Source of the DNA: Paenibacillus pedocola
GTDB lineage: Bacteria > Bacillota > Bacilli > Paenibacillales > Paenibacillaceae
DNA length: 64,000 bases
Direction: 5' to 3'
Assembly: GCF_031599675.1 (NCBI RefSeq)
Contig: NZ_CP134223.1
Location: 5,270,001 to 5,334,000, forward strand
Positions 1-64,000 of this stretch are shown piece after piece. Every line of letters starts with the position of its first letter. Positions within the stretch are counted from its first letter, which is position 1. The notes beneath the pieces were generated by a model. It was given only the letters and a program-made list of their open reading frames with translations, searched no databases and was not told the DNA's origin. The position numbers and the translations under genes are program-made.

Positions 1-33
1 ATAGATTGGCTCCGTATACCGGGGCAAATCTCC

Positions 34-171
34 TTCTATTGTATTTTGTGCATTAGATTCCCGGGATTCGGGTCCAAATCACCTTTTTCACCGAGTTCTG
101 TTGTATAGAGTGCAGCAGATTCAGTTTTACACCTGATTTTGAGGGAATCTACTGCAGGAAGTGCAACAGAA
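34..171. repeat. Three copies of a 27-bp dispersed repeat
   Basis: Copies lie at 34-60 and 96-122 on the plus strand and at 145-171 on the minus strand. All begin TTCT(A/G)TTG and end AGATTC, with a GTGCA or CTGCA core near position 16-20. The rest of 1-240 holds no gene that I can support. The copies are 49 to 62 bp apart, which is irregular, so this is not a CRISPR array. They look like a small intergenic repeat family. Confidence 0.6.
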
Positions 172-240
172 TGCCACTTACCCTATATGAACGGAATTCG
201 GAGTGAAGCACAATCTATGTAGCGATTCACAGTACATATC

Positions 241-765
241 CTATGCCCCTTCTACAATCAGCACCTTCTCAAACACAGGAAAACTCACTGCCCGGTGAGG
301 AAAAAACACTTCGCCCCTGCGTTCGTAGCCGAGACTCGGATATAAAGCCAGCGCCCGGGTATTCTTCGAGTAGGTATCCAGCCGGATGCTGCTGTAGCCT
401 TCCCTGCGTGCATGCTCTTCGGAAAAAGCGATCAGCTTGCGTGCAATGCCCTTGCCCTGCACCTCGGGATGAACCGCCAGCCGGTGCATGATCAGATGCC
501 GCCCCTGCTCCTGGGACCACTGAATGCTCTGATAGAGCTCACTCGGATGCTCGTCCAGCACAATAATGCCGGCAATGGCTTCATTATCTATGTAGGCGTA
601 TAATGTCCCCCGTTCAATATCCTGTCCGATGACTTCCCGGTTAGGATAGCTGTCATCCCATTGGTCACTTCCGCCTGCCTGCATGGCTTGTACGCATTTG
701 GCAATCAGCTCCATAATCTCCCCGGTTTCCTCTGCCAGTGCCTTGCGGATCTCGTTATTGCTCAT
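241..765 (-). CDS. GNAT family N-acetyltransferase
   Basis: The 174-residue protein has a GNAT fold and should transfer acetyl from acetyl-CoA to an amine; the substrate is unknown. The acetyl-CoA loop is seen around residues 94-112 (LAVHPEVQGKGIARKL, the Q-x-x-G-x-A pattern). The C-terminal NTRALALYPSLGYERRGE is the usual beta-bulge and Tyr region. It is a single gene with 256 bp of non-coding DNA upstream. The start ATG at 765 gives a normal length for a single-domain GNAT. No neighbour hints at the substrate. Confidence 0.85.
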   Translation of the reverse strand: MSNNEIRKALAEETGEIMELIAKCVQAMQAGGSDQWDDSYPNREVIGQDIERGTLYAYIDNEAIAGIIVLDEHPSELYQSIQWSQEQGRHLIMHRLAVHPEVQGKGIARKLIAFSEEHARREGYSSIRLDTYSKNTRALALYPSLGYERRGEVFFPHRAVSFPVFEKVLIVEGA

Positions 766-1021
766 GGTATCCCTGCTTTCCTGCCTAAAGTTTTGAACCC
801 GTCAAAGATTCTTTAGAGAAGTCTATCATATCCGGAAGCAAATTCAATAGAGGGCCTGCTATCTTAGCACCGCAAGCCCCTGGTTTGTTTAGCAGGCACA
901 AAGGAAGGCGGGAGGAATCAGCGGGGATAAGCGGCCTATAAAGGGAGCCAGGACACATCACCTGAAACGCCCCCCTATAGACCTGCTTCATAAGCCCCTC
1001 ACCAGTTGGCCCTCCTGCTAA

Positions 1022-1426
1022 TCAGCCCAGCTCCAGCTTATGCCCGTCCTCGAAGCCCTTGGCGAAACCGGCGTCGAATCCCACGTTGTATGCTTCGGTG
1101 TAGCCCTGCTGAAAGGCGTCTCCCGGCGGCGTTTCCGGAGGGACGCCTAGGTCCGGGGGGAGCGGAACTACCTGCGGTACCGGTGGAGCCTCGATGACCG
1201 GCACGACCTGTACCGGCGGCTGCACCACCACCTGCACTCTCCGGGCAAGCCGGCGGCGGAGTCTTCTTTTCTTGCGCAGCAAAAGCCCTCTCTTCGTAGT
1301 CTTGCCATAACGGAGCTTACGGGTTTTACGGCCGGCACCTCTGCGGATTTTGGCCTTCCTTGTCACCAGCAGGACGCGTCTGCGGGCTGCCCTGCCTGAA
1401 CGCTTGATCGCTTTCTTTCTCTTCAT
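1022..1426 (-). CDS. Arg/Lys-rich small protein, possible spore protein
   Basis: This 134-residue protein is unrecognised. Residues 1-65 are extremely basic, rich in RRR and KKR blocks, followed by a Pro/Val-rich linker and a C-terminal segment with GYTEAYNVGFDAGFAKGFEDG, a Gly/aromatic repeat of about four residues. The start is set at ATG 1426 because AGGAGG lies nine bases upstream; an in-frame ATG at 1450 would put that Shine-Dalgarno inside the gene. It is the last gene of a four-gene minus-strand operon of small proteins. The composition recalls basic coat or nucleic-acid-binding spore proteins, but this is inference. Confidence 0.6.
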   Translation of the reverse strand: MKRKKAIKRSGRAARRRVLLVTRKAKIRRGAGRKTRKLRYGKTTKRGLLLRKKRRLRRRLARRVQVVVQPPVQVVPVIEAPPVPQVVPLPPDLGVPPETPPGDAFQQGYTEAYNVGFDAGFAKGFEDGHKLELG

Positions 1427-1430
1427 CCTT

Positions 1431-1733
1431 CTACTCCTCCTGTACTCCATGTACTTTGGAGGTTCCGTTTGCGCATGCCGTGCTTAGCCATGGCGCAGCA
1501 GGAATTCCCCGTTTGGGCTGATGCAGCGAAATACCGGACATCATCCGGCACATGGCGCTTTGATATTGGCTTAGGATTCTGATATTGTCACTCAGCTTGC
1601 GGGCCGTCAGCTCCGATTGCCCCGTAATTTCGGCGATACTCTCCAGAATCGCAGCGAGTGCGGCCTGGCTGCGGGCGATGGAGCGGATCATCTCCAGCTT
1701 GACGGCGTGTTCGGAGAGAAGCCCGCCGCTCAT
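1431..1733 (-). CDS. Small helical paralogue (3 of 3)
   Basis: The 100-residue protein is predicted mostly helical. Residues 13-37 (EMIRSIARSQAALAAILES) share a pattern with the two genes upstream: a hydrophobic start, A-x-x-Q, then A-x-ILE and an A-rich helix. It overlaps the preceding gene by four bases (ATGA) and is four bases from the following basic-protein gene, so the set is a translationally coupled operon. I do not recognise a named function. The C-terminal 25 residues look disordered. Confidence 0.6.
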   Translation of the reverse strand: MSGGLLSEHAVKLEMIRSIARSQAALAAILESIAEITGQSELTARKLSDNIRILSQYQSAMCRMMSGISLHQPKRGIPAAPWLSTACANGTSKVHGVQEE

Positions 1734-2071
1734 TTGCTGTCGTCCCCGAAATCGAAGCCGTCACCGGACATGCCGCCGAAGCCTTCGCCGCCTTCCTCTT
1801 CACCGCTGCCGAGTACCGCTTTTAAGTTGCTGTACAGCCCATTTTCCAGCTTGGTCAGCCCCTCTACCATTTCCACTATCACCTCATGGATGGAGAGGGA
1901 TTCCTTCAACTGCTCTTGATGGCTGTCGAACGATCTAGCATGGATATGATGCTGTGTCCACTGCTTTACCTTTTCCGCTTCCACCGCTTTGGCCTCGAGA
2001 ATCATCGCGATGTTCCACTGGATGGTAGCGGTCGACTCCAGCATTTGCAGAAAAGCCTTTTCTCTGCTCAT
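1730..2071 (-). CDS. Small helical paralogue (2 of 3)
   Basis: The 113-residue protein begins with a helix (LQMLESTATIQWNIAMILEA) that matches the pattern in both neighbouring genes. A second helical stretch follows at about residues 55-85. The tail is acidic and Gly-rich (GEEEGGEGFGGMSGDGFDFG). The acidic tail contrasts with the very basic product of the last gene in the operon, and the two could bind electrostatically. No enzymatic motif is visible. Confidence 0.6.
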   Translation of the reverse strand: MSREKAFLQMLESTATIQWNIAMILEAKAVEAEKVKQWTQHHIHARSFDSHQEQLKESLSIHEVIVEMVEGLTKLENGLYSNLKAVLGSGEEEGGEGFGGMSGDGFDFGDDSK

Positions 2072-2096
2072 TTTCCGCCTCCTGCCTGCTTAAGCG

Positions 2097-2384
2097 CTAC
2101 TCTTCTTCCTGACCGCTTAATTCTTTGATTACCCGGCCTACCCCTTCAGCCATCGCTTCTTCCAGATCGGCAATAGCATTCAAATAAGCAATGATATTCT
2201 TGTTGACCTGACCGTGGCTTTCGACCAGTCCGCTGAATCCGCCGAAATCAGGCTCCGCATCCGGCAGATCATGGACTATTTGTGACATACGGACGGCTAC
2301 GTGGCGTTCGGCGTCAAGAATCCGCGCCATTTGTTCGTGCGTATGGGCCATGTGCTGCAGCACCTTGGTTATTTTATTCTGCAC
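2097..2384 (-). CDS. Small helical paralogue (1 of 3)
   Basis: This is the first gene of the operon and encodes a helical protein of about 95 residues (VLQHMAHTHEQMARILDAER, then a second helix with AYLNAIADLEEAMAEG). The Shine-Dalgarno AAAGGAG is only two bases from an ATG at 2390 but eight bases from an in-frame GTG at 2384, so GTG 2384 is the likelier start. I recall similar short proteins from Paenibacillus without experimental function. The first-helix pattern is shared with the next two genes, suggesting duplication. Confidence 0.6.
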   Translation of the reverse strand: MQNKITKVLQHMAHTHEQMARILDAERHVAVRMSQIVHDLPDAEPDFGGFSGLVESHGQVNKNIIAYLNAIADLEEAMAEGVGRVIKELSGQEEE

Positions 2385-2414
2385 CTTCATGTCTCCTTTG
2401 CTCAAACGCCCTGC

Positions 2415-2444
2415 TACAGCATATGCGGCAGAAGCCCTGACGGT
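2415..2444 (-). promoter_or_regulatory. Possible sigma-K-type promoter for the small-protein operon
   Basis: On the minus strand AACC is followed 16 bases later by CATATGCTG, close to the sigma-K pattern (AC at -35, CATAnnnTA at -10, last base differing). It lies about 40 bases upstream of the first start codon. This supports late mother-cell expression but is a short-motif call made by eye. Confidence 0.3.
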
Positions 2445-2596
2445 TCCGGGAACCGCAATGCTTGCGAACCAGATCATACAGCGCAGATATTGACAGGTCA
2501 TAGCGGTCAGGAATATGCTGGATGCTGAAATTGAACTTTTTTCCAGTCGGATATCCGGCGGTAAGAGTTACCTGGATTGGGGGAATTGTGAGAGAT

Positions 2597-3121
2597 ATGA
2601 AACTTTCCGGCAAACGTTTGGATTTGCAGCCTTTAACTGCCGCAGAGCTGTCCGCAAGTGTCGGTCATTATACTGCGGCCGCACTGGAACAGTCGCTCGG
2701 GCTAAAGCTTGCAGCTTCTATACTTGATGAAGAAATGCTATATGCGATGAAGGTCCGCTATTCCAAAGTGCTGCAGAATGAAGACAATTATTTGTGGTTT
2801 ACTTGCTGGGCGGTGATCCATCGCGGGGAGCAGCAGGTGATTGGATTCCTCATCCTGAAAGGACAACCTAATGAGCGGGGCGAGGTTATCATCGGCTACA
2901 TTATAGACGAGAGTCACTGGGGCCAGGGATATGCGACAGAAGCGGTGGGGTGTGTGAACGAATGGATCTTCAGCCACCCCGAAGCCTGCTGGGTCATCGC
3001 CGATACGGAGCCGGATAATTTCGCATCCCATAATGTGCTTAGACATCTGGGCGCCGAGCAATACCGTGAAACGGAGGAGCTTCTCTGGTGGCGGATTGCC
3101 CGGCCACAACCGCAAAGATGA
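2597..3121 (+). CDS. GNAT family N-acetyltransferase (RimJ/RimL type)
   Basis: The product of about 174 residues is a GNAT acetyltransferase of the RimJ/RimL group. IIDESHWGQGYATEAVG is the acetyl-CoA loop and NVLRHLGAEQYRE the typical C-terminal segment. The substrate is unknown. The start is uncertain: ATG 2597 gives the usual N-terminus (SGKRLDLQPLTAAEL), and an in-frame GTG at 2588 sits after a G-rich stretch. It is divergent from the small-protein operon and ends 86 bp before the convergent gene at 3207. Confidence 0.8.
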   Translation: MKLSGKRLDLQPLTAAELSASVGHYTAAALEQSLGLKLAASILDEEMLYAMKVRYSKVLQNEDNYLWFTCWAVIHRGEQQVIGFLILKGQPNERGEVIIGYIIDESHWGQGYATEAVGCVNEWIFSHPEACWVIADTEPDNFASHNVLRHLGAEQYRETEELLWWRIARPQPQR

Positions 3122-3206
3122 CTTCCGGCAAATCCGGAAGCCATCTGGTATTCAATATCCATCTCCTATTCTTAATTCATACCAAAATCATCAATTCCCC
3201 CGGCCG

Positions 3207-3869
3207 CTAAGCATTCGCTCCAACTGCCCGGTTCAGCAGCTGTGCTCCGGCCTTCGCATGATTAACCATCGCACCCAGCCGCTGTTTTGTTTCCGGCGGC
3301 AGCTCTGCGTAATCGGTGGTGAAAGTACGGCATTTCAACAGCATACGGCGCAGCCCCTCCGAAGTGGAGACGCTTAGTGCCGTAATCTCCTGAATTTCCT
3401 TACGGGTAGCCTCTATCGCCCGGAGATGGGTGCGGATTGCAGCAGCCTCCGTACTGGCCTGCTCGGCGATCTTCCTGTTCTTGCGGCTATTCAGTAAGCC
3501 GGCGGTCAGAATTGCACCTCCGCTGCTGGCCCGGCCTACCGGCCCGGCTAATCCCGGCAGCGCCATGCCTGCTGCCGTTCCACCGGAGGCGATATTGGCT
3601 TTAGCGATCTCTTTTTCCAGTGGATAGAGCAAGCCCGAGAACTTCTTAGACTCAATCTTGATAACCTTTAGATCCGTATCCAGAGCCGCAGGCTTGTTCC
3701 GCAAATTGTGAATAAACTCCCAGGACTCATCAACGATGGACTTAAGCACCCTGCGCTTGTCCAGCAGCCGCTCCGCATCTTCCGCGAGCCGCTTATTTTC
3801 CGACTCATATCTGGACTGTTCCTCCCTCAGATTCCCGACAGCTTCTTCACGCAGATCCTTGTTAAACAT
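3207..3869 (-). CDS. Coiled-coil protein with a central hydrophobic Gly/Ala segment, unknown
   Basis: The 220-residue protein has an N-terminal charged coiled coil (about residues 5-45), a helical region, a hydrophobic Gly/Ala-rich segment at about 95-125 (AGMALPGLAGPVGRASSGG), then a second coiled coil to residue 190. The hydrophobic part could be a membrane hairpin. The start ATG 3869 has GGGGAGG seven bases upstream; the longer frame to 3908 lacks a ribosome site. I do not recognise the family. It stands alone between a GNAT gene and the glycosyltransferase operon. Confidence 0.6.
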   Translation of the reverse strand: MFNKDLREEAVGNLREEQSRYESENKRLAEDAERLLDKRRVLKSIVDESWEFIHNLRNKPAALDTDLKVIKIESKKFSGLLYPLEKEIAKANIASGGTAAGMALPGLAGPVGRASSGGAILTAGLLNSRKNRKIAEQASTEAAAIRTHLRAIEATRKEIQEITALSVSTSEGLRRMLLKCRTFTTDYAELPPETKQRLGAMVNHAKAGAQLLNRAVGANA

Positions 3870-4000
3870 ATGTATGCCTCCCCAGCAGCAATAATTATGT
3901 AGTTCCAAAGACGCAAGACTAAATCTCTACATACGCAGTATACCTAAATTTGGGGTAAGGGTCACTAGTAGGGATATTAGCGTCGTAAAAGGGTTACAGC

Positions 4001-4034
4001 AAAAAGAACACGCCGCCTAAGGCAGCGTGTTCTT
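4001..4034 (-). terminator. Terminator of the glycosyltransferase operon
   Basis: A hairpin with stem AAGAACACGC/GCGTGTTCTT followed by T's on the minus strand overlaps the stop codon of the nucleotidylyltransferase gene. It closes the operon beginning at 7283. Confidence 0.8.
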
Positions 4035-4748
4035 CAGCTTTTCTCCGGCCTCCTGCAGCGACTGGAAGGTACCGGCATCGCTCCACCATTCCTTAAGCAC
4101 ATCATAGGTAAGCTTGCGCTCTCCGGCATAAATGTTGTTCACATCGGTAATTTCCAGTTCCCCTCTTCGCGAGGGGGCAATGCGGCGGATAATATCAAAC
4201 ACGGCTTCATCATACATGTAAATTCCGGTTACACAGAACTTGGTCTTCGGCTGCTCCGGCTTTTCTTCGATGTAGGCGATCAAGGAAGCATCCTCACTGT
4301 CGAACACGGGAACCCCGTATCTCCGTGCATCTTCCACCGGCTTCAGCAATACTTTTGCCGTCCCCTGTGGCTGCTCCTGATATTTCTCCATGTAGGCGCT
4401 AAGATCATCCATAAACAGATTGTCACCCAGCAGTACGACAAACCGTTCGCCCGGGAGAATGAATCCTTCCGCCAGTTCCAGCGCTTCCGCAATCCCTCCT
4501 GCTTCTTCCTGGATTTTATAGGTCAGAGATACGCCGAATTCTGCACCGCTGCCCAAAAAATCCGTATACTGCCCCGCAGACTGCTTGCTGATTACCAGGA
4601 GAATATCGGTGATCCCGCCCCGGCGCAACCGGTCTATACCGTAACACACCATAGGATATTTGCCGACCGGAAGCAAATGTTTGTTCATAAGCCGGGTCAG
4701 CGGATATAGCCTGGTTCCTTTTCCGCCCGCCAGTATGACTCCTTTCAC
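4017..4748 (-). CDS. Sugar-1-phosphate nucleotidylyltransferase (RmlA-like, short form)
   Basis: The enzyme should join a nucleoside triphosphate to a sugar-1-phosphate to make an NDP-sugar, most likely dTDP- or UDP-glucose. The signature GVILAGGKGTRLYPLT is at residues 3-18, LLGDNLF at 107-112, and WWSDAGTFQSL near the C-terminus. At 243 residues it is shorter than classical RmlA (about 290) and resembles the short group. It is the last gene of an operon with three GT2 glycosyltransferases, 47 bp after the third, so it probably supplies their donor sugar. The exact nucleotide and sugar cannot be told from sequence. Confidence 0.85.
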   Translation of the reverse strand: MKGVILAGGKGTRLYPLTRLMNKHLLPVGKYPMVCYGIDRLRRGGITDILLVISKQSAGQYTDFLGSGAEFGVSLTYKIQEEAGGIAEALELAEGFILPGERFVVLLGDNLFMDDLSAYMEKYQEQPQGTAKVLLKPVEDARRYGVPVFDSEDASLIAYIEEKPEQPKTKFCVTGIYMYDEAVFDIIRRIAPSRRGELEITDVNNIYAGERKLTYDVLKEWWSDAGTFQSLQEAGEKLKNTLP

Positions 4749-4795
4749 TTACTTTCCTCCCTTTTATCTGTGTCTTTAGCCTTCGAGTCAGCATT

Positions 4796-5533
4796 TCAGA
4801 TGAAATGTGCCGGATCCAAATGCCATTTACTCATAAAAAGCTTACGGTTACGCTCCACCAGCTCCTGAAGCTCAGTGGGATAAACTTCCTTAAAGCTGGC
4901 GCTTCCTTCATGATGCACCAGACAATCGCCGGCAATCAGCAGCTTGAAACCCTTCAGCCGGGCGCGATAGCAGTAGTCATCGTCTTCGTAATGGCCCGGT
5001 GAATACCGCTCATCGAGCAGGCCTACCGTATCAAGCAACGTTCGTTTGAACAAGAAGCACAGTCCTACAAGCCGCACCGTTTCCATCCATTTCAGAGGAT
5101 TCCGGATATTCGCCGCCAACGCCTCACTATGAAAACCGGGCATATCTGTATAAGCAGTCCTTACCTTCTGCCGTCCGCTGGCATAATTCGTCACAGGACC
5201 AACGATGCCGACATCCGCAGCACTATACAGGGCGGCTTTCAGATTGGAGAGCCAGTTATGCGAGACGATCACGTCGTTGTTCAGCAGCAGGAGCTCATCG
5301 CCTGAGGCCAGCTGCAGCCCCATATTGCAGGCAAGCGGAAAGCCGCGGTTCTCCGGAAGAGAAATAAACATCAGCTGCTGATTACGGCAGTAGGCATCCG
5401 TACCGTCGGTCGAAGCATTATCGACAACAATAATTTCATAGGGAGTATCCGTGTACTGCCTGATCGATTCGACACAGGCCTGCAGCAGATGCCGCCCGTT
5501 ATAAGTCGGAATAATAATGCTGGTGAGCGTCAT
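4796..5533 (-). CDS. GT2 family glycosyltransferase
   Basis: The 245-residue cytosolic GT-A enzyme begins TSIIIPTYNGRHLLQACVES, the family 2 nucleotide-binding start. LLLNNDV is the DXD-like metal site and GHYEDDDYCYRARLKGF the region with the catalytic base. It resembles GT2 enzymes that add rhamnose or related sugars to protein- or lipid-linked glycans. It overlaps the preceding gene by four bases and is followed by the nucleotidylyltransferase. The acceptor is unknown; the giant repeat protein nearby is a candidate, by inference only. Confidence 0.85.
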   Translation of the reverse strand: MTLTSIIIPTYNGRHLLQACVESIRQYTDTPYEIIVVDNASTDGTDAYCRNQQLMFISLPENRGFPLACNMGLQLASGDELLLLNNDVIVSHNWLSNLKAALYSAADVGIVGPVTNYASGRQKVRTAYTDMPGFHSEALAANIRNPLKWMETVRLVGLCFLFKRTLLDTVGLLDERYSPGHYEDDDYCYRARLKGFKLLIAGDCLVHHEGSASFKEVYPTELQELVERNRKLFMSKWHLDPAHFI

Positions 5534-6432
5534 ATGCCATTCCTCCAGGCCGCCAGCTGGCGCCGCTGCTCCTGCAGACTCTCACCGGAATGCATCCGGC
5601 GCTGTGCAAGAACCTCAAGCAGCGCTTCCGCATGATCACCGGCAATCAGCTGCTCCACCCTATTCCCGGCGCCTGTATTGCTTTGCCGCAGCCGGTTCTG
5701 CTTGAACACATTGACTGTCCCCGCCTTCTCCACCCGCAGCTGCCTCATTAGTGAGATCGCCTGTGCTTTGGGCGGAACCATCAGTTCACGGTAGCCGATC
5801 ACTTCCAGCGCACGCCGCGACAAAGCATGGGGCACCGCGGTCATAGAGCTGACCCCGAGATCGCTCCGGCCAAGAACGGCATTCAGGTACAGCTTGCAGC
5901 GGGTAACATCATCACTGAATCCAAAGGGCGGCAGCAGATGATCCAGATCATTCAGCGCCACATCCACTCCGCCGTCTACAGCAGCAGCAAACCCGGCCAG
6001 CTGCGGAGCAGATATAACCATATCTCCATCCAGGAACAGCAGGATATCCCCGCGGCTAAGCTTGGCACCAAGCGCCCGCCCCACATCATGCCCCGCCGTT
6101 TCCGGACAATGCACGATCATCGCCTGCGGACACAATCTGGTGCGCTCAAAGCTGTTGTCGGTGCACCCGTTAAGCACAACGATGATTTCCAGCGGATGCA
6201 GGCGCATTACCTGCTTCAGCAGCGGCGGCAGGGTACGCGCTTCATTCCTTGCCGAGATGATCACTGACAGCGATCCGCGCAGCCGCCGAAGCAGCGGCTG
6301 CGGCTGACGGCCTGCAGGCTTGCGGCCGGTTGACAGCGCTGTGCCGGCTGCGTTCCGGCGGATGGAAGTGCTGGCGGGACTCCGCCGTTTTTGCTTCGGG
6401 CGGAGTCCCGCCTTAGCGCTGGTGGCCTTCAT
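5530..6432 (-). CDS. GT2 family glycosyltransferase, paralogue of the upstream gene
   Basis: The 300-residue protein has a basic, low-complexity N-terminus of about 52 residues, then a GT-A domain: LSVIISARNEARTLPPLLKQ, GHDVGRALGAKLSRGDILLF and the metal site LDGDMVI. GHDVGR, DGD and TAVPHALSR are also found in the next upstream gene, so the two are tandem paralogues. A GDHAEALLEVL motif near the C-terminus is likewise shared (RDHLEAVALLL). Start and stop overlap both neighbours by four bases, showing translational coupling. Confidence 0.8.
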   Translation of the reverse strand: MKATSAKAGLRPKQKRRSPASTSIRRNAAGTALSTGRKPAGRQPQPLLRRLRGSLSVIISARNEARTLPPLLKQVMRLHPLEIIVVLNGCTDNSFERTRLCPQAMIVHCPETAGHDVGRALGAKLSRGDILLFLDGDMVISAPQLAGFAAAVDGGVDVALNDLDHLLPPFGFSDDVTRCKLYLNAVLGRSDLGVSSMTAVPHALSRRALEVIGYRELMVPPKAQAISLMRQLRVEKAGTVNVFKQNRLRQSNTGAGNRVEQLIAGDHAEALLEVLAQRRMHSGESLQEQRRQLAAWRNGI

Positions 6433-7283
6433 CTCACCATCTCCCTTCGCCGTCCGGCATCGCCATACCCAGCCCGTTTGCCCCTGCGTTCAAGCAGCAG
6501 AGCGACCGCCTCCAGGTGATCCCTGAGGATGATCTCCTGCAAGGGATCTTTGCCTTCCGCTTTACGGCGGACAGCGTTCATCCGGCCGACAGGCACCTTG
6601 TGCACCGCCTTCACCTTCAGCCCATCCAATATTGCACGGGCATAGGCCAGCGGCGGCCTGGACAGAGAAGCGCTCCCCAGAGCCGTAAGCGCCGCCCGGC
6701 TGAGCGCATGGGGAACCGCTGTCAGGGAATATCCCTGCAGATCCGGCCGTCCAAGCATAATATTGAGCGCATACTTGGAGAGCACCACGGGATGCGGCAG
6801 CCTGCTGCGGACCGGACCGGAGTAATTATTCAAAGCTACATCCTCCCCGCCGCTGACCGCTTCCACAAACGGGCGCAGTTCCGCAGCGGGAATAACAAGA
6901 TCCCCGTCAGTAAACAGCAGGATTTCACCCCTGGCTGCTTCCGCTCCAACAGTCCGGCCCACGTCGTGCCCGAGCGGCTGGGTGAAGGAGATGACCTTCG
7001 CGCCCATGCTGCACGCAATTTCTGCCGTATTATCGGCAGAGCCGTTGACAATCACTATAACCTCACAGCGCGGATGAACACCTCTGGCTTCAGCAATGAC
7101 TGCGGCGATCGTCCGTGCTTCATTCATCGCCGGAATAATCACCGACACATAAGGCTCCGGATGATTCGCGGCAGGCAGTAATGCCGCGGGCCGCGGCCGC
7201 GGCCGGGAGTTTCTTCGCGCTGCTTGAGAAGCCCGCCGCCCCGAGCGGCGGGCAGATGTTCGTCTATGCTGTTTCAAGCTCAT
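6429..7283 (-). CDS. GT2 family glycosyltransferase, first gene of the operon
   Basis: The 284-residue enzyme begins with a basic, Arg-rich tail (about 45 residues), then SVIIPAMNEARTIAAVIAEA, GHDVGRTVGAEAARGEILLF and TDGDLVI. The start ATG 7283 has AAGGA six bases upstream; the longer frame to 7463 runs through the leader terminator region and is rejected. It is paralogous to the following gene. The basic tails of both enzymes could tether them to membrane or to an acidic partner. The operon is preceded by a promoter-terminator unit at 7452-7548. Confidence 0.8.
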   Translation of the reverse strand: MSLKQHRRTSARRSGRRASQAARRNSRPRPRPAALLPAANHPEPYVSVIIPAMNEARTIAAVIAEARGVHPRCEVIVIVNGSADNTAEIACSMGAKVISFTQPLGHDVGRTVGAEAARGEILLFTDGDLVIPAAELRPFVEAVSGGEDVALNNYSGPVRSRLPHPVVLSKYALNIMLGRPDLQGYSLTAVPHALSRAALTALGSASLSRPPLAYARAILDGLKVKAVHKVPVGRMNAVRRKAEGKDPLQEIILRDHLEAVALLLERRGKRAGYGDAGRRREMVR

Positions 7284-7451
7284 CCACCTTCCTTCGGAGG
7301 GCATACTCCCGGGCTGAGGGTTACACCACAGTCTATGTAATCCGCTGTCCCTCGTAACGGCACATGTCTCCCTTCGCACAGAAAATTGGACAAATGCCAT
7401 CCCTCCCGGCTGCAGATGAACCCCTAATTTTCCGGAGCTTTCTAGACAAAC

Positions 7452-7548
7452 AAAAAAAACCACGGATCAATGAATGATCGGTGGTTTGTATGTACATTTT
7501 TTTCAAGACCTTATTCAACATCATACCAAAATAATTATTATAAGTCTA
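7452..7548 (-). promoter_or_regulatory. Short promoter-terminator unit: candidate attenuator or small RNA
   Basis: On the minus strand a promoter TAGACT-17 bp-TATGAT (7543-7548 and 7520-7525) is followed about 60 bases later by a clear terminator. Its stem is AAACCAC/GTGGTTT plus GATC/GATC (7457-7487), with a run of T's at 7452-7456. No gene on this strand lies upstream, so the terminator has nothing else to end. The predicted RNA is about 60 nt. It lies 170 bp before the glycosyltransferase operon. Either it regulates that operon by read-through or it is a free small RNA. Confidence 0.5.
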
Positions 7549-7655
7549 TATTTTTCCAGTGGGTTCATTTACGCTAGAGATATAAGCCAATGCTTGGAGC
7601 CGCCGGCCTCCACATAATAATTAGGATGGGAAGCCGGAAAGAATACCAAGTCAAC

Positions 7656-7684
7656 TTCTTATAACAAGGTCAAAACTACATAAT
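7656..7684 (+). promoter_or_regulatory. Possible promoter of the ABC exporter operon
   Basis: TTCTTA and CATAAT are 17 bp apart and lie 20 bp before the GTG start of the ATPase gene. The -35 match is weak. The rest of the 420-bp divergent region (7284-7703) holds the attenuator-like unit and nothing else I can name. Confidence 0.35.
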
Positions 7685-7703
7685 ACAAAGGGGTGAAATC
7701 ATC

Positions 7704-8492
7704 GTGAATGAAATCATTTCAGTGAATGACGTTTCGAAGGTATACAAAATCACAAAAAAGGAGCCCGGATTGTTAGCCGGTATTAAAAATTTATTCTTTC
7801 GGCAATTTGAGAACAAGGTTGCTGTCGATCACATTAACTTCTCAATCCAAGAGGGGGAGTTTATTGGTTTCATCGGCCCTAATGGTGCAGGAAAAACGAC
7901 AACCATCAAAATGCTGTCAGGAATCATCCATCCTACAGAAGGTGCGATTAACGTAATGGGATATATCCCGCATCGGTTAGAGCATGGCTTTAAAAAGAAC
8001 TTTTCGATCACAATGGGGCAAAAAAATCAACTGTGGTGGGACCTTCCGGCCATAGATTCATTTCAGTTGATTAAAGAGATTTACGAAATCACGGAGCCGG
8101 ATTATACGCGTACGCTTCAGGAATTAACGGAGCTATTAGAGGTACAATCTATCCTTAATACGCCTTTAAGAAATCTGTCTTTAGGTGAACGAATGAAATT
8201 CGAACTCATTGGCGCTCTCCTGCATGGCCCAAAAGTATTATTTTTAGATGAGCCTACGATTGGGCTGGACGTTTCATCCAGACGCAGGATCAGGGAGTTT
8301 TTAAAGTATATCAATACTGAAAAGAAGGTTACGGTCATTTTGACCAGTCATTATCTGGAGGATATAGAAGAGCTGTGTAATCGCATTATTGCTATCTCAC
8401 ACGGGAACATCATTTACGATGGATCTTTAAGTGATATGACGGCCGGAGAGCAGCCTATCAATGATATTTTCGAAAGCTTATTCAATAAATAA
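7704..8492 (+). CDS. ABC transporter ATP-binding protein
   Basis: The 262-residue ATPase energises the two membrane proteins that follow. Walker A is GPNGAGKTT at residues 58-66, the signature is LSLGERMKFEL, and Walker B with D-loop is VLFLDEPTIGLD; the H-loop is TSHYLE. The Leu-Ser-Leu-Gly signature instead of LSGGQ is common in this exporter group (DrrA/NodI-like). The start is GTG 7704, with GGGGTG eight bases upstream. The three-gene operon is visibly richer in A+T than its neighbours. The substrate is unknown. Confidence 0.9.
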   Translation: MNEIISVNDVSKVYKITKKEPGLLAGIKNLFFRQFENKVAVDHINFSIQEGEFIGFIGPNGAGKTTTIKMLSGIIHPTEGAINVMGYIPHRLEHGFKKNFSITMGQKNQLWWDLPAIDSFQLIKEIYEITEPDYTRTLQELTELLEVQSILNTPLRNLSLGERMKFELIGALLHGPKVLFLDEPTIGLDVSSRRRIREFLKYINTEKKVTVILTSHYLEDIEELCNRIIAISHGNIIYDGSLSDMTAGEQPINDIFESLFNK

Positions 8493-8508
8493 CGGATGGG
8501 TGTACACG

Positions 8509-9312
8509 ATGAAAAAATATGTCCAGGTACTGAAACTTAATCTGCAGTCCTCCCTTGCCTATAAAGGAAATTTTATATTCACCTCATTAATGGATGTATT
8601 CAGGGTCATAGCAGAAATTGCTTTCTGGAAAGTGTTATTCGACAATGCTCAAGGCCGTGAGATTAACGGGTACAATTTCAATTCAATCATCACCTACTAC
8701 ATTTTCATGTTTATTATCGCTTCCTTCACCAATGTTGGGAGTATCGGTTATAAGGTAGCCCATGAGATCAAAGACGGAGCTCTAAATAATTTACTGGTCA
8801 GGCCCATCAATTATTTCGGGTATTGCTTTACTGAGACCGTATCCCAGAAGCTGCTTAACCTGCTCATTGCCCTATTGATGTTCATACCGGTGATCGTTTT
8901 TCGTTTTGGGGATTTACAGGCGGAAATTCCTGCGGCGCAATTCTGGTTACTCCCGGTGGTGGTACTATGCTCTCTGATCTTGAGCTTTTTGATCAATATC
9001 CTGATCAGTTTGTTTGTGTTTTGGATGACAGAGGTGGCCTCCTTATTCCTTCTAAAAGATATTCTTCTTGATCTGGCCTCAGGCAGAGTGTTTCCGTTAG
9101 ATCTGTTCCCGGGACCCTTGCTTAACGCATTTTCAGTGCTTCCCTTTATGTATTGCACGTATTTTCCGGCCGTTATGATTACGAAAGGATTGTCAGCGGC
9201 GGAATTATACCGGGGTCTTGGGATACAGCTGTTGTGGATTCTTGTGCTATACGGCTTGATAAGAATCATTTGGAGATTGGGCCTAAAAAAATATACGGGA
9301 ACAGGCGCGTGA
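8509..9312 (+). CDS. ABC-2 family permease
   Basis: This membrane protein of about 267 residues has six predicted helices and the N-terminus MKKYVQVLKLNLQSSLAYKG, typical of ABC-2 family subunits that pair with a second similar permease. A conserved KDGALNNLLVRPINYFGY loop follows helix 2. ATG 8509 is 16 bp after the ATPase stop, with GGATGGG upstream. The pair probably forms a heterodimeric exporter channel. Confidence 0.85.
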   Translation: MKKYVQVLKLNLQSSLAYKGNFIFTSLMDVFRVIAEIAFWKVLFDNAQGREINGYNFNSIITYYIFMFIIASFTNVGSIGYKVAHEIKDGALNNLLVRPINYFGYCFTETVSQKLLNLLIALLMFIPVIVFRFGDLQAEIPAAQFWLLPVVVLCSLILSFLINILISLFVFWMTEVASLFLLKDILLDLASGRVFPLDLFPGPLLNAFSVLPFMYCTYFPAVMITKGLSAAELYRGLGIQLLWILVLYGLIRIIWRLGLKKYTGTGA

Positions 9313-9319
9313 GGCGGAT

Positions 9320-10105
9320 ATGAGATACGTGAGATTATACCGGATATTTATCGGGCAGAGTCTGATGAAAATGGCGGCATACAAAATTAATTTTGGATTA
9401 GTGTTCGTTACGAATGCGGCATTTTTTTCTGTACAGCTAATCTTTATGCATCTTGTTTTCTCGAATGTAGATACACTGGCCGGCTGGACAAAATACGAAA
9501 TGTTTTTCTATATCGGCACTTTTAATATTATCGATTCGCTGTGGACGTTTGGCCCATTTTTCAACCTTTTAGCGATTCCGGGCATGATTAGGAGCGGGGC
9601 ACTGGATTATTATTTAACCAAGCCGGTAAACTCCCAGTTTCTGATCAGTCTCAGAAATGCAGATCCAGGTTCATTGATAAGCGTACTGACAGGTATGATA
9701 CTGATTACATTTTCGCTTATCCAGGGGGGGATGGAGTTAACCTATGGAAGAGCTGTACTCTACATTGTTTCCATCTTTCACGCTTTAATGATTCAATACT
9801 CCGTCTATTTTATCCTTACATGCTCATCGTTTTGGCTGGTAAAAGCAGACTTTGTAGACTCCATACACGGAATTCTGTGTTACTTTTCCACCCGGCCGGT
9901 AGATATTTATAAAGGCTTTATCCGGTTTATACTCAGCTATGTATTGCCGTATGGATTAGCCTTAACCGTTGCCTCAAAAACAGTGGTGAAAACAATTCAC
10001 TTTACGGAGTACACCTTGTTCCTTATACTCAGCTGGTCCATTTTCGCAGTTTCGGTCGGCGTTTGGAAGTTTTCTTTAAAGCACTATAGTTCTGCGAGCT
10101 CTTAA
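9320..10105 (+). CDS. ABC-2 family permease, second subunit
   Basis: The 261-residue protein has about six membrane helices and mirrors the preceding permease: IRSGALDYYLTKPVNSQFL corresponds to the DGALNNLLVRPIN loop there. The gene begins 7 bp after the preceding stop, using GAGGCGG as ribosome site. This ATPase plus two half-permeases layout is usual for ABC-2 exporters of Bacillota and Streptomyces. Cargo cannot be inferred. It ends before a bidirectional terminator. Confidence 0.85.
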   Translation: MRYVRLYRIFIGQSLMKMAAYKINFGLVFVTNAAFFSVQLIFMHLVFSNVDTLAGWTKYEMFFYIGTFNIIDSLWTFGPFFNLLAIPGMIRSGALDYYLTKPVNSQFLISLRNADPGSLISVLTGMILITFSLIQGGMELTYGRAVLYIVSIFHALMIQYSVYFILTCSSFWLVKADFVDSIHGILCYFSTRPVDIYKGFIRFILSYVLPYGLALTVASKTVVKTIHFTEYTLFLILSWSIFAVSVGVWKFSLKHYSSASS

Positions 10106-10184
10106 GAACAGCGTTATTGCCCAAAGTCCACAAAATAACCCCACAAAGTGGGGCCTCAGCTTCGATGACATATAAATTCTTATC

Positions 10185-10213
10185 AAAAAAGCGCAGCCAC
10201 CGGCTGCGCTTTT
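10185..10213. terminator. Bidirectional terminator
   Basis: GCGCAGCC/GGCTGCGC with a 3-base loop is flanked by A6 and T4, so it serves both the ABC operon (plus) and the giant repeat gene (minus). A smaller hairpin CCCCAC/GTGGGG lies just upstream at 10139-10153. Confidence 0.85.
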
Positions 10214-10240
10214 CCCCCTTCTATTCCGTTCTTCCTCTAT

Positions 10241-13200
10241 TTAATCGAAGGCCTGATGATCTGCCGCCGGTCTAGCCAGCGGGGCGCCAAGAGCAATCCA
10301 CGACAACACGCCGTAGAAATGCGGAGTTTCGCGCAAACGGTCTACAACTACAACTGCTTCCCCGCTGGCTCTGCTCTTCAGTGAAACATGGAAGAACGGC
10401 TGATTCGTCATCGCCACGAGCACATAACCGGTATGGCCAAAGGCTTCATCGAAGGGCACAGTAACTTCCACGCTTTCTGCATTGCCGTTGAACATGAATG
10501 CTGTCATTCCAAACTGCTGCAGCACCTCCCGGTTTCCGGCACTCTGTACCGGACTGAAGGATAGATGCTCCGCACTAACTGCGCCGCGGGCCAGATGGTC
10601 TCCGTTAACTGCGCCGGATGCGATATGATAGCTCTGCACACTCTCTTCTTCCAGGTGCCGGGATTGAATTGCAAAGGAAGCCAGTTTAGAAGCGTCCACC
10701 GCTTCGTCCTGAAGCGCGGAGGTGCCAACGGCATCCTCAGCCAAATGCTCCTCCCCAATACTGCCGGAAGCCAGTTTGGCACCGGTAATACTGCCGTCAG
10801 GGAGCAGCTCTGCACTGCGGACTTCTTCTGCCAGATGCGTCAGTTTAATGATTTCCGGAAGCAAATGCCGCTCTTCCAGAATCCCGTCGGCCAGATGCTC
10901 ACTGCAGACACTTTCCTGCTGCAGATGGTGTGAATGCACTGCTCCGGCCGCAAGCTTCTCAGAACCGATGCTGCCGTCGGACAGCATCTCAGATTTCACT
11001 GCCCCTTCAGCGAGATGATCTGCCGTTATGCTGCCACTCTGGATGTGCCTGCTTCCCACCGCATCGGCTGCCAGGTGGCCTCCATATACACTGCCCGGAG
11101 CCAGCTGGAAAGAACCGACAGCGCCCTCTGCCAGTTTCGCAGAGCCGATACTGCCATCAGGCAGCAGCTCCGAGGTCAGCGTTTCCTCGGACAAATGCTT
11201 CAAGGTAATGCTGCCGCTCCGGATATGGCGGCTATCCACCGCCTCTGATGCTAAGTGGCCTCCATATATACTGCCGGGGGCCAGCTGGAAGGAGCCGATA
11301 GAGCCTTCTGCCAGCTTCTTCGAGGTTATGCTGCCATCAGGCAGCAGCTCAGAAGTCAGCACCTCCTTGGACAGATGCTTCAAGGTAATGCTGCTGTTCC
11401 GGATATGGCGGCTATCCACGGCTTCCGGAGCCAAGTGACCTCCATATACGCTCCCGGCTGCCAGCTTCCGTGAGCCGACAGAGCCGTCTGCCAGCTTATC
11501 TGCACCGATGCTGCCGTCCGGCAGAATGTCCGAGCTGCGGACTTCTTCCGCCAGATGGGCCAGCGTAATCTCGCCTTCACCGATATGCCGGCTCTCCACT
11601 GCGGCTTCCGCCAGATGGCTGCCGTCAATACTTCCAGCCGACAAATGGCGGGAGGCTATAGCAGCATCAGCCAGTTTGGCGCCGCCGACACTGCCGTCAG
11701 GCAGCAGCTCGGAGGTCAGTGCCTCCTCGGAAAGATGCCTCAAGGTAATACTGCTGTTCCGGATATGGCGGCTATCCACGGCCTCCGGAGCCAAGTGGTC
11801 TCCGTATACGCTCCCGGCTGCCAGCTGGGAGGAGCCGACAGAGCCGTCTGCCAGCTTATCTGCACCGATGCTGCCGTCCGGCAGAATGTCCGAGCTGCGG
11901 ACTTCTTCCGCCAGATGGGCCAGCGTAATCTCGCCTTCACCGATATGCCGGCTCTCCACTGCAGCTTCCGCCAGATGGCTGCCGTCAATACTTCCAGCCG
12001 ACAAATGGCGGGAGGCTATAGCAGCATCAGCCAGTTTGGCGCCGCCGACACTGCCGTCAGGCAGCAGCTCAGAAGTCAGTGCCTCCTCGGACAGATGCCT
12101 CAAGGTAATACTGCCGCCCCGGATATGGCGGCTATCCACGGCCTCCGGAGCCAAGTGGCCTCCATATACGCTCCCGGCTGCCAGCTGGGAGGAGCCGACA
12201 GAGCCGTCTGCCAGCTTATCTGCACCGATGCTGCCGTCCGGCAAAATGTCCGAGCTGCGGACTTCTTCCGCCAGATGGGCCAGCGTAATCTCGCCTTCAC
12301 CGATATGCCGGCTCTCCACTGCGGCTTCCGCCAGATGGCTGCCGTCAATACTTCCAGCCGACAAATGGCGGGAGGCTATAGCAGCATCAGCCAGTTTGGC
12401 GCCGCCGACACTGCCGTCAGGCAGCAGCTCAGAAGTCAGTGCCTCCTCGGACAGATGCCTCAAAGTAATACTGCCGCCCCGGATATGGCGGCTGTCCACG
12501 GCCTCCGGAGCCAAGTGGCCTCCATATACGCTCCCGGCTGCCAGCTTCCGTGAGCCGACAGAGCCGTCTGACAGCTTATCTGCACCGATGCTGCCGTCCG
12601 GCAGAATCTCTGCGCTGCGGACTTCTTCCGCCAGATGGGCCAGCGTAATCTCGCCTTCACCGATGTGCCGGCTCTCCACTGCAGCTTCCGCCAGATGGCT
12701 GCCGTCAATACTTCCAGCCGACAAATGGCGGGAGGCTATAGCAGCATCAGCCAGTTTGGCGCCGCCGACACTGCCGTCAGGCAGCAGCTCAGAAGTCAGT
12801 GCCTCCTCGGACAGATGCCTCAAGGTAATGCTGCCGCTCCGGATATGGCGGCCATCCACCGCTTCCGGTGTAATATGGCCTGCATAAACACTGCCGGGAG
12901 CCAGCTGGGAAGAACCGACAGAGCCGTCTGACAGCTTATCTGCACGGATGCTGCCGTCCGGCAGAATGTCCGTGCTGCGGACTTCTTCGGCCAGATGGGC
13001 TAGCGTAATCTCGCCTTCGCCGATATGCCGGCTCTCCACTGCGGCTTCCGCCAGATGTCTGCCGTCAATGCTGCCGGGAGACAGGTGGCGGGAGGTTATG
13101 GCTTCATCTGCCAGCTTGGCGCCGCCGACACTGCCGTCCGGCAGCAGCTCGGAAGTCAGTGTCTCCTCGGAAAGATGCTTCAGCGTAATGCTGCCGCTCC

Positions 13201-16021
13201 GGATATGGCGGCTATCCACCGCTTCCGGTGTAATGTGGCCTCCATATACACTGCCGGGAGCCAGCTGGGAGGAGCCAACGGAGCCGTCTGCCAGCTTAGC
13301 TGCATCAATGCTGCCGTCCGGCAGAATGTCCGCACTGAGAACATCTTCGGCCAGATGGGCCAGCGTAATCTCGCCTTCGCCGATGTGCCGGCTCTCCACT
13401 GCAGCTTCCGCCAGATGGCTGCCGTCAATGCTGCCGGAGGACAGGTGGCGGGAGCCTATAGAAGCGTCTGCCAGCTTGGCGCCGCCGACACTGCCGTCAG
13501 GCAGCAGCTCGGAGGTCAGAGTCTCCTTGGACAGATGCTTCAAGGTAATGCTGCCGCTCCGGATATGGCGGCTATCCACCGCTTCCGGTGTAATGTGGCC
13601 TCCATATACACTGCCGGGAGCCAGCTGGGAAGAGCCAACGGAGCTGTCTGCCAGCTTAACTGCACCGATGCTGCCGTCCGGCAGAATGTCCGCGCTGAGA
13701 ACTTCTTCGGCCAGATGGGCCAGCGTAATCTCGCCTTCGCCGATATGCCGGCCCTCCACTGCGGCTTCCGCCAGATGACTGCCGTCAATGTTGCCAGGGG
13801 ACAGGTGGCGGGAGGTTACAGCTTCATCTGCCAGCTTGGAGCTGACAATACTGCCGTCCTGCACTTGTATAGAAGAGACTGAACTAGGGAGGATATGCCC
13901 GTTACCGATTGACATCGGGCGGATATGTGCCCCGCCGACGCTTCCCGGCGCCAGATGTCTTCCCTGCACTGCTGTATCGCTGATAGAGGCAGGAACGACT
14001 GCTCCCGGCGCTAAGTGCTCGGCGGTCACCGCAGCAGGCGCCAGCTTGGGAGAACTCACACTGCCATCAGCCAGCTTGATGGACGTAACGGACAAATCGC
14101 TGAGCTTATCGGTCGAGATGCTTTCCGGCGATATTTTCAATGAAGTCACAGCATGATCTGCCAGGTGATGCGGCTGCACCGCCCCTGCAGCCAGGTGAAC
14201 TTCCTTCACTGCCCCTGAAGCCAGCTTGTCGCCGGTCACCGCTCCGGCCTGCAGAGCTGTGCTGCTGACACTGTTCTCGGCGAGATGTTTGCGCTCAACG
14301 GCACCCGGAGCCAGATGTTCGGTATCTACTACCGCACCTTGCAGCACCCGGCCGCTGACGCTGGCATCCGCCAGATGTTTTTCCTCGACCGCACAGAAAG
14401 CGATATGCTCCCCGCTCACGGCTTCCCGGACAATGGTATGGCTGCTTACGGAACCGGGAGCCAGCTTCGCACCGGTAACCGCCCCGTCTGTTAATTTGGC
14501 AGTAGTTACACTATGCGGGAGGAGATGGTCTGCCGTGACGGACTCATGCGCCAGCTGTTTGCCGGTTACCGCACCGGAAGCCAGGTGGGTATTCAGCACC
14601 GCACCCGCCTGCAGCTGTTCTGAACCTACGGATTCAGTGCTTAAGTGGGACTGATCCACCGCTTCACGCTGGATGTGAGCGGAGGTAATCGCCTGCATGG
14701 CAATCTGCGGACTGCGGACTGCCGACTTCGCCAGATGGCGGGTCGTCACCGCTTCATCGGCCAGCTTATGCGTCAGGATGCTTTGGTCGGCGATTTTGGA
14801 GGAGGTCACCGCCTGCTCGACAATCTGCGCCGTCCCCACAGCCCCTTCCGCCAGCTTCACAAACGAAATACTCCGGTCAGCCAGATGATTCGCCTTGATT
14901 TCCCCGTCGCCGATATGGGTCCCGTTTACGCTCTCGGGACTCAGGTGCTGGCTGCGTACAGCCTTCTCTCCGAGCTGCCGTGAGCCGACCGAACCATCGG
15001 CCAGATGCCCGCTCTCGATCACGGCGGAGCCCAGCTGCTCTTTGCCAATCAGCTTGCTGGCCAGTTGCTCCCGCCCGATCGCACCGGGGGCCAGATGCTT
15101 CGCGGTCACAGCCCCTTCCTTCAGATGGCGGCTGCTGATGCTGCCCTCAGCCAGCTTGGCGCCGGTAATTTCGCCATCGGCAATTTTGTCACCGGATACC
15201 GCTTCATCCGCCAGCTTGGAGCGGTCTATAATGCCATTTGCCAGGTGGCGGCTGACAATGCTGCTGCTTAGAATTTTCTCGCCGCTAACGGCACCGTCCT
15301 CCAGCAGCTCGGAGGTGATCAGCAGCTCGCTCAAATGGCGGCCGGAGATCGAGCGGTCCGCGATCTGCTCTCCTCCGATCGTGCGGTCAGCCAGCTTTTC
15401 CGGCCCGATACTTCCGTTTTTCAGCTTCTCGCCGCCGATCGAATAATCCAGCAGCTTGCCTCCGCTGACACTTCCTTCGGCCAAATGCTCGCCCGACACC
15501 GACTCGGGGGCCAGTTTGGACGAGGTAATCGCCTTATCCGCGATGTTAATACTCTGTACTGCATAATCCTGCAGCCATGGCGTGCCGATAATGCCGAATT
15601 TCAGCTTAGACCCGTCAATCGTCCGGGGAGCGATTTTCGGGCCGGTCACTGCGGCTTCCGATATATCATCAGTGTACACCTTCTGCAGTCGTTCCTTCTC
15701 CGTCACAAGCGGCGCCGCCGGCACCTTTAATGGAGGAACCGCCTCAATCTCAAGCGCTTCTTCCACTGCCGGCTTCAGCAGCTGATTCGTTTCAAGGGCG
15801 GCCGGCTGTGCCGGAAGCTCCGCCGTGCCTACGCCGCTTACCTGCAGGGTCTGGTCTGGTGTACTGACCTCCGCCACCGTATCCGCGCCTTCAGCTGACG
15901 GTTCCCCCTCCTGTACCTTTGGACCGCTTCGCAGCATGCTCAGTTCTGTTAAATTGGGATTATCTACATAATAGAGTCGTTTTTTGGAGCTGGTATGCCG
16001 GTTCTTTCTGGAGCTCTTCAC
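10241..16021 (-). CDS. Giant decapeptide-repeat protein (WIAG-tail-like), candidate spore-surface filament
   Basis: The 1926-residue protein has no signal peptide. Residues 1-120 are low-complexity. From about 121 to 1826 it is built of some 170 ten-residue repeats with Val/Ile at position 3 and Leu/Ile at position 8, e.g. GSVGGAKLAD or EAVDSRHIRS. This spacing suggests a beta-solenoid or trimeric beta-prism as in phage tail fibres that carry similar ITTAKLADGAV repeats. The last 100 residues form a different, globular-looking domain ending SWIALG. I recall Paenibacillus proteins named for a 'WIAG tail', and this may be one. The start is GTG 16021 with AAGGAGGAG seven bases upstream. The neighbours (YheC/YheD and glycosyltransferases) suggest a glycosylated spore appendage. 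Confidence 0.8.
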   Translation of the reverse strand: MKSSRKNRHTSSKKRLYYVDNPNLTELSMLRSGPKVQEGEPSAEGADTVAEVSTPDQTLQVSGVGTAELPAQPAALETNQLLKPAVEEALEIEAVPPLKVPAAPLVTEKERLQKVYTDDISEAAVTGPKIAPRTIDGSKLKFGIIGTPWLQDYAVQSINIADKAITSSKLAPESVSGEHLAEGSVSGGKLLDYSIGGEKLKNGSIGPEKLADRTIGGEQIADRSISGRHLSELLITSELLEDGAVSGEKILSSSIVSRHLANGIIDRSKLADEAVSGDKIADGEITGAKLAEGSISSRHLKEGAVTAKHLAPGAIGREQLASKLIGKEQLGSAVIESGHLADGSVGSRQLGEKAVRSQHLSPESVNGTHIGDGEIKANHLADRSISFVKLAEGAVGTAQIVEQAVTSSKIADQSILTHKLADEAVTTRHLAKSAVRSPQIAMQAITSAHIQREAVDQSHLSTESVGSEQLQAGAVLNTHLASGAVTGKQLAHESVTADHLLPHSVTTAKLTDGAVTGAKLAPGSVSSHTIVREAVSGEHIAFCAVEEKHLADASVSGRVLQGAVVDTEHLAPGAVERKHLAENSVSSTALQAGAVTGDKLASGAVKEVHLAAGAVQPHHLADHAVTSLKISPESISTDKLSDLSVTSIKLADGSVSSPKLAPAAVTAEHLAPGAVVPASISDTAVQGRHLAPGSVGGAHIRPMSIGNGHILPSSVSSIQVQDGSIVSSKLADEAVTSRHLSPGNIDGSHLAEAAVEGRHIGEGEITLAHLAEEVLSADILPDGSIGAVKLADSSVGSSQLAPGSVYGGHITPEAVDSRHIRSGSITLKHLSKETLTSELLPDGSVGGAKLADASIGSRHLSSGSIDGSHLAEAAVESRHIGEGEITLAHLAEDVLSADILPDGSIDAAKLADGSVGSSQLAPGSVYGGHITPEAVDSRHIRSGSITLKHLSEETLTSELLPDGSVGGAKLADEAITSRHLSPGSIDGRHLAEAAVESRHIGEGEITLAHLAEEVRSTDILPDGSIRADKLSDGSVGSSQLAPGSVYAGHITPEAVDGRHIRSGSITLRHLSEEALTSELLPDGSVGGAKLADAAIASRHLSAGSIDGSHLAEAAVESRHIGEGEITLAHLAEEVRSAEILPDGSIGADKLSDGSVGSRKLAAGSVYGGHLAPEAVDSRHIRGGSITLRHLSEEALTSELLPDGSVGGAKLADAAIASRHLSAGSIDGSHLAEAAVESRHIGEGEITLAHLAEEVRSSDILPDGSIGADKLADGSVGSSQLAAGSVYGGHLAPEAVDSRHIRGGSITLRHLSEEALTSELLPDGSVGGAKLADAAIASRHLSAGSIDGSHLAEAAVESRHIGEGEITLAHLAEEVRSSDILPDGSIGADKLADGSVGSSQLAAGSVYGDHLAPEAVDSRHIRNSSITLRHLSEEALTSELLPDGSVGGAKLADAAIASRHLSAGSIDGSHLAEAAVESRHIGEGEITLAHLAEEVRSSDILPDGSIGADKLADGSVGSRKLAAGSVYGGHLAPEAVDSRHIRNSSITLKHLSKEVLTSELLPDGSITSKKLAEGSIGSFQLAPGSIYGGHLASEAVDSRHIRSGSITLKHLSEETLTSELLPDGSIGSAKLAEGAVGSFQLAPGSVYGGHLAADAVGSRHIQSGSITADHLAEGAVKSEMLSDGSIGSEKLAAGAVHSHHLQQESVCSEHLADGILEERHLLPEIIKLTHLAEEVRSAELLPDGSITGAKLASGSIGEEHLAEDAVGTSALQDEAVDASKLASFAIQSRHLEEESVQSYHIASGAVNGDHLARGAVSAEHLSFSPVQSAGNREVLQQFGMTAFMFNGNAESVEVTVPFDEAFGHTGYVLVAMTNQPFFHVSLKSRASGEAVVVVDRLRETPHFYGVLSWIALGAPLARPAADHQAFD
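11341..13860 (-). repeat. Seven tandem 360-bp super-repeats inside the giant gene
   Basis: Anchor sequences recur exactly every 360 bp at 11341, 11701, 12061, 12421, 12781, 13141 and 13501. Each unit encodes 12 decapeptides. Several neighbouring copies are nearly identical over long stretches (for example 11521-11700 against 11881-12060), so the array has been homogenised or recently expanded. A half-length unit of 180 bp lies at 11161-11340. The period is a multiple of 3, so copy-number change keeps the frame. Confidence 0.9.
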
Positions 16022-16058
16022 AAGCAGTCTCCTCCTTCCATCGATTGTTTCTCCTAGG

Positions 16059-16067
16059 CATCATATG
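16059..16067 (-). promoter_or_regulatory. Possible mother-cell -10 element for the giant gene
   Basis: CATATGATG on the minus strand lies about 37 bases upstream of the GTG start and resembles the CATAnnnTA of sigma-K. I found no convincing -35. Confidence 0.25.
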
Positions 16068-16191
16068 CAGTAAGGTAGGCGGATGACACCCTTTTACAGC
16101 ATGCCTGCCATTCTTTACACCCGTAAGATCCTGCTTCAAAAAAGGGCATCTGCCGCCGCGCATTCGTCCATCCCCCGAGGCCCCGTACAAA

Positions 16192-16199
16192 CATACAAT
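16192..16199 (+). promoter_or_regulatory. Possible sigma-E-type -10 element for the YheC/YheD gene
   Basis: CATACAAT is a perfect match to the sigma-E -10 consensus and lies 52 bp before the ATG at 16251. The -35 region is GC-rich and not convincing. Confidence 0.35.
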
Positions 16200-16250
16200 G
16201 CTAAAGAAGGGGAACCGCCGTAATTACAGAAGATAACGGGAGGAACGAAC

Positions 16251-17345
16251 ATGGGGCAAAAGCTCGTGGGAATACTGCTAAATGCCGCTATGCACCGGGG
16301 CGTTCCCCGGTTAAAAACGGGACAGGAGTCGCTGGAAAGCTATGAGGAGGCTGCCGCCGCCTACGGAATGATCCCCTGCTTTCTGCAGCTCTCCGACATC
16401 AATCCGGAATCAGGATTCAGCATTGCTTACGTGAAGGGAAGTCAGGGATACGTCAAAACCGTCATCCCGACACCGGGCGTGATTCATAACAGGGCGATCT
16501 ACAGCCAGGGCAGCACCGGGATTGACCGGCTGCTGGGGCAGGGCCTCCTGATATTTAATACATGTAACCGCTACGGAAAAGATCAGATTCACGGGCTGCT
16601 GGAGCAGAATGAAGCACTGCAGTGCTTTTTGCCTGACTCAAGGACCGGAATGTCCGGGCTGAAGGAAATGATGAACCGCTATTCAGACCTCATTCTCAAA
16701 CCGTGCCGCGGCAGTGTCGGCAAGGGCGTCATGCGCCTGTCCCGGATCAGTGCACGACGCTGGACCTGGAGTTTTCTCCCTTCCGGCTCGCGCCGCTGGC
16801 TGAGCAGCACGGTGGACCCGCAGGCCTTGCCCAGGGCCCTGCGGTTACGCTTCGCATCCGTACCCTATCTGGTACAGGAACGCATTCCGCTGGCTGAGGT
16901 CAACGGCAGGCCCTTTGATCTGCGGGTCACCGTGCAACGCGGCTGGGGAGGAGAGTGGCAGGTAACCGGCATGTTCGCCAAACTTGCGGCACCCGGCGGC
17001 TTTGTCTCGAACATTGCCAGAGGCGGCGAAGCGTTAAGCACCTCAGCTGTTCTGAATGAGGTATTCACCGGTAGTGCAGCTGCACGCATCCGCATGTCCG
17101 TCATATCCCTTAGTCTCTCCATCGCTCACCAGCTGGAGAAAAACCTGCCCGGCCTTGCCGATATCGGACTGGATATCGGAATCACCAGGGACCAGCGTCT
17201 GTATTTCATCGAATGCAACGGGCGCGACCAGCGCTATGGATTCCAGAAAGCCGGACTTAGCGGAACCTGGAAAGACAGCTACCGCAGGCCGATGGGCTAT
17301 GCCCGTTTCCTGATTGAAGATCCCGCAAGGTATATCCGTTATTGA
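16251..17345 (+). CDS. YheC/YheD family ATP-grasp protein (spore coat-associated)
   Basis: The 364-residue protein matches the YheC/YheD endospore coat-associated family, an ATP-grasp-type fold. The N-terminal part has KLVGILLNAAMHRGVPR. The ATP-grasp core has LILKPCRGSVGKGVMRL around residue 150 and YLVQERIPLAEVNGRPFDLRVTVQ. DIGLDIGITRDQRLYFIECN near the C-terminus carries the metal-binding Asp, Glu and Asn. The family's chemical reaction is not established. It is divergent from the giant repeat gene, which supports a spore-surface role for both. AGG is seven bases before the start. Confidence 0.85.
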   Translation: MGQKLVGILLNAAMHRGVPRLKTGQESLESYEEAAAAYGMIPCFLQLSDINPESGFSIAYVKGSQGYVKTVIPTPGVIHNRAIYSQGSTGIDRLLGQGLLIFNTCNRYGKDQIHGLLEQNEALQCFLPDSRTGMSGLKEMMNRYSDLILKPCRGSVGKGVMRLSRISARRWTWSFLPSGSRRWLSSTVDPQALPRALRLRFASVPYLVQERIPLAEVNGRPFDLRVTVQRGWGGEWQVTGMFAKLAAPGGFVSNIARGGEALSTSAVLNEVFTGSAAARIRMSVISLSLSIAHQLEKNLPGLADIGLDIGITRDQRLYFIECNGRDQRYGFQKAGLSGTWKDSYRRPMGYARFLIEDPARYIRY

Positions 17346-17373
17346 TTTGTCTCTTATTCTATGTCAATATAAT

Positions 17374-17414
17374 GCAGAGCGGTAACGGTCCCGGAAGCGG
17401 AACCGTTACTCTGC
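17374..17414 (+). promoter_or_regulatory. Hairpin between the YheC/YheD gene and psd
   Basis: GTAACGGT (17382-17389) pairs with ACCGTTAC (17402-17409), extended by GCAG/CTGC on the outside. No T-run follows, so it is not a standard terminator. It lies 21 bp before the psd start and could protect or structure the psd leader. Confidence 0.4.
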
Positions 17415-17434
17415 ATGATGGAAGGGAGATAATC

Positions 17435-18226
17435 ATGGTTAAACAATTGCTGCGGCTGATGACCGAGCTGTCCTCACACCGATGGCTTTCCCGGTTAATG
17501 GGAGCTTTCTCCCATAGCAGACTCAGCCGTTTTTTGATCCCGGTATTTATTCGGACTTATCATATTCCTGCCGCCGAAGCGGAGAAGCCGTCCGGGGAAT
17601 ACCACACGCTAAATGAATTTTTCAGCCGCCGGCTGAAGCCTGGAATGCGCTTGGTAGCGGATGGGGCTGATGTGGTTGCCAGTCCGGTAGACGCTCTGAT
17701 TACCGCCATGGGTGAGATTCATTCGGGAACAATCATGAATGTGAAAGGGCAGGATTACCTGCTGGAAGAATTGCTTAACCACTCTCCGCATATGGAGCTG
17801 TACAAAAAGGGCTTCTTCTTCGTATTGTACTTAAGCCCGACGGATTATCACCGGATTCACGCGCCGCTTACCGGACGGAAGATTGAGAGTGACTATATCC
17901 GAGGCCGGGCCTATCCCGTCAACGAATTCGGCATGAGACATATGAAGAGTGTGCTGAGCCGCAATGAACGGCTCATTACTTATATTGCCGGAGCCAACGG
18001 TGAAGCCGCCGTTGTGAAGGTTGGTGCGATGAATGTCAGCAGCATCCATTATTCGGATGCTGAAGCGGACCAGTGGCAGATCGGAGAGGACCTCGCTTAT
18101 TTCGAGTTCGGCTCTACGGTGGTGCTGCTGCTTGAGAACGGCACCTTTACTCCGCAGCCCGGACTAACGAGCGAGACCAAGGTTAAGATGGGGGAACTGC
18201 TGGGGACACTGCGGCGCCCTGGTTAA
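17435..18226 (+). CDS. psd: Phosphatidylserine decarboxylase proenzyme
   Basis: It decarboxylates phosphatidylserine to phosphatidylethanolamine at the membrane. The 263-residue proenzyme has LSPTDYHRIHAPLTG at residues 133-147 with the catalytic His, SPVDA at 83-87 and the self-cleavage motif FGST at 225-228. Cleavage before Ser227 would create the pyruvoyl group. FGST replaces the common LGST. The start ATG 17435 has GAAGGGAG upstream; the longer frame to 17342 lacks a site. Bacilli usually have pssA next to psd, but none is here. Confidence 0.92.
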   Translation: MVKQLLRLMTELSSHRWLSRLMGAFSHSRLSRFLIPVFIRTYHIPAAEAEKPSGEYHTLNEFFSRRLKPGMRLVADGADVVASPVDALITAMGEIHSGTIMNVKGQDYLLEELLNHSPHMELYKKGFFFVLYLSPTDYHRIHAPLTGRKIESDYIRGRAYPVNEFGMRHMKSVLSRNERLITYIAGANGEAAVVKVGAMNVSSIHYSDAEADQWQIGEDLAYFEFGSTVVLLLENGTFTPQPGLTSETKVKMGELLGTLRRPG

Positions 18227-18243
18227 ACCGCCAAGACATACTT

Positions 18244-18291
18244 CAAAGCCCCGTCCAAGGGAGCGCAGGCAATCCCTTGGACGGGGCTTTG
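18244..18291. terminator. Bidirectional terminator between psd and gpmA
   Basis: A near-perfect 19-bp stem (CAAAGCCCCGTCC with its complement, loop of about 10) lies between two convergent genes. AT-rich sequence follows on both sides. Confidence 0.85.
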
Positions 18292-18324
18292 ATTATTATA
18301 CATATACTCATTCACTACTGGGGC

Positions 18325-19074
18325 TTATTCCGTCACCTTGCTCGGGTTCGCCACCTCACGGGCTTTCTCCTGCACCTCTTCAGGGACCCCGAGATAAAAG
18401 CGGCTGATCGGCTTCACATCATCATCCAGCTTATAAACAAGCGGTACGCCGGTGGGAACGTTCAGCTCCAGCAGCGTTGGCTCATCCAAATCCTCCATGA
18501 ACTTGATCAGCGCCCGCAGCGTATTTCCGTGCGCCGAGATCAGCACCCGCTCCTTCTTGCGGATCAGCGGCACAATCCGTTTACCCCAGAAATCGCCGAC
18601 ACGGGCGACCGTATCCTCCAGGCTCTCCCCGCGCGGAATATCACCGGGACGGACCTCCTTGTAGCGGATATCGTTTCTGGCATAGCGCGGGTCATCCGGC
18701 TCCAGCAGTGGTGGTCGGACCGACAGGCTGCGCCGCCAGATGTGCAGCTGCTCCTCCCCGTATTTAACGGCGGTTTCGCTTTTGCTGAGACCCTGCAGCG
18801 CCCCGTAATGGCGCTCGTTCAGCTTCCAGGATTTCTGTACAGGAATCCATAGGAGGTCCATCTCCTCCAGCACATAGTTCAGCGTCTTGATCGAACGCTT
18901 CAGCACCGATGCAAAGGCCAGATCGAAGGAGTAGCCCGCCTCCTTTAGCAGCTTGCCGGCGGCTTTGGCTTCCTGAACCCCTTTTTCCGTCAGATCGGGA
19001 TCACTCCAGCCTGTAAACAGATTCTGACGGTTGTATTCACTCTCTCCATGCCGGATCAACACAACTTCGTACAT
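18325..19074 (-). CDS. gpmA: 2,3-bisphosphoglycerate-dependent phosphoglycerate mutase
   Basis: It interconverts 3- and 2-phosphoglycerate in glycolysis. The 249-residue protein has the full GpmA pattern: LIRHGESEYNRQNLFTGWSD with the phospho-accepting His, LNERHYGALQGLSKSE, and SAHGNTLRALIKF with the second His. Length and motifs are standard for the cofactor-dependent family. Bacilli often rely on the independent enzyme GpmI, so this may be a second mutase. GAGGTGAG lies before the ATG. Confidence 0.95.
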   Translation of the reverse strand: MYEVVLIRHGESEYNRQNLFTGWSDPDLTEKGVQEAKAAGKLLKEAGYSFDLAFASVLKRSIKTLNYVLEEMDLLWIPVQKSWKLNERHYGALQGLSKSETAVKYGEEQLHIWRRSLSVRPPLLEPDDPRYARNDIRYKEVRPGDIPRGESLEDTVARVGDFWGKRIVPLIRKKERVLISAHGNTLRALIKFMEDLDEPTLLELNVPTGVPLVYKLDDDVKPISRFYLGVPEEVQEKAREVANPSKVTE

Positions 19075-19226
19075 ATCCTCTCACCTCTAACCTTTGATTT
19101 CAGTTTCTTCTGCTCCGCTTAAGTATATGTCATCTCGGGCCGCTCATCCTCTTTATCCTTATACCCCGGCAGGTCCATGCGGATACGCCTGAAGCTGAGA
19201 GGACGGCCCGTCTACACATAAATTCT

Positions 19227-19256
19227 AAAAAAACCGGATGCCTACCGGCCCCGGTT
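19227..19256 (-). terminator. Terminator (minus strand)
   Basis: AACCGG/CCGGTT with a 13-base loop is followed by seven T's on the minus strand. It lies 44 bp after the small frame at 19301-19420 and is the only clear end signal for that frame or for the AraC gene upstream. Confidence 0.65.
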
Positions 19257-19300
19257 CTCTTACATCTATCGCTGTATCCTTGCGTCTTAGTCTGCTTACT

Positions 19301-19420
19301 TTAGAACCACTGGTCTGTGGTCATGCCGCTATTCTGCTTCAAGCGTCTCCAGCGGTTCCGGCATAATCCGGCGCTCCCGCACTTGAGAGCATTGTTTGAA
19401 ATCCGGCGTCCTCTTGTCAT
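19301..19420 (-). CDS. Candidate 39-residue basic micropeptide
   Basis: This frame begins ATG with AAGGGGAG nine bases upstream and ends TAA. The predicted peptide is Arg-rich with two Cys (MTRGRRISNNALKCGS, later CRNRWRRLKQ). A promoter-like TTGCAA-18 bp-TACATA lies at 19475-19446, about 26 bases before the start, and a terminator follows. The remainder of 19075-19540 shows nothing else. I do not recognise the peptide, and it could be chance. Confidence 0.35.
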   Translation of the reverse strand: MTRGRRISNNALKCGSAGLCRNRWRRLKQNSGMTTDQWF

Positions 19421-19445
19421 ACCTGTGTTCTCCCCTTCCAGGCTG

Positions 19446-19475
19446 TATGTAAATGCTCTGTAAACCAGGTTGCAA
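19446..19475 (-). promoter_or_regulatory. Promoter-like element for the micropeptide frame
   Basis: TTGCAA and TACATA on the minus strand are separated by 18 bp. The position fits a short leader ending in the Shine-Dalgarno of the 39-residue frame. Confidence 0.35.
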
Positions 19476-19540
19476 CGTATTTACCCCTGGAGTAAAAAGC
19501 TGAAACAAAGCAGCCGGAAGAGGGAGGACGGGGGCAAAGG

Positions 19541-20326
19541 TCAGCGGATTTCGGACGGGCTTTTCCCCGTGTGCTGCTTGAATTGGCGGCTGAAAAAGAA
19601 AATATCACGGTAGCCCAGCGCATCTGCCACCTCGGTGACATTCATTCCGGCGTACAGCAGCAGATGCTGGGCCCGTTCAATCCGGGCACGGATCACATAC
19701 GACTGGACCGAGGAGCCGGTAATCTCCTTAAATTTAATCGAGAAGTAACGCGGAGACAATCCCGCCCGGGCTGCCAGGTCCTCCACCCGGTGTGCAGCAC
19801 CCGGATGCTGGCTGACATAATTGGCTACCTCATGGATAATTTCAGTGAGATGGTTGCTTACATGGCGCTCCACCGGCATCATCCGATCCTCACGCAGCAG
19901 ATGGATCATCAGCTGCTTCAGAATCAGCTGCCCCTCCTCCTCGGCGGCGAAGGTTTTGACCAGAAATAAGCGCACATAACGGGCAAGCAGATGCTCGAAT
20001 TCCACCGTCTCTGACAGCTCACGGTATGGCTGGGGGATCTCGGTCACCTCTTCGGCAACATCAAAGTGAATGTATGTAATCACCAGCGGCTTTTGCGGAT
20101 TATGTGTCGCATAAGTAGAATCACCCGGCCGGAACAGGAAGCAGCTTCCCTTGCCCACCTGAAAAGGCACACCGCTGCGTACAACCGTACCTTCCCCGCT
20201 CCAGACATAAAATAAATCATAATTTTGCAGCGGCTTCTCTCTTTTCTGCCATCTCCAGCCCGGTTCGCAGACAATCTTTGCCAGGGCCGGCAGAATTACA
20301 AAAGAGGACGGCGATGCATGCAGCAT
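19541..20326 (-). CDS. AraC family transcriptional regulator (cupin sensor)
   Basis: The 261-residue protein has an N-terminal cupin-type domain (about residues 20-110, with PFQVGKGSCFLFRPGD) and a C-terminal double helix-turn-helix (about 165-261: VEDLAARAGLSPRYFSIKFKE, NVTEVADALGYRDIFFFSRQFK). Such proteins bind a small ligand, often a sugar, and activate nearby transport genes; no target lies next to it here. The start ATG 20326 follows AGGAGG at seven bases. That site is directly preceded by the dispersed AGTTTTGT/ACAAAACT repeat. Confidence 0.88.
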   Translation of the reverse strand: MLHASPSSFVILPALAKIVCEPGWRWQKREKPLQNYDLFYVWSGEGTVVRSGVPFQVGKGSCFLFRPGDSTYATHNPQKPLVITYIHFDVAEEVTEIPQPYRELSETVEFEHLLARYVRLFLVKTFAAEEEGQLILKQLMIHLLREDRMMPVERHVSNHLTEIIHEVANYVSQHPGAAHRVEDLAARAGLSPRYFSIKFKEITGSSVQSYVIRARIERAQHLLLYAGMNVTEVADALGYRDIFFFSRQFKQHTGKSPSEIR

Positions 20327-20333
20327 AATATTC

Positions 20334-20406
20334 CCTCCTAAAAGTTTTGTTCAGCATCATCTTCTATGGAATTACTTCGTGAACAAAACTGTCTTCGTAA
20401 GCATAC
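20334..20406 (-). repeat. RBS-associated AGTTTTGT/ACAAAACT repeat, copy at the AraC gene
   Basis: In transcript orientation the element reads GTATGCTTACGAAGACAG, then AGTTTTGT (20383-20390), 32 bases, ACAAAACT (20343-20350), three T's and AGGAGG. The arms could form an 8-bp stem. The same arrangement precedes sdhA and sdhB. Confidence 0.7.
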
Positions 20407-20433
20407 ATTTTCCTTACAATACATAATACCTTG

Positions 20434-22047
20434 TCACGTTCCATTTTGCACATCGTTCCAGGCTAACAGCAGGCGGTTTATGCCCTCTTCCAGCGCTGCA
20501 GCATCGAGGTGGGCAAAAGAAAAGCAGGCCGCTGCGCTCCCCGGCCTGATCCGGTACAGCGCTGCGTCACGGAAGTCCGTGCCGTGCCGCCGTGCCGCCG
20601 CCCGGAAGGCGGCGAACTCCGCATCTGTGCGCAGCCAGCGCGCATAGATATGCAGGCCTGCATCGCCCGGCAGCGCCTGGAAGATCGTCCCGAGCCGCGC
20701 GGCCAGCAAGGCGCGAAAGATCCGTGCGCGCTCGCCATAGATGCGCGTCATGCGCCGCAGGTGACGGCTGTACCCGCCGGTGCCCATGAACCGCGCCAAG
20801 GCCCGCTGTTCCAGCTGGCCCGCCGGGAGCGGCTCATACAACGCTTTGGCCGCAGTGACCGGCTCTGCCAGCGAAGACGGCAGCACGGCGTAGCCGAGCC
20901 GCAGCCCGAAGAACATGCTGCTCGTGAAGGAGCCGACATAGACAACCCGCTCCTCCCGGTCAAGCGCTTTGAGCGGTTCAATGGGCCGGCCGCCCCAGCG
21001 GAACTCGCTGTCATAATCATCCTCGATGATGACCGCCTGGTGCCGCCGTGCCCATTCCAGCAGGCTGCGGCGCCGGTCCAGCGGCAGCACCGCGCCGGTG
21101 GGGAACTGGCGGCTCGGTGTGACGAACAGCAGCCGTGCCTCCCAGTCCTCCGGGACAAGTCCGGCCTCGTCCACCCGGCCCGGCAGCAGCCTGCCGCCGC
21201 CAATCTCCACCGCCCTCCGGATGCCGTGAAATCCGGGATCTTCGACTACAGCACTGCTCCCCTGCTCCAGCAGAAGCTGAGTCAGAATAACAATGCCCTG
21301 CATCGAGCCGCTGAACAGCACGATCTGCCCCGCATCGGTGCGGATTCCCCGGGTCATCCGCAAATGGGCGGCAATCGCCCGCCGCAGGCCTTCATCACCC
21401 TGGGGAGGACAATAGCTCTCCAGCAGTCCGCCTTGTTTGCCTCCCGCATAGTTGAGTGCGCTCCGCCATTCGGCATACGGAAAGTGCTCCATCTGCATTC
21501 CGCTGCTGCGGAAGCTGATGAAGTCTGCTCCGGCCCGTTCATAGACAGAGAGCTTCCGCTCCATCAGACGTTCCCCCCAGGCCGTGAGCATAATTGGCGC
21601 TGCGGCCGAAGATGCCGGGCGGGATGTCCTGTTTACACCGGCTCCACTCCCGCTGTTTCCCCCGCCAGCAGCTTCTTCCTCATGTTCTGGTGATACATTA
21701 AGAAGATTACCGGAACCATTGCCCGCTGCACGCGGTTCACCGGTTTCCGGCTTACTGCCTCCAGCTCCGCTGCTTCCTCCCGTTCCGGTAAAGAAGCCGT
21801 CACCCGAAACAAACGTGCCGCGCCCCCGCTCCGTCTTGATATATCCGTCTGCCAGCAGCATATCGTATACCTGCGAGGCCGACCCGCGTGATAGCAGATA
21901 CAGCTCGGCCAGCTTCCTTGTGGAAGGCAGCCGGGCCCCTCCCGGGAGGGTCCCGTCAAGAATCGCTGCACGGAGCGCATGATATAACGCCAGATATTTG
22001 TAGCGGTACATGTCCAGATACTGGTCATACGGCAGCGTAAAATTCAT
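20434..22047 (-). CDS. MocR-type GntR/aminotransferase regulator lacking the PLP lysine
   Basis: The 537-residue protein joins a GntR winged helix (residues 10-80, LPSTRKLAELYLLSRGSASQ) by a Gly/Ser-rich linker (83-150) to a fold-type I aminotransferase domain (155-537). The PLP-site Asp and Tyr are present (EDDYDSEF, 342-349). At 372-377 the usual G-T-F-S-K-S reads GSFTSS, so Ser376 occupies the place of the lysine that binds PLP. I confirmed the codons (ACG AGC AGC). It is divergent from a PNPOx-fold gene, the layout usual for MocR targets. Confidence 0.88.
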   Translation of the reverse strand: MNFTLPYDQYLDMYRYKYLALYHALRAAILDGTLPGGARLPSTRKLAELYLLSRGSASQVYDMLLADGYIKTERGRGTFVSGDGFFTGTGGSSGAGGSKPETGEPRAAGNGSGNLLNVSPEHEEEAAGGGNSGSGAGVNRTSRPASSAAAPIMLTAWGERLMERKLSVYERAGADFISFRSSGMQMEHFPYAEWRSALNYAGGKQGGLLESYCPPQGDEGLRRAIAAHLRMTRGIRTDAGQIVLFSGSMQGIVILTQLLLEQGSSAVVEDPGFHGIRRAVEIGGGRLLPGRVDEAGLVPEDWEARLLFVTPSRQFPTGAVLPLDRRRSLLEWARRHQAVIIEDDYDSEFRWGGRPIEPLKALDREERVVYVGSFTSSMFFGLRLGYAVLPSSLAEPVTAAKALYEPLPAGQLEQRALARFMGTGGYSRHLRRMTRIYGERARIFRALLAARLGTIFQALPGDAGLHIYARWLRTDAEFAAFRAAARRHGTDFRDAALYRIRPGSAAACFSFAHLDAAALEEGINRLLLAWNDVQNGT

Positions 22048-22060
22048 GTTTTTCCCTCAT

Positions 22061-22112
22061 TTCAAAAGTGGACCATTAAAATTAATGTAAACCGGTACTT
22101 TTTCATTGTCAA
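22061..22112 (-). promoter_or_regulatory. MocR promoter and inverted-repeat operator
   Basis: On the minus strand TTGACA (22107-22112) and TACATT (22084-22089) are 17 bp apart, a good vegetative promoter for the MocR gene. An inverted pair, AAAAGTGGACC (22064-22074) and GGTACTTTTT (22094-22103), flanks the -10 region. It fits an operator in the 75-bp divergent region. Confidence 0.55.
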
Positions 22113-22179
22113 TTCCTCCTCTATGCTAAATAAAATTCCATGGAGCACACGCTTCACATTAAGAGAGAGGATGAACAGG

Positions 22180-22794
22180 ATGCGCAGAAAAGAGTTTAAG
22201 ATTGAGCAGGAAGAGGAAATCAGGGAATTTTTGCAGGGGATGAGCTTTGGCTTTCTGGGAACCAGTGACGAACAAGGGGCTCCCAGGGTAACCCCGCTGA
22301 ACTTTGTCTACGATCAGGGCAATTTTTATTTCCACGGCAGCCATGCCGGCGGCAAAATGGAGAGCATCCGGCAGCAGCAGCAGGTCTGCTTCACAGTAGC
22401 GGATGAATATGCACTCATTCCCTCCTACTTCAGCGACCCCGAGCTGGCCTGCCCTGCCACCGCTTACTTCAAAAGCGTAACCGCCTACGGGCAAGCCGAA
22501 ATCGTTGAAGATAGTGCGGAGAAGGCTGCTGTATTGTCGCTTTTCATGCAAAAGCTTCAGCCGCAGGGCGGCTATGCGCCAATTGTTGCCGATGACCCGA
22601 GGTACCGTTCACGGTTGAAGGGGGTTGCCGTCGTGCGGATCGTGCCTGAAGAATTAACGGCCAAATTTAAATTCGGCCAGAATCTGAAGGAGGATGAACG
22701 GGCGGGGGTCACCAGGGGGCTTGCCGAGCGGAATGGGGAGCGCGATGCTGAAACGCTGGAAATGATGAAAAAATATTGCCCACATCACAGTTAA
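22180..22794 (+). CDS. Pyridoxamine 5'-phosphate oxidase-like FMN-binding protein
   Basis: The 204-residue protein has the split-barrel fold of PNPOx-like flavoproteins: FGFLGTSDEQGAPRVTPLNF, FYFHGSHAGGKMESIRQQ and QVCFTVADEYALIPSYFS. This sub-family (NimA-like) may bind FMN or haem; the exact reaction is unknown. The start ATG 22180 is chosen because GAGAGG is nine bases upstream, while ATG 22171 directly abuts it. It is divergent from the MocR gene and is the likely target of that regulator, so a link to B6-vitamer or amine metabolism is reasonable. Confidence 0.8.
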   Translation: MRRKEFKIEQEEEIREFLQGMSFGFLGTSDEQGAPRVTPLNFVYDQGNFYFHGSHAGGKMESIRQQQQVCFTVADEYALIPSYFSDPELACPATAYFKSVTAYGQAEIVEDSAEKAAVLSLFMQKLQPQGGYAPIVADDPRYRSRLKGVAVVRIVPEELTAKFKFGQNLKEDERAGVTRGLAERNGERDAETLEMMKKYCPHHS

Positions 22795-22851
22795 GGTGGT
22801 CGATTCCTCGGAAATTTTTCGAAAAGTATTCATAAAATGCGGCTTTCTTAA

Positions 22852-22880
22852 GTGACGACAGCAAACCGCGGTGATATAAT
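22852..22880 (+). promoter_or_regulatory. Promoter of the aminotransferase gene
   Basis: GTGACG and TATAAT are 17 bp apart, and TG before the -10 (TGATATAAT) makes it an extended -10 promoter. It lies 52 bp before the start codon at 22932. Confidence 0.6.
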
Positions 22881-22931
22881 GTTAGGCAATGTTAACGTAT
22901 ATCCCAGAAGAATACCGGAAGGATGAAACTG

Positions 22932-24236
22932 ATGAATCCACTGGCTGGACAATTGAACGAAAGCATCAAGGCAGGCAATGAACATGTGTACGATATGCTC
23001 TCGGGTCTTGGCAAAGCAATCTATTTCCCGAAAGAGGGCATCCTGAGCCAATCCGCCGAAGCGACGGCTCATGCCAAGAAATATAATGCAACCATCGGTA
23101 TCGCGACGGAGAAGGGCATGCCTATGCACCTTGCCGTCATTCAGGATAAGCTGTCCGCTTACAGCCCCAAAGACCTGTACGGCTATGCTCCACCTGCCGG
23201 CAAACCGGAGCTGCGCACCGTATGGCGGGAAAAGATGCTGCGCGAGAATCCGTCGCTGGAAGGCAAATCCTTCAGCAACCCTATCGTAACCAATGCCCTG
23301 ACACACGGGCTTAGTATTGTTGCCGACCTGTTCGCAGAAGAAGGCGATGCGATCATCTATCCGGATAAGAACTGGGAGAATTACGAGCTGACCTTCGGCA
23401 TCCGCCGTCTCAGCGAAATCGTCAATTATCCGCTCTTTACTGAAGATATGAAGTTCAACAGCGAAGGCTTGCTGGATGCGCTGCTGGCCCAGAAGGACCG
23501 CGGCAAAGCCATCGTACTGCTGAACTTCCCTAATAATCCTACCGGTTATACGCCTGGCCTTGAAGAAGGGGAAGCCATTGTTGCCGCCATTCTCCGCGCG
23601 GCTGAGGAGGGCATTAATGTCGTCGTCGTCAGCGATGATGCCTATTTCGGCCTCTTTTTCGAAAACTCACTCAAGGAATCCCTATTCGGGCGTCTGGCCA
23701 ATCTGCATCCGCGCGTGCTTGCCATCAAGATTGACGGAGCTACCAAAGAAGAATTCGTATGGGGCTTCCGTGTCGGCTTCATTACTTATGCTTCCGAGGA
23801 CAAGGATCTCTTGGCTGCTCTCGAGCAGAAGACGCTGGGCATTATCCGTGCTACGATTTCCAGCGGGGCGCACCCGTCGCAGACGTTTGTGCTGGATGCC
23901 TTGAAATCACCACAGTTCCTGGAGCAGAAGGAAGAAAAGTTCCAAATTATGAAAGGCCGTGCCAACAAAGTGAAGGCGCTGCTGGACAGCGGTAAATACG
24001 GCGATGAAGTGTGGACCTATTATCCGTTCAACTCCGGCTATTTCATGTGCCTGAAGCTGCACACCGTGAACGCGGAAGACCTGCGGCTCCATCTGATCCA
24101 TAATTACGGCCTGGGTACCATTGCCCTGGGCGAGACCGATCTGCGCGTGGCCTTCTCCTGTATAGAAGAAGAACAGCTTGAGGATCTGTTTGATCTGGTA
24201 TATGCAGGCGTACGTGACTTGGAAAAAGCCGAATAA
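22932..24236 (+). CDS. Class I/II PLP-dependent aminotransferase
   Basis: The 434-residue enzyme has the fold-type I motifs: NNPTG (201-205), SDDAYFG (234-240) and the PLP lysine Lys272 in GATKEEFVWGFRVGF. The long N-terminus and the KNWENYELTF region are shared with a group of Bacillota aminotransferases of unknown substrate. The start ATG 22932 has AAGGA eight bases upstream; ATG 22923 sits too close to it. It is monocistronic with a strong terminator. Its B6 dependence makes proximity to the MocR gene interesting but does not prove a link. Confidence 0.88.
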   Translation: MNPLAGQLNESIKAGNEHVYDMLSGLGKAIYFPKEGILSQSAEATAHAKKYNATIGIATEKGMPMHLAVIQDKLSAYSPKDLYGYAPPAGKPELRTVWREKMLRENPSLEGKSFSNPIVTNALTHGLSIVADLFAEEGDAIIYPDKNWENYELTFGIRRLSEIVNYPLFTEDMKFNSEGLLDALLAQKDRGKAIVLLNFPNNPTGYTPGLEEGEAIVAAILRAAEEGINVVVVSDDAYFGLFFENSLKESLFGRLANLHPRVLAIKIDGATKEEFVWGFRVGFITYASEDKDLLAALEQKTLGIIRATISSGAHPSQTFVLDALKSPQFLEQKEEKFQIMKGRANKVKALLDSGKYGDEVWTYYPFNSGYFMCLKLHTVNAEDLRLHLIHNYGLGTIALGETDLRVAFSCIEEEQLEDLFDLVYAGVRDLEKAE

Positions 24237-24253
24237 CGAATTTGAGTACTGCG

Positions 24254-24285
24254 AACAGCTCCGGTTATCCCGGAGCTGTTTTTTT
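24254..24285 (+). terminator. Terminator of the aminotransferase gene
   Basis: CAGCTCCGG/CCGGAGCTG with a 5-base loop is followed by seven T's, 19 bp after the stop codon. Confidence 0.9.
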
Positions 24286-24329
24286 GACGGCTCTCACGGC
24301 ATTGGCCTATACACGTTCTTCCCCCGGCA

Positions 24330-24338
24330 CATACAATA
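24330..24338 (+). promoter_or_regulatory. Sporulation-type -10 element for the YjcZ-like gene
   Basis: CATACAATA matches the sigma-E/sigma-K -10 pattern. ATACAC lies 15 bp upstream. It is 43 bp before the ATG at 24382, consistent with the known sporulation expression of this peptide family. Confidence 0.45.
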
Positions 24339-24381
24339 CGATGTACACAAGTACAACAACACATTCGAAAGGGGAATGAAC

Positions 24382-24492
24382 ATGAGCGAAGAAGTAAGAG
24401 GCGGATACGGATACCCTGGATTTACAAGCACTGGTGCAATTCTTGTTCTCTTTATCCTGCTGGTTATCATCAGCCGTTCACTCTTTGTCTAA
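24382..24492 (+). CDS. YjcZ-like sporulation micropeptide
   Basis: The 36-residue peptide has a short Gly-rich N-terminus (RGGYGYPGFTSTGA) and one hydrophobic helix ending in a short polar tail (ILVLFILLVIISRSLFV). This matches the YjcZ family of sporulation membrane peptides in Bacilli. GGGG is seven bases before the ATG; the upstream in-frame ATG at 24376 is too close. It probably sits in the forespore or mother-cell membrane. Function is not known. Confidence 0.8.
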   Translation: MSEEVRGGYGYPGFTSTGAILVLFILLVIISRSLFV

Positions 24493-24610
24493 CCGGGAAT
24501 GGTGATCCCGGGAGGGAGCCCCCGGCTCTCTCCCCTCTCCCGTGTTACACGCCATTCCCTATCAGGCGGAAGCTAATGAGGGTATGTGAAACTTCTTGAT
24601 ATACAGCAAA

Positions 24611-24648
24611 GAGGCCTTGAGTAAAGCTGCGGCTTTACTCAAGGCCTC
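24611..24648. terminator. Bidirectional terminator between the YjcZ-like gene and ecsB
   Basis: A 17-bp perfect stem (GAGGCCTTGAGTAAAGC) with a 4-base loop lies 6 bp from the ecsB stop codon. T's follow on the minus strand. Confidence 0.85.
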
Positions 24649-24654
24649 CTGCTG

Positions 24655-25872
24655 TTATAAATCGTCGTCCGGATCCTCTGCTTTGCGCTTCATGTAGACC
24701 TTGAAGAAATAAGCCAGCAGTGCACCGGCCAGTAAGCTGCCGATTGCCGGCAGCGGACGTTCTCCCAAAGTAAACAGAAAAGGCCATCCCAGTACCAGTA
24801 CCAGTACCAACTGGGTACGAAAAATAAATTGTGTAGTGTTGTCCCCTTTGCTGCCGGGAGGCAGCGGATACACGGTCAGCCAGAACGATTCACTGTGCAG
24901 CTTGCGCAGCGCCGACAGCTGGATACCGGTAAGGAACAGGAAGAGCAAATAGATGCCGCTGCCGGCATAGCTCGCACGGTTCCACCAGACCAGGAGCAGC
25001 GCCAGCACAGCCATCCGCATGACAATGCCGAAGATATCGCCCCTGGCAAAGCTCTTAGTCAGCAGAAAGCGGTATGCGCTGTCCCGGCGCCAGGCGATGC
25101 CGCTACCCCAGCGGGACAGATAGCGCCGGCCATAGACCCGCTGCTCACGCCCCGGAACATCCACGAACCAGCCGAGCATCATCAGGGCTCTTGTCCCCTG
25201 ATTCCGCTCTGTAGCGATCAGCCGCTCCCAGGGAACGCCATGACGATTCGGAACGCTTAGCGCTGCCAGATAAGCTGCCGCCAGAATAACGATAAAGATT
25301 AATGCCTGCAGCGCCGGCTGCCACAGCCATGCTGCGATCATCAGCCCGAGGGCCGACCAGCGCAGCAGTCTAAGCCCGGCCGAAGCAGGACGTGAGAGCA
25401 TCGCGATTTCCCGCCATAGCCCGTAGCTCGACAGCAGCTTCACAGCAATCAGCACCACGGCTGTAAGCAGCAGCTGCTTCGGCGAATCGTCCGTACGTAT
25501 GTACAAAGGCCAGAGTGTAATGAGGATAAAAGCCATCCGCAGAATTTTCCACACATTCCCGCTCACCCAGGCCGGAGCGAAGTACTCTCTCATCCGGTGG
25601 CCCTGCGGGAGCAGAAAGACCGTATCCGGGCTCTGCAGATAGGTCCGGAAGCTGCTGTGCACTGTTGCAGATAGCAGCAGAATCAGCATAATCCAGCGGA
25701 TCGGCAGATCTGCCGGGGTATCGCGGAGCAGTGCGGTGTACCAGGCGGAGAAGACGATCAGCACCAGCAGCAGCAGCATCGCTACACCGCTCTTAATGAC
25801 ATAACCCACATACGGGAGCATGCTTCCCATGAACCGGCTGCGCCGCTGCCGGCGCAGCTCTTTCAAATCCAT
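24655..25872 (-). CDS. ecsB: EcsB-type ABC transporter permease
   Basis: The 405-residue membrane protein has eight or more predicted helices, beginning LKELRRQRRSRFMGSMLPYVGYV and including SPDTVFLLPQGHRMREYF, as in EcsB of Bacilli. In B. subtilis the Ecs transporter influences secretion and the processing of RseP (RasP) substrates. It starts one base after ecsA, so the pair is coupled. No ecsC follows; the operon ends at a strong terminator. Confidence 0.9.
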   Translation of the reverse strand: MDLKELRRQRRSRFMGSMLPYVGYVIKSGVAMLLLLVLIVFSAWYTALLRDTPADLPIRWIMLILLLSATVHSSFRTYLQSPDTVFLLPQGHRMREYFAPAWVSGNVWKILRMAFILITLWPLYIRTDDSPKQLLLTAVVLIAVKLLSSYGLWREIAMLSRPASAGLRLLRWSALGLMIAAWLWQPALQALIFIVILAAAYLAALSVPNRHGVPWERLIATERNQGTRALMMLGWFVDVPGREQRVYGRRYLSRWGSGIAWRRDSAYRFLLTKSFARGDIFGIVMRMAVLALLLVWWNRASYAGSGIYLLFLFLTGIQLSALRKLHSESFWLTVYPLPPGSKGDNTTQFIFRTQLVLVLVLGWPFLFTLGERPLPAIGSLLAGALLAYFFKVYMKRKAEDPDDDL

Positions 25873-25873
25873 A

Positions 25874-26620
25874 TCATTTCCCTCCCTGCACCAGTTCGTA
25901 GAACAGCTGCTCCAGGTTAAGGCCGCGCAGTCCAGCAGCTTCTGTCATTTCCGCAAGCGTACCCTGGGCAATGACCTTGCCGCGGTGCAGCACAATGAAG
26001 CGGTCGCAGTAATTCTCGATGGTAGAAAGAATATGAGAGCTAAGCAGGATGGAAGCCCCGGATTTTTTCAGATCCAGCATGAAATCGAGCAGGGAACGGA
26101 TACCGAGCGGATCAAGCCCCAAAAAAGGCTCATCAATAACATAGAGCGCCGGCCGTGCCACGAAGGCACACATAATCATTACCTTCTGCTTCATGCCCTT
26201 GGACAAGTGGGAGGACAATGTATCCATCTTGTCCTCCATATTGAACAGTGCCGCCAGCTGCCCGGTGCGTGATTCATAGTCACTGCGATCCACGCCATAA
26301 GCCCTGGCCGTAAATTCTACATGCTCCCGGACCGTCATTTCCTCATACAGCAGAGGCGATTCCGGCACGAACGTCAGCGCACTGTGGTACCCTTCCGGGT
26401 CGCTGCTTCGGGTCTTGCCCTGTACGGTAATTTCACCTTTGTGGGGCGACATCAGCCCCAGAATATGCTTCATGGTCGTACTTTTGCCTGCTCCATTGAG
26501 CCCGATCAGTCCAACCATTTCACCGGGCTGAACCTGAAGGCCGATATCATGAAGCACCGGCTTGTTGAGACTATATCCTCCGCTTAAGCCCGTAATTTGC
26601 AGTACGGGGGCAGTATTCAT
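25874..26620 (-). CDS. ecsA: EcsA-type ABC transporter ATP-binding protein
   Basis: The 248-residue ATPase has Walker A GLNGAGKST, the signature HLSKGMKQKVMI, Walker B ALYVIDEPFLGLD and the switch region LSSHIL. The sequence is close to EcsA in pattern and length. It overlaps the stop of the helicase gene by four bases (ATGA), and its own stop is next to ecsB, giving an operon of helicase, ecsA and ecsB. It drives the EcsB channel at the cytoplasmic membrane. Confidence 0.92.
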   Translation of the reverse strand: MNTAPVLQITGLSGGYSLNKPVLHDIGLQVQPGEMVGLIGLNGAGKSTTMKHILGLMSPHKGEITVQGKTRSSDPEGYHSALTFVPESPLLYEEMTVREHVEFTARAYGVDRSDYESRTGQLAALFNMEDKMDTLSSHLSKGMKQKVMIMCAFVARPALYVIDEPFLGLDPLGIRSLLDFMLDLKKSGASILLSSHILSTIENYCDRFIVLHRGKVIAQGTLAEMTEAAGLRGLNLEQLFYELVQGGK

Positions 26621-28101
26621 TGACCGTCACCTCTCGGGGTTTTGTCCTTGAGCCATTTCGGAGCTCCCTTATTCTTACGGTTCTTCTCACGCTCGCTACT
26701 GCTGCGTGCTTTGCCCGCAGGACCGGCCGGGCTGCGTCCGCCTGCGGCTTGGCCTGCACCATGATGCGGCTCACGCCGTACTTCTCCACCGGCACTTGGG
26801 CTGCCTGCCAGTCCCTGACGTGCTGCCGCCGGTCTGGCACCTGCAGCATCCGGCTGCACAGCTGCCGTCCGCACCAGCTTGCTGCTACCCGGTGCAGCAC
26901 TTTCCCGGCGCGGTGCATCTGTTCCCCCGCTTCCCCGGCTGCTGCCTGCAGGTCTGCGGACTTCATCCGCCGGCCGCGCCTTGCCGGCGGACATCGCCCG
27001 CTCTTCCAGCTGGATGTCCAGCTCACGGGCAAACTTGCGCATGATGAAGGTCTGCTGCTCGGTAACAATCGTAACCGACACGCCGCGCTTGCCCATGCGT
27101 CCCGTACGTCCGGCCCGGTGCACATAGTGCTCGGAATCAAATGCCGGGTCGTAGCTGACCACAAGTGTCAGATTCTCAATATCCAGACCCCGGGCTGCTA
27201 CATCGCTGGCTACCAGCACCCGAAACTTCCCGCTCCTGAACTTAGCCAGCACATTACTGCGCGTAACCTTGTCGGCATCACCGTAGAGCGCCGCTGCGCT
27301 CAGTCCGAGATGGTTCAGCTTCGCCTGCACTTCGGCTATGTCCTCTGTGGCGTTAACGAACACAATCGCCCGTTCCGGGTTGTAATGGCGGATGACGCGG
27401 CGCAGCATATCCATCTTGTTCCGTTCCTCGGCCACCACGTAATGATGTTCCAGCGATTGCGCGGTCATAACCCCCGGATCAATCCCGACTTCGGCCGGGT
27501 TTTTCATTTCCCGGGCAGCCAATGCTTTGGTTTCCGGCCCGATGGTTGCCGACAGCATGATGAGCTGGCGTGTGCGCAGCGCGCTGCTGACGATCTTGGC
27601 TACCTCGCCGGCTCCGCTAAGCTGAAACATCTGGTCAGCCTCATCGATGACAATCGTGGTGACTTCGTGCATTTTCAGCTTGCGCAGGCCAATCAGCTCC
27701 CGGATGCGGCCCGGAGTGCCGACGACAAGCTGCGGGTGTTCACGCAGCTTGTCGATCTGGCGTTTAATCGCAGCACCGCCGATCAGTCCCATCACCTTAA
27801 TGCCGCGGTGATCTCCGTACCGCTCCGCCTCGCGGAGAATTTGCATCGCTAGTTCCTGGGTTGGGGCCAGCACCAGCTTCTGCACCACTCTCTGCTCCGG
27901 ATTAATCCCTTGAAGCAGCGGCAGCAGGTATGCCAAAGTCTTGCCTGTTCCTGTCTGGGAAGCGGCCAGCACATCCCTTCCCTCCAGCAGAAGCGGGATC
28001 GTCTGCTCCTGAACAGGGGATGGGGCGGTAATGCCGAATTCCGACAATCTGGCAACAAGGTCTTCCTGGATGCCGATGGCCGCAAAAGATGCGTTAGTCA
28101 T
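26617..28101 (-). CDS. DEAD-box RNA helicase
   Basis: The 494-residue protein has a Q-motif (FGITAPSPVQEQTIP), AASQTGTGKT, PTQELAMQI, TPGRI, VIDEADQMF, SATIG, FVNATED and HRAGRTGRMG, so both RecA-like lobes are complete to about residue 375. The last 110 residues are Gly/Arg/Ser-rich and end with RKNKGAPKWLKDK, a typical RNA-binding tail. It resembles the small cold-shock helicases of Bacilli (YfmL or CshB group). It is first in the ecsAB operon, an unusual partner for a transporter, and overlaps ecsA. Confidence 0.92.
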   Translation of the reverse strand: MTNASFAAIGIQEDLVARLSEFGITAPSPVQEQTIPLLLEGRDVLAASQTGTGKTLAYLLPLLQGINPEQRVVQKLVLAPTQELAMQILREAERYGDHRGIKVMGLIGGAAIKRQIDKLREHPQLVVGTPGRIRELIGLRKLKMHEVTTIVIDEADQMFQLSGAGEVAKIVSSALRTRQLIMLSATIGPETKALAAREMKNPAEVGIDPGVMTAQSLEHHYVVAEERNKMDMLRRVIRHYNPERAIVFVNATEDIAEVQAKLNHLGLSAAALYGDADKVTRSNVLAKFRSGKFRVLVASDVAARGLDIENLTLVVSYDPAFDSEHYVHRAGRTGRMGKRGVSVTIVTEQQTFIMRKFARELDIQLEERAMSAGKARPADEVRRPAGSSRGSGGTDAPRRESAAPGSSKLVRTAAVQPDAAGARPAAARQGLAGSPSAGGEVRREPHHGAGQAAGGRSPAGPAGKARSSSEREKNRKNKGAPKWLKDKTPRGDGQ

Positions 28102-28149
28102 AATTGTATTTCATCCTTTTCGCTTGAGTTAATATCATCATTATATGCC

Positions 28150-28178
28150 AAAAAGGCCTCTCCACCAAATGGAAGGCC
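28150..28178 (-). terminator. Terminator between the SDR and helicase genes
   Basis: On the minus strand GGCCTTCCA pairs with TGGAGAGGCC (one bulge) and is followed by T5. A second hairpin lies upstream at 28222-28262 (GAAGAGG/CCTCTTTTC). Confidence 0.7.
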
Positions 28179-28272
28179 GTATCGTTAGAGAAGGGCTGAT
28201 ATCAGCTTAGCTCAGCCCGCAGAAAAGAGGATGATCCGCCGGATAACAACGGGCCTCTTCTTCCCTGCACAT

Positions 28273-29049
28273 CTATTTACGGTTCATTGCGTTATAAGTC
28301 AGCTTATCCGCCAGGCGGGGGAATAAGGCGTACAGACGGATACCGAAAGCAGCAAGCCCCGGAAGATCCACTTCTTCTTTGCCCTTCTCCATCAGCTTCA
28401 CGATCTTGGCGGAGACATGCTGCGGAGCCATCATCATTCTGGCTACACTTTTCTCGTAGTTGCCGGAAGGATCCGCCGTCTTGAAGAAATCGGTGGCAAT
28501 CGGTCCCGGATTGACAGCAGATACGATAATGCCGCTCTTGCGAAGCTCCTGGCGCAGGGCATTCGTAAAGCCCAGTACCGCATGTTTGGTAGCCGTATAG
28601 GCAACCGCCCGGGCTGTGCCTATTTTGCCGGCCATGGAGGCCACGTTCACAATCTGCCCGCTCCCCCGCTGAAGCATATGCGGAACAACGGCTTTGGTGC
28701 AGCGGACGATCCCCATATAGTTGACGTCCATCATATCAGCAAATTCCTGAGGCTCCATCTCGGTAAATCCGGCAAATTTGCCGTAACCGGCGTTGTTCAG
28801 CAGGATATCGATTCTGCCGTAAACGTCAAGAATTTCAGCGAACACCCGCTCAACCTCGGCTTCATTTGTAACATCGCAGGTATACAGTCCAAAAACGCCC
28901 GGAATACCGGCCGCCGTTTCTTTCAGCTTATCTTCCGAACGGGCCAGCAAAATGGGAACAGCCCCCCGCTTGCTGAGCATCTGCGCCGTGATTGCACCAA
29001 TCCCGCTCGAAGCCCCTGTAATAACCACAATTTTGTCTTTAAGTTGCAT
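28273..29049 (-). CDS. Short-chain dehydrogenase/reductase
   Basis: The 258-residue NAD(P)-dependent oxidoreductase has TGASSGIG (11-18), NNAGYG (85-90), the catalytic Ser138 and YTATK (Tyr151, Lys155). The C-terminal helix region (LPGLAAFGIRLYALFPRLADK) suggests loose membrane contact, as in the YqjQ-like group. The substrate is unknown. It follows cheX by 28 bp and may be co-transcribed with it. Two hairpins end the unit. Confidence 0.9.
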   Translation of the reverse strand: MQLKDKIVVITGASSGIGAITAQMLSKRGAVPILLARSEDKLKETAAGIPGVFGLYTCDVTNEAEVERVFAEILDVYGRIDILLNNAGYGKFAGFTEMEPQEFADMMDVNYMGIVRCTKAVVPHMLQRGSGQIVNVASMAGKIGTARAVAYTATKHAVLGFTNALRQELRKSGIIVSAVNPGPIATDFFKTADPSGNYEKSVARMMMAPQHVSAKIVKLMEKGKEEVDLPGLAAFGIRLYALFPRLADKLTYNAMNRK

Positions 29050-29077
29050 GAATATCCATCAGCTCCTAATGATCACC

Positions 29078-29533
29078 CTAAGAAATCATCACTTGAATAT
29101 CCAGTTCCCCGATCCCTTCCATCAGAAGCGGGATGCTCAGTGCTCTGCGCGGAAATACCGACATGCTTTCGAGCTTCATCAGCTTCGGCGGGGTAATATC
29201 CACGGATACTCCCTGATTGGACAGAATCGTACTGGCGTTGCCGCTGATCATATTGCCCAGCTCTGAAATCGCGCTCTGCCCCATTTCATCCATCTCTGCA
29301 ATCGGATAGCCGCCCATCATTGCCGATACGATCTTGAGTGCCACCTGCTCAGCGATTCCAAAGACGATATCTCCGCTTAACTGACCCGTCATTCCCACTT
29401 GAATCCATATATGATTATCGATCAGTTCAATATCCTTAATTCCCAGATTACCGGTGGATGGCGAGACTTGAATCACCTGCTCAATTACAATTCGTGCAGA
29501 CTCTAGAAACGGATTAATTACTTCTGCTTTCAT
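29078..29533 (-). CDS. cheX: CheX/CheC-type CheY-P phosphatase
   Basis: The 151-residue protein has the CheX/CheC active-site helix ISELGNMISGNA with Glu91 and Asn94, the ExxN pair that removes phosphate from CheY-P. Only one such helix is seen, and the length of about 150 residues fits CheX better than the two-site CheC. It lies away from any chemotaxis operon. A TATAAT (29598-29603, minus strand) lies 65 bp upstream. Confidence 0.88.
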   Translation of the reverse strand: MKAEVINPFLESARIVIEQVIQVSPSTGNLGIKDIELIDNHIWIQVGMTGQLSGDIVFGIAEQVALKIVSAMMGGYPIAEMDEMGQSAISELGNMISGNASTILSNQGVSVDITPPKLMKLESMSVFPRRALSIPLLMEGIGELDIQVMIS

Positions 29534-29937
29534 GAAAGTGCTGTCCCCCTCTACCAGGCTTTAGTCATATACCAAAAGTCCCAAGTAATAATGTTTTATT
29601 ATACTTCATATATCGGCATTATTCACCAAAAATTAATGCTCTTGTCGAATGAATTCTCAAGATAGTTTTTGTGGTGACATTGCCCTGCAGGTTGTAATCT
29701 CCTATAATTTAATCAAATACCAACATTCCGCGTAAGATACACCTGATTATTCCGGCAAAGCATGCCCTGAAACCCTGCACATCCCGGGTGTCAGCCCTGC
29801 TCCGAATAAGAAGAAAACAAGAAAAAAGTCTTATTTTCCTGAGTAAAAGTCAGCTTAGCCATCCTGTGAAAACGCCCGGTTTTCACATTATACAAATAAC
29901 CAGCGACACGATTCGGTAGGCCAAAGGGGGCAAGTCC
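29534..29937. other. 404-bp divergent intergenic region (cheX / LysR)
   Basis: It holds the cheX -10 at 29598-29603 and the LysR promoter with its palindrome at 29865-29894. Between them (about 29610-29860) the DNA is AT-rich, with no frame with a ribosome site and no recognisable RNA that I can support. Confidence 0.5.
29865..29894 (+). promoter_or_regulatory. LysR operator-promoter
   Basis: TGTGAAAA (29865-29872) and TTTTCACA (29880-29887) form a perfect 8-7-8 palindrome. It overlaps a GTGAAA-17 bp-TATACA promoter (-10 at 29889-29894). It lies 51 bp before the LysR start and fits an autoregulatory site. Confidence 0.55.
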
Positions 29938-30840
29938 ATGAACATTAGCCAGCTGGAGACACTGATCACGATCTCCAAAACCATGAGCTTTCGCAAGGCG
30001 GGCGAACTGCTTAATCTGACCCAGCCGGCAGTTTCGGCACAAATCAAAAGCCTCGAGGAAGAGTTCAAAACGCAGCTCGTTGACCGGAATCAGCCGGTTA
30101 CCTTAACCGACAGAGGCAAAGTGTTCCTTACGCATGCGGAGCAGATTGTAAGTATTGTGGAGGAATTGAAGCAGCGTCTGGCCGATTTGGAGGAGAATCC
30201 CCAGGGGCATATTATTCTCGGTACAACAACCTCCATTGCTATTCAGATTCTGCCGCGCATCCTGTCTTATTTCCAGGACCAGTTCCCGCATATCAAAACT
30301 TCGATTTCATCGATGTCCTCATCGCAGATTTATCAGCATGTGGAGAACGGCCTGGTGGATGTCGGCATCGGTTATCTGATCGGGCAAAGTCCGGGTATGA
30401 CTACCTCGGTCCTTTATTACGACACCTTTGAACTGGTAGTATCACCTAGGCATCCGCTGGCCCAAGTCAAATCTGCAGGCATTGAAGCCCTCGGCAAAAC
30501 ACCGCTCATTCTGCTGTCGCCGGACACCGTCGGCCGCAAATTTGTCGATGAGGTACTCGCTAAGCACGGCATTCAGCCGCAGGTTATCATGGAGCTGACG
30601 AGCAGTGAGGAGGTCAAGCGGATGGTCGAGCTGGATCTTGGCGCAGCGGTAATCTCCAAGCAGTCCGTTACGGCTGAAGTCCGGAGCGGCACACTCAAAA
30701 TCGTTCCGATTATCGAGCTCGAGGTCACGCATCCTGTCGGGGTCATTACCAAATCAGGCAAATACGTCAATTCCGCCATGCGGCAGTTCCTGAGCGATCT
30801 GAAAGGCATGCCGGAGACCCAGTTTATCGGTTCTGAGTAA
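29938..30840 (+). CDS. LysR family transcriptional regulator
   Basis: The 300-residue protein has the LysR winged helix (residues 1-60: NISQLETLITISKTMSFRKA, LTQPAVSAQIKSLEEEF) and a two-lobed effector domain (90-295). GHIILGTTTSIAIQILPRIL starts the effector lobe. Effector and targets are unknown. It is followed 56 bp later by a PHP-phosphatase gene on the same strand. The palindrome overlapping its promoter suggests autoregulation. Confidence 0.9.
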   Translation: MNISQLETLITISKTMSFRKAGELLNLTQPAVSAQIKSLEEEFKTQLVDRNQPVTLTDRGKVFLTHAEQIVSIVEELKQRLADLEENPQGHIILGTTTSIAIQILPRILSYFQDQFPHIKTSISSMSSSQIYQHVENGLVDVGIGYLIGQSPGMTTSVLYYDTFELVVSPRHPLAQVKSAGIEALGKTPLILLSPDTVGRKFVDEVLAKHGIQPQVIMELTSSEEVKRMVELDLGAAVISKQSVTAEVRSGTLKIVPIIELEVTHPVGVITKSGKYVNSAMRQFLSDLKGMPETQFIGSE

Positions 30841-30896
30841 ACAGCATCATTTGCTGCTATCGTACACACACTATGGCCAAAGGAGATGTTCCACTC

Positions 30897-31706
30897 ATGA
30901 AGTTTGATCTGCATACCCATCATTTCCGCTGCGGCCATGCCGACGGAAGCATCCGGGATTATATAGAGGCGGGTATCGCCGCCGGTCTTAGCGTCATTGG
31001 TATTTCCGATCACACGCCTTATTTTGCCAGCCCTTCCGAGCAGGCATTTCCCCGCATCGCAATGGCCAAATCGGAAATAGCGAATTACGTAGATGAAGTA
31101 TTGTCTCTGCAAAAAGAATATGCCGGCACCATTGATGTCCTGCTTGGCATCGAATCAGACTATTTCCCCCAGCATGCTGAACTGTACCGGACCACGCTGG
31201 CCGCCTACCCCTTTGACTATATCATTGGTTCGGTACATAACGTCGAGGGTGACAGCATCTTCAACAAGAGCCGCTGGAAAAAGCTCGGGCCGAAGCAAAT
31301 GCATGCGGTCAAAGCAGAGTATTACCGGCTGATCACCGAATCCGCCCGCAGCGGTATGTTCCAGATTCTCGGCCACATTGATGCCATGAAGGGGAACTAT
31401 CCAAACTTCTCGCAGATCCCGGCAGCCGCCGAGATTGACGAGTGCCTCCGAGTTATCGGCGAATGCGGTGTAGCGATTGAGATCAACACCTCAGGCGGTA
31501 CCAAGCTGTGCGGCGGCTGGTACCCGTCAGATGATATTCTGGAGCGCGCCCTGCATTACGGTGTAGAGGTCAGCTTCGGCTCCGATGCGCATAAGCCTTC
31601 CAGGGTCGCGGATCAGCAGGGGGCTGTGGCCGCCCGTCTCAAGGAAATCGGGTTTACCCACTGGGTCTACTTCAAGCGTAAAGAGAAACAGACTGTAGCA
31701 CTATAG
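30897..31706 (+). CDS. PHP-family histidinol-phosphatase-like hydrolase
   Basis: The 269-residue metal-dependent phosphoesterase has DLHTHHFRCGHA (3-14), IGSVHN, GHIDAMKG and GSDAHKPSRV, which supply the PHP metal ligands. Length and motifs fit HisJ of Bacilli, which removes phosphate from histidinol phosphate. No his genes are nearby, so a different phosphate ester is possible. AAAGGAG lies 11 bases before ATG 30897; ATG 30873 has no site. Confidence 0.85.
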   Translation: MKFDLHTHHFRCGHADGSIRDYIEAGIAAGLSVIGISDHTPYFASPSEQAFPRIAMAKSEIANYVDEVLSLQKEYAGTIDVLLGIESDYFPQHAELYRTTLAAYPFDYIIGSVHNVEGDSIFNKSRWKKLGPKQMHAVKAEYYRLITESARSGMFQILGHIDAMKGNYPNFSQIPAAAEIDECLRVIGECGVAIEINTSGGTKLCGGWYPSDDILERALHYGVEVSFGSDAHKPSRVADQQGAVAARLKEIGFTHWVYFKRKEKQTVAL

Positions 31707-31718
31707 ACGGAAATTACA

Positions 31719-31759
31719 AAAGCCTCCGACTGCATGTAACGTGCAGGTGGAGGCTTTTA
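31719..31759. terminator. Bidirectional terminator
   Basis: AAAAGCCTCC/GGAGGCTTTT with an inner CTGCA/TGCAG stem lies between the convergent PHP and nfrA genes. Confidence 0.85.
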
Positions 31760-31820
31760 TTGAGAGTAGCCCATCCATTTAACATGGAATTGCAACCGTA
31801 AACCATTGCGGCACTTATTG

Positions 31821-32567
31821 TTATTTCTGCAGATTGTCGCAGGTAAAGCCCTGCTGCGGAAGTGTCCTTCCGGCATCGCCGTACTGCGGATTCATGGCAT
31901 AGAAATGGGCGATCGTGGAACTCCAGTCCCGCTCCGTCAGGCCCAGATCTTTAAGATACTCCCGGTATGCCGTGTTGTATTCCTGAATGCTGCTCTTCAG
32001 GTCCGGGTTGTAGCACTCCTCATGATACACTGCCTCCAGCGGAAGACGCGGCTTCTTGGGCAGCTCTTCACCAGGGTATCCGACGCACAGGCCGACAACC
32101 GGAAATACATACTCCGGCAGCTGCAGAAGCTCGATCACACCTGCCGTATTGCGGCGGATTCCCCCGATTGGAATGATGCCGAGGCCCAGGGATTCAGCAG
32201 CGGCAACTGCACTCTCCAGCGCGATCCCCACATCTACTGCCCCGACGAGCAGCGCATCCACATCACCGGCTGTCTCAAACGGCTGCCCCTCCAGCTCGGC
32301 GGCTAATTTAGTGCGGTAAAAATCCATACAGAACACTAAAAATACCGGTGCATCAGCCACGTGCTTCTGATTCCCGCTCAGCACCGACAGCTGTTCTTTG
32401 CGCTGCTCATTCTGCACAGCAATAACCGTTACCTGCTGCCCGTTGACCCAGGATGGGGCCGATTGTGCAGCTTCGATAATCAGCCTCAGCTTATCCGCTT
32501 CCACCGGCCGCTGCTCATATTTGCGGAACGAACGGTGATTGTTCAAGGTCCTTAGCACTTCATTCAA
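31821..32567 (-). CDS. nfrA: NADPH-dependent FMN oxidoreductase, nitroreductase family
   Basis: The 248-residue flavoprotein begins VLRTLNNHRSFRKYEQRPVE, the RSxRK FMN-binding start of the nitroreductase fold, and has SWVNGQQVTVIAV, GIIPIGGIRRN and GLCVGYPGE. It matches the NfrA group, which reduces FMN and nitro compounds using NADPH. It is monocistronic. FMNH2-requiring SsuD is encoded 24 kb away, and this enzyme could in principle supply reduced flavin, but nothing in the sequence shows this. Confidence 0.88.
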   Translation of the reverse strand: MNEVLRTLNNHRSFRKYEQRPVEADKLRLIIEAAQSAPSWVNGQQVTVIAVQNEQRKEQLSVLSGNQKHVADAPVFLVFCMDFYRTKLAAELEGQPFETAGDVDALLVGAVDVGIALESAVAAAESLGLGIIPIGGIRRNTAGVIELLQLPEYVFPVVGLCVGYPGEELPKKPRLPLEAVYHEECYNPDLKSSIQEYNTAYREYLKDLGLTERDWSSTIAHFYAMNPQYGDAGRTLPQQGFTCDNLQK

Positions 32568-32663
32568 AGTATGATTACCTCCCCAATGTAAAATAAACGT
32601 ACAACATGTCTATTTATCATACCCCAATAAACTCGGGCACCGCCAGTCTCCGGGGATATACGC

Positions 32664-32691
32664 AAAAAAATGGACCCGATTCCTCGGGTCC
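32664..32691 (-). terminator. Terminator of the GNAT gene
   Basis: GGACCCGA/TCGGGTCC with a 4-base loop is followed by A and seven T's on the minus strand. Confidence 0.88.
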
Positions 32692-32770
32692 CAGCAGCAG
32701 TTATATTTTCAAAAGGGGGTCATGTACTTAGTTTAACCGGACACTGTTAGAGTTTGATAACGGCTTTATT

Positions 32771-33313
32771 TCAATTGTGTAACAAAGTGAATACTTTCAT
32801 TACATCGCCGGAGCCATCGGCAATTGGCAGGATACGCTCCAGCGCCAGACCGTTTTTGAGCATGACCCGCTCGCTTCTCAGGTTATCGCCGCGGCAGCGT
32901 CCCTCTACCTTAGCCAATCCAAGCTCCTGTCGTGCATAGCCCAGCAGCAGTCCGACTGCTTCTGAAGCGAGCCCCGCTCCCCACCAGTCGGGATGCAGCA
33001 TATAGCCGAGCACAGCTTTACCTTCATGCCGGTTCCAGTTCTGCAGAGAGACCGTTCCAATCAGCTCCTCCCCGCCTCTCGGATAGATGCCGGCATGTAA
33101 TGCGCACGGATCATATGCATAGATCATCCGGTGCACCAGTTTGTCCAGCACAGCCTTCTGGGAGCCAGCTCCGCAGCGCAGCACAATATGCGGCTGTACC
33201 TCCGGGTGCGAGAGAAGGGCCTGCAGCCTGCCGGCTTCGGCGGGCTGCAGCGGCCTCAGTTCAACCGCTGTTCCTTGTTGGGTGATCAATGATATGGTTT
33301 CGTAAGTAATCAT
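32771..33313 (-). CDS. GNAT family acetyltransferase (RimJ/RimL type)
   Basis: The 180-residue protein has LGYMLHPDWWGAGLASEAVG as acetyl-CoA loop and NLRSERVMLKNGLALERIL at the end, as in RimJ/RimL-like enzymes. The substrate is unknown. GAGGGG lies upstream of the ATG. It is separated from the phosphoesterase gene by 90 bp and has its own terminator. Confidence 0.85.
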   Translation of the reverse strand: MITYETISLITQQGTAVELRPLQPAEAGRLQALLSHPEVQPHIVLRCGAGSQKAVLDKLVHRMIYAYDPCALHAGIYPRGGEELIGTVSLQNWNRHEGKAVLGYMLHPDWWGAGLASEAVGLLLGYARQELGLAKVEGRCRGDNLRSERVMLKNGLALERILPIADGSGDVMKVFTLLHN

Positions 33314-33403
33314 GTTTTCCCCTCTTCTCTGCAGCTGATGGTTGAAGTCCTTTAGCTCTTTCCGTCATTAAGCAGCGGACAGCGGATATGCGCTCACCCT
33401 CCG

Positions 33404-34333
33404 CTAGGCCCGGCGGAGGGTGAACACGGTCAGCTCCGGCCTGCACAGCAGCCTGAAAGGCATATAGGTTTCGCCGAAACCTCTGTTCACATAAACCGGC
33501 ATTGCTTGTTTCGCGGTGTAATATAATCCGTTTATGTATTTCTGCGAGCCGTAAGGCGTGTATGCTGCTCCGACAAAGGGCAGGCGGATCTGGCCGCCAT
33601 GGCTGTGTCCTGATAATTGCAGATGGAAGGGGTAGCTTTCCGCAGTATCCGCATAATCCGGCTCATGCATAAGCAGCACCGTAAACGTGTCATCCGGTAT
33701 ACCTTTCAGCGCGGCTTCGGGATCAGGAGCACTCTTCAGCATGTCTTCCAGGCCGGCAACCGCGATCCTCGCGCCGCCCTGCCGGATCAGATAGGACTGA
33801 TTCCGGAGCACGACAAAACCGGCGGTTTGCAATAAGCGGGTTAACAGCTCTGTATTTTTATAATCATGATTGCCAAAAATCGCGTATTTGCCCAGCGGGG
33901 CCGTCAACTCTGCAAGCAAGGCCACGGAATCCTCCAGGTCTTCGGCATTGCTGTCCACAATATCTCCGGTGAAGCAGATAATGTCCGGCTGTGCTTCTTT
34001 AATATGCTTCACGAGCCGTTTCACATCATGTGCATCCTTGTTGAAGCCCAGATGAACATCGCTGAAATGCACCAGCCGGATCCCGGAAAAAGCGGAAGGA
34101 AGCTGCTTCAGGGAAAGCTCCAGCTTCGTAACCTCAAGCCAGTTGGGCTCTCCCTGCCAGACATAACCGCTTGTAAGCAGTCCAGCACCAAACACGGTGG
34201 CCGCTCCTCTGGCCAGGAACTGGCGGCGGGTTATTTTGCGTCCCTTTTCCGGTACAGGAGCACTATAACGGCCGCTTCCGTCTGCCGGATTTGTTTCATG
34301 ATTGGGAGAAGTCCCGGGTGATCCTGTATTCAT
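33404..34333 (-). CDS. Tat-exported metallophosphoesterase (YkuE-like)
   Basis: The 309-residue protein carries a twin-arginine signal (residues 35-60: KITRRQFLARGAATVFGAG) and a calcineurin-like domain: HFSDVHLGF, FTGDIVD, IFGNHDY, LLMHEPDY and LSGHSHGGQ. These bind two metals. B. subtilis YkuE is a Tat substrate located at the cell wall, and this protein is likely similar. The 34 residues before RR are long, so the true start may be a little downstream. AGGAG is nine bases before the ATG. Confidence 0.9.
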   Translation of the reverse strand: MNTGSPGTSPNHETNPADGSGRYSAPVPEKGRKITRRQFLARGAATVFGAGLLTSGYVWQGEPNWLEVTKLELSLKQLPSAFSGIRLVHFSDVHLGFNKDAHDVKRLVKHIKEAQPDIICFTGDIVDSNAEDLEDSVALLAELTAPLGKYAIFGNHDYKNTELLTRLLQTAGFVVLRNQSYLIRQGGARIAVAGLEDMLKSAPDPEAALKGIPDDTFTVLLMHEPDYADTAESYPFHLQLSGHSHGGQIRLPFVGAAYTPYGSQKYINGLYYTAKQAMPVYVNRGFGETYMPFRLLCRPELTVFTLRRA

Positions 34334-34359
34334 AGGGAGATTCTCCTTTCTTAACTTGA

Positions 34360-35115
34360 TTATTCTGTAGGATCAGGCTGTGCTGACTTCTCTTTCTCTT
34401 TCTCTTTCTCTTTCTCTTTCTCTTTCTCTTCCTCTACCTCCTCCTGCTTATTTTCGACGGCATTCTCTATATCCACTTCAATCGCTGCCTCAATCTCTTC
34501 CTCCGTGCCCGAACCCAGGATTTTACGGAACAAACCCAGCATGGACAGGGCATAAGCTACCGTAATGAAGCTGAAGCTGATCTGCATAACGACCACCAGC
34601 CGCGAGGTATTATCCGTCGGAGCCACATCCCCGTACCCCACAGTCGTAAAGGTAGCTACACTAAAGTATAGAAAGGTTATCAGCTGGCTGAGCAGATCAG
34701 CACCGAGCCCCTGACCTTGAAAGGAGGACTGTCCAAACAGCTTATATATGGATGTATATACAACCGTAAAAAAAATAATGCAGGTGAAGGCAGCGATGCT
34801 GATGCGGACCAGCGTTTGCTGCATTCTCACTTCTTTGCTGTTCGACTGCTTAATTTCATGGAAGATAAACAGAATATAGAAAAGCACAGAGGCCAGGACA
34901 AAAAGTAAAATCAGCCCCCGCAGCCCTCGGTCGCCCGGCACAATCGTCCCCAGGTCAATCCAGTTCAGCAAATCCTCGACCGAAATCAGCACGTAAATCA
35001 GAATTGGCGCGAGCAGCACCGCTTTGCCCATCCAGCTCAGCTTCATCCGGTAAAGCCACAACGACAGCAGGATAATAATTACAGATGCATTGAAGGTCCA
35101 TATCCAAAAGTCCAT
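34360..35115 (-). CDS. Ion channel protein (K+ channel filter) with EK-repeat tail
   Basis: The 251-residue membrane protein has four or five helices, then a pore loop with the potassium selectivity filter TVGYGD (about residue 164-169) and a last helix. The cytoplasmic tail (200-251) is very acidic and ends in an alternating Glu-Lys tract. No RCK domain is present, so gating must differ from that of TrkA-coupled channels. It is 26 bp upstream of the phosphoesterase gene and may be co-transcribed with it. Confidence 0.88.
   Translation of the reverse strand: MDFWIWTFNASVIIILLSLWLYRMKLSWMGKAVLLAPILIYVLISVEDLLNWIDLGTIVPGDRGLRGLILLFVLASVLFYILFIFHEIKQSNSKEVRMQQTLVRISIAAFTCIIFFTVVYTSIYKLFGQSSFQGQGLGADLLSQLITFLYFSVATFTTVGYGDVAPTDNTSRLVVVMQISFSFITVAYALSMLGLFRKILGSGTEEEIEAAIEVDIENAVENKQEEVEEEKEKEKEKEKEKEKSAQPDPTE
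34387..34430. repeat. Hexanucleotide (tctctt) microsatellite
   Basis: About seven perfect copies of a 6-bp unit encode the Glu-Lys tract of the channel. A gain or loss of units changes tail length but not the frame. Confidence 0.9.
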
Positions 35116-35183
35116 GGCTTTACACTCCTGTCCGTGTGGCCTGCGGGCTCACTTCTCATTCTCTCCGTTAGTCCCGCCGCCCG

Positions 35184-35984
35184 TTATACGGCCTCATCCG
35201 GACGGGGGGTCACGGTGATCCGGCATTCTTCATCCGGTGTCTCATGATACGCGCGCGCAATACCTTTATCCGCAATATCCCTACGGCTGACCCGGCGCAG
35301 ACTGAAGGTTACCTCAACCTCCCGGGTGAACGGGAAGGGTTCAAGCAGCAGTGTAGATGCATCCTGCCATTCTGCCGTAATTATCCTTCCTGAAGTAAAG
35401 CTGAAATCCTCGCTGCCCGAAAAACCGTCTGTCCACCAGGGATGCTCCTCGGATTTGGGACTCCCCGGCTCATTCAGTCCCAGATACAGCGACAGATCAT
35501 CACAGAACTGCAGCAGCCTAGCGTCGTAGTACAGCTCTGCCTCGCCAATCGGATCAGCGTTCTGTTCCAGCTCCCGGTGAATGCGCGCTCTGCGCTCCGC
35601 TTCATCCTTCAGATAGTTGTTCAACTCCCGATTTTCCTCGCCGGATACTTCAATTAGCCGTTCGAAATGCAGGCTGCATAGCAGGGCACCATACAGAGTA
35701 TCCGCTTCTATCTCATTAAGGCCGCGTCTATAGAACGTGAGCTTCGGCACAACCGGAAAATCTATGAAGCTGTAAGGGGCCCCTTCCGCATCATTCCAGA
35801 AGGGCGTTTCGTCCAGGTCGATCCAGCCCCGGTCATGGTTGCTGATTGCCCTCAGCACTTCCGCCCGGCGTTTGGGTACCGGCACTTGCTCTTCCTTGAA
35901 ATTTGCTGCAAATTCTCCGGCCAGCCGCCCGTGCTCATGCTGCTTAATCATTACAAATGCTCCGTCCTGCTCCCGACAAATCAC
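35184..35984 (-). CDS. DUF3891 family protein
   Basis: The 266-residue protein matches DUF3891, which typically begins with a short strand and IKQHEHGRLAGEFA; ISNHDRGW follows. His-rich motifs (QHEHG, NHDRGW) hint at an HD-like metal site, but I know of no proven function. The start is placed at GTG 35984 because AAGGAGG is seven bases upstream and the family N-terminus begins there; an ATG at 36008 would include the Shine-Dalgarno. It lies 68 bp upstream of the K+ channel gene. Confidence 0.8.
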   Translation of the reverse strand: MICREQDGAFVMIKQHEHGRLAGEFAANFKEEQVPVPKRRAEVLRAISNHDRGWIDLDETPFWNDAEGAPYSFIDFPVVPKLTFYRRGLNEIEADTLYGALLCSLHFERLIEVSGEENRELNNYLKDEAERRARIHRELEQNADPIGEAELYYDARLLQFCDDLSLYLGLNEPGSPKSEEHPWWTDGFSGSEDFSFTSGRIITAEWQDASTLLLEPFPFTREVEVTFSLRRVSRRDIADKGIARAYHETPDEECRITVTPRPDEAV

Positions 35985-36169
35985 CGTAATTCCTCCTTGA
36001 TTCTCCATGGCCTGAAAGCCGCTTTAGCTACGGAGATTATAACATATCCATCTATAATTGTTTAAGTTTGGCTTTTCCGGGCTGTTCCTATGTATTCACG
36101 GAATGTATACCATGTACCCATTTCTCCGGCCAAAAGAAACACATTACTTTTATAATATCATCCCATGCC

Positions 36170-36210
36170 AAAAGCCGCCCCCTACGGCAAAATATGCCTT
36201 GAGGGACGGC
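36170..36210 (-). terminator. Terminator of the sdhCAB operon
   Basis: GCCGTCCCT..GGC pairs with GCC..GGGGGCGGC, followed by T4 on the minus strand, about 30 bp after the sdhB stop. Confidence 0.8.
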
Positions 36211-36240
36211 CCGTGACTAATTTAAAGTATGAATGCTGCG

Positions 36241-37005
36241 TTATACACCCAGCCAGCGTTTGAACATATGCTTGGTGGTCTGTTTGTTGATCTCGGCGAT
36301 AGAGGTAGTCAGCGGAATACCTTTTGGACAAGCACGTACGCAGTTCTGCGAGTTGCCGCACCCGTCGATACCGCCATCCTCCATCAGTGCCTCCAGGCGT
36401 TCGTCGGCGTTCATTTCACCCGTAGGATGGGCGTTGAACAGGCGCACCTGGGAGATGGCTGCCGGACCGATGAAGTTTGTCTTTTCATTCACATTCGGAC
36501 AGGCCTCCAGACAGACGCCGCAGGTCATGCATTTGGACAATTCGTAAGCCCATTGGCGTTTCTTCTCCGCCATCCGCGGTCCGGGACCCAGATCATACGT
36601 CCCATCAATCGGAATCCATGCTTTGACACGCTTGAGCGCATTAAACATCCGGCTGCGGTCGATCACAAGGTCACGCACCACAGGGAACGTCTTCATGGGT
36701 TCAATCCGCACCGGCTGTTCCAGATTATCGATCAGCGCAGCGCAGGCCTGGCGCGGCTTGCCGTTGATTACCATTGAGCAGGCGCCGCACACTTCCTCCA
36801 GACAGTTAGATTCCCAGCAGACCGGAACTGTGCTGTCGCCCGTAGCATTGACCGGATTACGCTGGATCTCCATCAGGGCGCTGATTACATTCATCCCCGG
36901 CCGGTAGGCCAGTTCAAATTCCTCGGTATAGGGCGAGCTCTCTGGTTCGTCCTGGCGGGTAATGATAAACTTTACGTTTTTGGGAGCTGCAACAGTTTCC
37001 GCCAT
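36241..37005 (-). CDS. sdhB: Succinate dehydrogenase iron-sulfur subunit
   Basis: The 254-residue subunit carries three clusters: [2Fe-2S] ligands in CWESNCLEEVCGACSM, [4Fe-4S] in CMTCGVCLEACPN and [3Fe-4S] in CGNSQNCVRACPKGIPL. It passes electrons from SdhA to the membrane menaquinone in the TCA cycle. It is third in sdhC-sdhA-sdhB, 150 bp after sdhA. AGGAGG is eight bases before the ATG and is directly preceded by the AGTTTTGT/ACAAAACT repeat. Confidence 0.96.
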   Translation of the reverse strand: MAETVAAPKNVKFIITRQDEPESSPYTEEFELAYRPGMNVISALMEIQRNPVNATGDSTVPVCWESNCLEEVCGACSMVINGKPRQACAALIDNLEQPVRIEPMKTFPVVRDLVIDRSRMFNALKRVKAWIPIDGTYDLGPGPRMAEKKRQWAYELSKCMTCGVCLEACPNVNEKTNFIGPAAISQVRLFNAHPTGEMNADERLEALMEDGGIDGCGNSQNCVRACPKGIPLTTSIAEINKQTTKHMFKRWLGV

Positions 37006-37013
37006 ATCGGTTA

Positions 37014-37126
37014 CCTCCTAAGTTTTGTGAGCGTTACTCCTCTGGTTTTCCTTCGTACAAAACTCACTTCGGAAGCATACGCTAAGTTTTGTGAGCAATG
37101 CTTCTTCGATTTTTCTTCGTAAAACG
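37014..37126 (-). repeat. RBS-associated repeat, copy at sdhB
   Basis: In transcript orientation AGTTTTGT (37057-37064), 28 bases and ACAAAACT (37021-37028) are followed by T and AGGAGG. A further partial unit extends to 37126. GCTTCCGAAG precedes the first arm, as in the other copies. It fills most of the sdhA-sdhB gap. Confidence 0.75.
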
Positions 37127-37155
37127 TTATGATGATCTTCCGACTTCGTTGCTTC

Positions 37156-38898
37156 TTAGTCCTTCGAGTAGTCGCGTACCCGTGGAGGAATCAGCGAGAC
37201 ATCGACCTCTTCATAGGAGATTTCCGGGCCACTCGGGGTCCAGGTCGCTTTAGTCGTCTTCAGGAATTCCTCGTCGTTCCGCTGCGGGAACTCCGGTTTG
37301 TAATGGGCTCCGCGGCTCTCATTCCGCAGCAGCGCGCCAAGCGTCATCGCCTCGGACAGCTCCAGCATATTCCACAGCTGGCGGGTGAAGGCAACGCCCT
37401 GGTTATTCCAGCGCGAGGTATCACTCATATTGATTCTGCCGTAGCGCTCTTTGAGTTCCTTAATTTTGCCAATGGTGGCCTCAAGCTTCTTGTTCTCACG
37501 CACCACCGTCATGTTCGCGGTCATCCACTCGCCTAGCTCTTTGTGGATCACATAGGCATTCTCCGTGCCGGACATCGCCAGCAGCGATTCGTATTTGTCG
37601 GTCTGTTTCTTGTGGAAGCTGTCGAACACGGTGGACGGGATGTCCTGTACCGACTTCTTCAATCCCTTAATATATTCTACGGCTTTGGGGCCTGCTACCA
37701 TCCCGCCGTAAATGGCTGACACCAGCGAGTTCGCGCCGAGCCGGTTTGCGCCGTGATACTGGTATTCACATTCCCCTGCTGCGAACAGTCCGGGAATATT
37801 CGTCATCTGGTTATAATCGACCCACATACCGCCCATGGAGTAATGGACAGCCGGGAAGATTTTCATCGGAATCTTGCGGGGATCATCCCCCATGAATTTC
37901 TCATAAATCTCGATAATACCGCCAAGCTTGACATCAAGCTCCTTCGGATCCTTATGCGACAGGTCCAGGTAAACCATGTTCTCGCCGTTAATACCGAGCC
38001 CCTGGTCCACACACACATTAAAAATCTCCCGGGTAGCGATATCGCGCGGCACCAGATTTCCGTACGACGGATATTTCTCCTCAAGGAAATACCACGGCTT
38101 GCCGTCCTTATACGTCCAGATGCGTCCGCCTTCCCCGCGGGCCGATTCCGACATCAGGCGCAGCTTGTCATCACCGGGAATTGCCGTCGGATGAATCTGG
38201 ATGAATTCCCCGTTGGCATAATGCACACCCTGCTGGTATACGGCACTGGCTGCAGTTCCAGTATTAATAACCGAGTTCGTCGTTTTGCCGAAAATAATCC
38301 CCGGACCGCCGCTGGCCAGAATCACCGCATCTGCCGGGAAGGTCTGAATTTCCATGGTCTTCAGATTCTGGGCACTGATGCCGCGGCAGACGCCGGCATC
38401 GTCAAGAATCACTGAGAGGAACTCCCAGTTCTCGCTTTTGGTGACCAGCCCTTCCGATTCCCAGCGCCGTACCTGCTCATCCAGCGCATACAGCAGCTGC
38501 TGGCCGGTCGTAGCTCCGGCAAACGCCGTGCGGTGACGCTTCGTCCCGCCGAACCGGCGGAAGTCGAGCAGCCCCTCCGGGGTGCGGTTGAACATGACGC
38601 CCATCCGGTCCATCAGATGGATAATGCCCGGCGCGGCCTCGCACATCGCTTTGACCGGAGGCTGGTTCGCCAGAAAGTCACCGCCGTAGACGGTGTCGTC
38701 GAAATGCTCCCAGGGTGAGTCGCCCTCACCCTTTGTATTAACGGCTCCGTTGATGCCGCCTTGTGCGCAGACGGAGTGCGATCTTTTGACAGGGACCAGA
38801 GAGAATAGATGAACATGCGCGCCGGATTCTGCCGCCTTGATGGTAGCCATCAGGCCGGCCAGCCCGCCGCCCACGATAATGATATCGGCTGATGCCAT
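37156..38898 (-). CDS. sdhA: Succinate dehydrogenase flavoprotein subunit
   Basis: The 580-residue subunit oxidises succinate to fumarate. It has the FAD dinucleotide motif GGGLAGLMATIKAAESG, the flavin-linking SHSVCAQGGINGA, HPTAIPGDD and ANRLGANSLVSAIYGG. It is of the Bacillota/delta-proteobacterial type that pairs with a single cytochrome b anchor (SdhC). TAGGAG is nine bases before the ATG and is part of the dispersed repeat that fills the gap after sdhC. Confidence 0.97.
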   Translation of the reverse strand: MASADIIIVGGGLAGLMATIKAAESGAHVHLFSLVPVKRSHSVCAQGGINGAVNTKGEGDSPWEHFDDTVYGGDFLANQPPVKAMCEAAPGIIHLMDRMGVMFNRTPEGLLDFRRFGGTKRHRTAFAGATTGQQLLYALDEQVRRWESEGLVTKSENWEFLSVILDDAGVCRGISAQNLKTMEIQTFPADAVILASGGPGIIFGKTTNSVINTGTAASAVYQQGVHYANGEFIQIHPTAIPGDDKLRLMSESARGEGGRIWTYKDGKPWYFLEEKYPSYGNLVPRDIATREIFNVCVDQGLGINGENMVYLDLSHKDPKELDVKLGGIIEIYEKFMGDDPRKIPMKIFPAVHYSMGGMWVDYNQMTNIPGLFAAGECEYQYHGANRLGANSLVSAIYGGMVAGPKAVEYIKGLKKSVQDIPSTVFDSFHKKQTDKYESLLAMSGTENAYVIHKELGEWMTANMTVVRENKKLEATIGKIKELKERYGRINMSDTSRWNNQGVAFTRQLWNMLELSEAMTLGALLRNESRGAHYKPEFPQRNDEEFLKTTKATWTPSGPEISYEEVDVSLIPPRVRDYSKD

Positions 38899-38906
38899 GA
38901 TTGTTC

Positions 38907-39050
38907 ACTCCTAAAGTTTTGTTAGGATATACTTCTTGAATCGGCTTCGACAAAACTGGCTTCGGAAGCATTTACTTAAGTTTTGTGAGCATACGCTCCC
39001 TGATAGGCTTCGTACAAAACTCTCTCCGGAAGCATACGCTAAAGTTTTGT
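38907..39050 (-). repeat. RBS-associated repeat, two units at sdhA
   Basis: Arms AGTTTTGT/ACAAAACT occur at 39014-39021 with 38979-38986 and at 38950-38957 with 38915-38922, each with a 27-base loop, plus a third partial arm at 39043-39050. GCTTCC(G)GAAG precedes each unit. The last arm is followed by TTAGGAG, the sdhA ribosome site. Confidence 0.75.
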
Positions 39051-39143
39051 CGTACCACTAATATATAATGTTTGCTGTGCAGTCCAGCCTCTAAATGGAA
39101 TGCTGCGGCGGATAAGGGCAGCGTGTCAAATTCCACGCCCCGC

Positions 39144-39809
39144 TTAAGAGAATGACCGGAGGATCTGTGCAGCCGAAGCTGCAGCCTGGAATTCGTTGTC
39201 ACGGAACGTGAACAGCGACAGCAGGAACATGGAAGTAACAATGACGAAAAGGCCGAGACAGAGTACAGAGGACACTTTTTGCGAGCGCGGTCCGACGGTA
39301 ACCCCCCAGCTGATCAGGAAGGACCAGAGGCCGTTGGAGAAATGGAAGCAGGCAGCCACAACACCGATTACATATACGGCTAGCAGCAGCGGCTGGGTTG
39401 CGATGTCATGCATTACGCCGCCAAGCTCTTCATGCTCTACATTCCCGACTGCCACCTGGACACGAGTCTGGAACAGATGCCACACGATAAAGATGAAGGT
39501 AATAATTCCGCTGATGCGCTGCAGCGTATAACGCCAGTTCCGTTCCAGGTTGAAGCGGTTCAGGTTCGGCTTGGATTGGTAGGCGATATACAGCCCGTAG
39601 ACTCCATGGTATAGCAGTGGAAGCCAGATGCCGAACAATTCCAGGAAGAAGACCAGCGGCAGACTGTTCAGCCATAGCACACTGTCGGTGAAACCAGAAG
39701 CGCCACCCTCTACTGCCGCGAAATTCGTCATCATATGTTCGATGAAGAAGAATGCGAGCGGGATAACGCCGAGCAAGGAATGAATCTTTCTGGAATAAAA
39801 TCCTCTCAT
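39144..39809 (-). CDS. sdhC: Succinate dehydrogenase cytochrome b558 subunit
   Basis: The 221-residue membrane anchor has five helices and binds two b haems through His in RKIHSLLGVIPLAFFFIEHM, YHGVYGLYIAY, ITFIFIVWHLFQTRV and VVAACFHFSNGLWSF. It hands electrons to menaquinone. The start ATG 39809 has AAAGGGG nine bases upstream; the frame continues to 39929 without a ribosome site. It is first in the sdh operon and divergent from a LysR gene. Confidence 0.95.
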   Translation of the reverse strand: MRGFYSRKIHSLLGVIPLAFFFIEHMMTNFAAVEGGASGFTDSVLWLNSLPLVFFLELFGIWLPLLYHGVYGLYIAYQSKPNLNRFNLERNWRYTLQRISGIITFIFIVWHLFQTRVQVAVGNVEHEELGGVMHDIATQPLLLAVYVIGVVAACFHFSNGLWSFLISWGVTVGPRSQKVSSVLCLGLFVIVTSMFLLSLFTFRDNEFQAAASAAQILRSFS

Positions 39810-39960
39810 GCAAAGTGTCCCCTTTCCAATTAAAACAGCGTTTTCATTAATGAGCATACACCGCCGGGAGTACAGTTGAAACAGGGGAACGAAGGCCGCA
39901 GAAGCTCGCCAAATCTCTATTTTCACCATTATCCATTGTTTTCCCGGACATTGCTCTATT

Positions 39961-39977
39961 ATTCACAATATGTGAAT
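39961..39977. promoter_or_regulatory. Perfect palindrome in the sdhC upstream region
   Basis: ATTCACA-ATA-TGTGAAT is a perfect 7-3-7 palindrome about 150 bp before sdhC. It resembles the operators of redox or global regulators (the TGTGA motif) but in outward order. It is a candidate site for control of sdhCAB. Confidence 0.45.
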
Positions 39978-40055
39978 ATCTTGTGTCACTTTTCATGTTA
40001 CTCTTTTTTCGCTTATAAGGGAATTGCAATCTAATTATTAAACGTTATACAATAA

Positions 40056-40092
40056 TTGCATAAGAATATTTTTAATATGATAATAATTCTCA
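40056..40092 (+). promoter_or_regulatory. LysR promoter with an overlapping Fur-like box
   Basis: TTGCAT (40056-40061) and GATAAT (40079-40084) are 17 bp apart, a good promoter for the LysR gene. TGATAATAATTCTCA (40078-40092) differs at two positions from the 7-1-7 Fur consensus. The overlap with the -10 means the Fur match could be coincidental. The rest of 39810-40246 is AT-rich with no gene. Confidence 0.45.
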
Positions 40093-40246
40093 TTTAAAGC
40101 GAGCATTTCCCAACACAACAGCCTTTTTTCTATATTAAGCAAATATCCTTTAGTGATTCGGCTATGCCTTTTATCACTTTCATCCATATCCGTTCAAGCG
40201 TAAAGTAGCAGCATTACAACAGACTTCCTCAAAGGAGAACTCCGTT

Positions 40247-41146
40247 ATGTTTGATGATTTGGACATTTTCGCCGCGGTCGTGGAGCATTCAAGCCTCAAC
40301 CGGGCATCGCGCCAGCTCAATCTGTCCCAGCCTGCCCTCTCCCGTAAAATCTCCAAGCTGGAGGAGCGCCTTGGCGTTTCATTATTCAACCGCTTCGGCA
40401 AACGGCTGGAGCTGACTGAGGTGGGCCGCCTGACCTACACCTATGCCCTGGAGCAGCGGCAGCAGCGTTCCAAATTTCTTGAGGCCCTGTCCAAATTCAG
40501 GGAAGGCGAGCCGCAGCTCGTTACCCTGGGGGCCAGCCTGACGACGCTTCAGACGACACTGCCCCCGCTTGTGAATGCTTATATGAATAAATATCCGGCG
40601 GCGGAGCTGAAGCTGATCACCGGCAAAACGCATGAAATCGTCTCAGCCGTCAATGAGGGCAAATGCGATGTCGGCATCATCGCCTCCTCGATTCAGGAAC
40701 CGGGACTGCGCTGCATTCCATTGTTCGAGGACCAGCTCAGGCTGGTCGTCTCCGAGCATCATCCCCTGACCTTAACCGCGAAGCTGACCATGGAGCATCT
40801 GTCCCGGCTGCCGATGATCCTCTTCTCCAAAGGCACCTGGTACCGCCGTATGACGGATGAGCTGTTCCAGCGCTGCGGGGTCGATCCGGACGTGCGGATG
40901 GAGATCGACTCCTTCGAAGCGATCGTCCGGCTGCTGCCGACGATCAAGGCTGCCGCGCTGCTGCCGAAATCGTACCTTCGTCCGGAGCTGCTGAACGGCG
41001 GCGGACTCGTCTCTCTGCACATCAAGGAGCTGGAGCAGACCCAGCGCACCACCTGCCTGATCTATCAGGGCAGCGGGGGGCTAAGTACAGCGGCACGCTG
41101 TCTCGTGCAGGTCACGGAGGAAGTATTCCTCGACGGACGCGAATAG
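40247..41146 (+). CDS. LysR family transcriptional regulator divergent from sdhCAB
   Basis: The 299-residue protein has the LysR helix-turn-helix (FDDLDIFAAVVEHSSLNRAS, LSQPALSRKISKLEERLG) and effector domain from residue 90. The N-terminus does not look like CcpC, the citrate-sensing LysR of the B. subtilis TCA cycle. Its divergent position suggests it may control sdhCAB, though 437 bp separate the genes. AAAGGAG precedes the ATG. Confidence 0.9.
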   Translation: MFDDLDIFAAVVEHSSLNRASRQLNLSQPALSRKISKLEERLGVSLFNRFGKRLELTEVGRLTYTYALEQRQQRSKFLEALSKFREGEPQLVTLGASLTTLQTTLPPLVNAYMNKYPAAELKLITGKTHEIVSAVNEGKCDVGIIASSIQEPGLRCIPLFEDQLRLVVSEHHPLTLTAKLTMEHLSRLPMILFSKGTWYRRMTDELFQRCGVDPDVRMEIDSFEAIVRLLPTIKAAALLPKSYLRPELLNGGGLVSLHIKELEQTQRTTCLIYQGSGGLSTAARCLVQVTEEVFLDGRE

Positions 41147-41160
41147 TACACGTGAATAAC

Positions 41161-41213
41161 ACAATCCCCGGCAGGCCTCCATATATCATATGGATCGGCC
41201 CGCCGGGGATTGT
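41161..41213. terminator. Bidirectional terminator
   Basis: ACAATCCCCGGC and GCCGGGGATTGT pair across a 29-base loop that itself contains GGCC and ATAT palindromes. It lies between the convergent LysR and solute-binding genes. Confidence 0.75.
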
Positions 41214-41253
41214 TCATCTGTGCGGTTATTCAGTTATTTCGGGCGAAGCGGGA

Positions 41254-42900
41254 TTAACGGAACTTGCCTGCGTCAATGGCCGCCTGCTTCTCATCTAGGA
41301 TTTCCTGATAACCCGCTTCCAGGTAAGTTTTCTTAGCGGCTTCATAGGTTGCGTCAAACTCAGCTTCCGGAGCAAGTGCGATCTTCACGTACAATTCCTG
41401 GAACAGGGTATCCAGGTCCGTCTTATACTCGTTTACCTTATCAAGTACAACGGTGAACAGCGCATCAGGTGTACGGAATTCTGCAGTCTCATCATAATAT
41501 TTCACCAAATCATCGGCGAGAGCCTCATAGCCGGCCGGCGCCCAGTTGCGGAGATTAGCCTTACGGGTTTTTGCTTCGTCCTGATACTGCGCAATTTCGG
41601 TCACAAGGCCCCAATAGTCTTTGTTGTTGTTCTGCGACAGAACGGATTCGCCTTTATAATCCGGATTCTTCAGAGCGATACCTTCTGCATCAAGCGTGTA
41701 GTTCTCCCCTTCAATACCGTTCTGGAACTTGAACAGATTCTCCGGCTGGCTGAGCCATTCGAGATACATCCAGACTGCAGCACGTTCCTCAGGTGTAGAT
41801 TCATAGTTGATCCCCATGATAAAGCCAAACGGCCAGTAAGCGCGTCCCTGAGGCTTAAGTCCTTCCGGAACACCTGCAAACGGAGGAACTACTGCAAATT
41901 CAGCATCCGGGTTGTTCACAAGAGTAGCTGCAAACACGTCCGTATTGTTTGTCAGATAGAATCCGTAGCTGCCTGTCTTGCCGGCAACGAATTCAGATTT
42001 GACCTTATTCTCGTCATTACGCAGATAGAACTCTTTATCAATGAGGCCGTTATTGTATTGATAGTTCAGATTACGCAGGTAGCGCTCGGTTTCAACGGTG
42101 GTCAAGTCACCAACGCTAAGATCGGAATAAAGTGCGCGGTATTTCGCGTCAACCGGCCAATCGCGGAAGGCGTAGTTAAAGTTGAAGCTGTGTTGAATCA
42201 GGGCTCCGCCAGTCACACCGAGTCCGGCTTCCTTCCATTTCACCAGCATCTCATTGTATTTCTCAAGTGAAGTCAAATCTTCAACCTTCATGCCCACCTT
42301 CTCAACCCAGTCCTTGCGGATAACGTTGACGAAGTTGTCGGCTTGAGGGCGTGCGGCGAAGAAAAAGATATTCTTGTCATCAACGACCCCATATTGCTTG
42401 ATCGTCTCACCCATGTTTTTCCAGTAAGTCGGAGCATATTTCTCGATTTCAGCATAATCCAGCGGCTGCATAACATCCTCGCCGTAATAAGTAAGTGCCT
42501 GCGGCATATCGTAGTGGAAAATAATATCCGGTGCTTTATGCGACGCCAGCAGCTGCTCGAAATCAGTTACTTCACCCTTACGGGTAATTGGCACATAATT
42601 GACTTGGATATTGTATTTATCACCGAATTCCTTCTGAACCCAGCGGGTGTAATAGTTATCGCTTACATTCCAGCCCTCGAAAGCACGCTCATAGACCGGA
42701 ATATCCAGACTGACCCTTTCCTTAAAGCCCTTTGAATAGTCGTTAGAGCTTCCTTCACTCTGATTAGTGGCCGCAGCAGACTCAGCAGGCTTGTTAGTCT
42801 CAGCACTCTGATTGTTGTTATTTCCCCCGGAGCATCCGGCCAGCATGCCGGCCGTCATGACAGATGCCATCATTAACGAAACAAATCTTTTTTTGTTCAT
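41254..42900 (-). CDS. Extracellular solute-binding lipoprotein (LplA/YtcQ-like)
   Basis: The 548-residue lipoprotein has a signal with lipobox LAGC (Cys23), then a Ser/Asn-rich linker and a family 1-type binding domain (SLDIPVYERAFEGWNVSDN). The long, Trp-rich form is typical of the LplA/YtcQ group that takes up pectin-derived or other large sugars in Bacilli and Paenibacillus. It is the last gene of the permease-permease-SBP operon. The upstream YesS-like regulator and acetylesterase suggest rhamnogalacturonan fragments. Confidence 0.88.
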   Translation of the reverse strand: MNKKRFVSLMMASVMTAGMLAGCSGGNNNNQSAETNKPAESAAATNQSEGSSNDYSKGFKERVSLDIPVYERAFEGWNVSDNYYTRWVQKEFGDKYNIQVNYVPITRKGEVTDFEQLLASHKAPDIIFHYDMPQALTYYGEDVMQPLDYAEIEKYAPTYWKNMGETIKQYGVVDDKNIFFFAARPQADNFVNVIRKDWVEKVGMKVEDLTSLEKYNEMLVKWKEAGLGVTGGALIQHSFNFNYAFRDWPVDAKYRALYSDLSVGDLTTVETERYLRNLNYQYNNGLIDKEFYLRNDENKVKSEFVAGKTGSYGFYLTNNTDVFAATLVNNPDAEFAVVPPFAGVPEGLKPQGRAYWPFGFIMGINYESTPEERAAVWMYLEWLSQPENLFKFQNGIEGENYTLDAEGIALKNPDYKGESVLSQNNNKDYWGLVTEIAQYQDEAKTRKANLRNWAPAGYEALADDLVKYYDETAEFRTPDALFTVVLDKVNEYKTDLDTLFQELYVKIALAPEAEFDATYEAAKKTYLEAGYQEILDEKQAAIDAGKFR

Positions 42901-42957
42901 CGCAATTCCCCCAATTTTAATTTTCGGACTGTAGAATTACTATTCTGGAACATAAGA

Positions 42958-43857
42958 TTACTCCTTGACTGCTCCGAGCATAACACCCTGAACGAAGTAT
43001 TTCTGAACAAAGGGATACACGCAGAGAATAGGCAGAGTGGCAAACACAACGACTGATGCTTTAAGTACTTCCGGATTACTGAGCGAAACCTGGGTTGCTT
43101 CCAGCTGGAAGCTTTCACTTGCCTGAATGACCAGATAATACAGCTTGAGCTGCAGCGGCCGCAGATCCGTTTCATGCTTAATGTAGAACAATGCATCCTG
43201 GTAAGCATTCCAGCGTCCAACCGCATAGAAGAGTGCCAGTGTCGCCATAATCGGTTTGGACAACGGGAGAACAATACTAATCAGGATTCGGAAATGCCCG
43301 GCACCGTCGATCCGCGCAGATTCTTCCAGACTTACGGGAATACTGCTCGTTAAGGAAGTCTTCATGATCAGCAGATTGAAGGCACTGAATGACAACGGTA
43401 AAACCAGTGACCATATCGTATCCATCAGTCCCAGATTGTTAATGTTCATGTAGTCCGGGATGATACCTCCACTAAAGTACATCGTGAACAGGAAGATGAA
43501 GGTGATGACTCTACGGCCTTTAAACTGTGTTCTGGACAGCGGGTACGCGGCGCAAATGGTCAGGACCATCCCCAGAATGGTGAACAATACGGTTACTATA
43601 ACCGAGATGTACAGTGAACGGAGGATACTGGCATCTGCAAATATTTTCTTGTACGCTTCTATGGTGATTCCCTCAGGCCAAAGAAAGACCTTGTTGGCAA
43701 TGACAAAGGAGTCAGAACTCAGGGATTTGGACACAACATGCAGAAACGGCAACAAGCACGCTAGTGAAGCAATAATTAGAACGAGGCGGATCAGCAATTC
43801 CCAGATGTCCAAACGCCCTTTACGTGGTGCGGCAGGGTTGCCGGTTGATGCTCTCAT
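42958..43857 (-). CDS. Carbohydrate ABC transporter permease (YtcP/LplC-like)
   Basis: The 299-residue MalG-type permease has six helices and the EAA loop EESARIDGAGHFRILISIVL that contacts the ATPase. The C-terminus PFVQKYFVQGVMLGAVKE is the YtcP/LplC ending. GGAG lies before the ATG. The operon has no ATPase gene, so a shared ATPase (such as MsmX) must power it, as in B. subtilis. Confidence 0.92.
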   Translation of the reverse strand: MRASTGNPAAPRKGRLDIWELLIRLVLIIASLACLLPFLHVVSKSLSSDSFVIANKVFLWPEGITIEAYKKIFADASILRSLYISVIVTVLFTILGMVLTICAAYPLSRTQFKGRRVITFIFLFTMYFSGGIIPDYMNINNLGLMDTIWSLVLPLSFSAFNLLIMKTSLTSSIPVSLEESARIDGAGHFRILISIVLPLSKPIMATLALFYAVGRWNAYQDALFYIKHETDLRPLQLKLYYLVIQASESFQLEATQVSLSNPEVLKASVVVFATLPILCVYPFVQKYFVQGVMLGAVKE

Positions 43858-43872
43858 GGTTTCTCTCCTTTC

Positions 43873-44829
43873 TTATAATATTCCATCCTCGCCAAGCTTC
43901 TTAGCCACGCGGTCAGCCGTTATTACAAGGATAATACCGATGACGGACTGGAATAGCCCGAGCGCTGTCGCACGGCTGAAATTGCCGCTCTCGATCCCCC
44001 AACGGTACACCAGCACCGGTATGGTTGTTGTGAACTCTGTGGTGGCCTTGTTCTGCAGAGCGAAGATACGCTCGAATGAGCCCTCCATGACTTTCCCCAG
44101 GTTCATAATCAGCAAGGTTACAATGGTCGCACGAATGGAAGGAACGGTAATATTCCATACCTTTCTCCAGCGTCCTGCTCCATCGACGGTAGCCGCTTCA
44201 TACATCTCCGGGTTAATTCCGCTCATGGCTGCCAAGTAGATAATGGTTCCCCATCCCATACTCTGCCACACACCGATTGCCAGATAGCTGATCAGCCAAT
44301 GGGTGTCTTCCTGCAGGAACGGAATACGATTCCCGCCCATGAGTTCAATTAAATTGTTAACAACACCGCTTCCCTCACTTAGGAGCTGATAACCGATGGC
44401 CCCGATAATGACCCAGGAAAGGAAGTGCGGCAAGTACAGCAGCGTCTGATTTACGCGTTTGAATCTTACACTTTTGACCTCATTCAGCAGGATCGCCAGC
44501 ACGATCGGCATCGTAAAGCTGAAGCACAGATCCAGAATGTTGAGCAGCAGCGTATTGCGGACGGCACGGGCAAAATCAGGTTTGGAGAAGATCTCCTGGA
44601 ATATCTGAAACCCTACCCACTCACTGCCCCAAAAGCCCCTTGCAATTTTGTAGTCTTTAAAAGCGATTACAAGTCCGGTCATCGGCAGATATTTGAAAAC
44701 GATTACAAAAGCCAGTGGAAATAATACGAGTAAATATAGCTGCCAGTCACGGTGCAAATAATACCCGATTCCCTGTTTCTTACTTAATAGAGCTGTATGA
44801 TTTGTTTTTGAAGCGCTTGCAACTTTCAA
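43873..44829 (-). CDS. Carbohydrate ABC transporter permease (YteP/LplB-like)
   Basis: The 318-residue MalF-type permease has six helices and the EAA loop YEAATVDGAGRWRKVWNITV. Its start is TTG 44829, with AGGAGG seven bases upstream. It is 15 bp upstream of the second permease. A cre-like sequence lies inside its first codons. Confidence 0.9.
   Translation of the reverse strand: MKVASASKTNHTALLSKKQGIGYYLHRDWQLYLLVLFPLAFVIVFKYLPMTGLVIAFKDYKIARGFWGSEWVGFQIFQEIFSKPDFARAVRNTLLLNILDLCFSFTMPIVLAILLNEVKSVRFKRVNQTLLYLPHFLSWVIIGAIGYQLLSEGSGVVNNLIELMGGNRIPFLQEDTHWLISYLAIGVWQSMGWGTIIYLAAMSGINPEMYEAATVDGAGRWRKVWNITVPSIRATIVTLLIMNLGKVMEGSFERIFALQNKATTEFTTTIPVLVYRWGIESGNFSRATALGLFQSVIGIILVITADRVAKKLGEDGIL
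44808..44821. promoter_or_regulatory. cre-like site in the 5' end of the permease gene
   Basis: TTGAAGCGCTTGCA matches the catabolite-response pattern TGnAAnCGnTnnCA at all fixed positions but one. Its position just after the start codon would allow CcpA roadblock repression. Confidence 0.4.
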
Positions 44830-45014
44830 AGTTTCACCTCCTACACCAAGTTATTACCTTGCCAGTCAGGTCAACCGGCTCGAGTTCTATGCTATTCCCT
44901 TTGCCCTGTTTTGAAAATCATGAGTATTGATGATCCCCATCAGATTTGATCGAAGCGCGGTTTTATCAGCTTCTGCAGCGTCATTATGATCAAATATGAT
45001 AGGCATTCCCAAAA

Positions 45015-45028
45015 ATAAAACGCTTTCA
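45015..45028. promoter_or_regulatory. cre-like site upstream of the transporter operon
   Basis: ATAAAACGCTTTCA matches the cre pattern except for the first two positions. It lies in the 241-bp gap between the AraC gene and the permease operon. Confidence 0.3.
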
Positions 45029-45037
45029 TTTACAAAC

Positions 45038-45057
45038 AAAAGCCGCCGCAGAGCGGC
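45038..45057 (-). terminator. Weak terminator of the YesS-like gene
   Basis: GCCGC/GCGGC with a 3-base loop, then GGCTTTTG on the minus strand, lies 14 bp after the stop codon. Confidence 0.4.
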
Positions 45058-45070
45058 CAAGAGGAGGCTC

Positions 45071-47338
45071 CTAGGAGCTTTTACTCTTGGCCGATTTGTA
45101 GCTGCTCGGCGGCATGCCTTCATATTTGCGGAAAAACCGGTTGAAGCTCTGGACGTTGAAGTAACCAACCTCTGCGGCAATTTGCTTAATCGTTAATTCA
45201 GTATCCATCAGCAGTTCCTTGGCCTTCTCAATGCGCAGCTGATTCACAAAATCTATCATGCTTTTTCCGGTTTGCTCATACACGATCTTGCGCATATAGG
45301 AGTAACTAATGCCGATTTCCTTGGCCATATCCTCGAATACAATTTCTTCACGGTAATTCCCCTTCAAATATTGAATGATCCTTTCTCCATGGTTGGTGTC
45401 ATCGGCGCTTCGGTCCAGGCTCTGCACAATTTCACGGAAAAATTCATGCAAATACTCCTCCAGTTCATCAAGCGTATCCATCGCAGCCAGAATGGAGTAA
45501 ATATTACCTTTACCCATAATCATTCTTCCGGTGCCGATATGATTCTCCCGGAGATGCTTGATGGTGGCACCAATCAATTGGTGATAGATAAACATGATAT
45601 TGTCATAGGAAATATTCTCTTCTGAGCTGATCTGGCAGCGGATGATTTGAAGCTCTTTGATAATCCCGTCGAGATTGCCTGCATCCAGGAAGTTGAGAAT
45701 CCGCCGCTCGCTGCTTTCGGAATCCATATATTTGCGGCTGTTCTCCTCTTCCTCCTGCCAATACATAATGCTTCCGGCACCATTGATGATCCGTTGCTTA
45801 ATCAGTTCCATCGCTTCAAACAACCGCTGGGTGAGCATTTCAGGTGCATTAGCCAAATCACTTACGCCAATCGTGACTGAATGCCCCAGCAGTTCTGATG
45901 ACTGATCGCGGATCGTTTCCAGCGCCTGATGGATCTGGCCGCCGCTTTGCTCGTGCTCATCCGGGCTAAAGTTCATGACAATAACCATACAGCCGTCGTT
46001 ATGATAGACAGAGCGGGCCAGAATTCCCTCCGGAAAAAGACTTTCGTATTTCGTATTAAGCAGATACCGGTGGTAGCTGCGTGTCTCCACATTGGTATTG
46101 CCCACATACCGTCTATACTGGTCGATGGAGACCACGGCGATTCTGTAACATGCTTCCGGAAAAACCTCTGTGATCCGGGGCGTAATCTCCCCGCGCAGAA
46201 GACGGTGGACGGCAAGACTGCGGGTATCCTGTTCGCGTTCCTGCAGCAGTTGAAACAGACCTTCCTCTTCCTCCTGCATACGTTTGAACGCCATATCCAG
46301 GAAGGCAAGCTCATTCTTATTCACCACACCCAAGTCGCTTTTCGCCCGGATTGTCTGCACCAATTGCCTTAGCGGTCTGGACAACCAAGTCGCCAGAAAG
46401 ACAGCCAATACAGTTCCCAGCAAAATAATGGCACCGGTAAGCAGGATAATATTTCCCTGCATATCACGGGATTTGGACATCAGCTCATCCATGGAGCTCC
46501 AGCTTACATTCCACCATCCGGACAAATCGGAGCGGCTCCACGCATATACCATCCGTTTGCCGTCAAGCTCATGGAACGTATACCCTTCTTTGGCTTCCTC
46601 GGTCAGCATTTCCCGGAGAAAGGGCAGCTCAAAGCCGTCCGTGAGCAGCAGCGACTTGTCATTATAGGAAATCACTTTGCCGTCAGATGCCAGGAGCAGG
46701 GTGGTATTATCCCCCACCTCTGTGGCATGCAGGTAATTGCCGATCTGGCTCTCACGCATATTGACAACGATTAGCCCGCGCGTGGTGGAAGACAGACGGT
46801 TAAGGGGATATACATAAGACACAACATTGACGCCGGAGTCCAGCTTACGGGGAACCCACACGCCGCTGATCCCTCTCCGCCCTTCAAGGGCTTTAGTAGT
46901 CCAATCAAGCGACTCATAGTGCTCCAGCTTAGTAATGCCGCTATCCGTAGAAATCACATAATCCGAACCATCCAAGTGAAAATAGGAGGAGTATACGCCG
47001 TCTACCCGCCGGTTCAAATTCAGCAGCTCTTTAAATACAGATAACGACCGGCTCACATTGTTGTAATTGGAGTTAAGCTCGCTGTATGTGTCCACACTGC
47101 GGATAGGTTCAAAAATATTGGTTGCCGCCAGCCGCGACGTATCCTGCGCAAGATTAGCAAGTGCATTCTCGTTTAATTTGCGGTTGGCATTCAGCCCGGC
47201 AAGTGTCGATTCTCCGATGGCTGCTTCTGAGTTCTCTATAATCTGTGATCCGCTGTACCAGGTCAGAACAGCTGTCGGAATGGCCATAATACAGAATAGA
47301 ATCAATGCCAGCTGCAGCATCATCGGTATCTTTTTCAT
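45071..47338 (-). CDS. Membrane-bound AraC family regulator (YesS-like)
   Basis: The 755-residue protein has two membrane helices (about 7-27 and 292-315) enclosing an extracellular sensor of dCache type. A HAMP-like stretch, a degenerate cyclase-like region and a C-terminal AraC double helix-turn-helix follow (655-755: VFEDMAKEIGISYSYMRKIV, TIKQIAAEVGYFNVQSFNRF). It senses an external ligand and acts on DNA directly. B. subtilis YesS has this length and layout and controls rhamnogalacturonan genes, and the adjacent acetylesterase agrees. It may regulate both flanking units. Confidence 0.88.
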   Translation of the reverse strand: MKKIPMMLQLALILFCIMAIPTAVLTWYSGSQIIENSEAAIGESTLAGLNANRKLNENALANLAQDTSRLAATNIFEPIRSVDTYSELNSNYNNVSRSLSVFKELLNLNRRVDGVYSSYFHLDGSDYVISTDSGITKLEHYESLDWTTKALEGRRGISGVWVPRKLDSGVNVVSYVYPLNRLSSTTRGLIVVNMRESQIGNYLHATEVGDNTTLLLASDGKVISYNDKSLLLTDGFELPFLREMLTEEAKEGYTFHELDGKRMVYAWSRSDLSGWWNVSWSSMDELMSKSRDMQGNIILLTGAIILLGTVLAVFLATWLSRPLRQLVQTIRAKSDLGVVNKNELAFLDMAFKRMQEEEEGLFQLLQEREQDTRSLAVHRLLRGEITPRITEVFPEACYRIAVVSIDQYRRYVGNTNVETRSYHRYLLNTKYESLFPEGILARSVYHNDGCMVIVMNFSPDEHEQSGGQIHQALETIRDQSSELLGHSVTIGVSDLANAPEMLTQRLFEAMELIKQRIINGAGSIMYWQEEEENSRKYMDSESSERRILNFLDAGNLDGIIKELQIIRCQISSEENISYDNIMFIYHQLIGATIKHLRENHIGTGRMIMGKGNIYSILAAMDTLDELEEYLHEFFREIVQSLDRSADDTNHGERIIQYLKGNYREEIVFEDMAKEIGISYSYMRKIVYEQTGKSMIDFVNQLRIEKAKELLMDTELTIKQIAAEVGYFNVQSFNRFFRKYEGMPPSSYKSAKSKSS

Positions 47339-47378
47339 GTTTGATCCCCCTATGATCTCTATATAAGATTACGAAAGG

Positions 47379-48482
47379 TTATTTGAGAAACATGATCAGC
47401 TTTTGGAGGCCAAGCTCCCTTATTCCTTGAACGACTAATTCCGCAATCCGCAGACTGCCCCGCTCCTGAAAGTGGGTATTGTCAACAATCCCGCCCGGAT
47501 GGTTCATCCATTCTCCAGGGGCGCCCCAGAGGAAGATCGACTTTGTCTCATGCGGCCCGGCCTCTTCAAATAAGCGTTTGCTCTTCCCGGCAAGATCGAT
47601 GAGCGGGACCTCTTCTTCAGCTGCGAGCTGCCTTACAGCTTCCAGGTAGTCGCCATGCGTATCCGCCAGCTTGCCGTCGGCATCGTAATACCGCCGGTGT
47701 ACAGAAGTTATTAGCACCGGAATAGCCTGTTTGGCGCGTGCTCCGGCAATATACTGGCGAAGATGCTCCGGATAGGTTGTGTGCGGATCTGTATGACGGG
47801 CCTCGTCCCATTTTTGATCGTTATGTCCAAATTGGATAAATAAATAATCGCCTTCCTTAATTTCTTCCATGATCGTATCCAGGCGTCCTTCTTGAATAAA
47901 ACTCTTGGAGCTGCGCCCGCCGACAGCATGATTGGCAACGGCAACGTCATGTTTGAAATAGAACTGCAGCATCTGACCCCAGCCGGAGAACGGAAACCCC
48001 TTCTCATCGCCTGCATCCGTCACCGTAGAATCACCCGCCAGAAAAAGCGTAATCTGTTCATCCGAACGCATGATTTCAAGCGCATTGATCCGGGGAGCCG
48101 CCCCGCCGAAGCGAAGCCTCAGCTGACCCCCTCGGACATTCACACCAAACATTTCACGGGCGGTTTGTCCGGCAACGGTACGGAAATTTTTCAGCACAAG
48201 CCTTTCCCCATTGGTTTTCAGCGTTGTGCAGGTGGGAGCCTCCTCATCTCCGATCAGAACAGAGACTATGTAATTTCCGTCCTCCACATCCACCAGAAAC
48301 GCTGTATCAAATGGAATGATGAAATCCCCGCTGAGCGGCTCCATTCCACGGATATGCCCTGTAACGCGGGAGGAGTCAACAAAGCCGTACCCTTGCCCAC
48401 TACTATATGTATCAGATGAAGAAACCTTGGTATATCCTGCTGCTGCATCCCCGAAGGGTCCAAAATCAAAACGCAAAGTCAT
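47379..48482 (-). CDS. rhgT: Rhamnogalacturonan acetylesterase, SGNH hydrolase
   Basis: The 367-residue enzyme removes acetyl groups from rhamnogalacturonan. Residues 1-135 form a beta-sandwich module and 143-367 the SGNH domain: AGDST (149-153, Ser152), GGRSS (188-192), FGHND (218-222) and DNTHF with Asp334 and His337. No signal peptide is seen, so it acts inside the cell on imported oligosaccharides, as proposed for RhgT. The start ATG 48482 has AGGGGGA six bases upstream. It lies 40 bp before the regulator gene. Confidence 0.88.
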   Translation of the reverse strand: MTLRFDFGPFGDAAAGYTKVSSSDTYSSGQGYGFVDSSRVTGHIRGMEPLSGDFIIPFDTAFLVDVEDGNYIVSVLIGDEEAPTCTTLKTNGERLVLKNFRTVAGQTAREMFGVNVRGGQLRLRFGGAAPRINALEIMRSDEQITLFLAGDSTVTDAGDEKGFPFSGWGQMLQFYFKHDVAVANHAVGGRSSKSFIQEGRLDTIMEEIKEGDYLFIQFGHNDQKWDEARHTDPHTTYPEHLRQYIAGARAKQAIPVLITSVHRRYYDADGKLADTHGDYLEAVRQLAAEEEVPLIDLAGKSKRLFEEAGPHETKSIFLWGAPGEWMNHPGGIVDNTHFQERGSLRIAELVVQGIRELGLQKLIMFLK

Positions 48483-48559
48483 GTTTATTCCCCCTGTTAA
48501 GTTAAATAATGGTTTCAAGGACAACACAAAACAAAATGATGACTGTTTAGCCGCGCAAA

Positions 48560-48586
48560 TAGAAGCGCTTACAATAAGCGTTTACA
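48560..48586. promoter_or_regulatory. Tandem cre-like sites upstream of rhgT
   Basis: TAGAAGCGCTTACA (48560-48573) and AATAAGCGTTTACA (48573-48586) match the cre pattern with one and two differences. They lie about 80-105 bp before the rhgT start and suggest carbon catabolite repression. The rest of the 323-bp gap has the rhgT ribosome site and the metK terminator. Confidence 0.45.
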
Positions 48587-48735
48587 TAATTTCTTATCAT
48601 GGCTACCCCGATTACTGTTATTTTATCATTTAAAGAAACGTTTTATATATATGTCTAGGAATTTTTTTAGAAAATATCGAATAATTAATGACATCACAAG
48701 GTGAAACCAGCGATGCTATCTGCGGAACAAATAAT

Positions 48736-48763
48736 AAAAAACGCCCGGATACAAGTCCGGGCG
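48736..48763 (-). terminator. Terminator of metK
   Basis: CGCCCGGA/TCCGGGCG with a 6-base loop is followed by six T's on the minus strand. Confidence 0.9.
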
Positions 48764-48805
48764 GCCTGTTTGCAGGCGGTCTCATATAAATATTGAATCA
48801 ATACC

Positions 48806-50026
48806 TTACAGGCTTACCTTCATTAGCAGATCCGCCTGAGTTTGCAGAAGTCCGATCTTATCCGTTTGCTCCCAGGGAAGATCCAGTCCAATTCTGCCAA
48901 AGTGACCATATGATGCAGTCTGCCTGTAAATGGGCCGGCGCAGATCCAGCATGCTTATAATGCCAGCCGGCCGGAGATCAAAGCTGGCGCGAATCAATTC
49001 TACCAGCTTGTCTTCATCTATCCTGCCTGTTCCAAAGGTATCAGCATATACCGATACCGGGTTTGCTACCCCGATTGCATAGGCCAGTTGAATTTCGCAT
49101 TGATCCGCCAGTCCTGCAGCCACAACATTCTTGGCGACATAGCGGGCGGCATATGCTCCCGACCGGTCCACCTTCGTAGGATCCTTACCGGAGAATGCGC
49201 CGCCGCCATGCCGGGCATAGCCTCCATAAGTATCCACAATAATTTTACGTCCCGTCAGGCCTGCATCCCCCTGCGGTCCGCCGATAACGAAACGTCCGGT
49301 AGGATTGATGAAGTATTTGGTATTCGTATCAAGTAGTTCAGGAGGAATCACAGGCAGAATGACATGGGTCCGGATGTCATGCTCAATTCTCTCAAGCGGT
49401 ATTTCTTCCGCATGCTGGGCGGATACCACAACCGTATCAACACGAACGGGCTTACCCTCCCGGTATTCAACGGTAACCTGTGTTTTACCGTCAGGACGCA
49501 GATAATCAAGGGTACCATTCTTACGTACCTCGGCCAACCGCTCAGCAATGCGATGTGACAAGGCAATCGGCAGCGGCATGAATTCGGGTGTCTCGTTCGT
49601 TGCATATCCGAACATCAGGCCCTGATCACCTGCGCCTATATTTACCGTTTCCGCAGCACTGACAGCAGTCCCCCGGTTCTCCAGCGCAGCATTCACACCT
49701 CTGGCAATATCAGCAGATTGTTCATTCAGTGAGACCAAGACGGCGCAGGTATCATAGCTGAATCCGCCCTGGGCCTGGACATATCCAATCTCCTTTATGG
49801 TATTCCGCACGACAGACTGTATATCCACATAATCGGAGTTCGTACTGACTTCGCCAATGACAAGCACTAGTCCTGTAGCTATGGAGACCTCACAGGCTAC
49901 TCGGGCGTGGGGATCACTTTTCAGAAACGCATCAAGTACCGCATCCGAGATCTGGTCACAGATTTTATCCGGATGCCCTTCCGTAACCGATTCCGAAGTG
50001 AACAGATAACTTCCTCTCACAGACAT
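48806..50026 (-). CDS. metK: S-adenosylmethionine synthetase
   Basis: The 406-residue enzyme makes SAM from methionine and [54 protein letters not shown] and [19 protein letters not shown] are the expected binding motifs, so it looks functional. Unlike most metK genes of Bacilli, no S-box precedes it; it lies 42 bp after a PNPOx-fold gene and shares a strand with a radical SAM gene that would consume SAM. It may be a second, dedicated copy. The C-terminus ([16 protein letters not shown]) is slightly unusual. Confidence 0.95.
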
Positions 50027-50068
50027 TAACTGAAACCTCCCGGGATTAATTGCATGGAGCTTCTGGAG

Positions 50069-50527
50069 CTACTTGGCCAGCCGGTCAAGGTGCATAACAA
50101 GCGGATGTTCTGCACGTTCTTTGCTCTTGCGGGCCTCGTAGGTGTCTTCACTGACTTCATCAGGCTCAATCACCCATACGGTCGACAGATCAAATTCCGG
50201 ATTTCTGGCCGCGCATAATTTGTAATAGTGCTCGAATAACGGACCGCTGATGATGGAGTACACCGGATATCCTTTGATCAGATAGACTTCTCCGGTTCCG
50301 GAGAGCTGAATGGCAACCTTCCTTTTGAACCAGATGCTGTTCACCAGATTCACATTCGTCTGCGAAGTTTCGATCAGCTCCAGATAGATAATTTGCCCTT
50401 GCTCATTACTTGTAATAGTAGAATCAAGGATGATATGAGGACTGCCGAGCTTATCGGCGGTTGCCAGAACTTTTGTCGCCTGTGGATCTTGCAGCAATGT
50501 CTGTATTCTTCCGCTTATTAATGGCAT
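50069..50527 (-). CDS. Pyridoxamine 5'-phosphate oxidase-like flavin-binding protein
   Basis: The 152-residue protein has the split-barrel pattern (GSPHIILDSTITSNEQGQII, FKRKVAIQLSGTGEVYLIKG). It may bind FMN or F420 or act as a small flavin reductase. It overlaps the end of the radical SAM gene by 10 bases. Beside an FMNH2-using monooxygenase, a role in flavin supply or as electron donor is conceivable, but the usual flavin reductase signature is not evident. Confidence 0.65.
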   Translation of the reverse strand: MPLISGRIQTLLQDPQATKVLATADKLGSPHIILDSTITSNEQGQIIYLELIETSQTNVNLVNSIWFKRKVAIQLSGTGEVYLIKGYPVYSIISGPLFEHYYKLCAARNPEFDLSTVWVIEPDEVSEDTYEARKSKERAEHPLVMHLDRLAK

Positions 50528-51807
50528 TGGAATGTTGCTCCTCCTATTCCTCTATCCAGATCCGTATCCGGGTGATTACCGCATTTCCGGTAATTGTCCA
50601 TATCGATATTCAAACGGTATTTCTGCCGTATTCCGCTTAATCCCTTAGCCAGCTGTACATAGTATTCCAGCGACGGGGTGACCTGGTTATGGAAAGCAGA
50701 GCCCTGCATCGGTACCCATACGCAATGAACCATGCTAACCCCTTGGCTTGCAAAATCTTCTGCCTCTTCCAGTACAATCTTCAGCGCCTCATCCTCATCC
50801 TTGATGCCGTGGGGTTTAGCCATTTCACAGCCGCCGACGATTCCGCTGCTGACGTTGCCTGCTCCGAAGATGTCTACCGCAGCGATAATCCTCCGTTTCC
50901 ACTCCCTGTACCCGACCTCCTTGTGTTTGCCTTTGCAGATCCAGGCGAATAACGCCTCATTCGGAATTTCAATATCGGAGGTGTAGGTCATCAGCCCGGT
51001 ATTCTCGTAAATTTTGGCCAACTGCCGCTCGTTAAAAGCCGAGGCCACAAGGGTGCTTGGGAATTTGCGTTCCTTGAAATTGTCTCCGGCGGCCTGCAGC
51101 ATTTCAATGTACATATCAACTTCATCATCGAATATTTCCTGGCCGCTGAGAATGGAACCAGAGCTCATCTTCAGATTGGTAAAGGCGCCCGGCTGCTTCA
51201 GGGCCTCTTTAACCGTTTCGTATACATCCTGGGCCTTCAGCTGCTTTTCCATGTTCCTTTCCTTATGGCTTCGGGTAGAGTTAGCGTTGATATTGCAGAA
51301 TTTACAACCGTTCCCCCCGCTCCAGAAATGGCAATGACTGTTGGGATCGATATCCAGCCTTTGCGGTCTTGCCGAAGCCACCTGCCACATCGGTTTGCCG
51401 GAGCTGGTGAACTGGTCATAATAATGGGGTTTGTACCAGTACTCCACCTCCTCTACCACTCTGCCCTGGTCAGTGATATACAGCTTGCCGTCGATTCGAT
51501 CGACTACATAAGGATTTCTAGCACCCGGCGAAGGCATAGCTATAATGGAAGTTCCATCTCTGAGCAGGAGCGATACCGGTACAGCGGCATGTTCATCCCC
51601 ATTGGAGCCGATTAATACACGCTGCTGATATTGATGTTTGTCTTTATCCAGCGCCTGCAGCGCCCGATCCGTATACACAAATGACCTGCGGGTAATATCC
51701 GATTTGATAATGACAAACGGTGATACATCATTGTATTTCTCCAACACTTCCTGCAAGGTCAATTCACTTGTCTGTCCGGAAGCCTGAAACGATACTGCAC
51801 ACATCAT
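50518..51807 (-). CDS. Radical SAM enzyme with unusual CX8CX2C motif
   Basis: The 429-residue protein has the cysteine set C159, C168, C171 (CHFWSGGNGCKFCN), with CX8CX2C spacing instead of the classical CX3CX2C. Longer first spacings occur in Elp3/YhcC-like families, so a [4Fe-4S] cluster is still plausible. Further Cys occur in GGCEM, VHCVW, KCGN and FQCH near the C-terminus and could bind a second cluster. Residues 1-140 form an unfamiliar N-terminal domain. RLDIDPNSHCHF starts the TIM-barrel part. Start is ATG 51807 or 51804, with AGAGGTGAAGG upstream. Confidence 0.75.
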   Translation of the reverse strand: MMCAVSFQASGQTSELTLQEVLEKYNDVSPFVIIKSDITRRSFVYTDRALQALDKDKHQYQQRVLIGSNGDEHAAVPVSLLLRDGTSIIAMPSPGARNPYVVDRIDGKLYITDQGRVVEEVEYWYKPHYYDQFTSSGKPMWQVASARPQRLDIDPNSHCHFWSGGNGCKFCNINANSTRSHKERNMEKQLKAQDVYETVKEALKQPGAFTNLKMSSGSILSGQEIFDDEVDMYIEMLQAAGDNFKERKFPSTLVASAFNERQLAKIYENTGLMTYTSDIEIPNEALFAWICKGKHKEVGYREWKRRIIAAVDIFGAGNVSSGIVGGCEMAKPHGIKDEDEALKIVLEEAEDFASQGVSMVHCVWVPMQGSAFHNQVTPSLEYYVQLAKGLSGIRQKYRLNIDMDNYRKCGNHPDTDLDRGIGGATFQCH

Positions 51808-51859
51808 CCTTCACCTCTTTAGTTTTTAAGTTTATGAATAAAGCTTGCTATTGGGGCTT

Positions 51860-52060
51860 GCCCGTGACTCCAGAGAATGTTTGGACTTCCGGCCGCTGCC
51901 CTTCTGCAGATTTCTTGATTTATACCGTTTCCACGGTGGAAATCCGCAGACAGCATATGCTTCCGAAGCGAGCTTTCCTACGGAAAGCTTTCAGGCGGAC
52001 GCTATCGCTCCGTAAGGCTCAAAATTCCCTTCCGCCGCTCTTCCCTTTTTGTATATTTTC
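51860..52060 (+). repeat. Dispersed-type intergenic repeat between permease and radical SAM genes
   Basis: The 287-bp gap 51808-52094 contains TTTCCAC-G-GTGGAAA (an inverted repeat), GCATATGCTTCCGAAGCGAG, AGCTTTCC-TAC-GGAAAGCT and GGCGGACGCTATCGCTCCG. The second of these is close to the GCGTATGCTTCCGAAGTGAG head of the sdh-region repeats. I recall similar GC-rich strings scattered in Paenibacillus genomes. No gene is visible inside. Confidence 0.5.
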
Positions 52061-52094
52061 AAGTTCAATCTCTATAAAACCCGTAATTTCTCCG

Positions 52095-52907
52095 CTACCC
52101 TTTAAGTGCCCCTTCCGTAAGTCCGGCTATAAAATAACGCTGCAGGAACAAGAAGAGCAGCACGAGCGGCAGTGAGGTTACTACTACTCCCGTCAGGAGC
52201 ATCGGATAATCAGTGACATATTCCCCCCTGAATTGCAGCATCGCCAGCGGTAAGGTCAATTTCGACTTTCCATTCAGCAGCAGCATGGGAATCAGCAGAT
52301 CATTCCACACCATCACCAGCAGAAAGGTAGCCGTAGCCGCCAGTGATGGGGCGGTCAGCGGAATGGTAATCCGCCAGTATAAGCTCCACTCCCCGCAGCC
52401 GTCCAAACTGCCCGCTTCAATCAATTCCCGGCTGAGCAGCTTCATAAATCCGGTCAGCATGAATACGGTCAGCGGCAGCAGCAAGGCGGTGGAGACCAGA
52501 ATCAGGCCGCCCAAGTGATCCGACAGATACAGCTTGCGGGCAAGAGCAAAGATGGTCAGCATATTCACTTGGGAGGGGACGATCAGTCCCGCTGTAAAAA
52601 TTGCAAATAATACCGTTCCCGCTGCGCCCCCAAAGCGAATAATTGCAAAAGAGATCAAGCTTCCCAGCAGGAGTACCAGCAGCACCGTGCCTGCCGTCAC
52701 TTGTATGCTGTTCCAGAAATAACGCCAGATTGGCTGTCCGGCAAACAGCTTCCCCAAATTATCGAGCGTCGGCGCAGCAGGCCATCCCAGTGGGCTTGCA
52801 TAAAAAGCTTGTGAGGATTTGAACACAGTTACGAATACAAAATAGAGCGGCGCTACGATGATCAGCGAATAGCACACGATAATCGTCCGCCGTACATGCA
52901 CAATCAA
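52095..52907 (-). CDS. Sugar-type (CUT1) ABC permease, MalG-like
   Basis: The 270-residue protein has six helices and the EAA loop IEAGSLDGCGEWSLYWRIT. It ends LQRYFIAGLTEGALKG, as in MalG-type permeases. Its start is TTG 52907, with GGGGAG seven bases upstream. It is the last gene of the monooxygenase-transporter operon. No ATPase is encoded in the locus, so a shared ATPase is expected. Confidence 0.92.
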   Translation of the reverse strand: MIVHVRRTIIVCYSLIIVAPLYFVFVTVFKSSQAFYASPLGWPAAPTLDNLGKLFAGQPIWRYFWNSIQVTAGTVLLVLLLGSLISFAIIRFGGAAGTVLFAIFTAGLIVPSQVNMLTIFALARKLYLSDHLGGLILVSTALLLPLTVFMLTGFMKLLSRELIEAGSLDGCGEWSLYWRITIPLTAPSLAATATFLLVMVWNDLLIPMLLLNGKSKLTLPLAMLQFRGEYVTDYPMLLTGVVVTSLPLVLLFLFLQRYFIAGLTEGALKG

Positions 52908-52924
52908 TAGAGTGCTCCCCTTCC

Positions 52925-53797
52925 TTAATAAGAGATGCGGCCGGCACGGAGCGCCTTGAACTGCAGAAACGTAAGCACAGAGAGCAGTACCAGGAATAAA
53001 GAGGAGCCGGCCGAGGCCTCTCCGAATGCATAACTGGAGAACGCCAGATGATAAATATAGGTAGTCATTATTTCCGTGGAGAAGTTGGGGCCGCCGTCAG
53101 TCATCGTGAAGATAAGATCGAACGCTTTAAAGGACTGGATTGTCGTATACGCCAGCACGATCGTCGCAGAAGGGGCAAGCAGCGGCCAGGTGATCTTCCT
53201 GAACACACGCCATCTGCTTCCACCGTCTATCACAGCCGCTTCGTGCAGCTCGGATGGAATGCTCTGCAGTCCCGCAATGAAGACAATCATCATCTGTCCG
53301 GCATGGGCCCACACCTGCACGGCTGCAATCGAGTAGATCGCAATTTTTTTGTCTCCAATCCAATTCAACGCCAGTTCCGGCCTACCCAGAGTTTGAAATA
53401 AGGTGCTTAGCAAGCCGATCGCCGGATCGTAGACAAACGACCAGATCAGCCCGACAGAAACGGAAGAAAGAATGGCCGGGAAGAAGAACAGCGCCCGTAA
53501 AAAGACATACGTTTTTCTGTTTTTGACCAACAGCAGTGCAAGAACCAGCGAAATCACCGATTGTGCCGCTACCACTGCCGCCATAAATTTCACATTGTTC
53601 CAGAACGCCTTGCGGAAGACGATACTCTCAAGAATGCTGTGGTAATTCTTCCAGCCTGTCAGCTTGAAGGAGGCAGAGAATCCGTCCCAATCCGTAAAAG
53701 AATAAACTAGGCCTAAGACCGTCGGATATACGAACACTACACCATACAGCAGCAGGCCAGGCAGCACGAATATCCATAACAGCTTACGGTTCCGCAT
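52925..53797 (-). CDS. Sugar-type (CUT1) ABC permease, MalF-like
   Basis: The 290-residue permease has six helices (LLWIFVLPGLLLYGVVFVYP at the start) and the EAA loop HEAAVIDGGSRWRVFRKITW. The start codon is two bases after the stop of the binding-protein gene, with no clear ribosome site of its own, so it probably relies on translational coupling. Confidence 0.92.
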   Translation of the reverse strand: MRNRKLLWIFVLPGLLLYGVVFVYPTVLGLVYSFTDWDGFSASFKLTGWKNYHSILESIVFRKAFWNNVKFMAAVVAAQSVISLVLALLLVKNRKTYVFLRALFFFPAILSSVSVGLIWSFVYDPAIGLLSTLFQTLGRPELALNWIGDKKIAIYSIAAVQVWAHAGQMMIVFIAGLQSIPSELHEAAVIDGGSRWRVFRKITWPLLAPSATIVLAYTTIQSFKAFDLIFTMTDGGPNFSTEIMTTYIYHLAFSSYAFGEASAGSSLFLVLLSVLTFLQFKALRAGRISY

Positions 53798-53799
53798 GG

Positions 53800-55104
53800 C
53801 TACTTGGACAGCTGCTGATCAACAATCGCCTGTGCTTCCTTGGCAGCATCCTCAGGCGATGAACCGCCCAGTACGGCTTGAATGGAATTCGTCACCGCTT
53901 TCTGGTTCTCGCTATTTTTGATCGTGAACCGGGGCTGGAACAGAGTCTTCTTATCTCCCCATTCACTGACGGCCTTCAGCTCCGTCGTGTTGTATTCCAC
54001 ATCTTTGACCGTGACGTTCTGCCCGGTTTCATTGGCATACTGGCCCGCAATATCCGCACGGCTCAAGAACTCCAGAAATTTCTTAGCCTCCTCTGGATGC
54101 TTGGATTTACTGTTCACACCCAGCAAAAACGTGCTGGTATGGATGCCCTCATATTTGGCTTGATCCGCAGGTACCGTGATAGGAGCCAGCAGCTTTTGCG
54201 TAAGGTCCGGATTCTGCGCCTTGTTCTGGGCAAGCTGGTATGATCCGCTGGCGAGGATAGCCGCCTTCTCTTGGATGAATAAAGCGCCTGCTGCTGCATC
54301 TTTAGTGCCAAGTGCATTCGGCTGGAAATAACCTTTATCATTCAGTTCTTTGATCTGGCTGAGCGTCTTGACCCACCAGGCATTAGTGAGCTTGTCTTCG
54401 CCCGCCTCTACCTTTGTAAAAGCATCATCCGAGGGCAAATTGTTCATCACCATGGTATTCATGAATTGTCCCGGACCGATATCCGCACCGGCAAAAGCAA
54501 TCGGGATCAGCCCTTTCTCCTTCAGCTTGGCGCACAGCGCAAGGAAACCTTCCCAGTCTGACGGGGGCTGCAAACCCAATTGCTCAAAAATCTTCACATT
54601 GTAAATCGGGTCATTATAGACAAGCTGATAAGGAACCGCCAATTGCTTACTCTCTTTCACACCGGCCTGGATAAGTGCCTCGCTATAATTCGCAAGAAAT
54701 GGCTCTCCCGACAAATCCGTGTACAATCCGGCATTTGCTACGGCTTCAAACTGTGCCCCCGGAAAAGAGGCAAAGAGATCTCCTGTGGAACCGTCTGAAA
54801 TCTTGGCAAGTGCGGAGGCCTGGTATTGATCCGACGGGAGCGTCTGCATCTCTACGGTGATATTAGGATTTTCCTCTTGAAATTTCTTAATAATCCCGTT
54901 AAACGACTCGGTGTCTTCGCCCCGCCAGTGCAGGAAGCTGAGCGTAACCTTCGGCTGCGCGCTCTCTGCCGGAGCTTCAGAAGCCTTCGCCGGAGAGTTC
55001 TCCTGAGCGGAAGAGGATGCTGTATTATTGCTGCAGGCTGAGACAAGAAGCATTACAGCAAGGGCTGCGGCCCACAAACTGGCACGGAATGAACTTTTTT
55101 TCAA
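53800..55104 (-). CDS. Sugar-type solute-binding lipoprotein
   Basis: The 434-residue lipoprotein has a signal ending in LVSACSNN and a family 1 binding domain (LSFLHWRGEDTESFNGIIKK, then GSTGDLFASFPG). Sugar-binding proteins of this family deliver oligo- or monosaccharides and polyols. The start is TTG 55104, since AAGGAGGG lies eight bases upstream; a TTG at 55122 would include the Shine-Dalgarno. It directly follows an SsuD-like monooxygenase, where one would expect a sulfonate-binding SsuA instead. Confidence 0.9.
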   Translation of the reverse strand: MKKSSFRASLWAAALAVMLLVSACSNNTASSSAQENSPAKASEAPAESAQPKVTLSFLHWRGEDTESFNGIIKKFQEENPNITVEMQTLPSDQYQASALAKISDGSTGDLFASFPGAQFEAVANAGLYTDLSGEPFLANYSEALIQAGVKESKQLAVPYQLVYNDPIYNVKIFEQLGLQPPSDWEGFLALCAKLKEKGLIPIAFAGADIGPGQFMNTMVMNNLPSDDAFTKVEAGEDKLTNAWWVKTLSQIKELNDKGYFQPNALGTKDAAAGALFIQEKAAILASGSYQLAQNKAQNPDLTQKLLAPITVPADQAKYEGIHTSTFLLGVNSKSKHPEEAKKFLEFLSRADIAGQYANETGQNVTVKDVEYNTTELKAVSEWGDKKTLFQPRFTIKNSENQKAVTNSIQAVLGGSSPEDAAKEAQAIVDQQLSK

Positions 55105-55118
55105 TGAAATACCCTCCT

Positions 55119-56294
55119 TCAAAGGTTATCGTTCTTGTTCCACCGCTGACGAAAAAGCGGCAATACCTTGTGACCAAAGTTGTCCGCCTCCTCCAGATGA
55201 GGGTAGCCGGATAGAATAAATGTGCTTATGCCAATCTCGGCATAACGGATTAGAACATCTGTGACTTGTTCTGCTGTGCCGACAATCATCATGGCTCCTC
55301 CTGACCGGACAAGTGATAAACCGCTCCACAGGTTGGGGCCAATGACAAAATTATCAGCGGCTGACTGTTCACGAAGCTCATTCTGTCTGCGCTGCCCGGA
55401 GGCATCGGTCTGTGTAAAATCCCGCTTAGCTTGCTGCAGCTTATCTTCAGAGGCAAAGCTGATGAGCTTCCATGCTGCTTCCCATGCCTCCTCTTCGCTA
55501 TCACGGATGAGTACCTGCGCCCTTAATCCGTACCTAACCTTCCGTTTGATTCCGGTCTCCACCAAATATTGTTCCTGCACTTGCTCCATTTCGGCAATTT
55601 GTCCGGCAATCCATTCAGGCGGTTCCCCCCACATCAGGTAAGTATCGGCGTGTTCTGCGGCAGTCTGCCGTGCAACCGGTGAGCTTCCTCCCAAATATAG
55701 AGGGGGATGGGGTTGCTGTACGGCAACCGGCATGTTGACCGGACCGTGGAACTGATAGTACTTGCCGGCAAACGCCGATCCGGAATCTGCAGCAGCTGCC
55801 AACTCACTCCCCTGATCTGAGAATTCTGAGTAGGCGGTCCCGCCTGACCCGCTCCAGGCAAGCTTCATGACCTGCATGTATTCCTTCGCCCGTTCATACC
55901 GTTCGTCGTGGGCATGGGCAAGCGGATCGCCCAGCTGCTCCAAGTCCTGGACGGAGCTTCCGGTTACCACATTAATCATTGCCCGCCCTCCTGACAGCTG
56001 ATCCAGAGAAGCGGCCATTCGGGCCGCCAGTACCGGAGTAATCAATCCGGGTCTTACAGCCACAAGCGCCTGAAGAGATGTAGTATGGCTTATTACCGCT
56101 GAACCGACGACCCATGAATCCAGGCAGGCTCCTCCGGTCGGGATGAGGACGAACTCTAGTCCCGAACGTTCCGCCATCTGCGCCACTTCAATTAAATAGG
56201 CAAGTGTTGCTTCCCTCTCAGGAGCAGTTCCTACATAGCGGCCATCCCCGGAGGTAGGCAAAAACCAGCCAAATTGAATTTTTTCTGAAGCCAT
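55119..56294 (-). CDS. ssuD: SsuD-like FMNH2-dependent alkanesulfonate monooxygenase
   Basis: The 391-residue luciferase-like enzyme should cleave C-S bonds of sulfonates with O2 and FMNH2, releasing sulfite. It has SsuD landmarks throughout: FGWFLPTSGDGRYVGT, LIPTGGACLDSWVVGS, LGGSSPVARQTAAEHADTYL, TWGEPP-like LMWGEPPEW, GPNLWSGLSLVRSG and LSGYPHLEEADNFG. The start ATG 56294 has GGGGAGG six bases upstream. It heads an operon with a CUT1 sugar transporter rather than SsuABC. This recalls the sulfoquinovose monooxygenase pathway, where an SsuD relative sits with a sugar transporter. Confidence 0.9.
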   Translation of the reverse strand: MASEKIQFGWFLPTSGDGRYVGTAPEREATLAYLIEVAQMAERSGLEFVLIPTGGACLDSWVVGSAVISHTTSLQALVAVRPGLITPVLAARMAASLDQLSGGRAMINVVTGSSVQDLEQLGDPLAHAHDERYERAKEYMQVMKLAWSGSGGTAYSEFSDQGSELAAAADSGSAFAGKYYQFHGPVNMPVAVQQPHPPLYLGGSSPVARQTAAEHADTYLMWGEPPEWIAGQIAEMEQVQEQYLVETGIKRKVRYGLRAQVLIRDSEEEAWEAAWKLISFASEDKLQQAKRDFTQTDASGQRRQNELREQSAADNFVIGPNLWSGLSLVRSGGAMMIVGTAEQVTDVLIRYAEIGISTFILSGYPHLEEADNFGHKVLPLFRQRWNKNDNL

Positions 56295-56371
56295 TAGAGC
56301 CCTCCCCTCTTCTCCGCAATGAATACGGGCTGTTTGGTTATATCTCCGGTGAACCGGTTGATTTCCAATAA

Positions 56372-56388
56372 AACTTATAGGATAAGTT
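56372..56388. promoter_or_regulatory. Palindrome upstream of the ssuD-like gene
   Basis: AACTTAT-AGG-ATAAGTT is a perfect 7-3-7 palindrome, 78 bp before the monooxygenase start. On the minus strand it overlaps a TTGCTA and TATCCT/TATAAG promoter-like region. It is a candidate operator for sulfur- or substrate-responsive control. The rest of the 314-bp divergent region shows no S-box. Confidence 0.45.
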
Positions 56389-56608
56389 ATATAAATATTG
56401 TAGCAACCTCCGCCGCGGCAAGGGAATGTCAATTCGCGGTTACTTCTATTTATCAATTTGCGTCTTTCCGGAAGTGTTTTTTACACAAAAATAATGGGGA
56501 ATTTGCTATTTCCGACTTGTAGTGCGGGCTGTAGTCATCTATTATTTATAAACAACCGATTTTCCATTATTTATTAAATAAATACACATGGCAAAAAGAG
56601 GGCTGTCG

Positions 56609-57478
56609 ATGAACAACAAAATGATCGAGGATAATCATGAGTTTTTGGAGCTCTGCTTATTCACTCCTTCCGCATATGAAAAGTGCGGTGCAGCTTGGCC
56701 TATCCGGCTGGGGCACAACATCGCCAAACCAAACTATCATATCGGCCCCCGGACAACGCCTTATTATTATTTGCTTTTTGTGCTGGAGGGACAAGGAACG
56801 TTCCATCAGAATCACCATACCTACACGCTTGGCAAAAACGATGTGTTCTGCCTGTTTCCGCAGGTCATTCACGAATACTACACGCATCCTGACCATCTCC
56901 TGCAAAAAGTCTTTATTGCCTTTGATGGAAAACAGGCTCTCCGGCTGCTCGAAAAAATCGGACTAAGTCTCCACAGCCCCCATGCAGCAGGCATTTTGAC
57001 TCCCGAAGTGATCCAGCTGATGTGGGATTTTTTCAGCCTGGTGAAATCAGACAGCCACAGTGACCTGGGAAGGCTGATTCTGTTCCACCGTATCTTTGAT
57101 CAGCTGCTTGCTGCCGTTCAGAATACAGCTTCGGGCGAAGACCCGAATGTATCCTGGCTGCAAAAGGGGCATGAATATATGGAGATTCATTATGCAGAGG
57201 GAATTACTGTTGAGAGAGTAGCCGCTTATGTGGGTGTGGACCGCACCTATTTCACCAAACAGTTCCGCAAGACGTACGGAATTACTCCAATCCAGTTTAT
57301 TCAGGATCTCAAAATGAAAGAGGCCAGGCGCTTATTGGAGCAAACCAGCTACACCCTGTCCGAGATTGCTCAATCTGTAGGATATCCGGATCTCTTCTCC
57401 TTCTCAAAGGCATTTAAGAAGCAGCTTGGTGCTGCACCTACACGCTTCAGGTATGAAGTTCGTAACCAAATCCCGTAA
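56609..57478 (+). CDS. AraC family transcriptional regulator (cupin sensor)
   Basis: The 289-residue protein has a cupin domain (about 15-150, with KNDVFCLFPQVIHEYY) and a C-terminal double helix-turn-helix (VERVAAYVGVDRTYFTKQFR, LSEIAQSVGYPDLFSFSKAF). Such proteins usually sense sugars and activate adjacent transporter genes. It is divergent from the monooxygenase-transporter operon and is its likely activator. GAGGG is six bases before ATG 56609. Confidence 0.9.
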   Translation: MNNKMIEDNHEFLELCLFTPSAYEKCGAAWPIRLGHNIAKPNYHIGPRTTPYYYLLFVLEGQGTFHQNHHTYTLGKNDVFCLFPQVIHEYYTHPDHLLQKVFIAFDGKQALRLLEKIGLSLHSPHAAGILTPEVIQLMWDFFSLVKSDSHSDLGRLILFHRIFDQLLAAVQNTASGEDPNVSWLQKGHEYMEIHYAEGITVERVAAYVGVDRTYFTKQFRKTYGITPIQFIQDLKMKEARRLLEQTSYTLSEIAQSVGYPDLFSFSKAFKKQLGAAPTRFRYEVRNQIP

Positions 57479-57493
57479 TAAGGAGTTTTAAGC

Positions 57494-58033
57494 TTGAAAT
57501 CTATCTATCTGTTTCTGATCGCGGCGGCCATTCTTTTGACCGGGTGTACTATCACCATTGATACCAAAAAAGATTCCGTAGACACGCCTCCATACGCAGG
57601 AAGGGCGCTGCACCTGGCCGTTATCGGAGAAGCCCCGTCCGTTAGAGAGCGACAGGCGAAATTCTCGGCAATCACGTTTGATGACCTGTTGAACAACCAA
57701 TCGCTGGCAGCAGACTTTGATGCTGTGTTCATTATGAAGGAGCATTTATCTGAGGCTGCGGATGACCAGTATGCAGAGGTGTACAGAACCGCAGGTATCC
57801 CGTTCTTTTTTATCGAGTCGAAGAAATCTTACATGCCATTTATACTTGAGGATATTGCCTATGAGGATATTAAGGACACCAATGATGGTCTATATGCCAC
57901 AGGATATTTTAACTCTGAGGGAAAATGGGAGTTCTGGGGAACCGGACTGTACAACGATAAAGTCAACAGCAGCAACATCCAATCCGCCTATTCGCGGGTA
58001 TTCGAAACCATCCATAATTGGCCGAAAAAATAA
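57494..58033 (+). CDS. Predicted lipoprotein of unknown function
   Basis: The 179-residue protein has a signal peptide with lipobox LTGC (about residue 18) and no family that I recognise. The mature part has alternating strands and a Tyr/Phe-rich C-terminus. Its start is TTG 57494, with AAGGAG eight bases upstream. It begins 15 bp after the AraC gene and may be in the same transcript. A strong terminator follows. Confidence 0.75.
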   Translation: MKSIYLFLIAAAILLTGCTITIDTKKDSVDTPPYAGRALHLAVIGEAPSVRERQAKFSAITFDDLLNNQSLAADFDAVFIMKEHLSEAADDQYAEVYRTAGIPFFFIESKKSYMPFILEDIAYEDIKDTNDGLYATGYFNSEGKWEFWGTGLYNDKVNSSNIQSAYSRVFETIHNWPKK

Positions 58034-58034
58034 C

Positions 58035-58061
58035 AAAAGCCCGGACTGTTGTCCGGGCTTT
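58035..58061. terminator. Bidirectional terminator
   Basis: AAAGCCCGGAC/GTCCGGGCTTT with a 4-base loop lies directly after the lipoprotein stop codon and 15 bp from the convergent ktrA end. Confidence 0.9.
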
Positions 58062-58075
58062 GCCGTGTGCCTCTA

Positions 58076-58747
58076 CTATGATTCCACATTCACAGCCTGA
58101 TCCTCAAACTCTTCAATGCTCTCATTGGAGCCGATGACAACCATAATGTCGCCCTGGCTCACATGGTCATGGGCTGTAGGTGCAACGATAATCCCGTCCT
58201 TCCGGTTGAGGGCGATAATGCTGCAGCCGTACTTGGCGCGGGTATTCAGCTCCGAGAGGCTTTTTCCGTCCATGCAGGAGGGCACATTCAGCTCGACAAT
58301 TTTGTAATCCTTGGAGATTTCGATGTAATCCAGCAAATGGGGAGTCACCAGCTGATGCGCTACACGGATTCCCATATCCCGTTCAGGAAAAATAACCCGG
58401 TCCACGCCCAGCTTCGACAGTGCACGCCCGTGCAGGATCGAGATCGCCTTCGCCACTACCTGCTTGATACCCAGCTCTTTCAGCAGAATTGCCGCCAGAA
58501 TGCTCCGCTCCATGTTATCCCCGATCGCGACAATACCGCAGTCGAAATTGCGAACGCCCAGGGATCGCATAATTCCCTCATCCGTCGCATCCGCCATCAC
58601 GGCATGAGTCAGCTGCCCGCTCATTTCCTCCACCCGCTCTTCCATGTGGTCGATTCCGAGCACTTCATAGCCCATTGCCATCAGCTCAAGCGCCAGACTT
58701 GATCCGAAGCGGCCAAGGCCGATCACCACAAACTGCTGTGCTTTCAT
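58076..58747 (-). CDS. ktrA: Potassium uptake regulatory subunit (RCK protein)
   Basis: The 223-residue cytosolic protein has an RCK-N nucleotide-binding domain (VVIGLGRFGSSLALELMAMG, Asp in GIDHMEE) and an RCK-C domain from about residue 140. It binds ATP/ADP as an octameric ring, and c-di-AMP in its C-domain, to gate the KtrB channel. It lies 15 bp after the KtrB gene. The gene order B then A is the reverse of B. subtilis ktrAB. Confidence 0.92.
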   Translation of the reverse strand: MKAQQFVVIGLGRFGSSLALELMAMGYEVLGIDHMEERVEEMSGQLTHAVMADATDEGIMRSLGVRNFDCGIVAIGDNMERSILAAILLKELGIKQVVAKAISILHGRALSKLGVDRVIFPERDMGIRVAHQLVTPHLLDYIEISKDYKIVELNVPSCMDGKSLSELNTRAKYGCSIIALNRKDGIIVAPTAHDHVSQGDIMVVIGSNESIEEFEDQAVNVES

Positions 58748-58762
58748 AGTTTCATTAACCCC

Positions 58763-60124
58763 TTATCCAATTATCATTTTGCCTTCCGGATACTTATACA
58801 ATGCTTTACCCTGTTTCGGGCCCAGTGCATAGGCCAGTGTCAACAACCCTAAACGTCCGGCGAACATAGTCAGGCAGATCAGAATTTTGCCGGTCTCCGA
58901 CAATTCCGGGGTCAGTCCCATACTGAGTCCTACGGTAGCAAAGGCTGAAGTGGTCTCAAATAAAATCATCAGGAACGGCCGTCCCTCCGTTGTGGAGAGC
59001 ACCATGGAGACGGCAACAATCAGCAGCAGGGCAAGCAGGGTAATCGTCAGAGCCTTGAAGACACGTTCCTGGGCCAGCCGGTAGCGGAACAGTACAATGT
59101 CTTCACGTCCGCGCAGCATCGAAACCACCGCACCGATCATCAGGGTGAAGGTTGTTGTCTTGATCCCCCCGCCGGTCGAGCCCGGAGAAGCGCCGATGAA
59201 CATCAGAATTACAATGAAAAACTGTGTAGCCTGGCGCAGGCCGGCAATATCCACCGTATTGGCTCCTGCCGTACGCGGCGATACCGATTGAAAGAATGCA
59301 GCCCATATTTTACCGCCGAGGTGAAGTTGGCCGAACGTATTAGGGTTCGTAAACTCAAAGATAAAGATTACGACCGTTCCGATCAGGATCAGTGCTGCCG
59401 TCATCGACAGAACCACCTTGCTGTGCAGCATCAGCCTGCGGCTTTTGCGGTAATCGATCAGGTCGGCCATCACGATGAACCCGATACCCCCGGAAATAAT
59501 CAGAAACATGACGACGATATTGACTACAGAATCGCCGGCATATCCGGTCAGGCTGCGGTATTCCCCGAAGATGTCAAATCCGGCATTATTGAACATAGAC
59601 ACGGCATGAAAGACACCGAAATACATAGCGCGGCCAATATCCATATCAGCCGCCCAGCGCAGTGTCAGCAGAACCGCAGCGCTTGCTTCGATAACCAGTG
59701 AGTACACCAGCACCTTGCGGATCAGCCGTACAATGCCCTCCATTGAGCTTTGATTCATGGCTTCCTGGAGGATCAGCCGGTCCCGCAGCGAGATTCTGCG
59801 TTTCAGCAGGAGTGCAAACAAGGTAGCCATCGTCATAAAGCCGAGGCCTCCGACCTGAATCAGCACCAGGATAACGATTTGTCCGAAGGTACTGAAATAG
59901 GTGCCGGTATCCACCACGACAAGTCCGGTTACACAGGTTGCGGATGTTGCAGTGAAGAGTGCATCTATAAATCTTAGGGAATGACCAGATGCACTGGAAT
60001 AGGGCAGCATTAACAGCAGTGTTCCGATCAGAATAGCCGTAGCAAAGCCAAGCACCAGAATCTGGGGCGGAGACAGCTTCAGGAATCTGAATTCCGCAAA
60101 TTTAGGAAGGGGTGAAGCCAACAT
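58763..60124 (-). CDS. ktrB: Potassium uptake membrane subunit (TrkH/KtrB family)
   Basis: The product of about 453 residues has the four membrane-pore-membrane repeats of the Trk/Ktr/HKT family: TATSATCVTGLVVVDTGTYF, FNNAGFDIFGE, GASPGSTGGGIKTTT and SAFATVGLSMGLT form the selectivity regions. It carries Na+-dependent potassium uptake with KtrA. The start ATG 60124 is preferred because GAGAGG is six bases upstream; ATG 60130 is too close. No riboswitch is evident upstream. Confidence 0.92.
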   Translation of the reverse strand: MLASPLPKFAEFRFLKLSPPQILVLGFATAILIGTLLLMLPYSSASGHSLRFIDALFTATSATCVTGLVVVDTGTYFSTFGQIVILVLIQVGGLGFMTMATLFALLLKRRISLRDRLILQEAMNQSSMEGIVRLIRKVLVYSLVIEASAAVLLTLRWAADMDIGRAMYFGVFHAVSMFNNAGFDIFGEYRSLTGYAGDSVVNIVVMFLIISGGIGFIVMADLIDYRKSRRLMLHSKVVLSMTAALILIGTVVIFIFEFTNPNTFGQLHLGGKIWAAFFQSVSPRTAGANTVDIAGLRQATQFFIVILMFIGASPGSTGGGIKTTTFTLMIGAVVSMLRGREDIVLFRYRLAQERVFKALTITLLALLLIVAVSMVLSTTEGRPFLMILFETTSAFATVGLSMGLTPELSETGKILICLTMFAGRLGLLTLAYALGPKQGKALYKYPEGKMIIG

Positions 60125-60248
60125 TCTCATCCTCTCGCAAGTTTCTTATTCTTAGAAGCAAATGTAATATTCATCAGATAAACATACAAATTTTAAACGC
60201 TAATGTCCAGCATCACAAAGACTGATTTCCCGATGTGAGGAATCTCTC

Positions 60249-60311
60249 TTGAAATTGTATGGTGGGTAGTGGTACACTCCAATCACAGATTGTATGGTGC
60301 CTATCCATACA
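60249..60311 (+). promoter_or_regulatory. GntR promoter and palindromic operator
   Basis: TTGAAA (60249-60254) and TACACT (60273-60278) form an 18-bp-spaced promoter. TGTATGG-7 bp-CCATACA (60291-60311) is a perfect palindrome just downstream, and TGTATGGTG also occurs at 60257. The layout fits autorepression by the YtrA-type regulator. Confidence 0.55.
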
Positions 60312-60354
60312 CACAACAACATGTAGATAGTACTTCATTCGGAAGGAGCACCCT

Positions 60355-60750
60355 ATGGATCAGTCCTTTGAGCTTTTGCCGGAGCAGTTTCAAATCAATC
60401 CCTCGCTGCCGATCTATGAACAATTTGTAGAGGCTATTCAGGGGAGAATCGTCAGCGGCCTCATTCCGCCCGGCTCGCGGCTGCCCTCAGTCAGAGATCT
60501 GGCTGCGGGAAGAGGTGTCAATCCCACTACCGCGGCCAGAACCTATCAGGAGCTGGAGCGTATGGGGCTAATCGTTACCTACCGCGGACAGGGAACGTTT
60601 GTCACCAGGGAAGATGCTGTAATCGGCGAGGCGCGCAAGGTCATCATGCGCAAGGCAATAAAGGAATTTAAAGCTGCAGCGGATACACTTGGCATGTCCG
60701 CTGAGCAATTGCTGGAATTCGATAAGGAGGATTCAAATGACACCTTATAA
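60355..60750 (+). CDS. GntR family regulator, YtrA subfamily
   Basis: The 131-residue protein has a GntR winged helix (IYEQFVEAIQGRIVSGLIPP, LPSVRDLAAGRGVNPTTAAR) and only a short C-terminal dimerisation tail, the mark of the YtrA subgroup. Such repressors control ABC exporters encoded in the same operon, often induced by cell-wall antibiotics. It overlaps the next gene by 14 bases. Confidence 0.9.
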   Translation: MDQSFELLPEQFQINPSLPIYEQFVEAIQGRIVSGLIPPGSRLPSVRDLAAGRGVNPTTAARTYQELERMGLIVTYRGQGTFVTREDAVIGEARKVIMRKAIKEFKAAADTLGMSAEQLLEFDKEDSNDTL

Positions 60751-61465
60751 GCTCACCACGGAAGCGGCAGAACCTGCGGCGGTAGAGTGCCGCGGCCTAA
60801 AACTTAAAATGAAGAAAAAAATCATTCTCGACGATATCAGCTTTGATATTCCGCAAGGCAGCCTGACCGGTCTGCTCGGACCTAACGGTGCAGGCAAGTC
60901 CTCCCTGCTGCGCATCATCTCCGGGCTGGTGTCTCCAGATGCCGGTGCGGTGCAAATTTTCGGTAAGCCTGCAGGTGTGAAGCAGCTTGGCAGCCTCTCG
61001 CTGCTGCCGGACCGCAGCAGTCTCCCGGGCTGGCTGAGCGTTAAGGAATGGCTGGAATTTGCCTGCGGGATCTACCCGGACTGGGATCAGGCCAAAGCGC
61101 AGGAGCTGCAGCAGCAGCTGTCCGTTTCCGGGGAGTCACTGATCTCGGCAATGTCCCGCGGGGAGGAAGCACGGCTTCAGCTCCTGACCTGCCTGTCCCG
61201 CAAGGCTCCGCTGATCATTCTGGATGAACCGTTCACCGGCGTTGATCTGATCTCCAGAGAACGGATCGCCTCGGCTGTAGTGGGTGAACTCGCTGACGGT
61301 GCGCGGACCTTTCTCATCGCGACCCATGATATCCGCGAAATGGAGCTGCTCTTCGACCGGCTGATTCTGATCGGCGAAGGCAGAGTCCGCAGCATCGAGG
61401 ATGTAGAACAGCTCCGCCGTTCCGGAAAATCCGTGGAATCACGTTACCGGGAAGTGTTCGCATGA
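60737..61465 (+). CDS. ABC transporter ATP-binding protein
   Basis: The 242-residue ATPase has Walker A GLLGPNGAGKSS, a variant signature SAMSRGEEARLQLL, Walker B LIILDEPFTGVDL and the switch His in ATHDIRE. The Met-Ser-Arg-Gly signature in place of LSGGQ is common in YtrB-type ATPases. The start ATG 60737 has GGAGG six bases upstream, inside the end of the regulator gene. It pairs with the large permease that follows. Confidence 0.92.
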   Translation: MTPYKLTTEAAEPAAVECRGLKLKMKKKIILDDISFDIPQGSLTGLLGPNGAGKSSLLRIISGLVSPDAGAVQIFGKPAGVKQLGSLSLLPDRSSLPGWLSVKEWLEFACGIYPDWDQAKAQELQQQLSVSGESLISAMSRGEEARLQLLTCLSRKAPLIILDEPFTGVDLISRERIASAVVGELADGARTFLIATHDIREMELLFDRLILIGEGRVRSIEDVEQLRRSGKSVESRYREVFA

Positions 61466-63027
61466 CTGTGCTGAAGACGCTTGTCCAGCTGGAATACAGC
61501 CGGTACAGCCTGTCCAGGCAGGGGAAATACCGCCCTATAGTACTGGCCTTGTTACTAATTGCTCTGCTGCTGGCTGCCGGAGTCTACCTCCCGGGCCCGA
61601 GAGCATCGGAGCGTTCACCGTTCATTTATGCTGTTTTGCTGCTCTGGACAGCCGCTATTGCAATCTCTGCTCTTCATATGCTGATGTTCATGAACCAGAG
61701 CCACCGGGATTGGATGCTGGCGTTCCCGCATTCCAGACTGAAGCTGCTGTATGCCAAGGGAATCAGCCTGCTCCGCCATAACCTGAATCTCACGCTTCCC
61801 GTCCTGGCTGCCGCCGTCTCCCTCTACTTCATCTCTGTCCAGGCAGGCTGGTATCAGCCGCTGCCGGCTGGCAGTCTGCTCTATATAATAGCAGCTTACG
61901 CTCTATTCATAATCGTCTCTCTGCCAGTCGCTGTTACCTTCGGGCTGGCGGTCAGCCTGTTTATGCGGGCAGGCAAAACAGCACTACTGCTGCTAATCCC
62001 GTACACTTTACTATGGCTGCTTCCGTTCATAATAGACATTATCCTAAGTACCAGTTACTCCGGAATACAGTCCCTGAAGTTCAGCGCTCCAGGATATGTG
62101 CTGTGTGCTGCACTCGCGGTGTGCCTCATCGGTTGGCCGCTCTGCTATCAGTTAATGCGGCTAATTGCAGCAAAAGGACTTAGTGTACCAAGAGAAGCCG
62201 GCCGTTCCCCTGATGCCCTCACTTCAGTCCGTCCGGGCTTCGCATTTAAACGGAGCAGCCGGAGCAGCTGCCTTAGCGGCCGAACTGCACCTTTTATTAT
62301 CCTGTACCGGCTCTCTATCCGCCGGGTTCAACAGATAGAGAGGCATCCGGCTATAGTCGTCCTCAAGCTGGTCTTTCCGTTCATTTTTGCGGCCGCCGCC
62401 TATTTCGGCTCCTCAGATGAAGCCGGGAGCTTGTCCGTCGCAAAATTAGTATTTATGCTGCCGGTTCTGTTCAGCAGCTTATGGATGATCAGCCGCAGCA
62501 GCATTGAACGCAAGCACCTGTCATGGTGGCTGGGCTTTCCGCAGAGCCGGCTGGTTCTGCTTCTGTCCGGAGTCGCCGTGGTGTGGACCACGGCTATGCG
62601 GATAATCACCGTTCTCGCGCTTTCCGCTTTTACCGGAAGCATTACCGGGCTGATTACCGGCAGAACCACTGCTCAGGAGCTGTCCTTCGGACTGACCTGG
62701 CTGCTCTTTTCCTTCTTGCTCTATACATTGTCACTAACGGTTATCCTCTGTCTGCTGCAGGCCGAATATTATCTGTTGAAGTCACCGGCATTGACCATTC
62801 TGATGCTCCCTCTGGCACTCCTGGGTCCTTTGCACAGTATATTGATTAACAAATATTTGATCCCTGACAGCTTGTCCGGGGGAGCTCTGCCTAACTGGAG
62901 TCTGCTCGGCTGGATCGCTGTAATCGCTTTGCCCCTCGCGTTATGCTGTCTTCCGGCGGGTGCCAAGTATTATCATCTCAGCTTAATACAACCCAAGAGT
63001 AAAGCCTCTCAAACAAAACAAGCATAA
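61462..63027 (+). CDS. Large ABC exporter membrane protein
   Basis: The 521-residue protein has about 12 predicted helices in two halves, separated by a basic cytosolic stretch at about residues 245-285. It overlaps the ATPase gene by four bases (ATGA). No periplasmic domain is obvious. By context it is the transmembrane part of a YtrA-regulated exporter; substrate unknown, perhaps a peptide or cell-wall-active compound. Confidence 0.82.
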   Translation: MTVLKTLVQLEYSRYSLSRQGKYRPIVLALLLIALLLAAGVYLPGPRASERSPFIYAVLLLWTAAIAISALHMLMFMNQSHRDWMLAFPHSRLKLLYAKGISLLRHNLNLTLPVLAAAVSLYFISVQAGWYQPLPAGSLLYIIAAYALFIIVSLPVAVTFGLAVSLFMRAGKTALLLLIPYTLLWLLPFIIDIILSTSYSGIQSLKFSAPGYVLCAALAVCLIGWPLCYQLMRLIAAKGLSVPREAGRSPDALTSVRPGFAFKRSSRSSCLSGRTAPFIILYRLSIRRVQQIERHPAIVVLKLVFPFIFAAAAYFGSSDEAGSLSVAKLVFMLPVLFSSLWMISRSSIERKHLSWWLGFPQSRLVLLLSGVAVVWTTAMRIITVLALSAFTGSITGLITGRTTAQELSFGLTWLLFSFLLYTLSLTVILCLLQAEYYLLKSPALTILMLPLALLGPLHSILINKYLIPDSLSGGALPNWSLLGWIAVIALPLALCCLPAGAKYYHLSLIQPKSKASQTKQA

Positions 63028-63072
63028 GCCTGGCCTCACTTACGTAAATGTAAAGGAAGAACAGGGAATTTT

Positions 63073-63102
63073 TTGTAACTCCCCGGCCCGTGCTATTATA
63101 AT
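63073..63102 (+). promoter_or_regulatory. Promoter of the last gene
   Basis: TTGTAA and a perfect TATAAT are 18 bp apart, 95 bp before the ATG at 63197. Confidence 0.6.
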
Positions 63103-63196
63103 AAGAAAGGTGCGGGCACAACAGACATCCAATCCGCTCACTTGCGGTACTTAAGGGGATGAAAATTCAGATTAATCCATTACTAGGAGGCGTTTC

Positions 63197-64000
63197 ATGA
63201 ATTCCGTCGGCCAGCCTTTACAGCAGCGGCCTCTTACCACCAGAGTCATTCTCGCGGGCGTGCTTGGTCTTATCGTATTCATTATGTTTCAGGTGGCCCC
63301 TCAGCTCCTCTCCGGTTCGGGTGAGGAAGATACTACCGTCATCAGCAAGACCGAGGCCCGTACGAAAGCTGCCGCATTCGCAGCACAGCAGCTCGGCCAT
63401 CCACAGACTGCTCAGGATGAATGGATGGTCAGCTACCAGACCGACTCCTCCTTTTACGGCTATATGTCCCGGGAGAAGCTTCTGGAGGACTACAGTAAAA
63501 AGAAGCTCGATCAACGGTATCCGTTCGATGTCTTTCATGCTGTACTCTATACTTCCGGCACATCTGATCCGCTTCTAGCTGTAGATCTCAATATGTATAC
63601 AGGCGAGGTTGCAGCCTTTGCACTGGGCGCGAATGCTAATTCCGGTGAGGGACTGAACTACGGAAGTATTCCCGCCGCAGGCACTTCGAAGGGAATCTAT
63701 CCTGAAGGCAGCGAAAACGGCGGCCTGACGCTTGAACAAAAGGAAAATCTGGCCCGCCCATGGCTTAAGTTATGGGGAGCTAACCCGGCTAAGCTGCAGA
63801 TCGAAGCGAACACCGAAGGCTACGGGCTTGTCTATTCGAACAGCTCAGTCAAAGTGGGCGAGTCACCGCTGAGTTATCAGTTTAGTTTTCTGGACGGGGG
63901 CGTCTCCTACTTCAGAGCCGGCTTTACCGCTCCAGCCTGGCATGACACCTATGTAGAGGATCAGACCTCTCTGGCTAAAAAGCTGACCCTTTACGGGTAT
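63197..64000 (+). CDS. Membrane protein, 5' part only (possible CPBP-type protease)
   Basis: The first 268 residues are present and the frame is open at the window end. A cytosolic start is followed by one helix (about 16-36: VILAGVLGLIVFIMFQVAPQ) and then an extracellular domain of mixed strands (KTEARTKAAAFAAQQLG, a PepSY-like pattern). I recall Paenibacillus intramembrane CPBP proteases with such an N-terminal ectodomain, but the diagnostic motifs would lie beyond the window. AGGAGG is six bases before the ATG. Confidence 0.6.
   Translation, partial: MNSVGQPLQQRPLTTRVILAGVLGLIVFIMFQVAPQLLSGSGEEDTTVISKTEARTKAAAFAAQQLGHPQTAQDEWMVSYQTDSSFYGYMSREKLLEDYSKKKLDQRYPFDVFHAVLYTSGTSDPLLAVDLNMYTGEVAAFALGANANSGEGLNYGSIPAAGTSKGIYPEGSENGGLTLEQKENLARPWLKLWGANPAKLQIEANTEGYGLVYSNSSVKVGESPLSYQFSFLDGGVSYFRAGFTAPAWHDTYVEDQTSLAKKLTLYGY

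Follow-up and report, generated by a model that had tools for sequence, protein, structure and literature searches.

Genes and features of the locus

The window, a 64,000-nucleotide stretch of the Paenibacillus pedocola genome, contains at 48806..57478 seven consecutive minus-strand genes and a divergent AraC-type regulator; this layout, taken from the original prediction, was confirmed. From the regulator to MetK, the features are:

56588..57478, plus strand: divergent AraC-type regulator (HTH_18, HTH_AraC and AraC_binding above cut-off)
56397..56432, minus strand: conserved leader box TTGACA ... TACAAT (-10-like), with a non-canonical 24-bp spacing
56364..56382, minus strand: palindromic operator TCCTATAAGTTTTATTGGA, putatively CymR-like, upstream of the SsuD-like start
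55119..56294, minus strand: SsuD-like FMNH2-dependent monooxygenase, 391 aa (ATG at 56294; the ORF reaches 56456)
53800..55122, minus strand: sugar-type ABC binding protein, a lipoprotein (SBP_bac_1, 118.8 bits)
52925..53797, minus strand: CUT1-type permease 1 (BPD_transp_1)
52095..52907, minus strand: CUT1-type permease 2 (BPD_transp_1)
51808..52094, no strand: gap with part of a dispersed repeat (blastn copies elsewhere)
50518..51807, minus strand: variant radical SAM enzyme (NF045502, 202.7 bits)
50069..50527, minus strand: FMN-type split-barrel (PNPOx-fold) partner protein, assigned by fold
48806..50026, minus strand: second MetK (S-adenosylmethionine synthetase) of the genome (TIGR01034, 591.5 bits)

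The repeat in the gap has blastn copies in L079, L078 and L081, all of the same genome, and in L051; the gap itself is not kept in relatives, four loci having only 24–57 bp there. Given its 24-bp spacing, the leader box is not put forward as a canonical promoter. Neither riboswitches nor T-boxes were found in the window, at the operon of 14 further loci, or within about 1.5 kb of either of the two metK genes of this genome. An S-box in L068 lies upstream of a different gene, not of the operon.

Distribution and gene linkage

The constant core consists of two genes, for the radical SAM enzyme and the small FMN-type split-barrel protein. Co-occurrence in relatives had been set beforehand as the check that could refute the original prediction, and the genes do stay together: the identical 12 of 100 genus genomes carry both core genes, which are adjacent in all 14 Paenibacillaceae loci, and SsuD orthologues (at least 67% identity) occur in 10 of these 12 genomes and in none of the other 88. 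An AraC-type gene is found at 13 of the 14 loci, the contig ending at the 14th. Outside Paenibacillaceae, 13 genomes, mostly clostridial, have the FMN protein gene and an SsuA-type gene near the radical SAM gene (in this genome count L033 and L035 are taken together, as are L071 and L072; the 29-locus figures below count loci). One of these genomes is represented by two contig pieces. As a control, 20 windows of 20 kb contained no SsuA, FMN protein or MetK, one of them having SsuC-type genes.

Four class-level searches gave matches in 2/29, 1/82, 1/4 and 5/380 genomes, and a phylum sample in 5/398 genomes, including this one. Radical SAM matches from Clostridium tyrobutyricum, Rhodocyclus and Synergistaceae lie outside the neighbourhood survey. 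Sulfur genes near the module include cysK in L069 and, in L073, a methionine gamma-lyase-like gene (below cut-off).

This distribution bears on whether the locus encodes one linear pathway, i.e. import, desulfonation by SsuD, and a radical SAM step before or after it on the same molecule, such as a dehydration or rearrangement. SsuD, radical SAM and FMN protein genes do form one unit at 12 of the 14 Paenibacillaceae loci, with SsuD directly adjoining the radical SAM gene in the durus-type loci. Against this, it would be awkward for an enzyme that needs oxygen to work in line with one that oxygen harms, and no SsuD lies near the pair in any of the 15 stretches examined around it from the 13 other genomes, nor at 2 of the 14 Paenibacillaceae loci (one of these two genomes has a 47% match elsewhere). 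We therefore regard a linear pathway as rather unlikely; the radical SAM enzyme probably does not act in series with SsuD, and that step of the original prediction is revised.

The original prediction also had the local MetK supplying SAM. MetK genes lie near 15 of the 29 loci and are missing near the other 14, so MetK appears helpful rather than essential, and local SAM supply optional.

The SsuD-like monooxygenase

The monooxygenase scores 352.9 bits against TIGR03565, below the equivalog cut-off of 518.2, and is therefore labelled only SsuD-like. In the stretch corresponding to GIRLH of Escherichia coli, whose Arg and His we take to be SsuD active-site residues, all 12 sequences keep the Arg and have Gln where the His would be. 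The protein stands closer to alkanesulfonate monooxygenases (302, 290 and 289 bits) than to chains 7olf and 7oh2 (148 and 142 bits), presumably sulfoquinovose monooxygenases (SmoC), although the names in the PDB copy are methanesulfonate sulfonatase and alkanesulfonate monooxygenase; here, too, the original prediction is revised. Of six other luciferase-type proteins of this genome, the three scanned are all LLM_2I7G-like (two above cut-off, one below).

The radical SAM enzyme and its partner

The radical SAM enzyme scores 202.7 bits against NF045502 (variant_rSAM), above the curated cut-off of 125, and 32.6 bits against TIGR04043 (MSMEG_0568-family). Its subfamily is about 24–34% identical to canonical NF045502/TIGR04043 members (444–445 bits), which adjoin other SsuA/B/C-type genes and have no FMN protein gene in eight 3.8–3.9-kb stretches. 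The cluster cysteines of the superfamily ([4Fe-4S]/SAM) are present as C159, C168 and C171 (CX8CX2C), invariant in 71 sequences, and C291, C409 and H412 are likewise invariant. The alignment (A1) combines 59 of 120 listed proteins, out of 956 matching the search at E ≤ 0.001 with more distant subfamilies among them, with 11 locus proteins and that of the window. In the tree, whose root is unsure, the Paenibacillaceae rows nest beside an Oscillospiraceae row and then Ruminiclostridium rows (support 100/100 and 98/97). The predicted model is a TIM barrel, near LipA and HydE. A selenocysteine at the TGA of the G487 radical SAM gene was considered and dropped; a 425-aa ORF in L067 ends at that TGA.

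The partner protein is modelled as a PNPOx-like split barrel and is a putative FMN binder; relatives of this fold include binders of F420, FAD or heme. Its alignment (A2) holds 27 of 33 proteins, 13 locus proteins and that of the window. Neither the radical SAM enzyme nor the FMN-type protein had a significant match when profiles were searched against PDB sequences.

Alternatively, the two proteins might make or switch on something that a separate enzyme uses, either a protein or a cofactor such as a modified flavin, or a glycyl or other radical. We hold this very unlikely, since a third enzyme shared by the loci was not seen among the ORFs identified (unmatched ORFs being identified in part) and SsuD is absent from the clostridial-type stretches.

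Importers

The binding protein of the window is of the SBP_bac_1 type, its solved relatives scoring at most 73 bits. No SsuA, and no SsuABC, is encoded at any of the 14 Paenibacillaceae loci, and in durus-type relatives the importer is a different system, its binding protein only 22–24% identical (6 of 6 loci where seen). Outside the family, all ten pair-adjoining binding proteins scanned (nine loci) exceed the TIGR01728 aliphatic-sulfonate cut-off, with 214–244 versus 163.5 bits; three further SsuA-like proteins of these loci fall under it (73.6, 86.6 and 110.5 bits). SsuA-type binding proteins belong to the wider NMT1 fold, whose members also take non-sulfonate ligands. Of the predicted import of a sulfonated sugar, the sulfonate part holds up; the sugar part has the sugar-type importer as its one support, and this component differs in durus-type relatives. 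Transporter genes also gave matches to 'Sao', described in PMC13188914 as a selenium-assisted organometallic system, all below cut-off, and these were rejected.

The same scores speak to a sulfur source other than sulfonates, such as a thioether, sulfone, sulfoxide or methylthio sugar. The SsuD-like protein is also related to proteins not tied to sulfonates (SfnG at 161.6 bits, under its cut-off), and the L073 module lies inside a nitrogenase-like cluster, the methylthioalkane reductase named in PMC11423573 being such an enzyme. However, TIGR03565 beats SfnG by 191 bits, and the ten adjoining binding proteins pass the sulfonate threshold, which makes another organosulfur class unlikely.

Palindrome and regulation

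A palindrome of the TCCTATAAGTTTTATTGGA type precedes the unit in 13 of the 14 Paenibacillaceae loci, i.e. in all 13 that have the upstream region (L028 ends before it). The loci in which it was counted also supplied its pattern, so that the controls alone test it: there were no matches in 400 kb of control sequence, and in 1.396 Mb of this 6.47-Mb genome the matrix scores 34.0 at the window site and 21.5 at the next best. Among 14 clostridial-type loci scanned, 13 lack it and L075 has one match with two mismatches. One cysK-like promoter shows the half-site geometry again, with the window site one base off (among 12 of 18 matches listed, in the same 1.396 Mb); the second cysK-like gene of this genome lacks it. 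We tentatively propose a CymR-like operator and repressor; no printed CymR consensus was found. The AraC-type regulator is probably a substrate sensor.

Proposed function

The reading of the locus as an operon for organosulfur compounds, specifically sulfonates, is well supported, because the genes are linked and co-occur, the pair associates with sulfonate-type importers and the palindrome is conserved. On this point the original prediction gains from the retained linkage and from the recurrence of the palindrome geometry at a cysK-like promoter.

Our leading reading, given about an even chance, is an operon that scavenges sulfur from organosulfonates and has two parallel C–S cleavage routes. 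With oxygen, the SsuD-like flavin monooxygenase would release sulfite, as its family suggests. When oxygen is lacking, cleavage of the C–S bond would fall to the radical SAM enzyme with the FMN-type protein: the 5'-deoxyadenosyl radical would abstract a hydrogen near that bond, the substrate radical would lose sulfite, and the FMN protein would give or accept single electrons. SAM would be a consumed co-substrate, the extra MetK recycling the released methionine to SAM. Where clostridia have an SsuABC-type importer, Paenibacillaceae would use one of the sugar type, which may carry a sulfonated sugar or polyol, and the palindromic operator would couple the operon to cysteine/sulfur supply. It is also possible, with a likelihood somewhat short of even, that the variant radical SAM enzyme and its split-barrel partner are themselves a sulfonate desulfonase that cuts the C–S bond directly, with SAM consumed and replenished by MetK, as a clostridial route joined with SsuD in Paenibacillus.

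This looks like a Paenibacillus gene set, partly common to clostridia, for obtaining sulfonate sulfur with oxygen and, through an as yet undescribed radical enzyme, also in its absence. A literature search found no description of such a system. Few oxygen-independent routes to sulfonate sulfur are known, and the two-gene radical SAM module is a testable further candidate; if the proposal is true, it adds one beside Xsc, the glycyl radical lyases and IsrBHDK, and a single Paenibacillus operon secures one nutrient with two enzymes, one that needs oxygen and one that does not. A radical SAM subfamily so far without a function hypothesis also gains one.

Comparison with known systems

The SsuEADCB alkanesulfonate system of E. 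coli and Bacillus subtilis likewise has an SsuD-type monooxygenase, and its SsuABC-type importer has counterparts in the clostridial-type loci. It differs in that no SsuE was seen in the operon here, that the importer is of the sugar type, that a radical SAM enzyme, FMN protein and MetK are added, and that the SsuD-like protein lies under the equivalog cut-off with Gln for the conserved His. In the sulfo-ASMO sulfoquinovose monooxygenase pathway (PMC12890257), an SsuD relative is the shared element; according to the original prediction, a sugar-type importer stands beside it. Here SmoA and SmoB were not seen in the operon, the SsuD-like protein is distant from the presumed SmoC chains, and the radical SAM module is added. 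The glycyl radical sulfonate lyases IslA/IseG and HpsG resemble the proposal in radical, oxygen-independent C–S cleavage that yields sulfite; their radical SAM protein serves only to activate the glycyl radical enzyme (PMC12890257). Among the locus proteins scanned, a subset of the ORFs, none was recognised as a glycyl radical enzyme.

PMC11423573 describes IsrBHDK, the isethionate reductase of Rhodobacter capsulatus, as serving oxygen-independent sulfonate sulfur assimilation, and counts it third, beside Xsc and IslAB, among the enzymes that desulfurise isethionate independently of oxygen. It shares the need for a radical SAM protein and an SsuCAB-type importer, but requires a nitrogenase-like HDK enzyme, BciD is reported to be the closest match of its radical SAM protein, and metK, PNPOx and Paenibacillus go unmentioned in the text of the paper (PMC11423573). 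Nitrogenase-like HDK genes are absent at the locus of the window and 27 others (28/29), while in L073 such genes flank the module. The cluster surrounding it there is 73–81% identical to one in this genome, which includes a homocysteine synthase-type gene.

Operon organization

All genes of the original prediction were confirmed within the locus (48806–57478). Leftwards from an AraC-type gene, the minus strand encodes an SsuD-like monooxygenase, a binding protein, two permeases, a variant radical SAM protein (rSAM), a 152-aa split-barrel (PNPOx-fold) protein (FMN protein) and MetK, with intergenic gaps in that order of -4, 2, 17, 287, -10 and 42 bp. Features referred to below are:

50069–50527, minus strand: FMN protein
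50518–51807, minus strand: rSAM
51808–52094: 287-bp gap, holding part of a dispersed intergenic repeat
56294: probable ATG start of the SsuD-like gene
56364–56382: palindrome TCCTATAAGTTTTATTGGA, within a leader conserved in the alignment of upstream regions
57494–58033: ORF for a 179-aa lipoprotein-like protein, after araC

The SsuD-like start is favored because a purine-rich stretch lies 5' of this ATG and the resulting 391-aa length matches its homologues (386–394 aa in eight of ten uncut ones). The gap 5' of rSAM is 24–57 bp in four relatives with orthologous importers, hence not conserved; partial copies of its repeat (76–83%) occur in three other stretches of the same genome, a single 6.47-Mb contig whose named near relatives are Paenibacillus, and in one stretch of a relative. 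In two related loci (L057 and L058) the araC neighbor is a 418–419-aa ORF matching the 179-aa ORF over ~170 aa; the latter may be a shortened copy of such a longer relative.

Co-occurrence within Paenibacillaceae

Co-occurrence across Paenibacillus, the check proposed with the original prediction, was found among 100 genomes of the genus including the window's own: 12 carry rSAM (E <= 1e-60), and exactly these 12 also carry the FMN protein (E <= 1e-15), a coincidence with probability 9.5e-16 if the two were independent, less extreme given shared descent. SsuD orthologues (at least 67% identity) occur in 10 of these 12 and in 0 of the 88 others. Weaker SsuD matches (at most 48%) appear in eleven further genomes of the genus, one of them an rSAM genome (G027) whose copy lies away from the rSAM locus.

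Adding two Paenibacillaceae metagenome genomes gave 14 loci, with rSAM and FMN protein in all 14, SsuD in 12 and MetK in 8; an AraC-type gene and a sugar-type binding protein are each found in 13, the 14th contig being cut for both, and SsuA in none of the 14. An importer orthologous to the window's is found in four loci (L051, L057, L058 and L060; binding protein 73–84% identical), and a more distant one in two (L029 and L030; 64–65%). Where seen, the importer of the six durus-type loci is a different system, with a binding protein 22–24% identical to the window's; it lies upstream of the palindrome, behind which comes a cassette of ssuD, rSAM, FMN protein and metK. What may be a degraded relic of the locus lies on a short contig (L015, G029:C326): a fragment resembling metK, plus 22 residues that match the C-terminus of rSAM and are interrupted by a stop.

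The pair outside Paenibacillaceae

A GTDB contig scan with phylum and class samples yielded rSAM loci from 13 further genomes, including two Ruminiclostridium cellobioparum subspecies, a Eubacterium MAG and an Oscillospiraceae MAG; we infer an anaerobic life for the other nine. One of the 15 clostridial-type loci (L070) encodes an [FeFe] hydrogenase together with HydG. An FMN protein and an SsuA-type gene lie near rSAM in all 13 genomes (across two contig pieces in the Oscillospiraceae MAG), MetK in 7 of the 15 loci, and no SsuD match was found in these 15 stretches. Applied to 20 control windows (20 kb each, taken in three of the 13 genomes), the same procedure detected neither SsuA nor FMN protein nor MetK, and SsuC-type genes in one window. 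All ten scanned binding proteins adjoining the pair (nine loci) exceed the aliphatic-sulfonate cut-off (214–244 versus 163.5 bits), and three other SsuA-like proteins of these loci fall below it (73.6, 86.6 and 110.5 bits). The SsuA association outside the family and the SsuD association within it indicate that the pair accompanies two independent signs of sulfonate use, one group having an SsuA-type importer and the other an SsuD-type enzyme.

Gene order in Ruminiclostridium is metK, rSAM, FMN protein, ssuA, ssuC, ssuB. In L069, a clostridial-type locus, cysK adjoins metK, and genes for a double-cubane-type ATP-dependent reductase and its activase (L069:4259–7484) lie inside the module, between ssuA and ssuC; they are a possible low-potential electron source. 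Two loci (L068 and L071) each hold three rSAM copies of this family. In the tree of locus rSAM proteins, whose root position is not fixed, the outgroup branch being too long, Paenibacillaceae and the Oscillospiraceae MAG form one group (100/100), with Ruminiclostridium and Eubacterium next to it (98/97).

Proposed roles

The original prediction of an organosulfur system thus holds and is strengthened by the co-occurrence, the SsuA-type importers and the SsuD-type enzyme beside the pair. Its series pathway, desulfonation by the SsuD relative plus a radical SAM step, is better replaced: we infer parallel routes, SsuD and the rSAM pair being alternative C–S bond cutters, with a predicted reaction that would be oxygen-dependent for the former and oxygen-independent for the latter. 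Each rSAM turnover would use up one SAM and release methionine, which would make sense of a co-transcribed MetK; MetK is absent near 14 of 29 loci and therefore not required there. Judging by the importer type, the Paenibacillus substrate may resemble a sugar or polyol. Linkage, co-occurrence, importer association and leader conservation are observed, and the folds are predicted.

The closest described system is IsrBHDK of Rhodobacter capsulatus, a nitrogenase-like enzyme and an rSAM protein reportedly most similar to BciD, with SsuCAB (PMC11423573, excerpt). The radical sulfonate cleavage section of a 2026 review names glycyl radical enzymes (PMC12890257, excerpt). No description of an rSAM, PNPOx-fold and MetK sulfonate system was found in searches of the open-licence PMC literature.

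Palindrome and regulation

Allowing up to two mismatches to a degenerate pattern, the palindrome is found at a single position in 13 of the 14 Paenibacillaceae loci (L028 is cut), preceding whichever gene opens the unit: SsuD at 11 loci and, at the two that lack SsuD, the binding protein. The pattern had no match in a 400-kb control or in seven other stretches of the same genome, and among 14 clostridial-type loci scanned only a two-mismatch match in L075. With a matrix built from the 13 sites, the window site, itself a training site, scored 34.0 and the next best 21.5 over 1.396 Mb of its genome. The half-site geometry CCKAY-N7-RTMGG alone, from which the window palindrome is one base off, has 18 matches there. 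The most A/T-rich match falls in a promoter, that of a cysteine synthase-like gene (L107; 58% to L069 CysK); none of the matches listed belongs to another gene of this kind (L137; 67%). We predict CymR-type control of the operon, by analogy, because this geometry occurs at a cysK-like promoter and, in B. subtilis, both cysK and the ssu sulfonate genes are under CymR repression (PMC3828012, excerpt).

Related gene clusters

Another cluster of the window's genome (L080, C1:3686001–3705000) is nitrogenase-like, with NifH-like and NifB-like proteins over their cut-offs and NifD/K-like ones below, together with an O-acetylhomoserine sulfhydrylase-type gene and SsuABC-like genes. It resembles a methylthioalkane reductase locus, and by that resemblance may be a second organosulfur salvage system. 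Nitrogenase-like genes 73–81% identical to this cluster flank the rSAM/FMN-protein/SsuABC module of one clostridial-type locus (L073, G884:C1:294001–314000), which also holds a BchE-like B12-binding rSAM protein and a methionine gamma-lyase-like gene; a BchE-like B12-binding rSAM gene adjoins the module in L067 as well (L067:11872–13236). Nitrogen fixation is also likely in this organism: a further stretch of its genome (L081, C1:5195001–5214000) carries a second nifH (442 bits, over the cut-off) and other nif-like genes. Finally, canonical variant_rSAM genes adjoin another SsuA/B/C-type transporter set (L014, L016–L022, L031:19946–21142 and L073:12634–13896), a second uncharacterized rSAM–transporter pairing.
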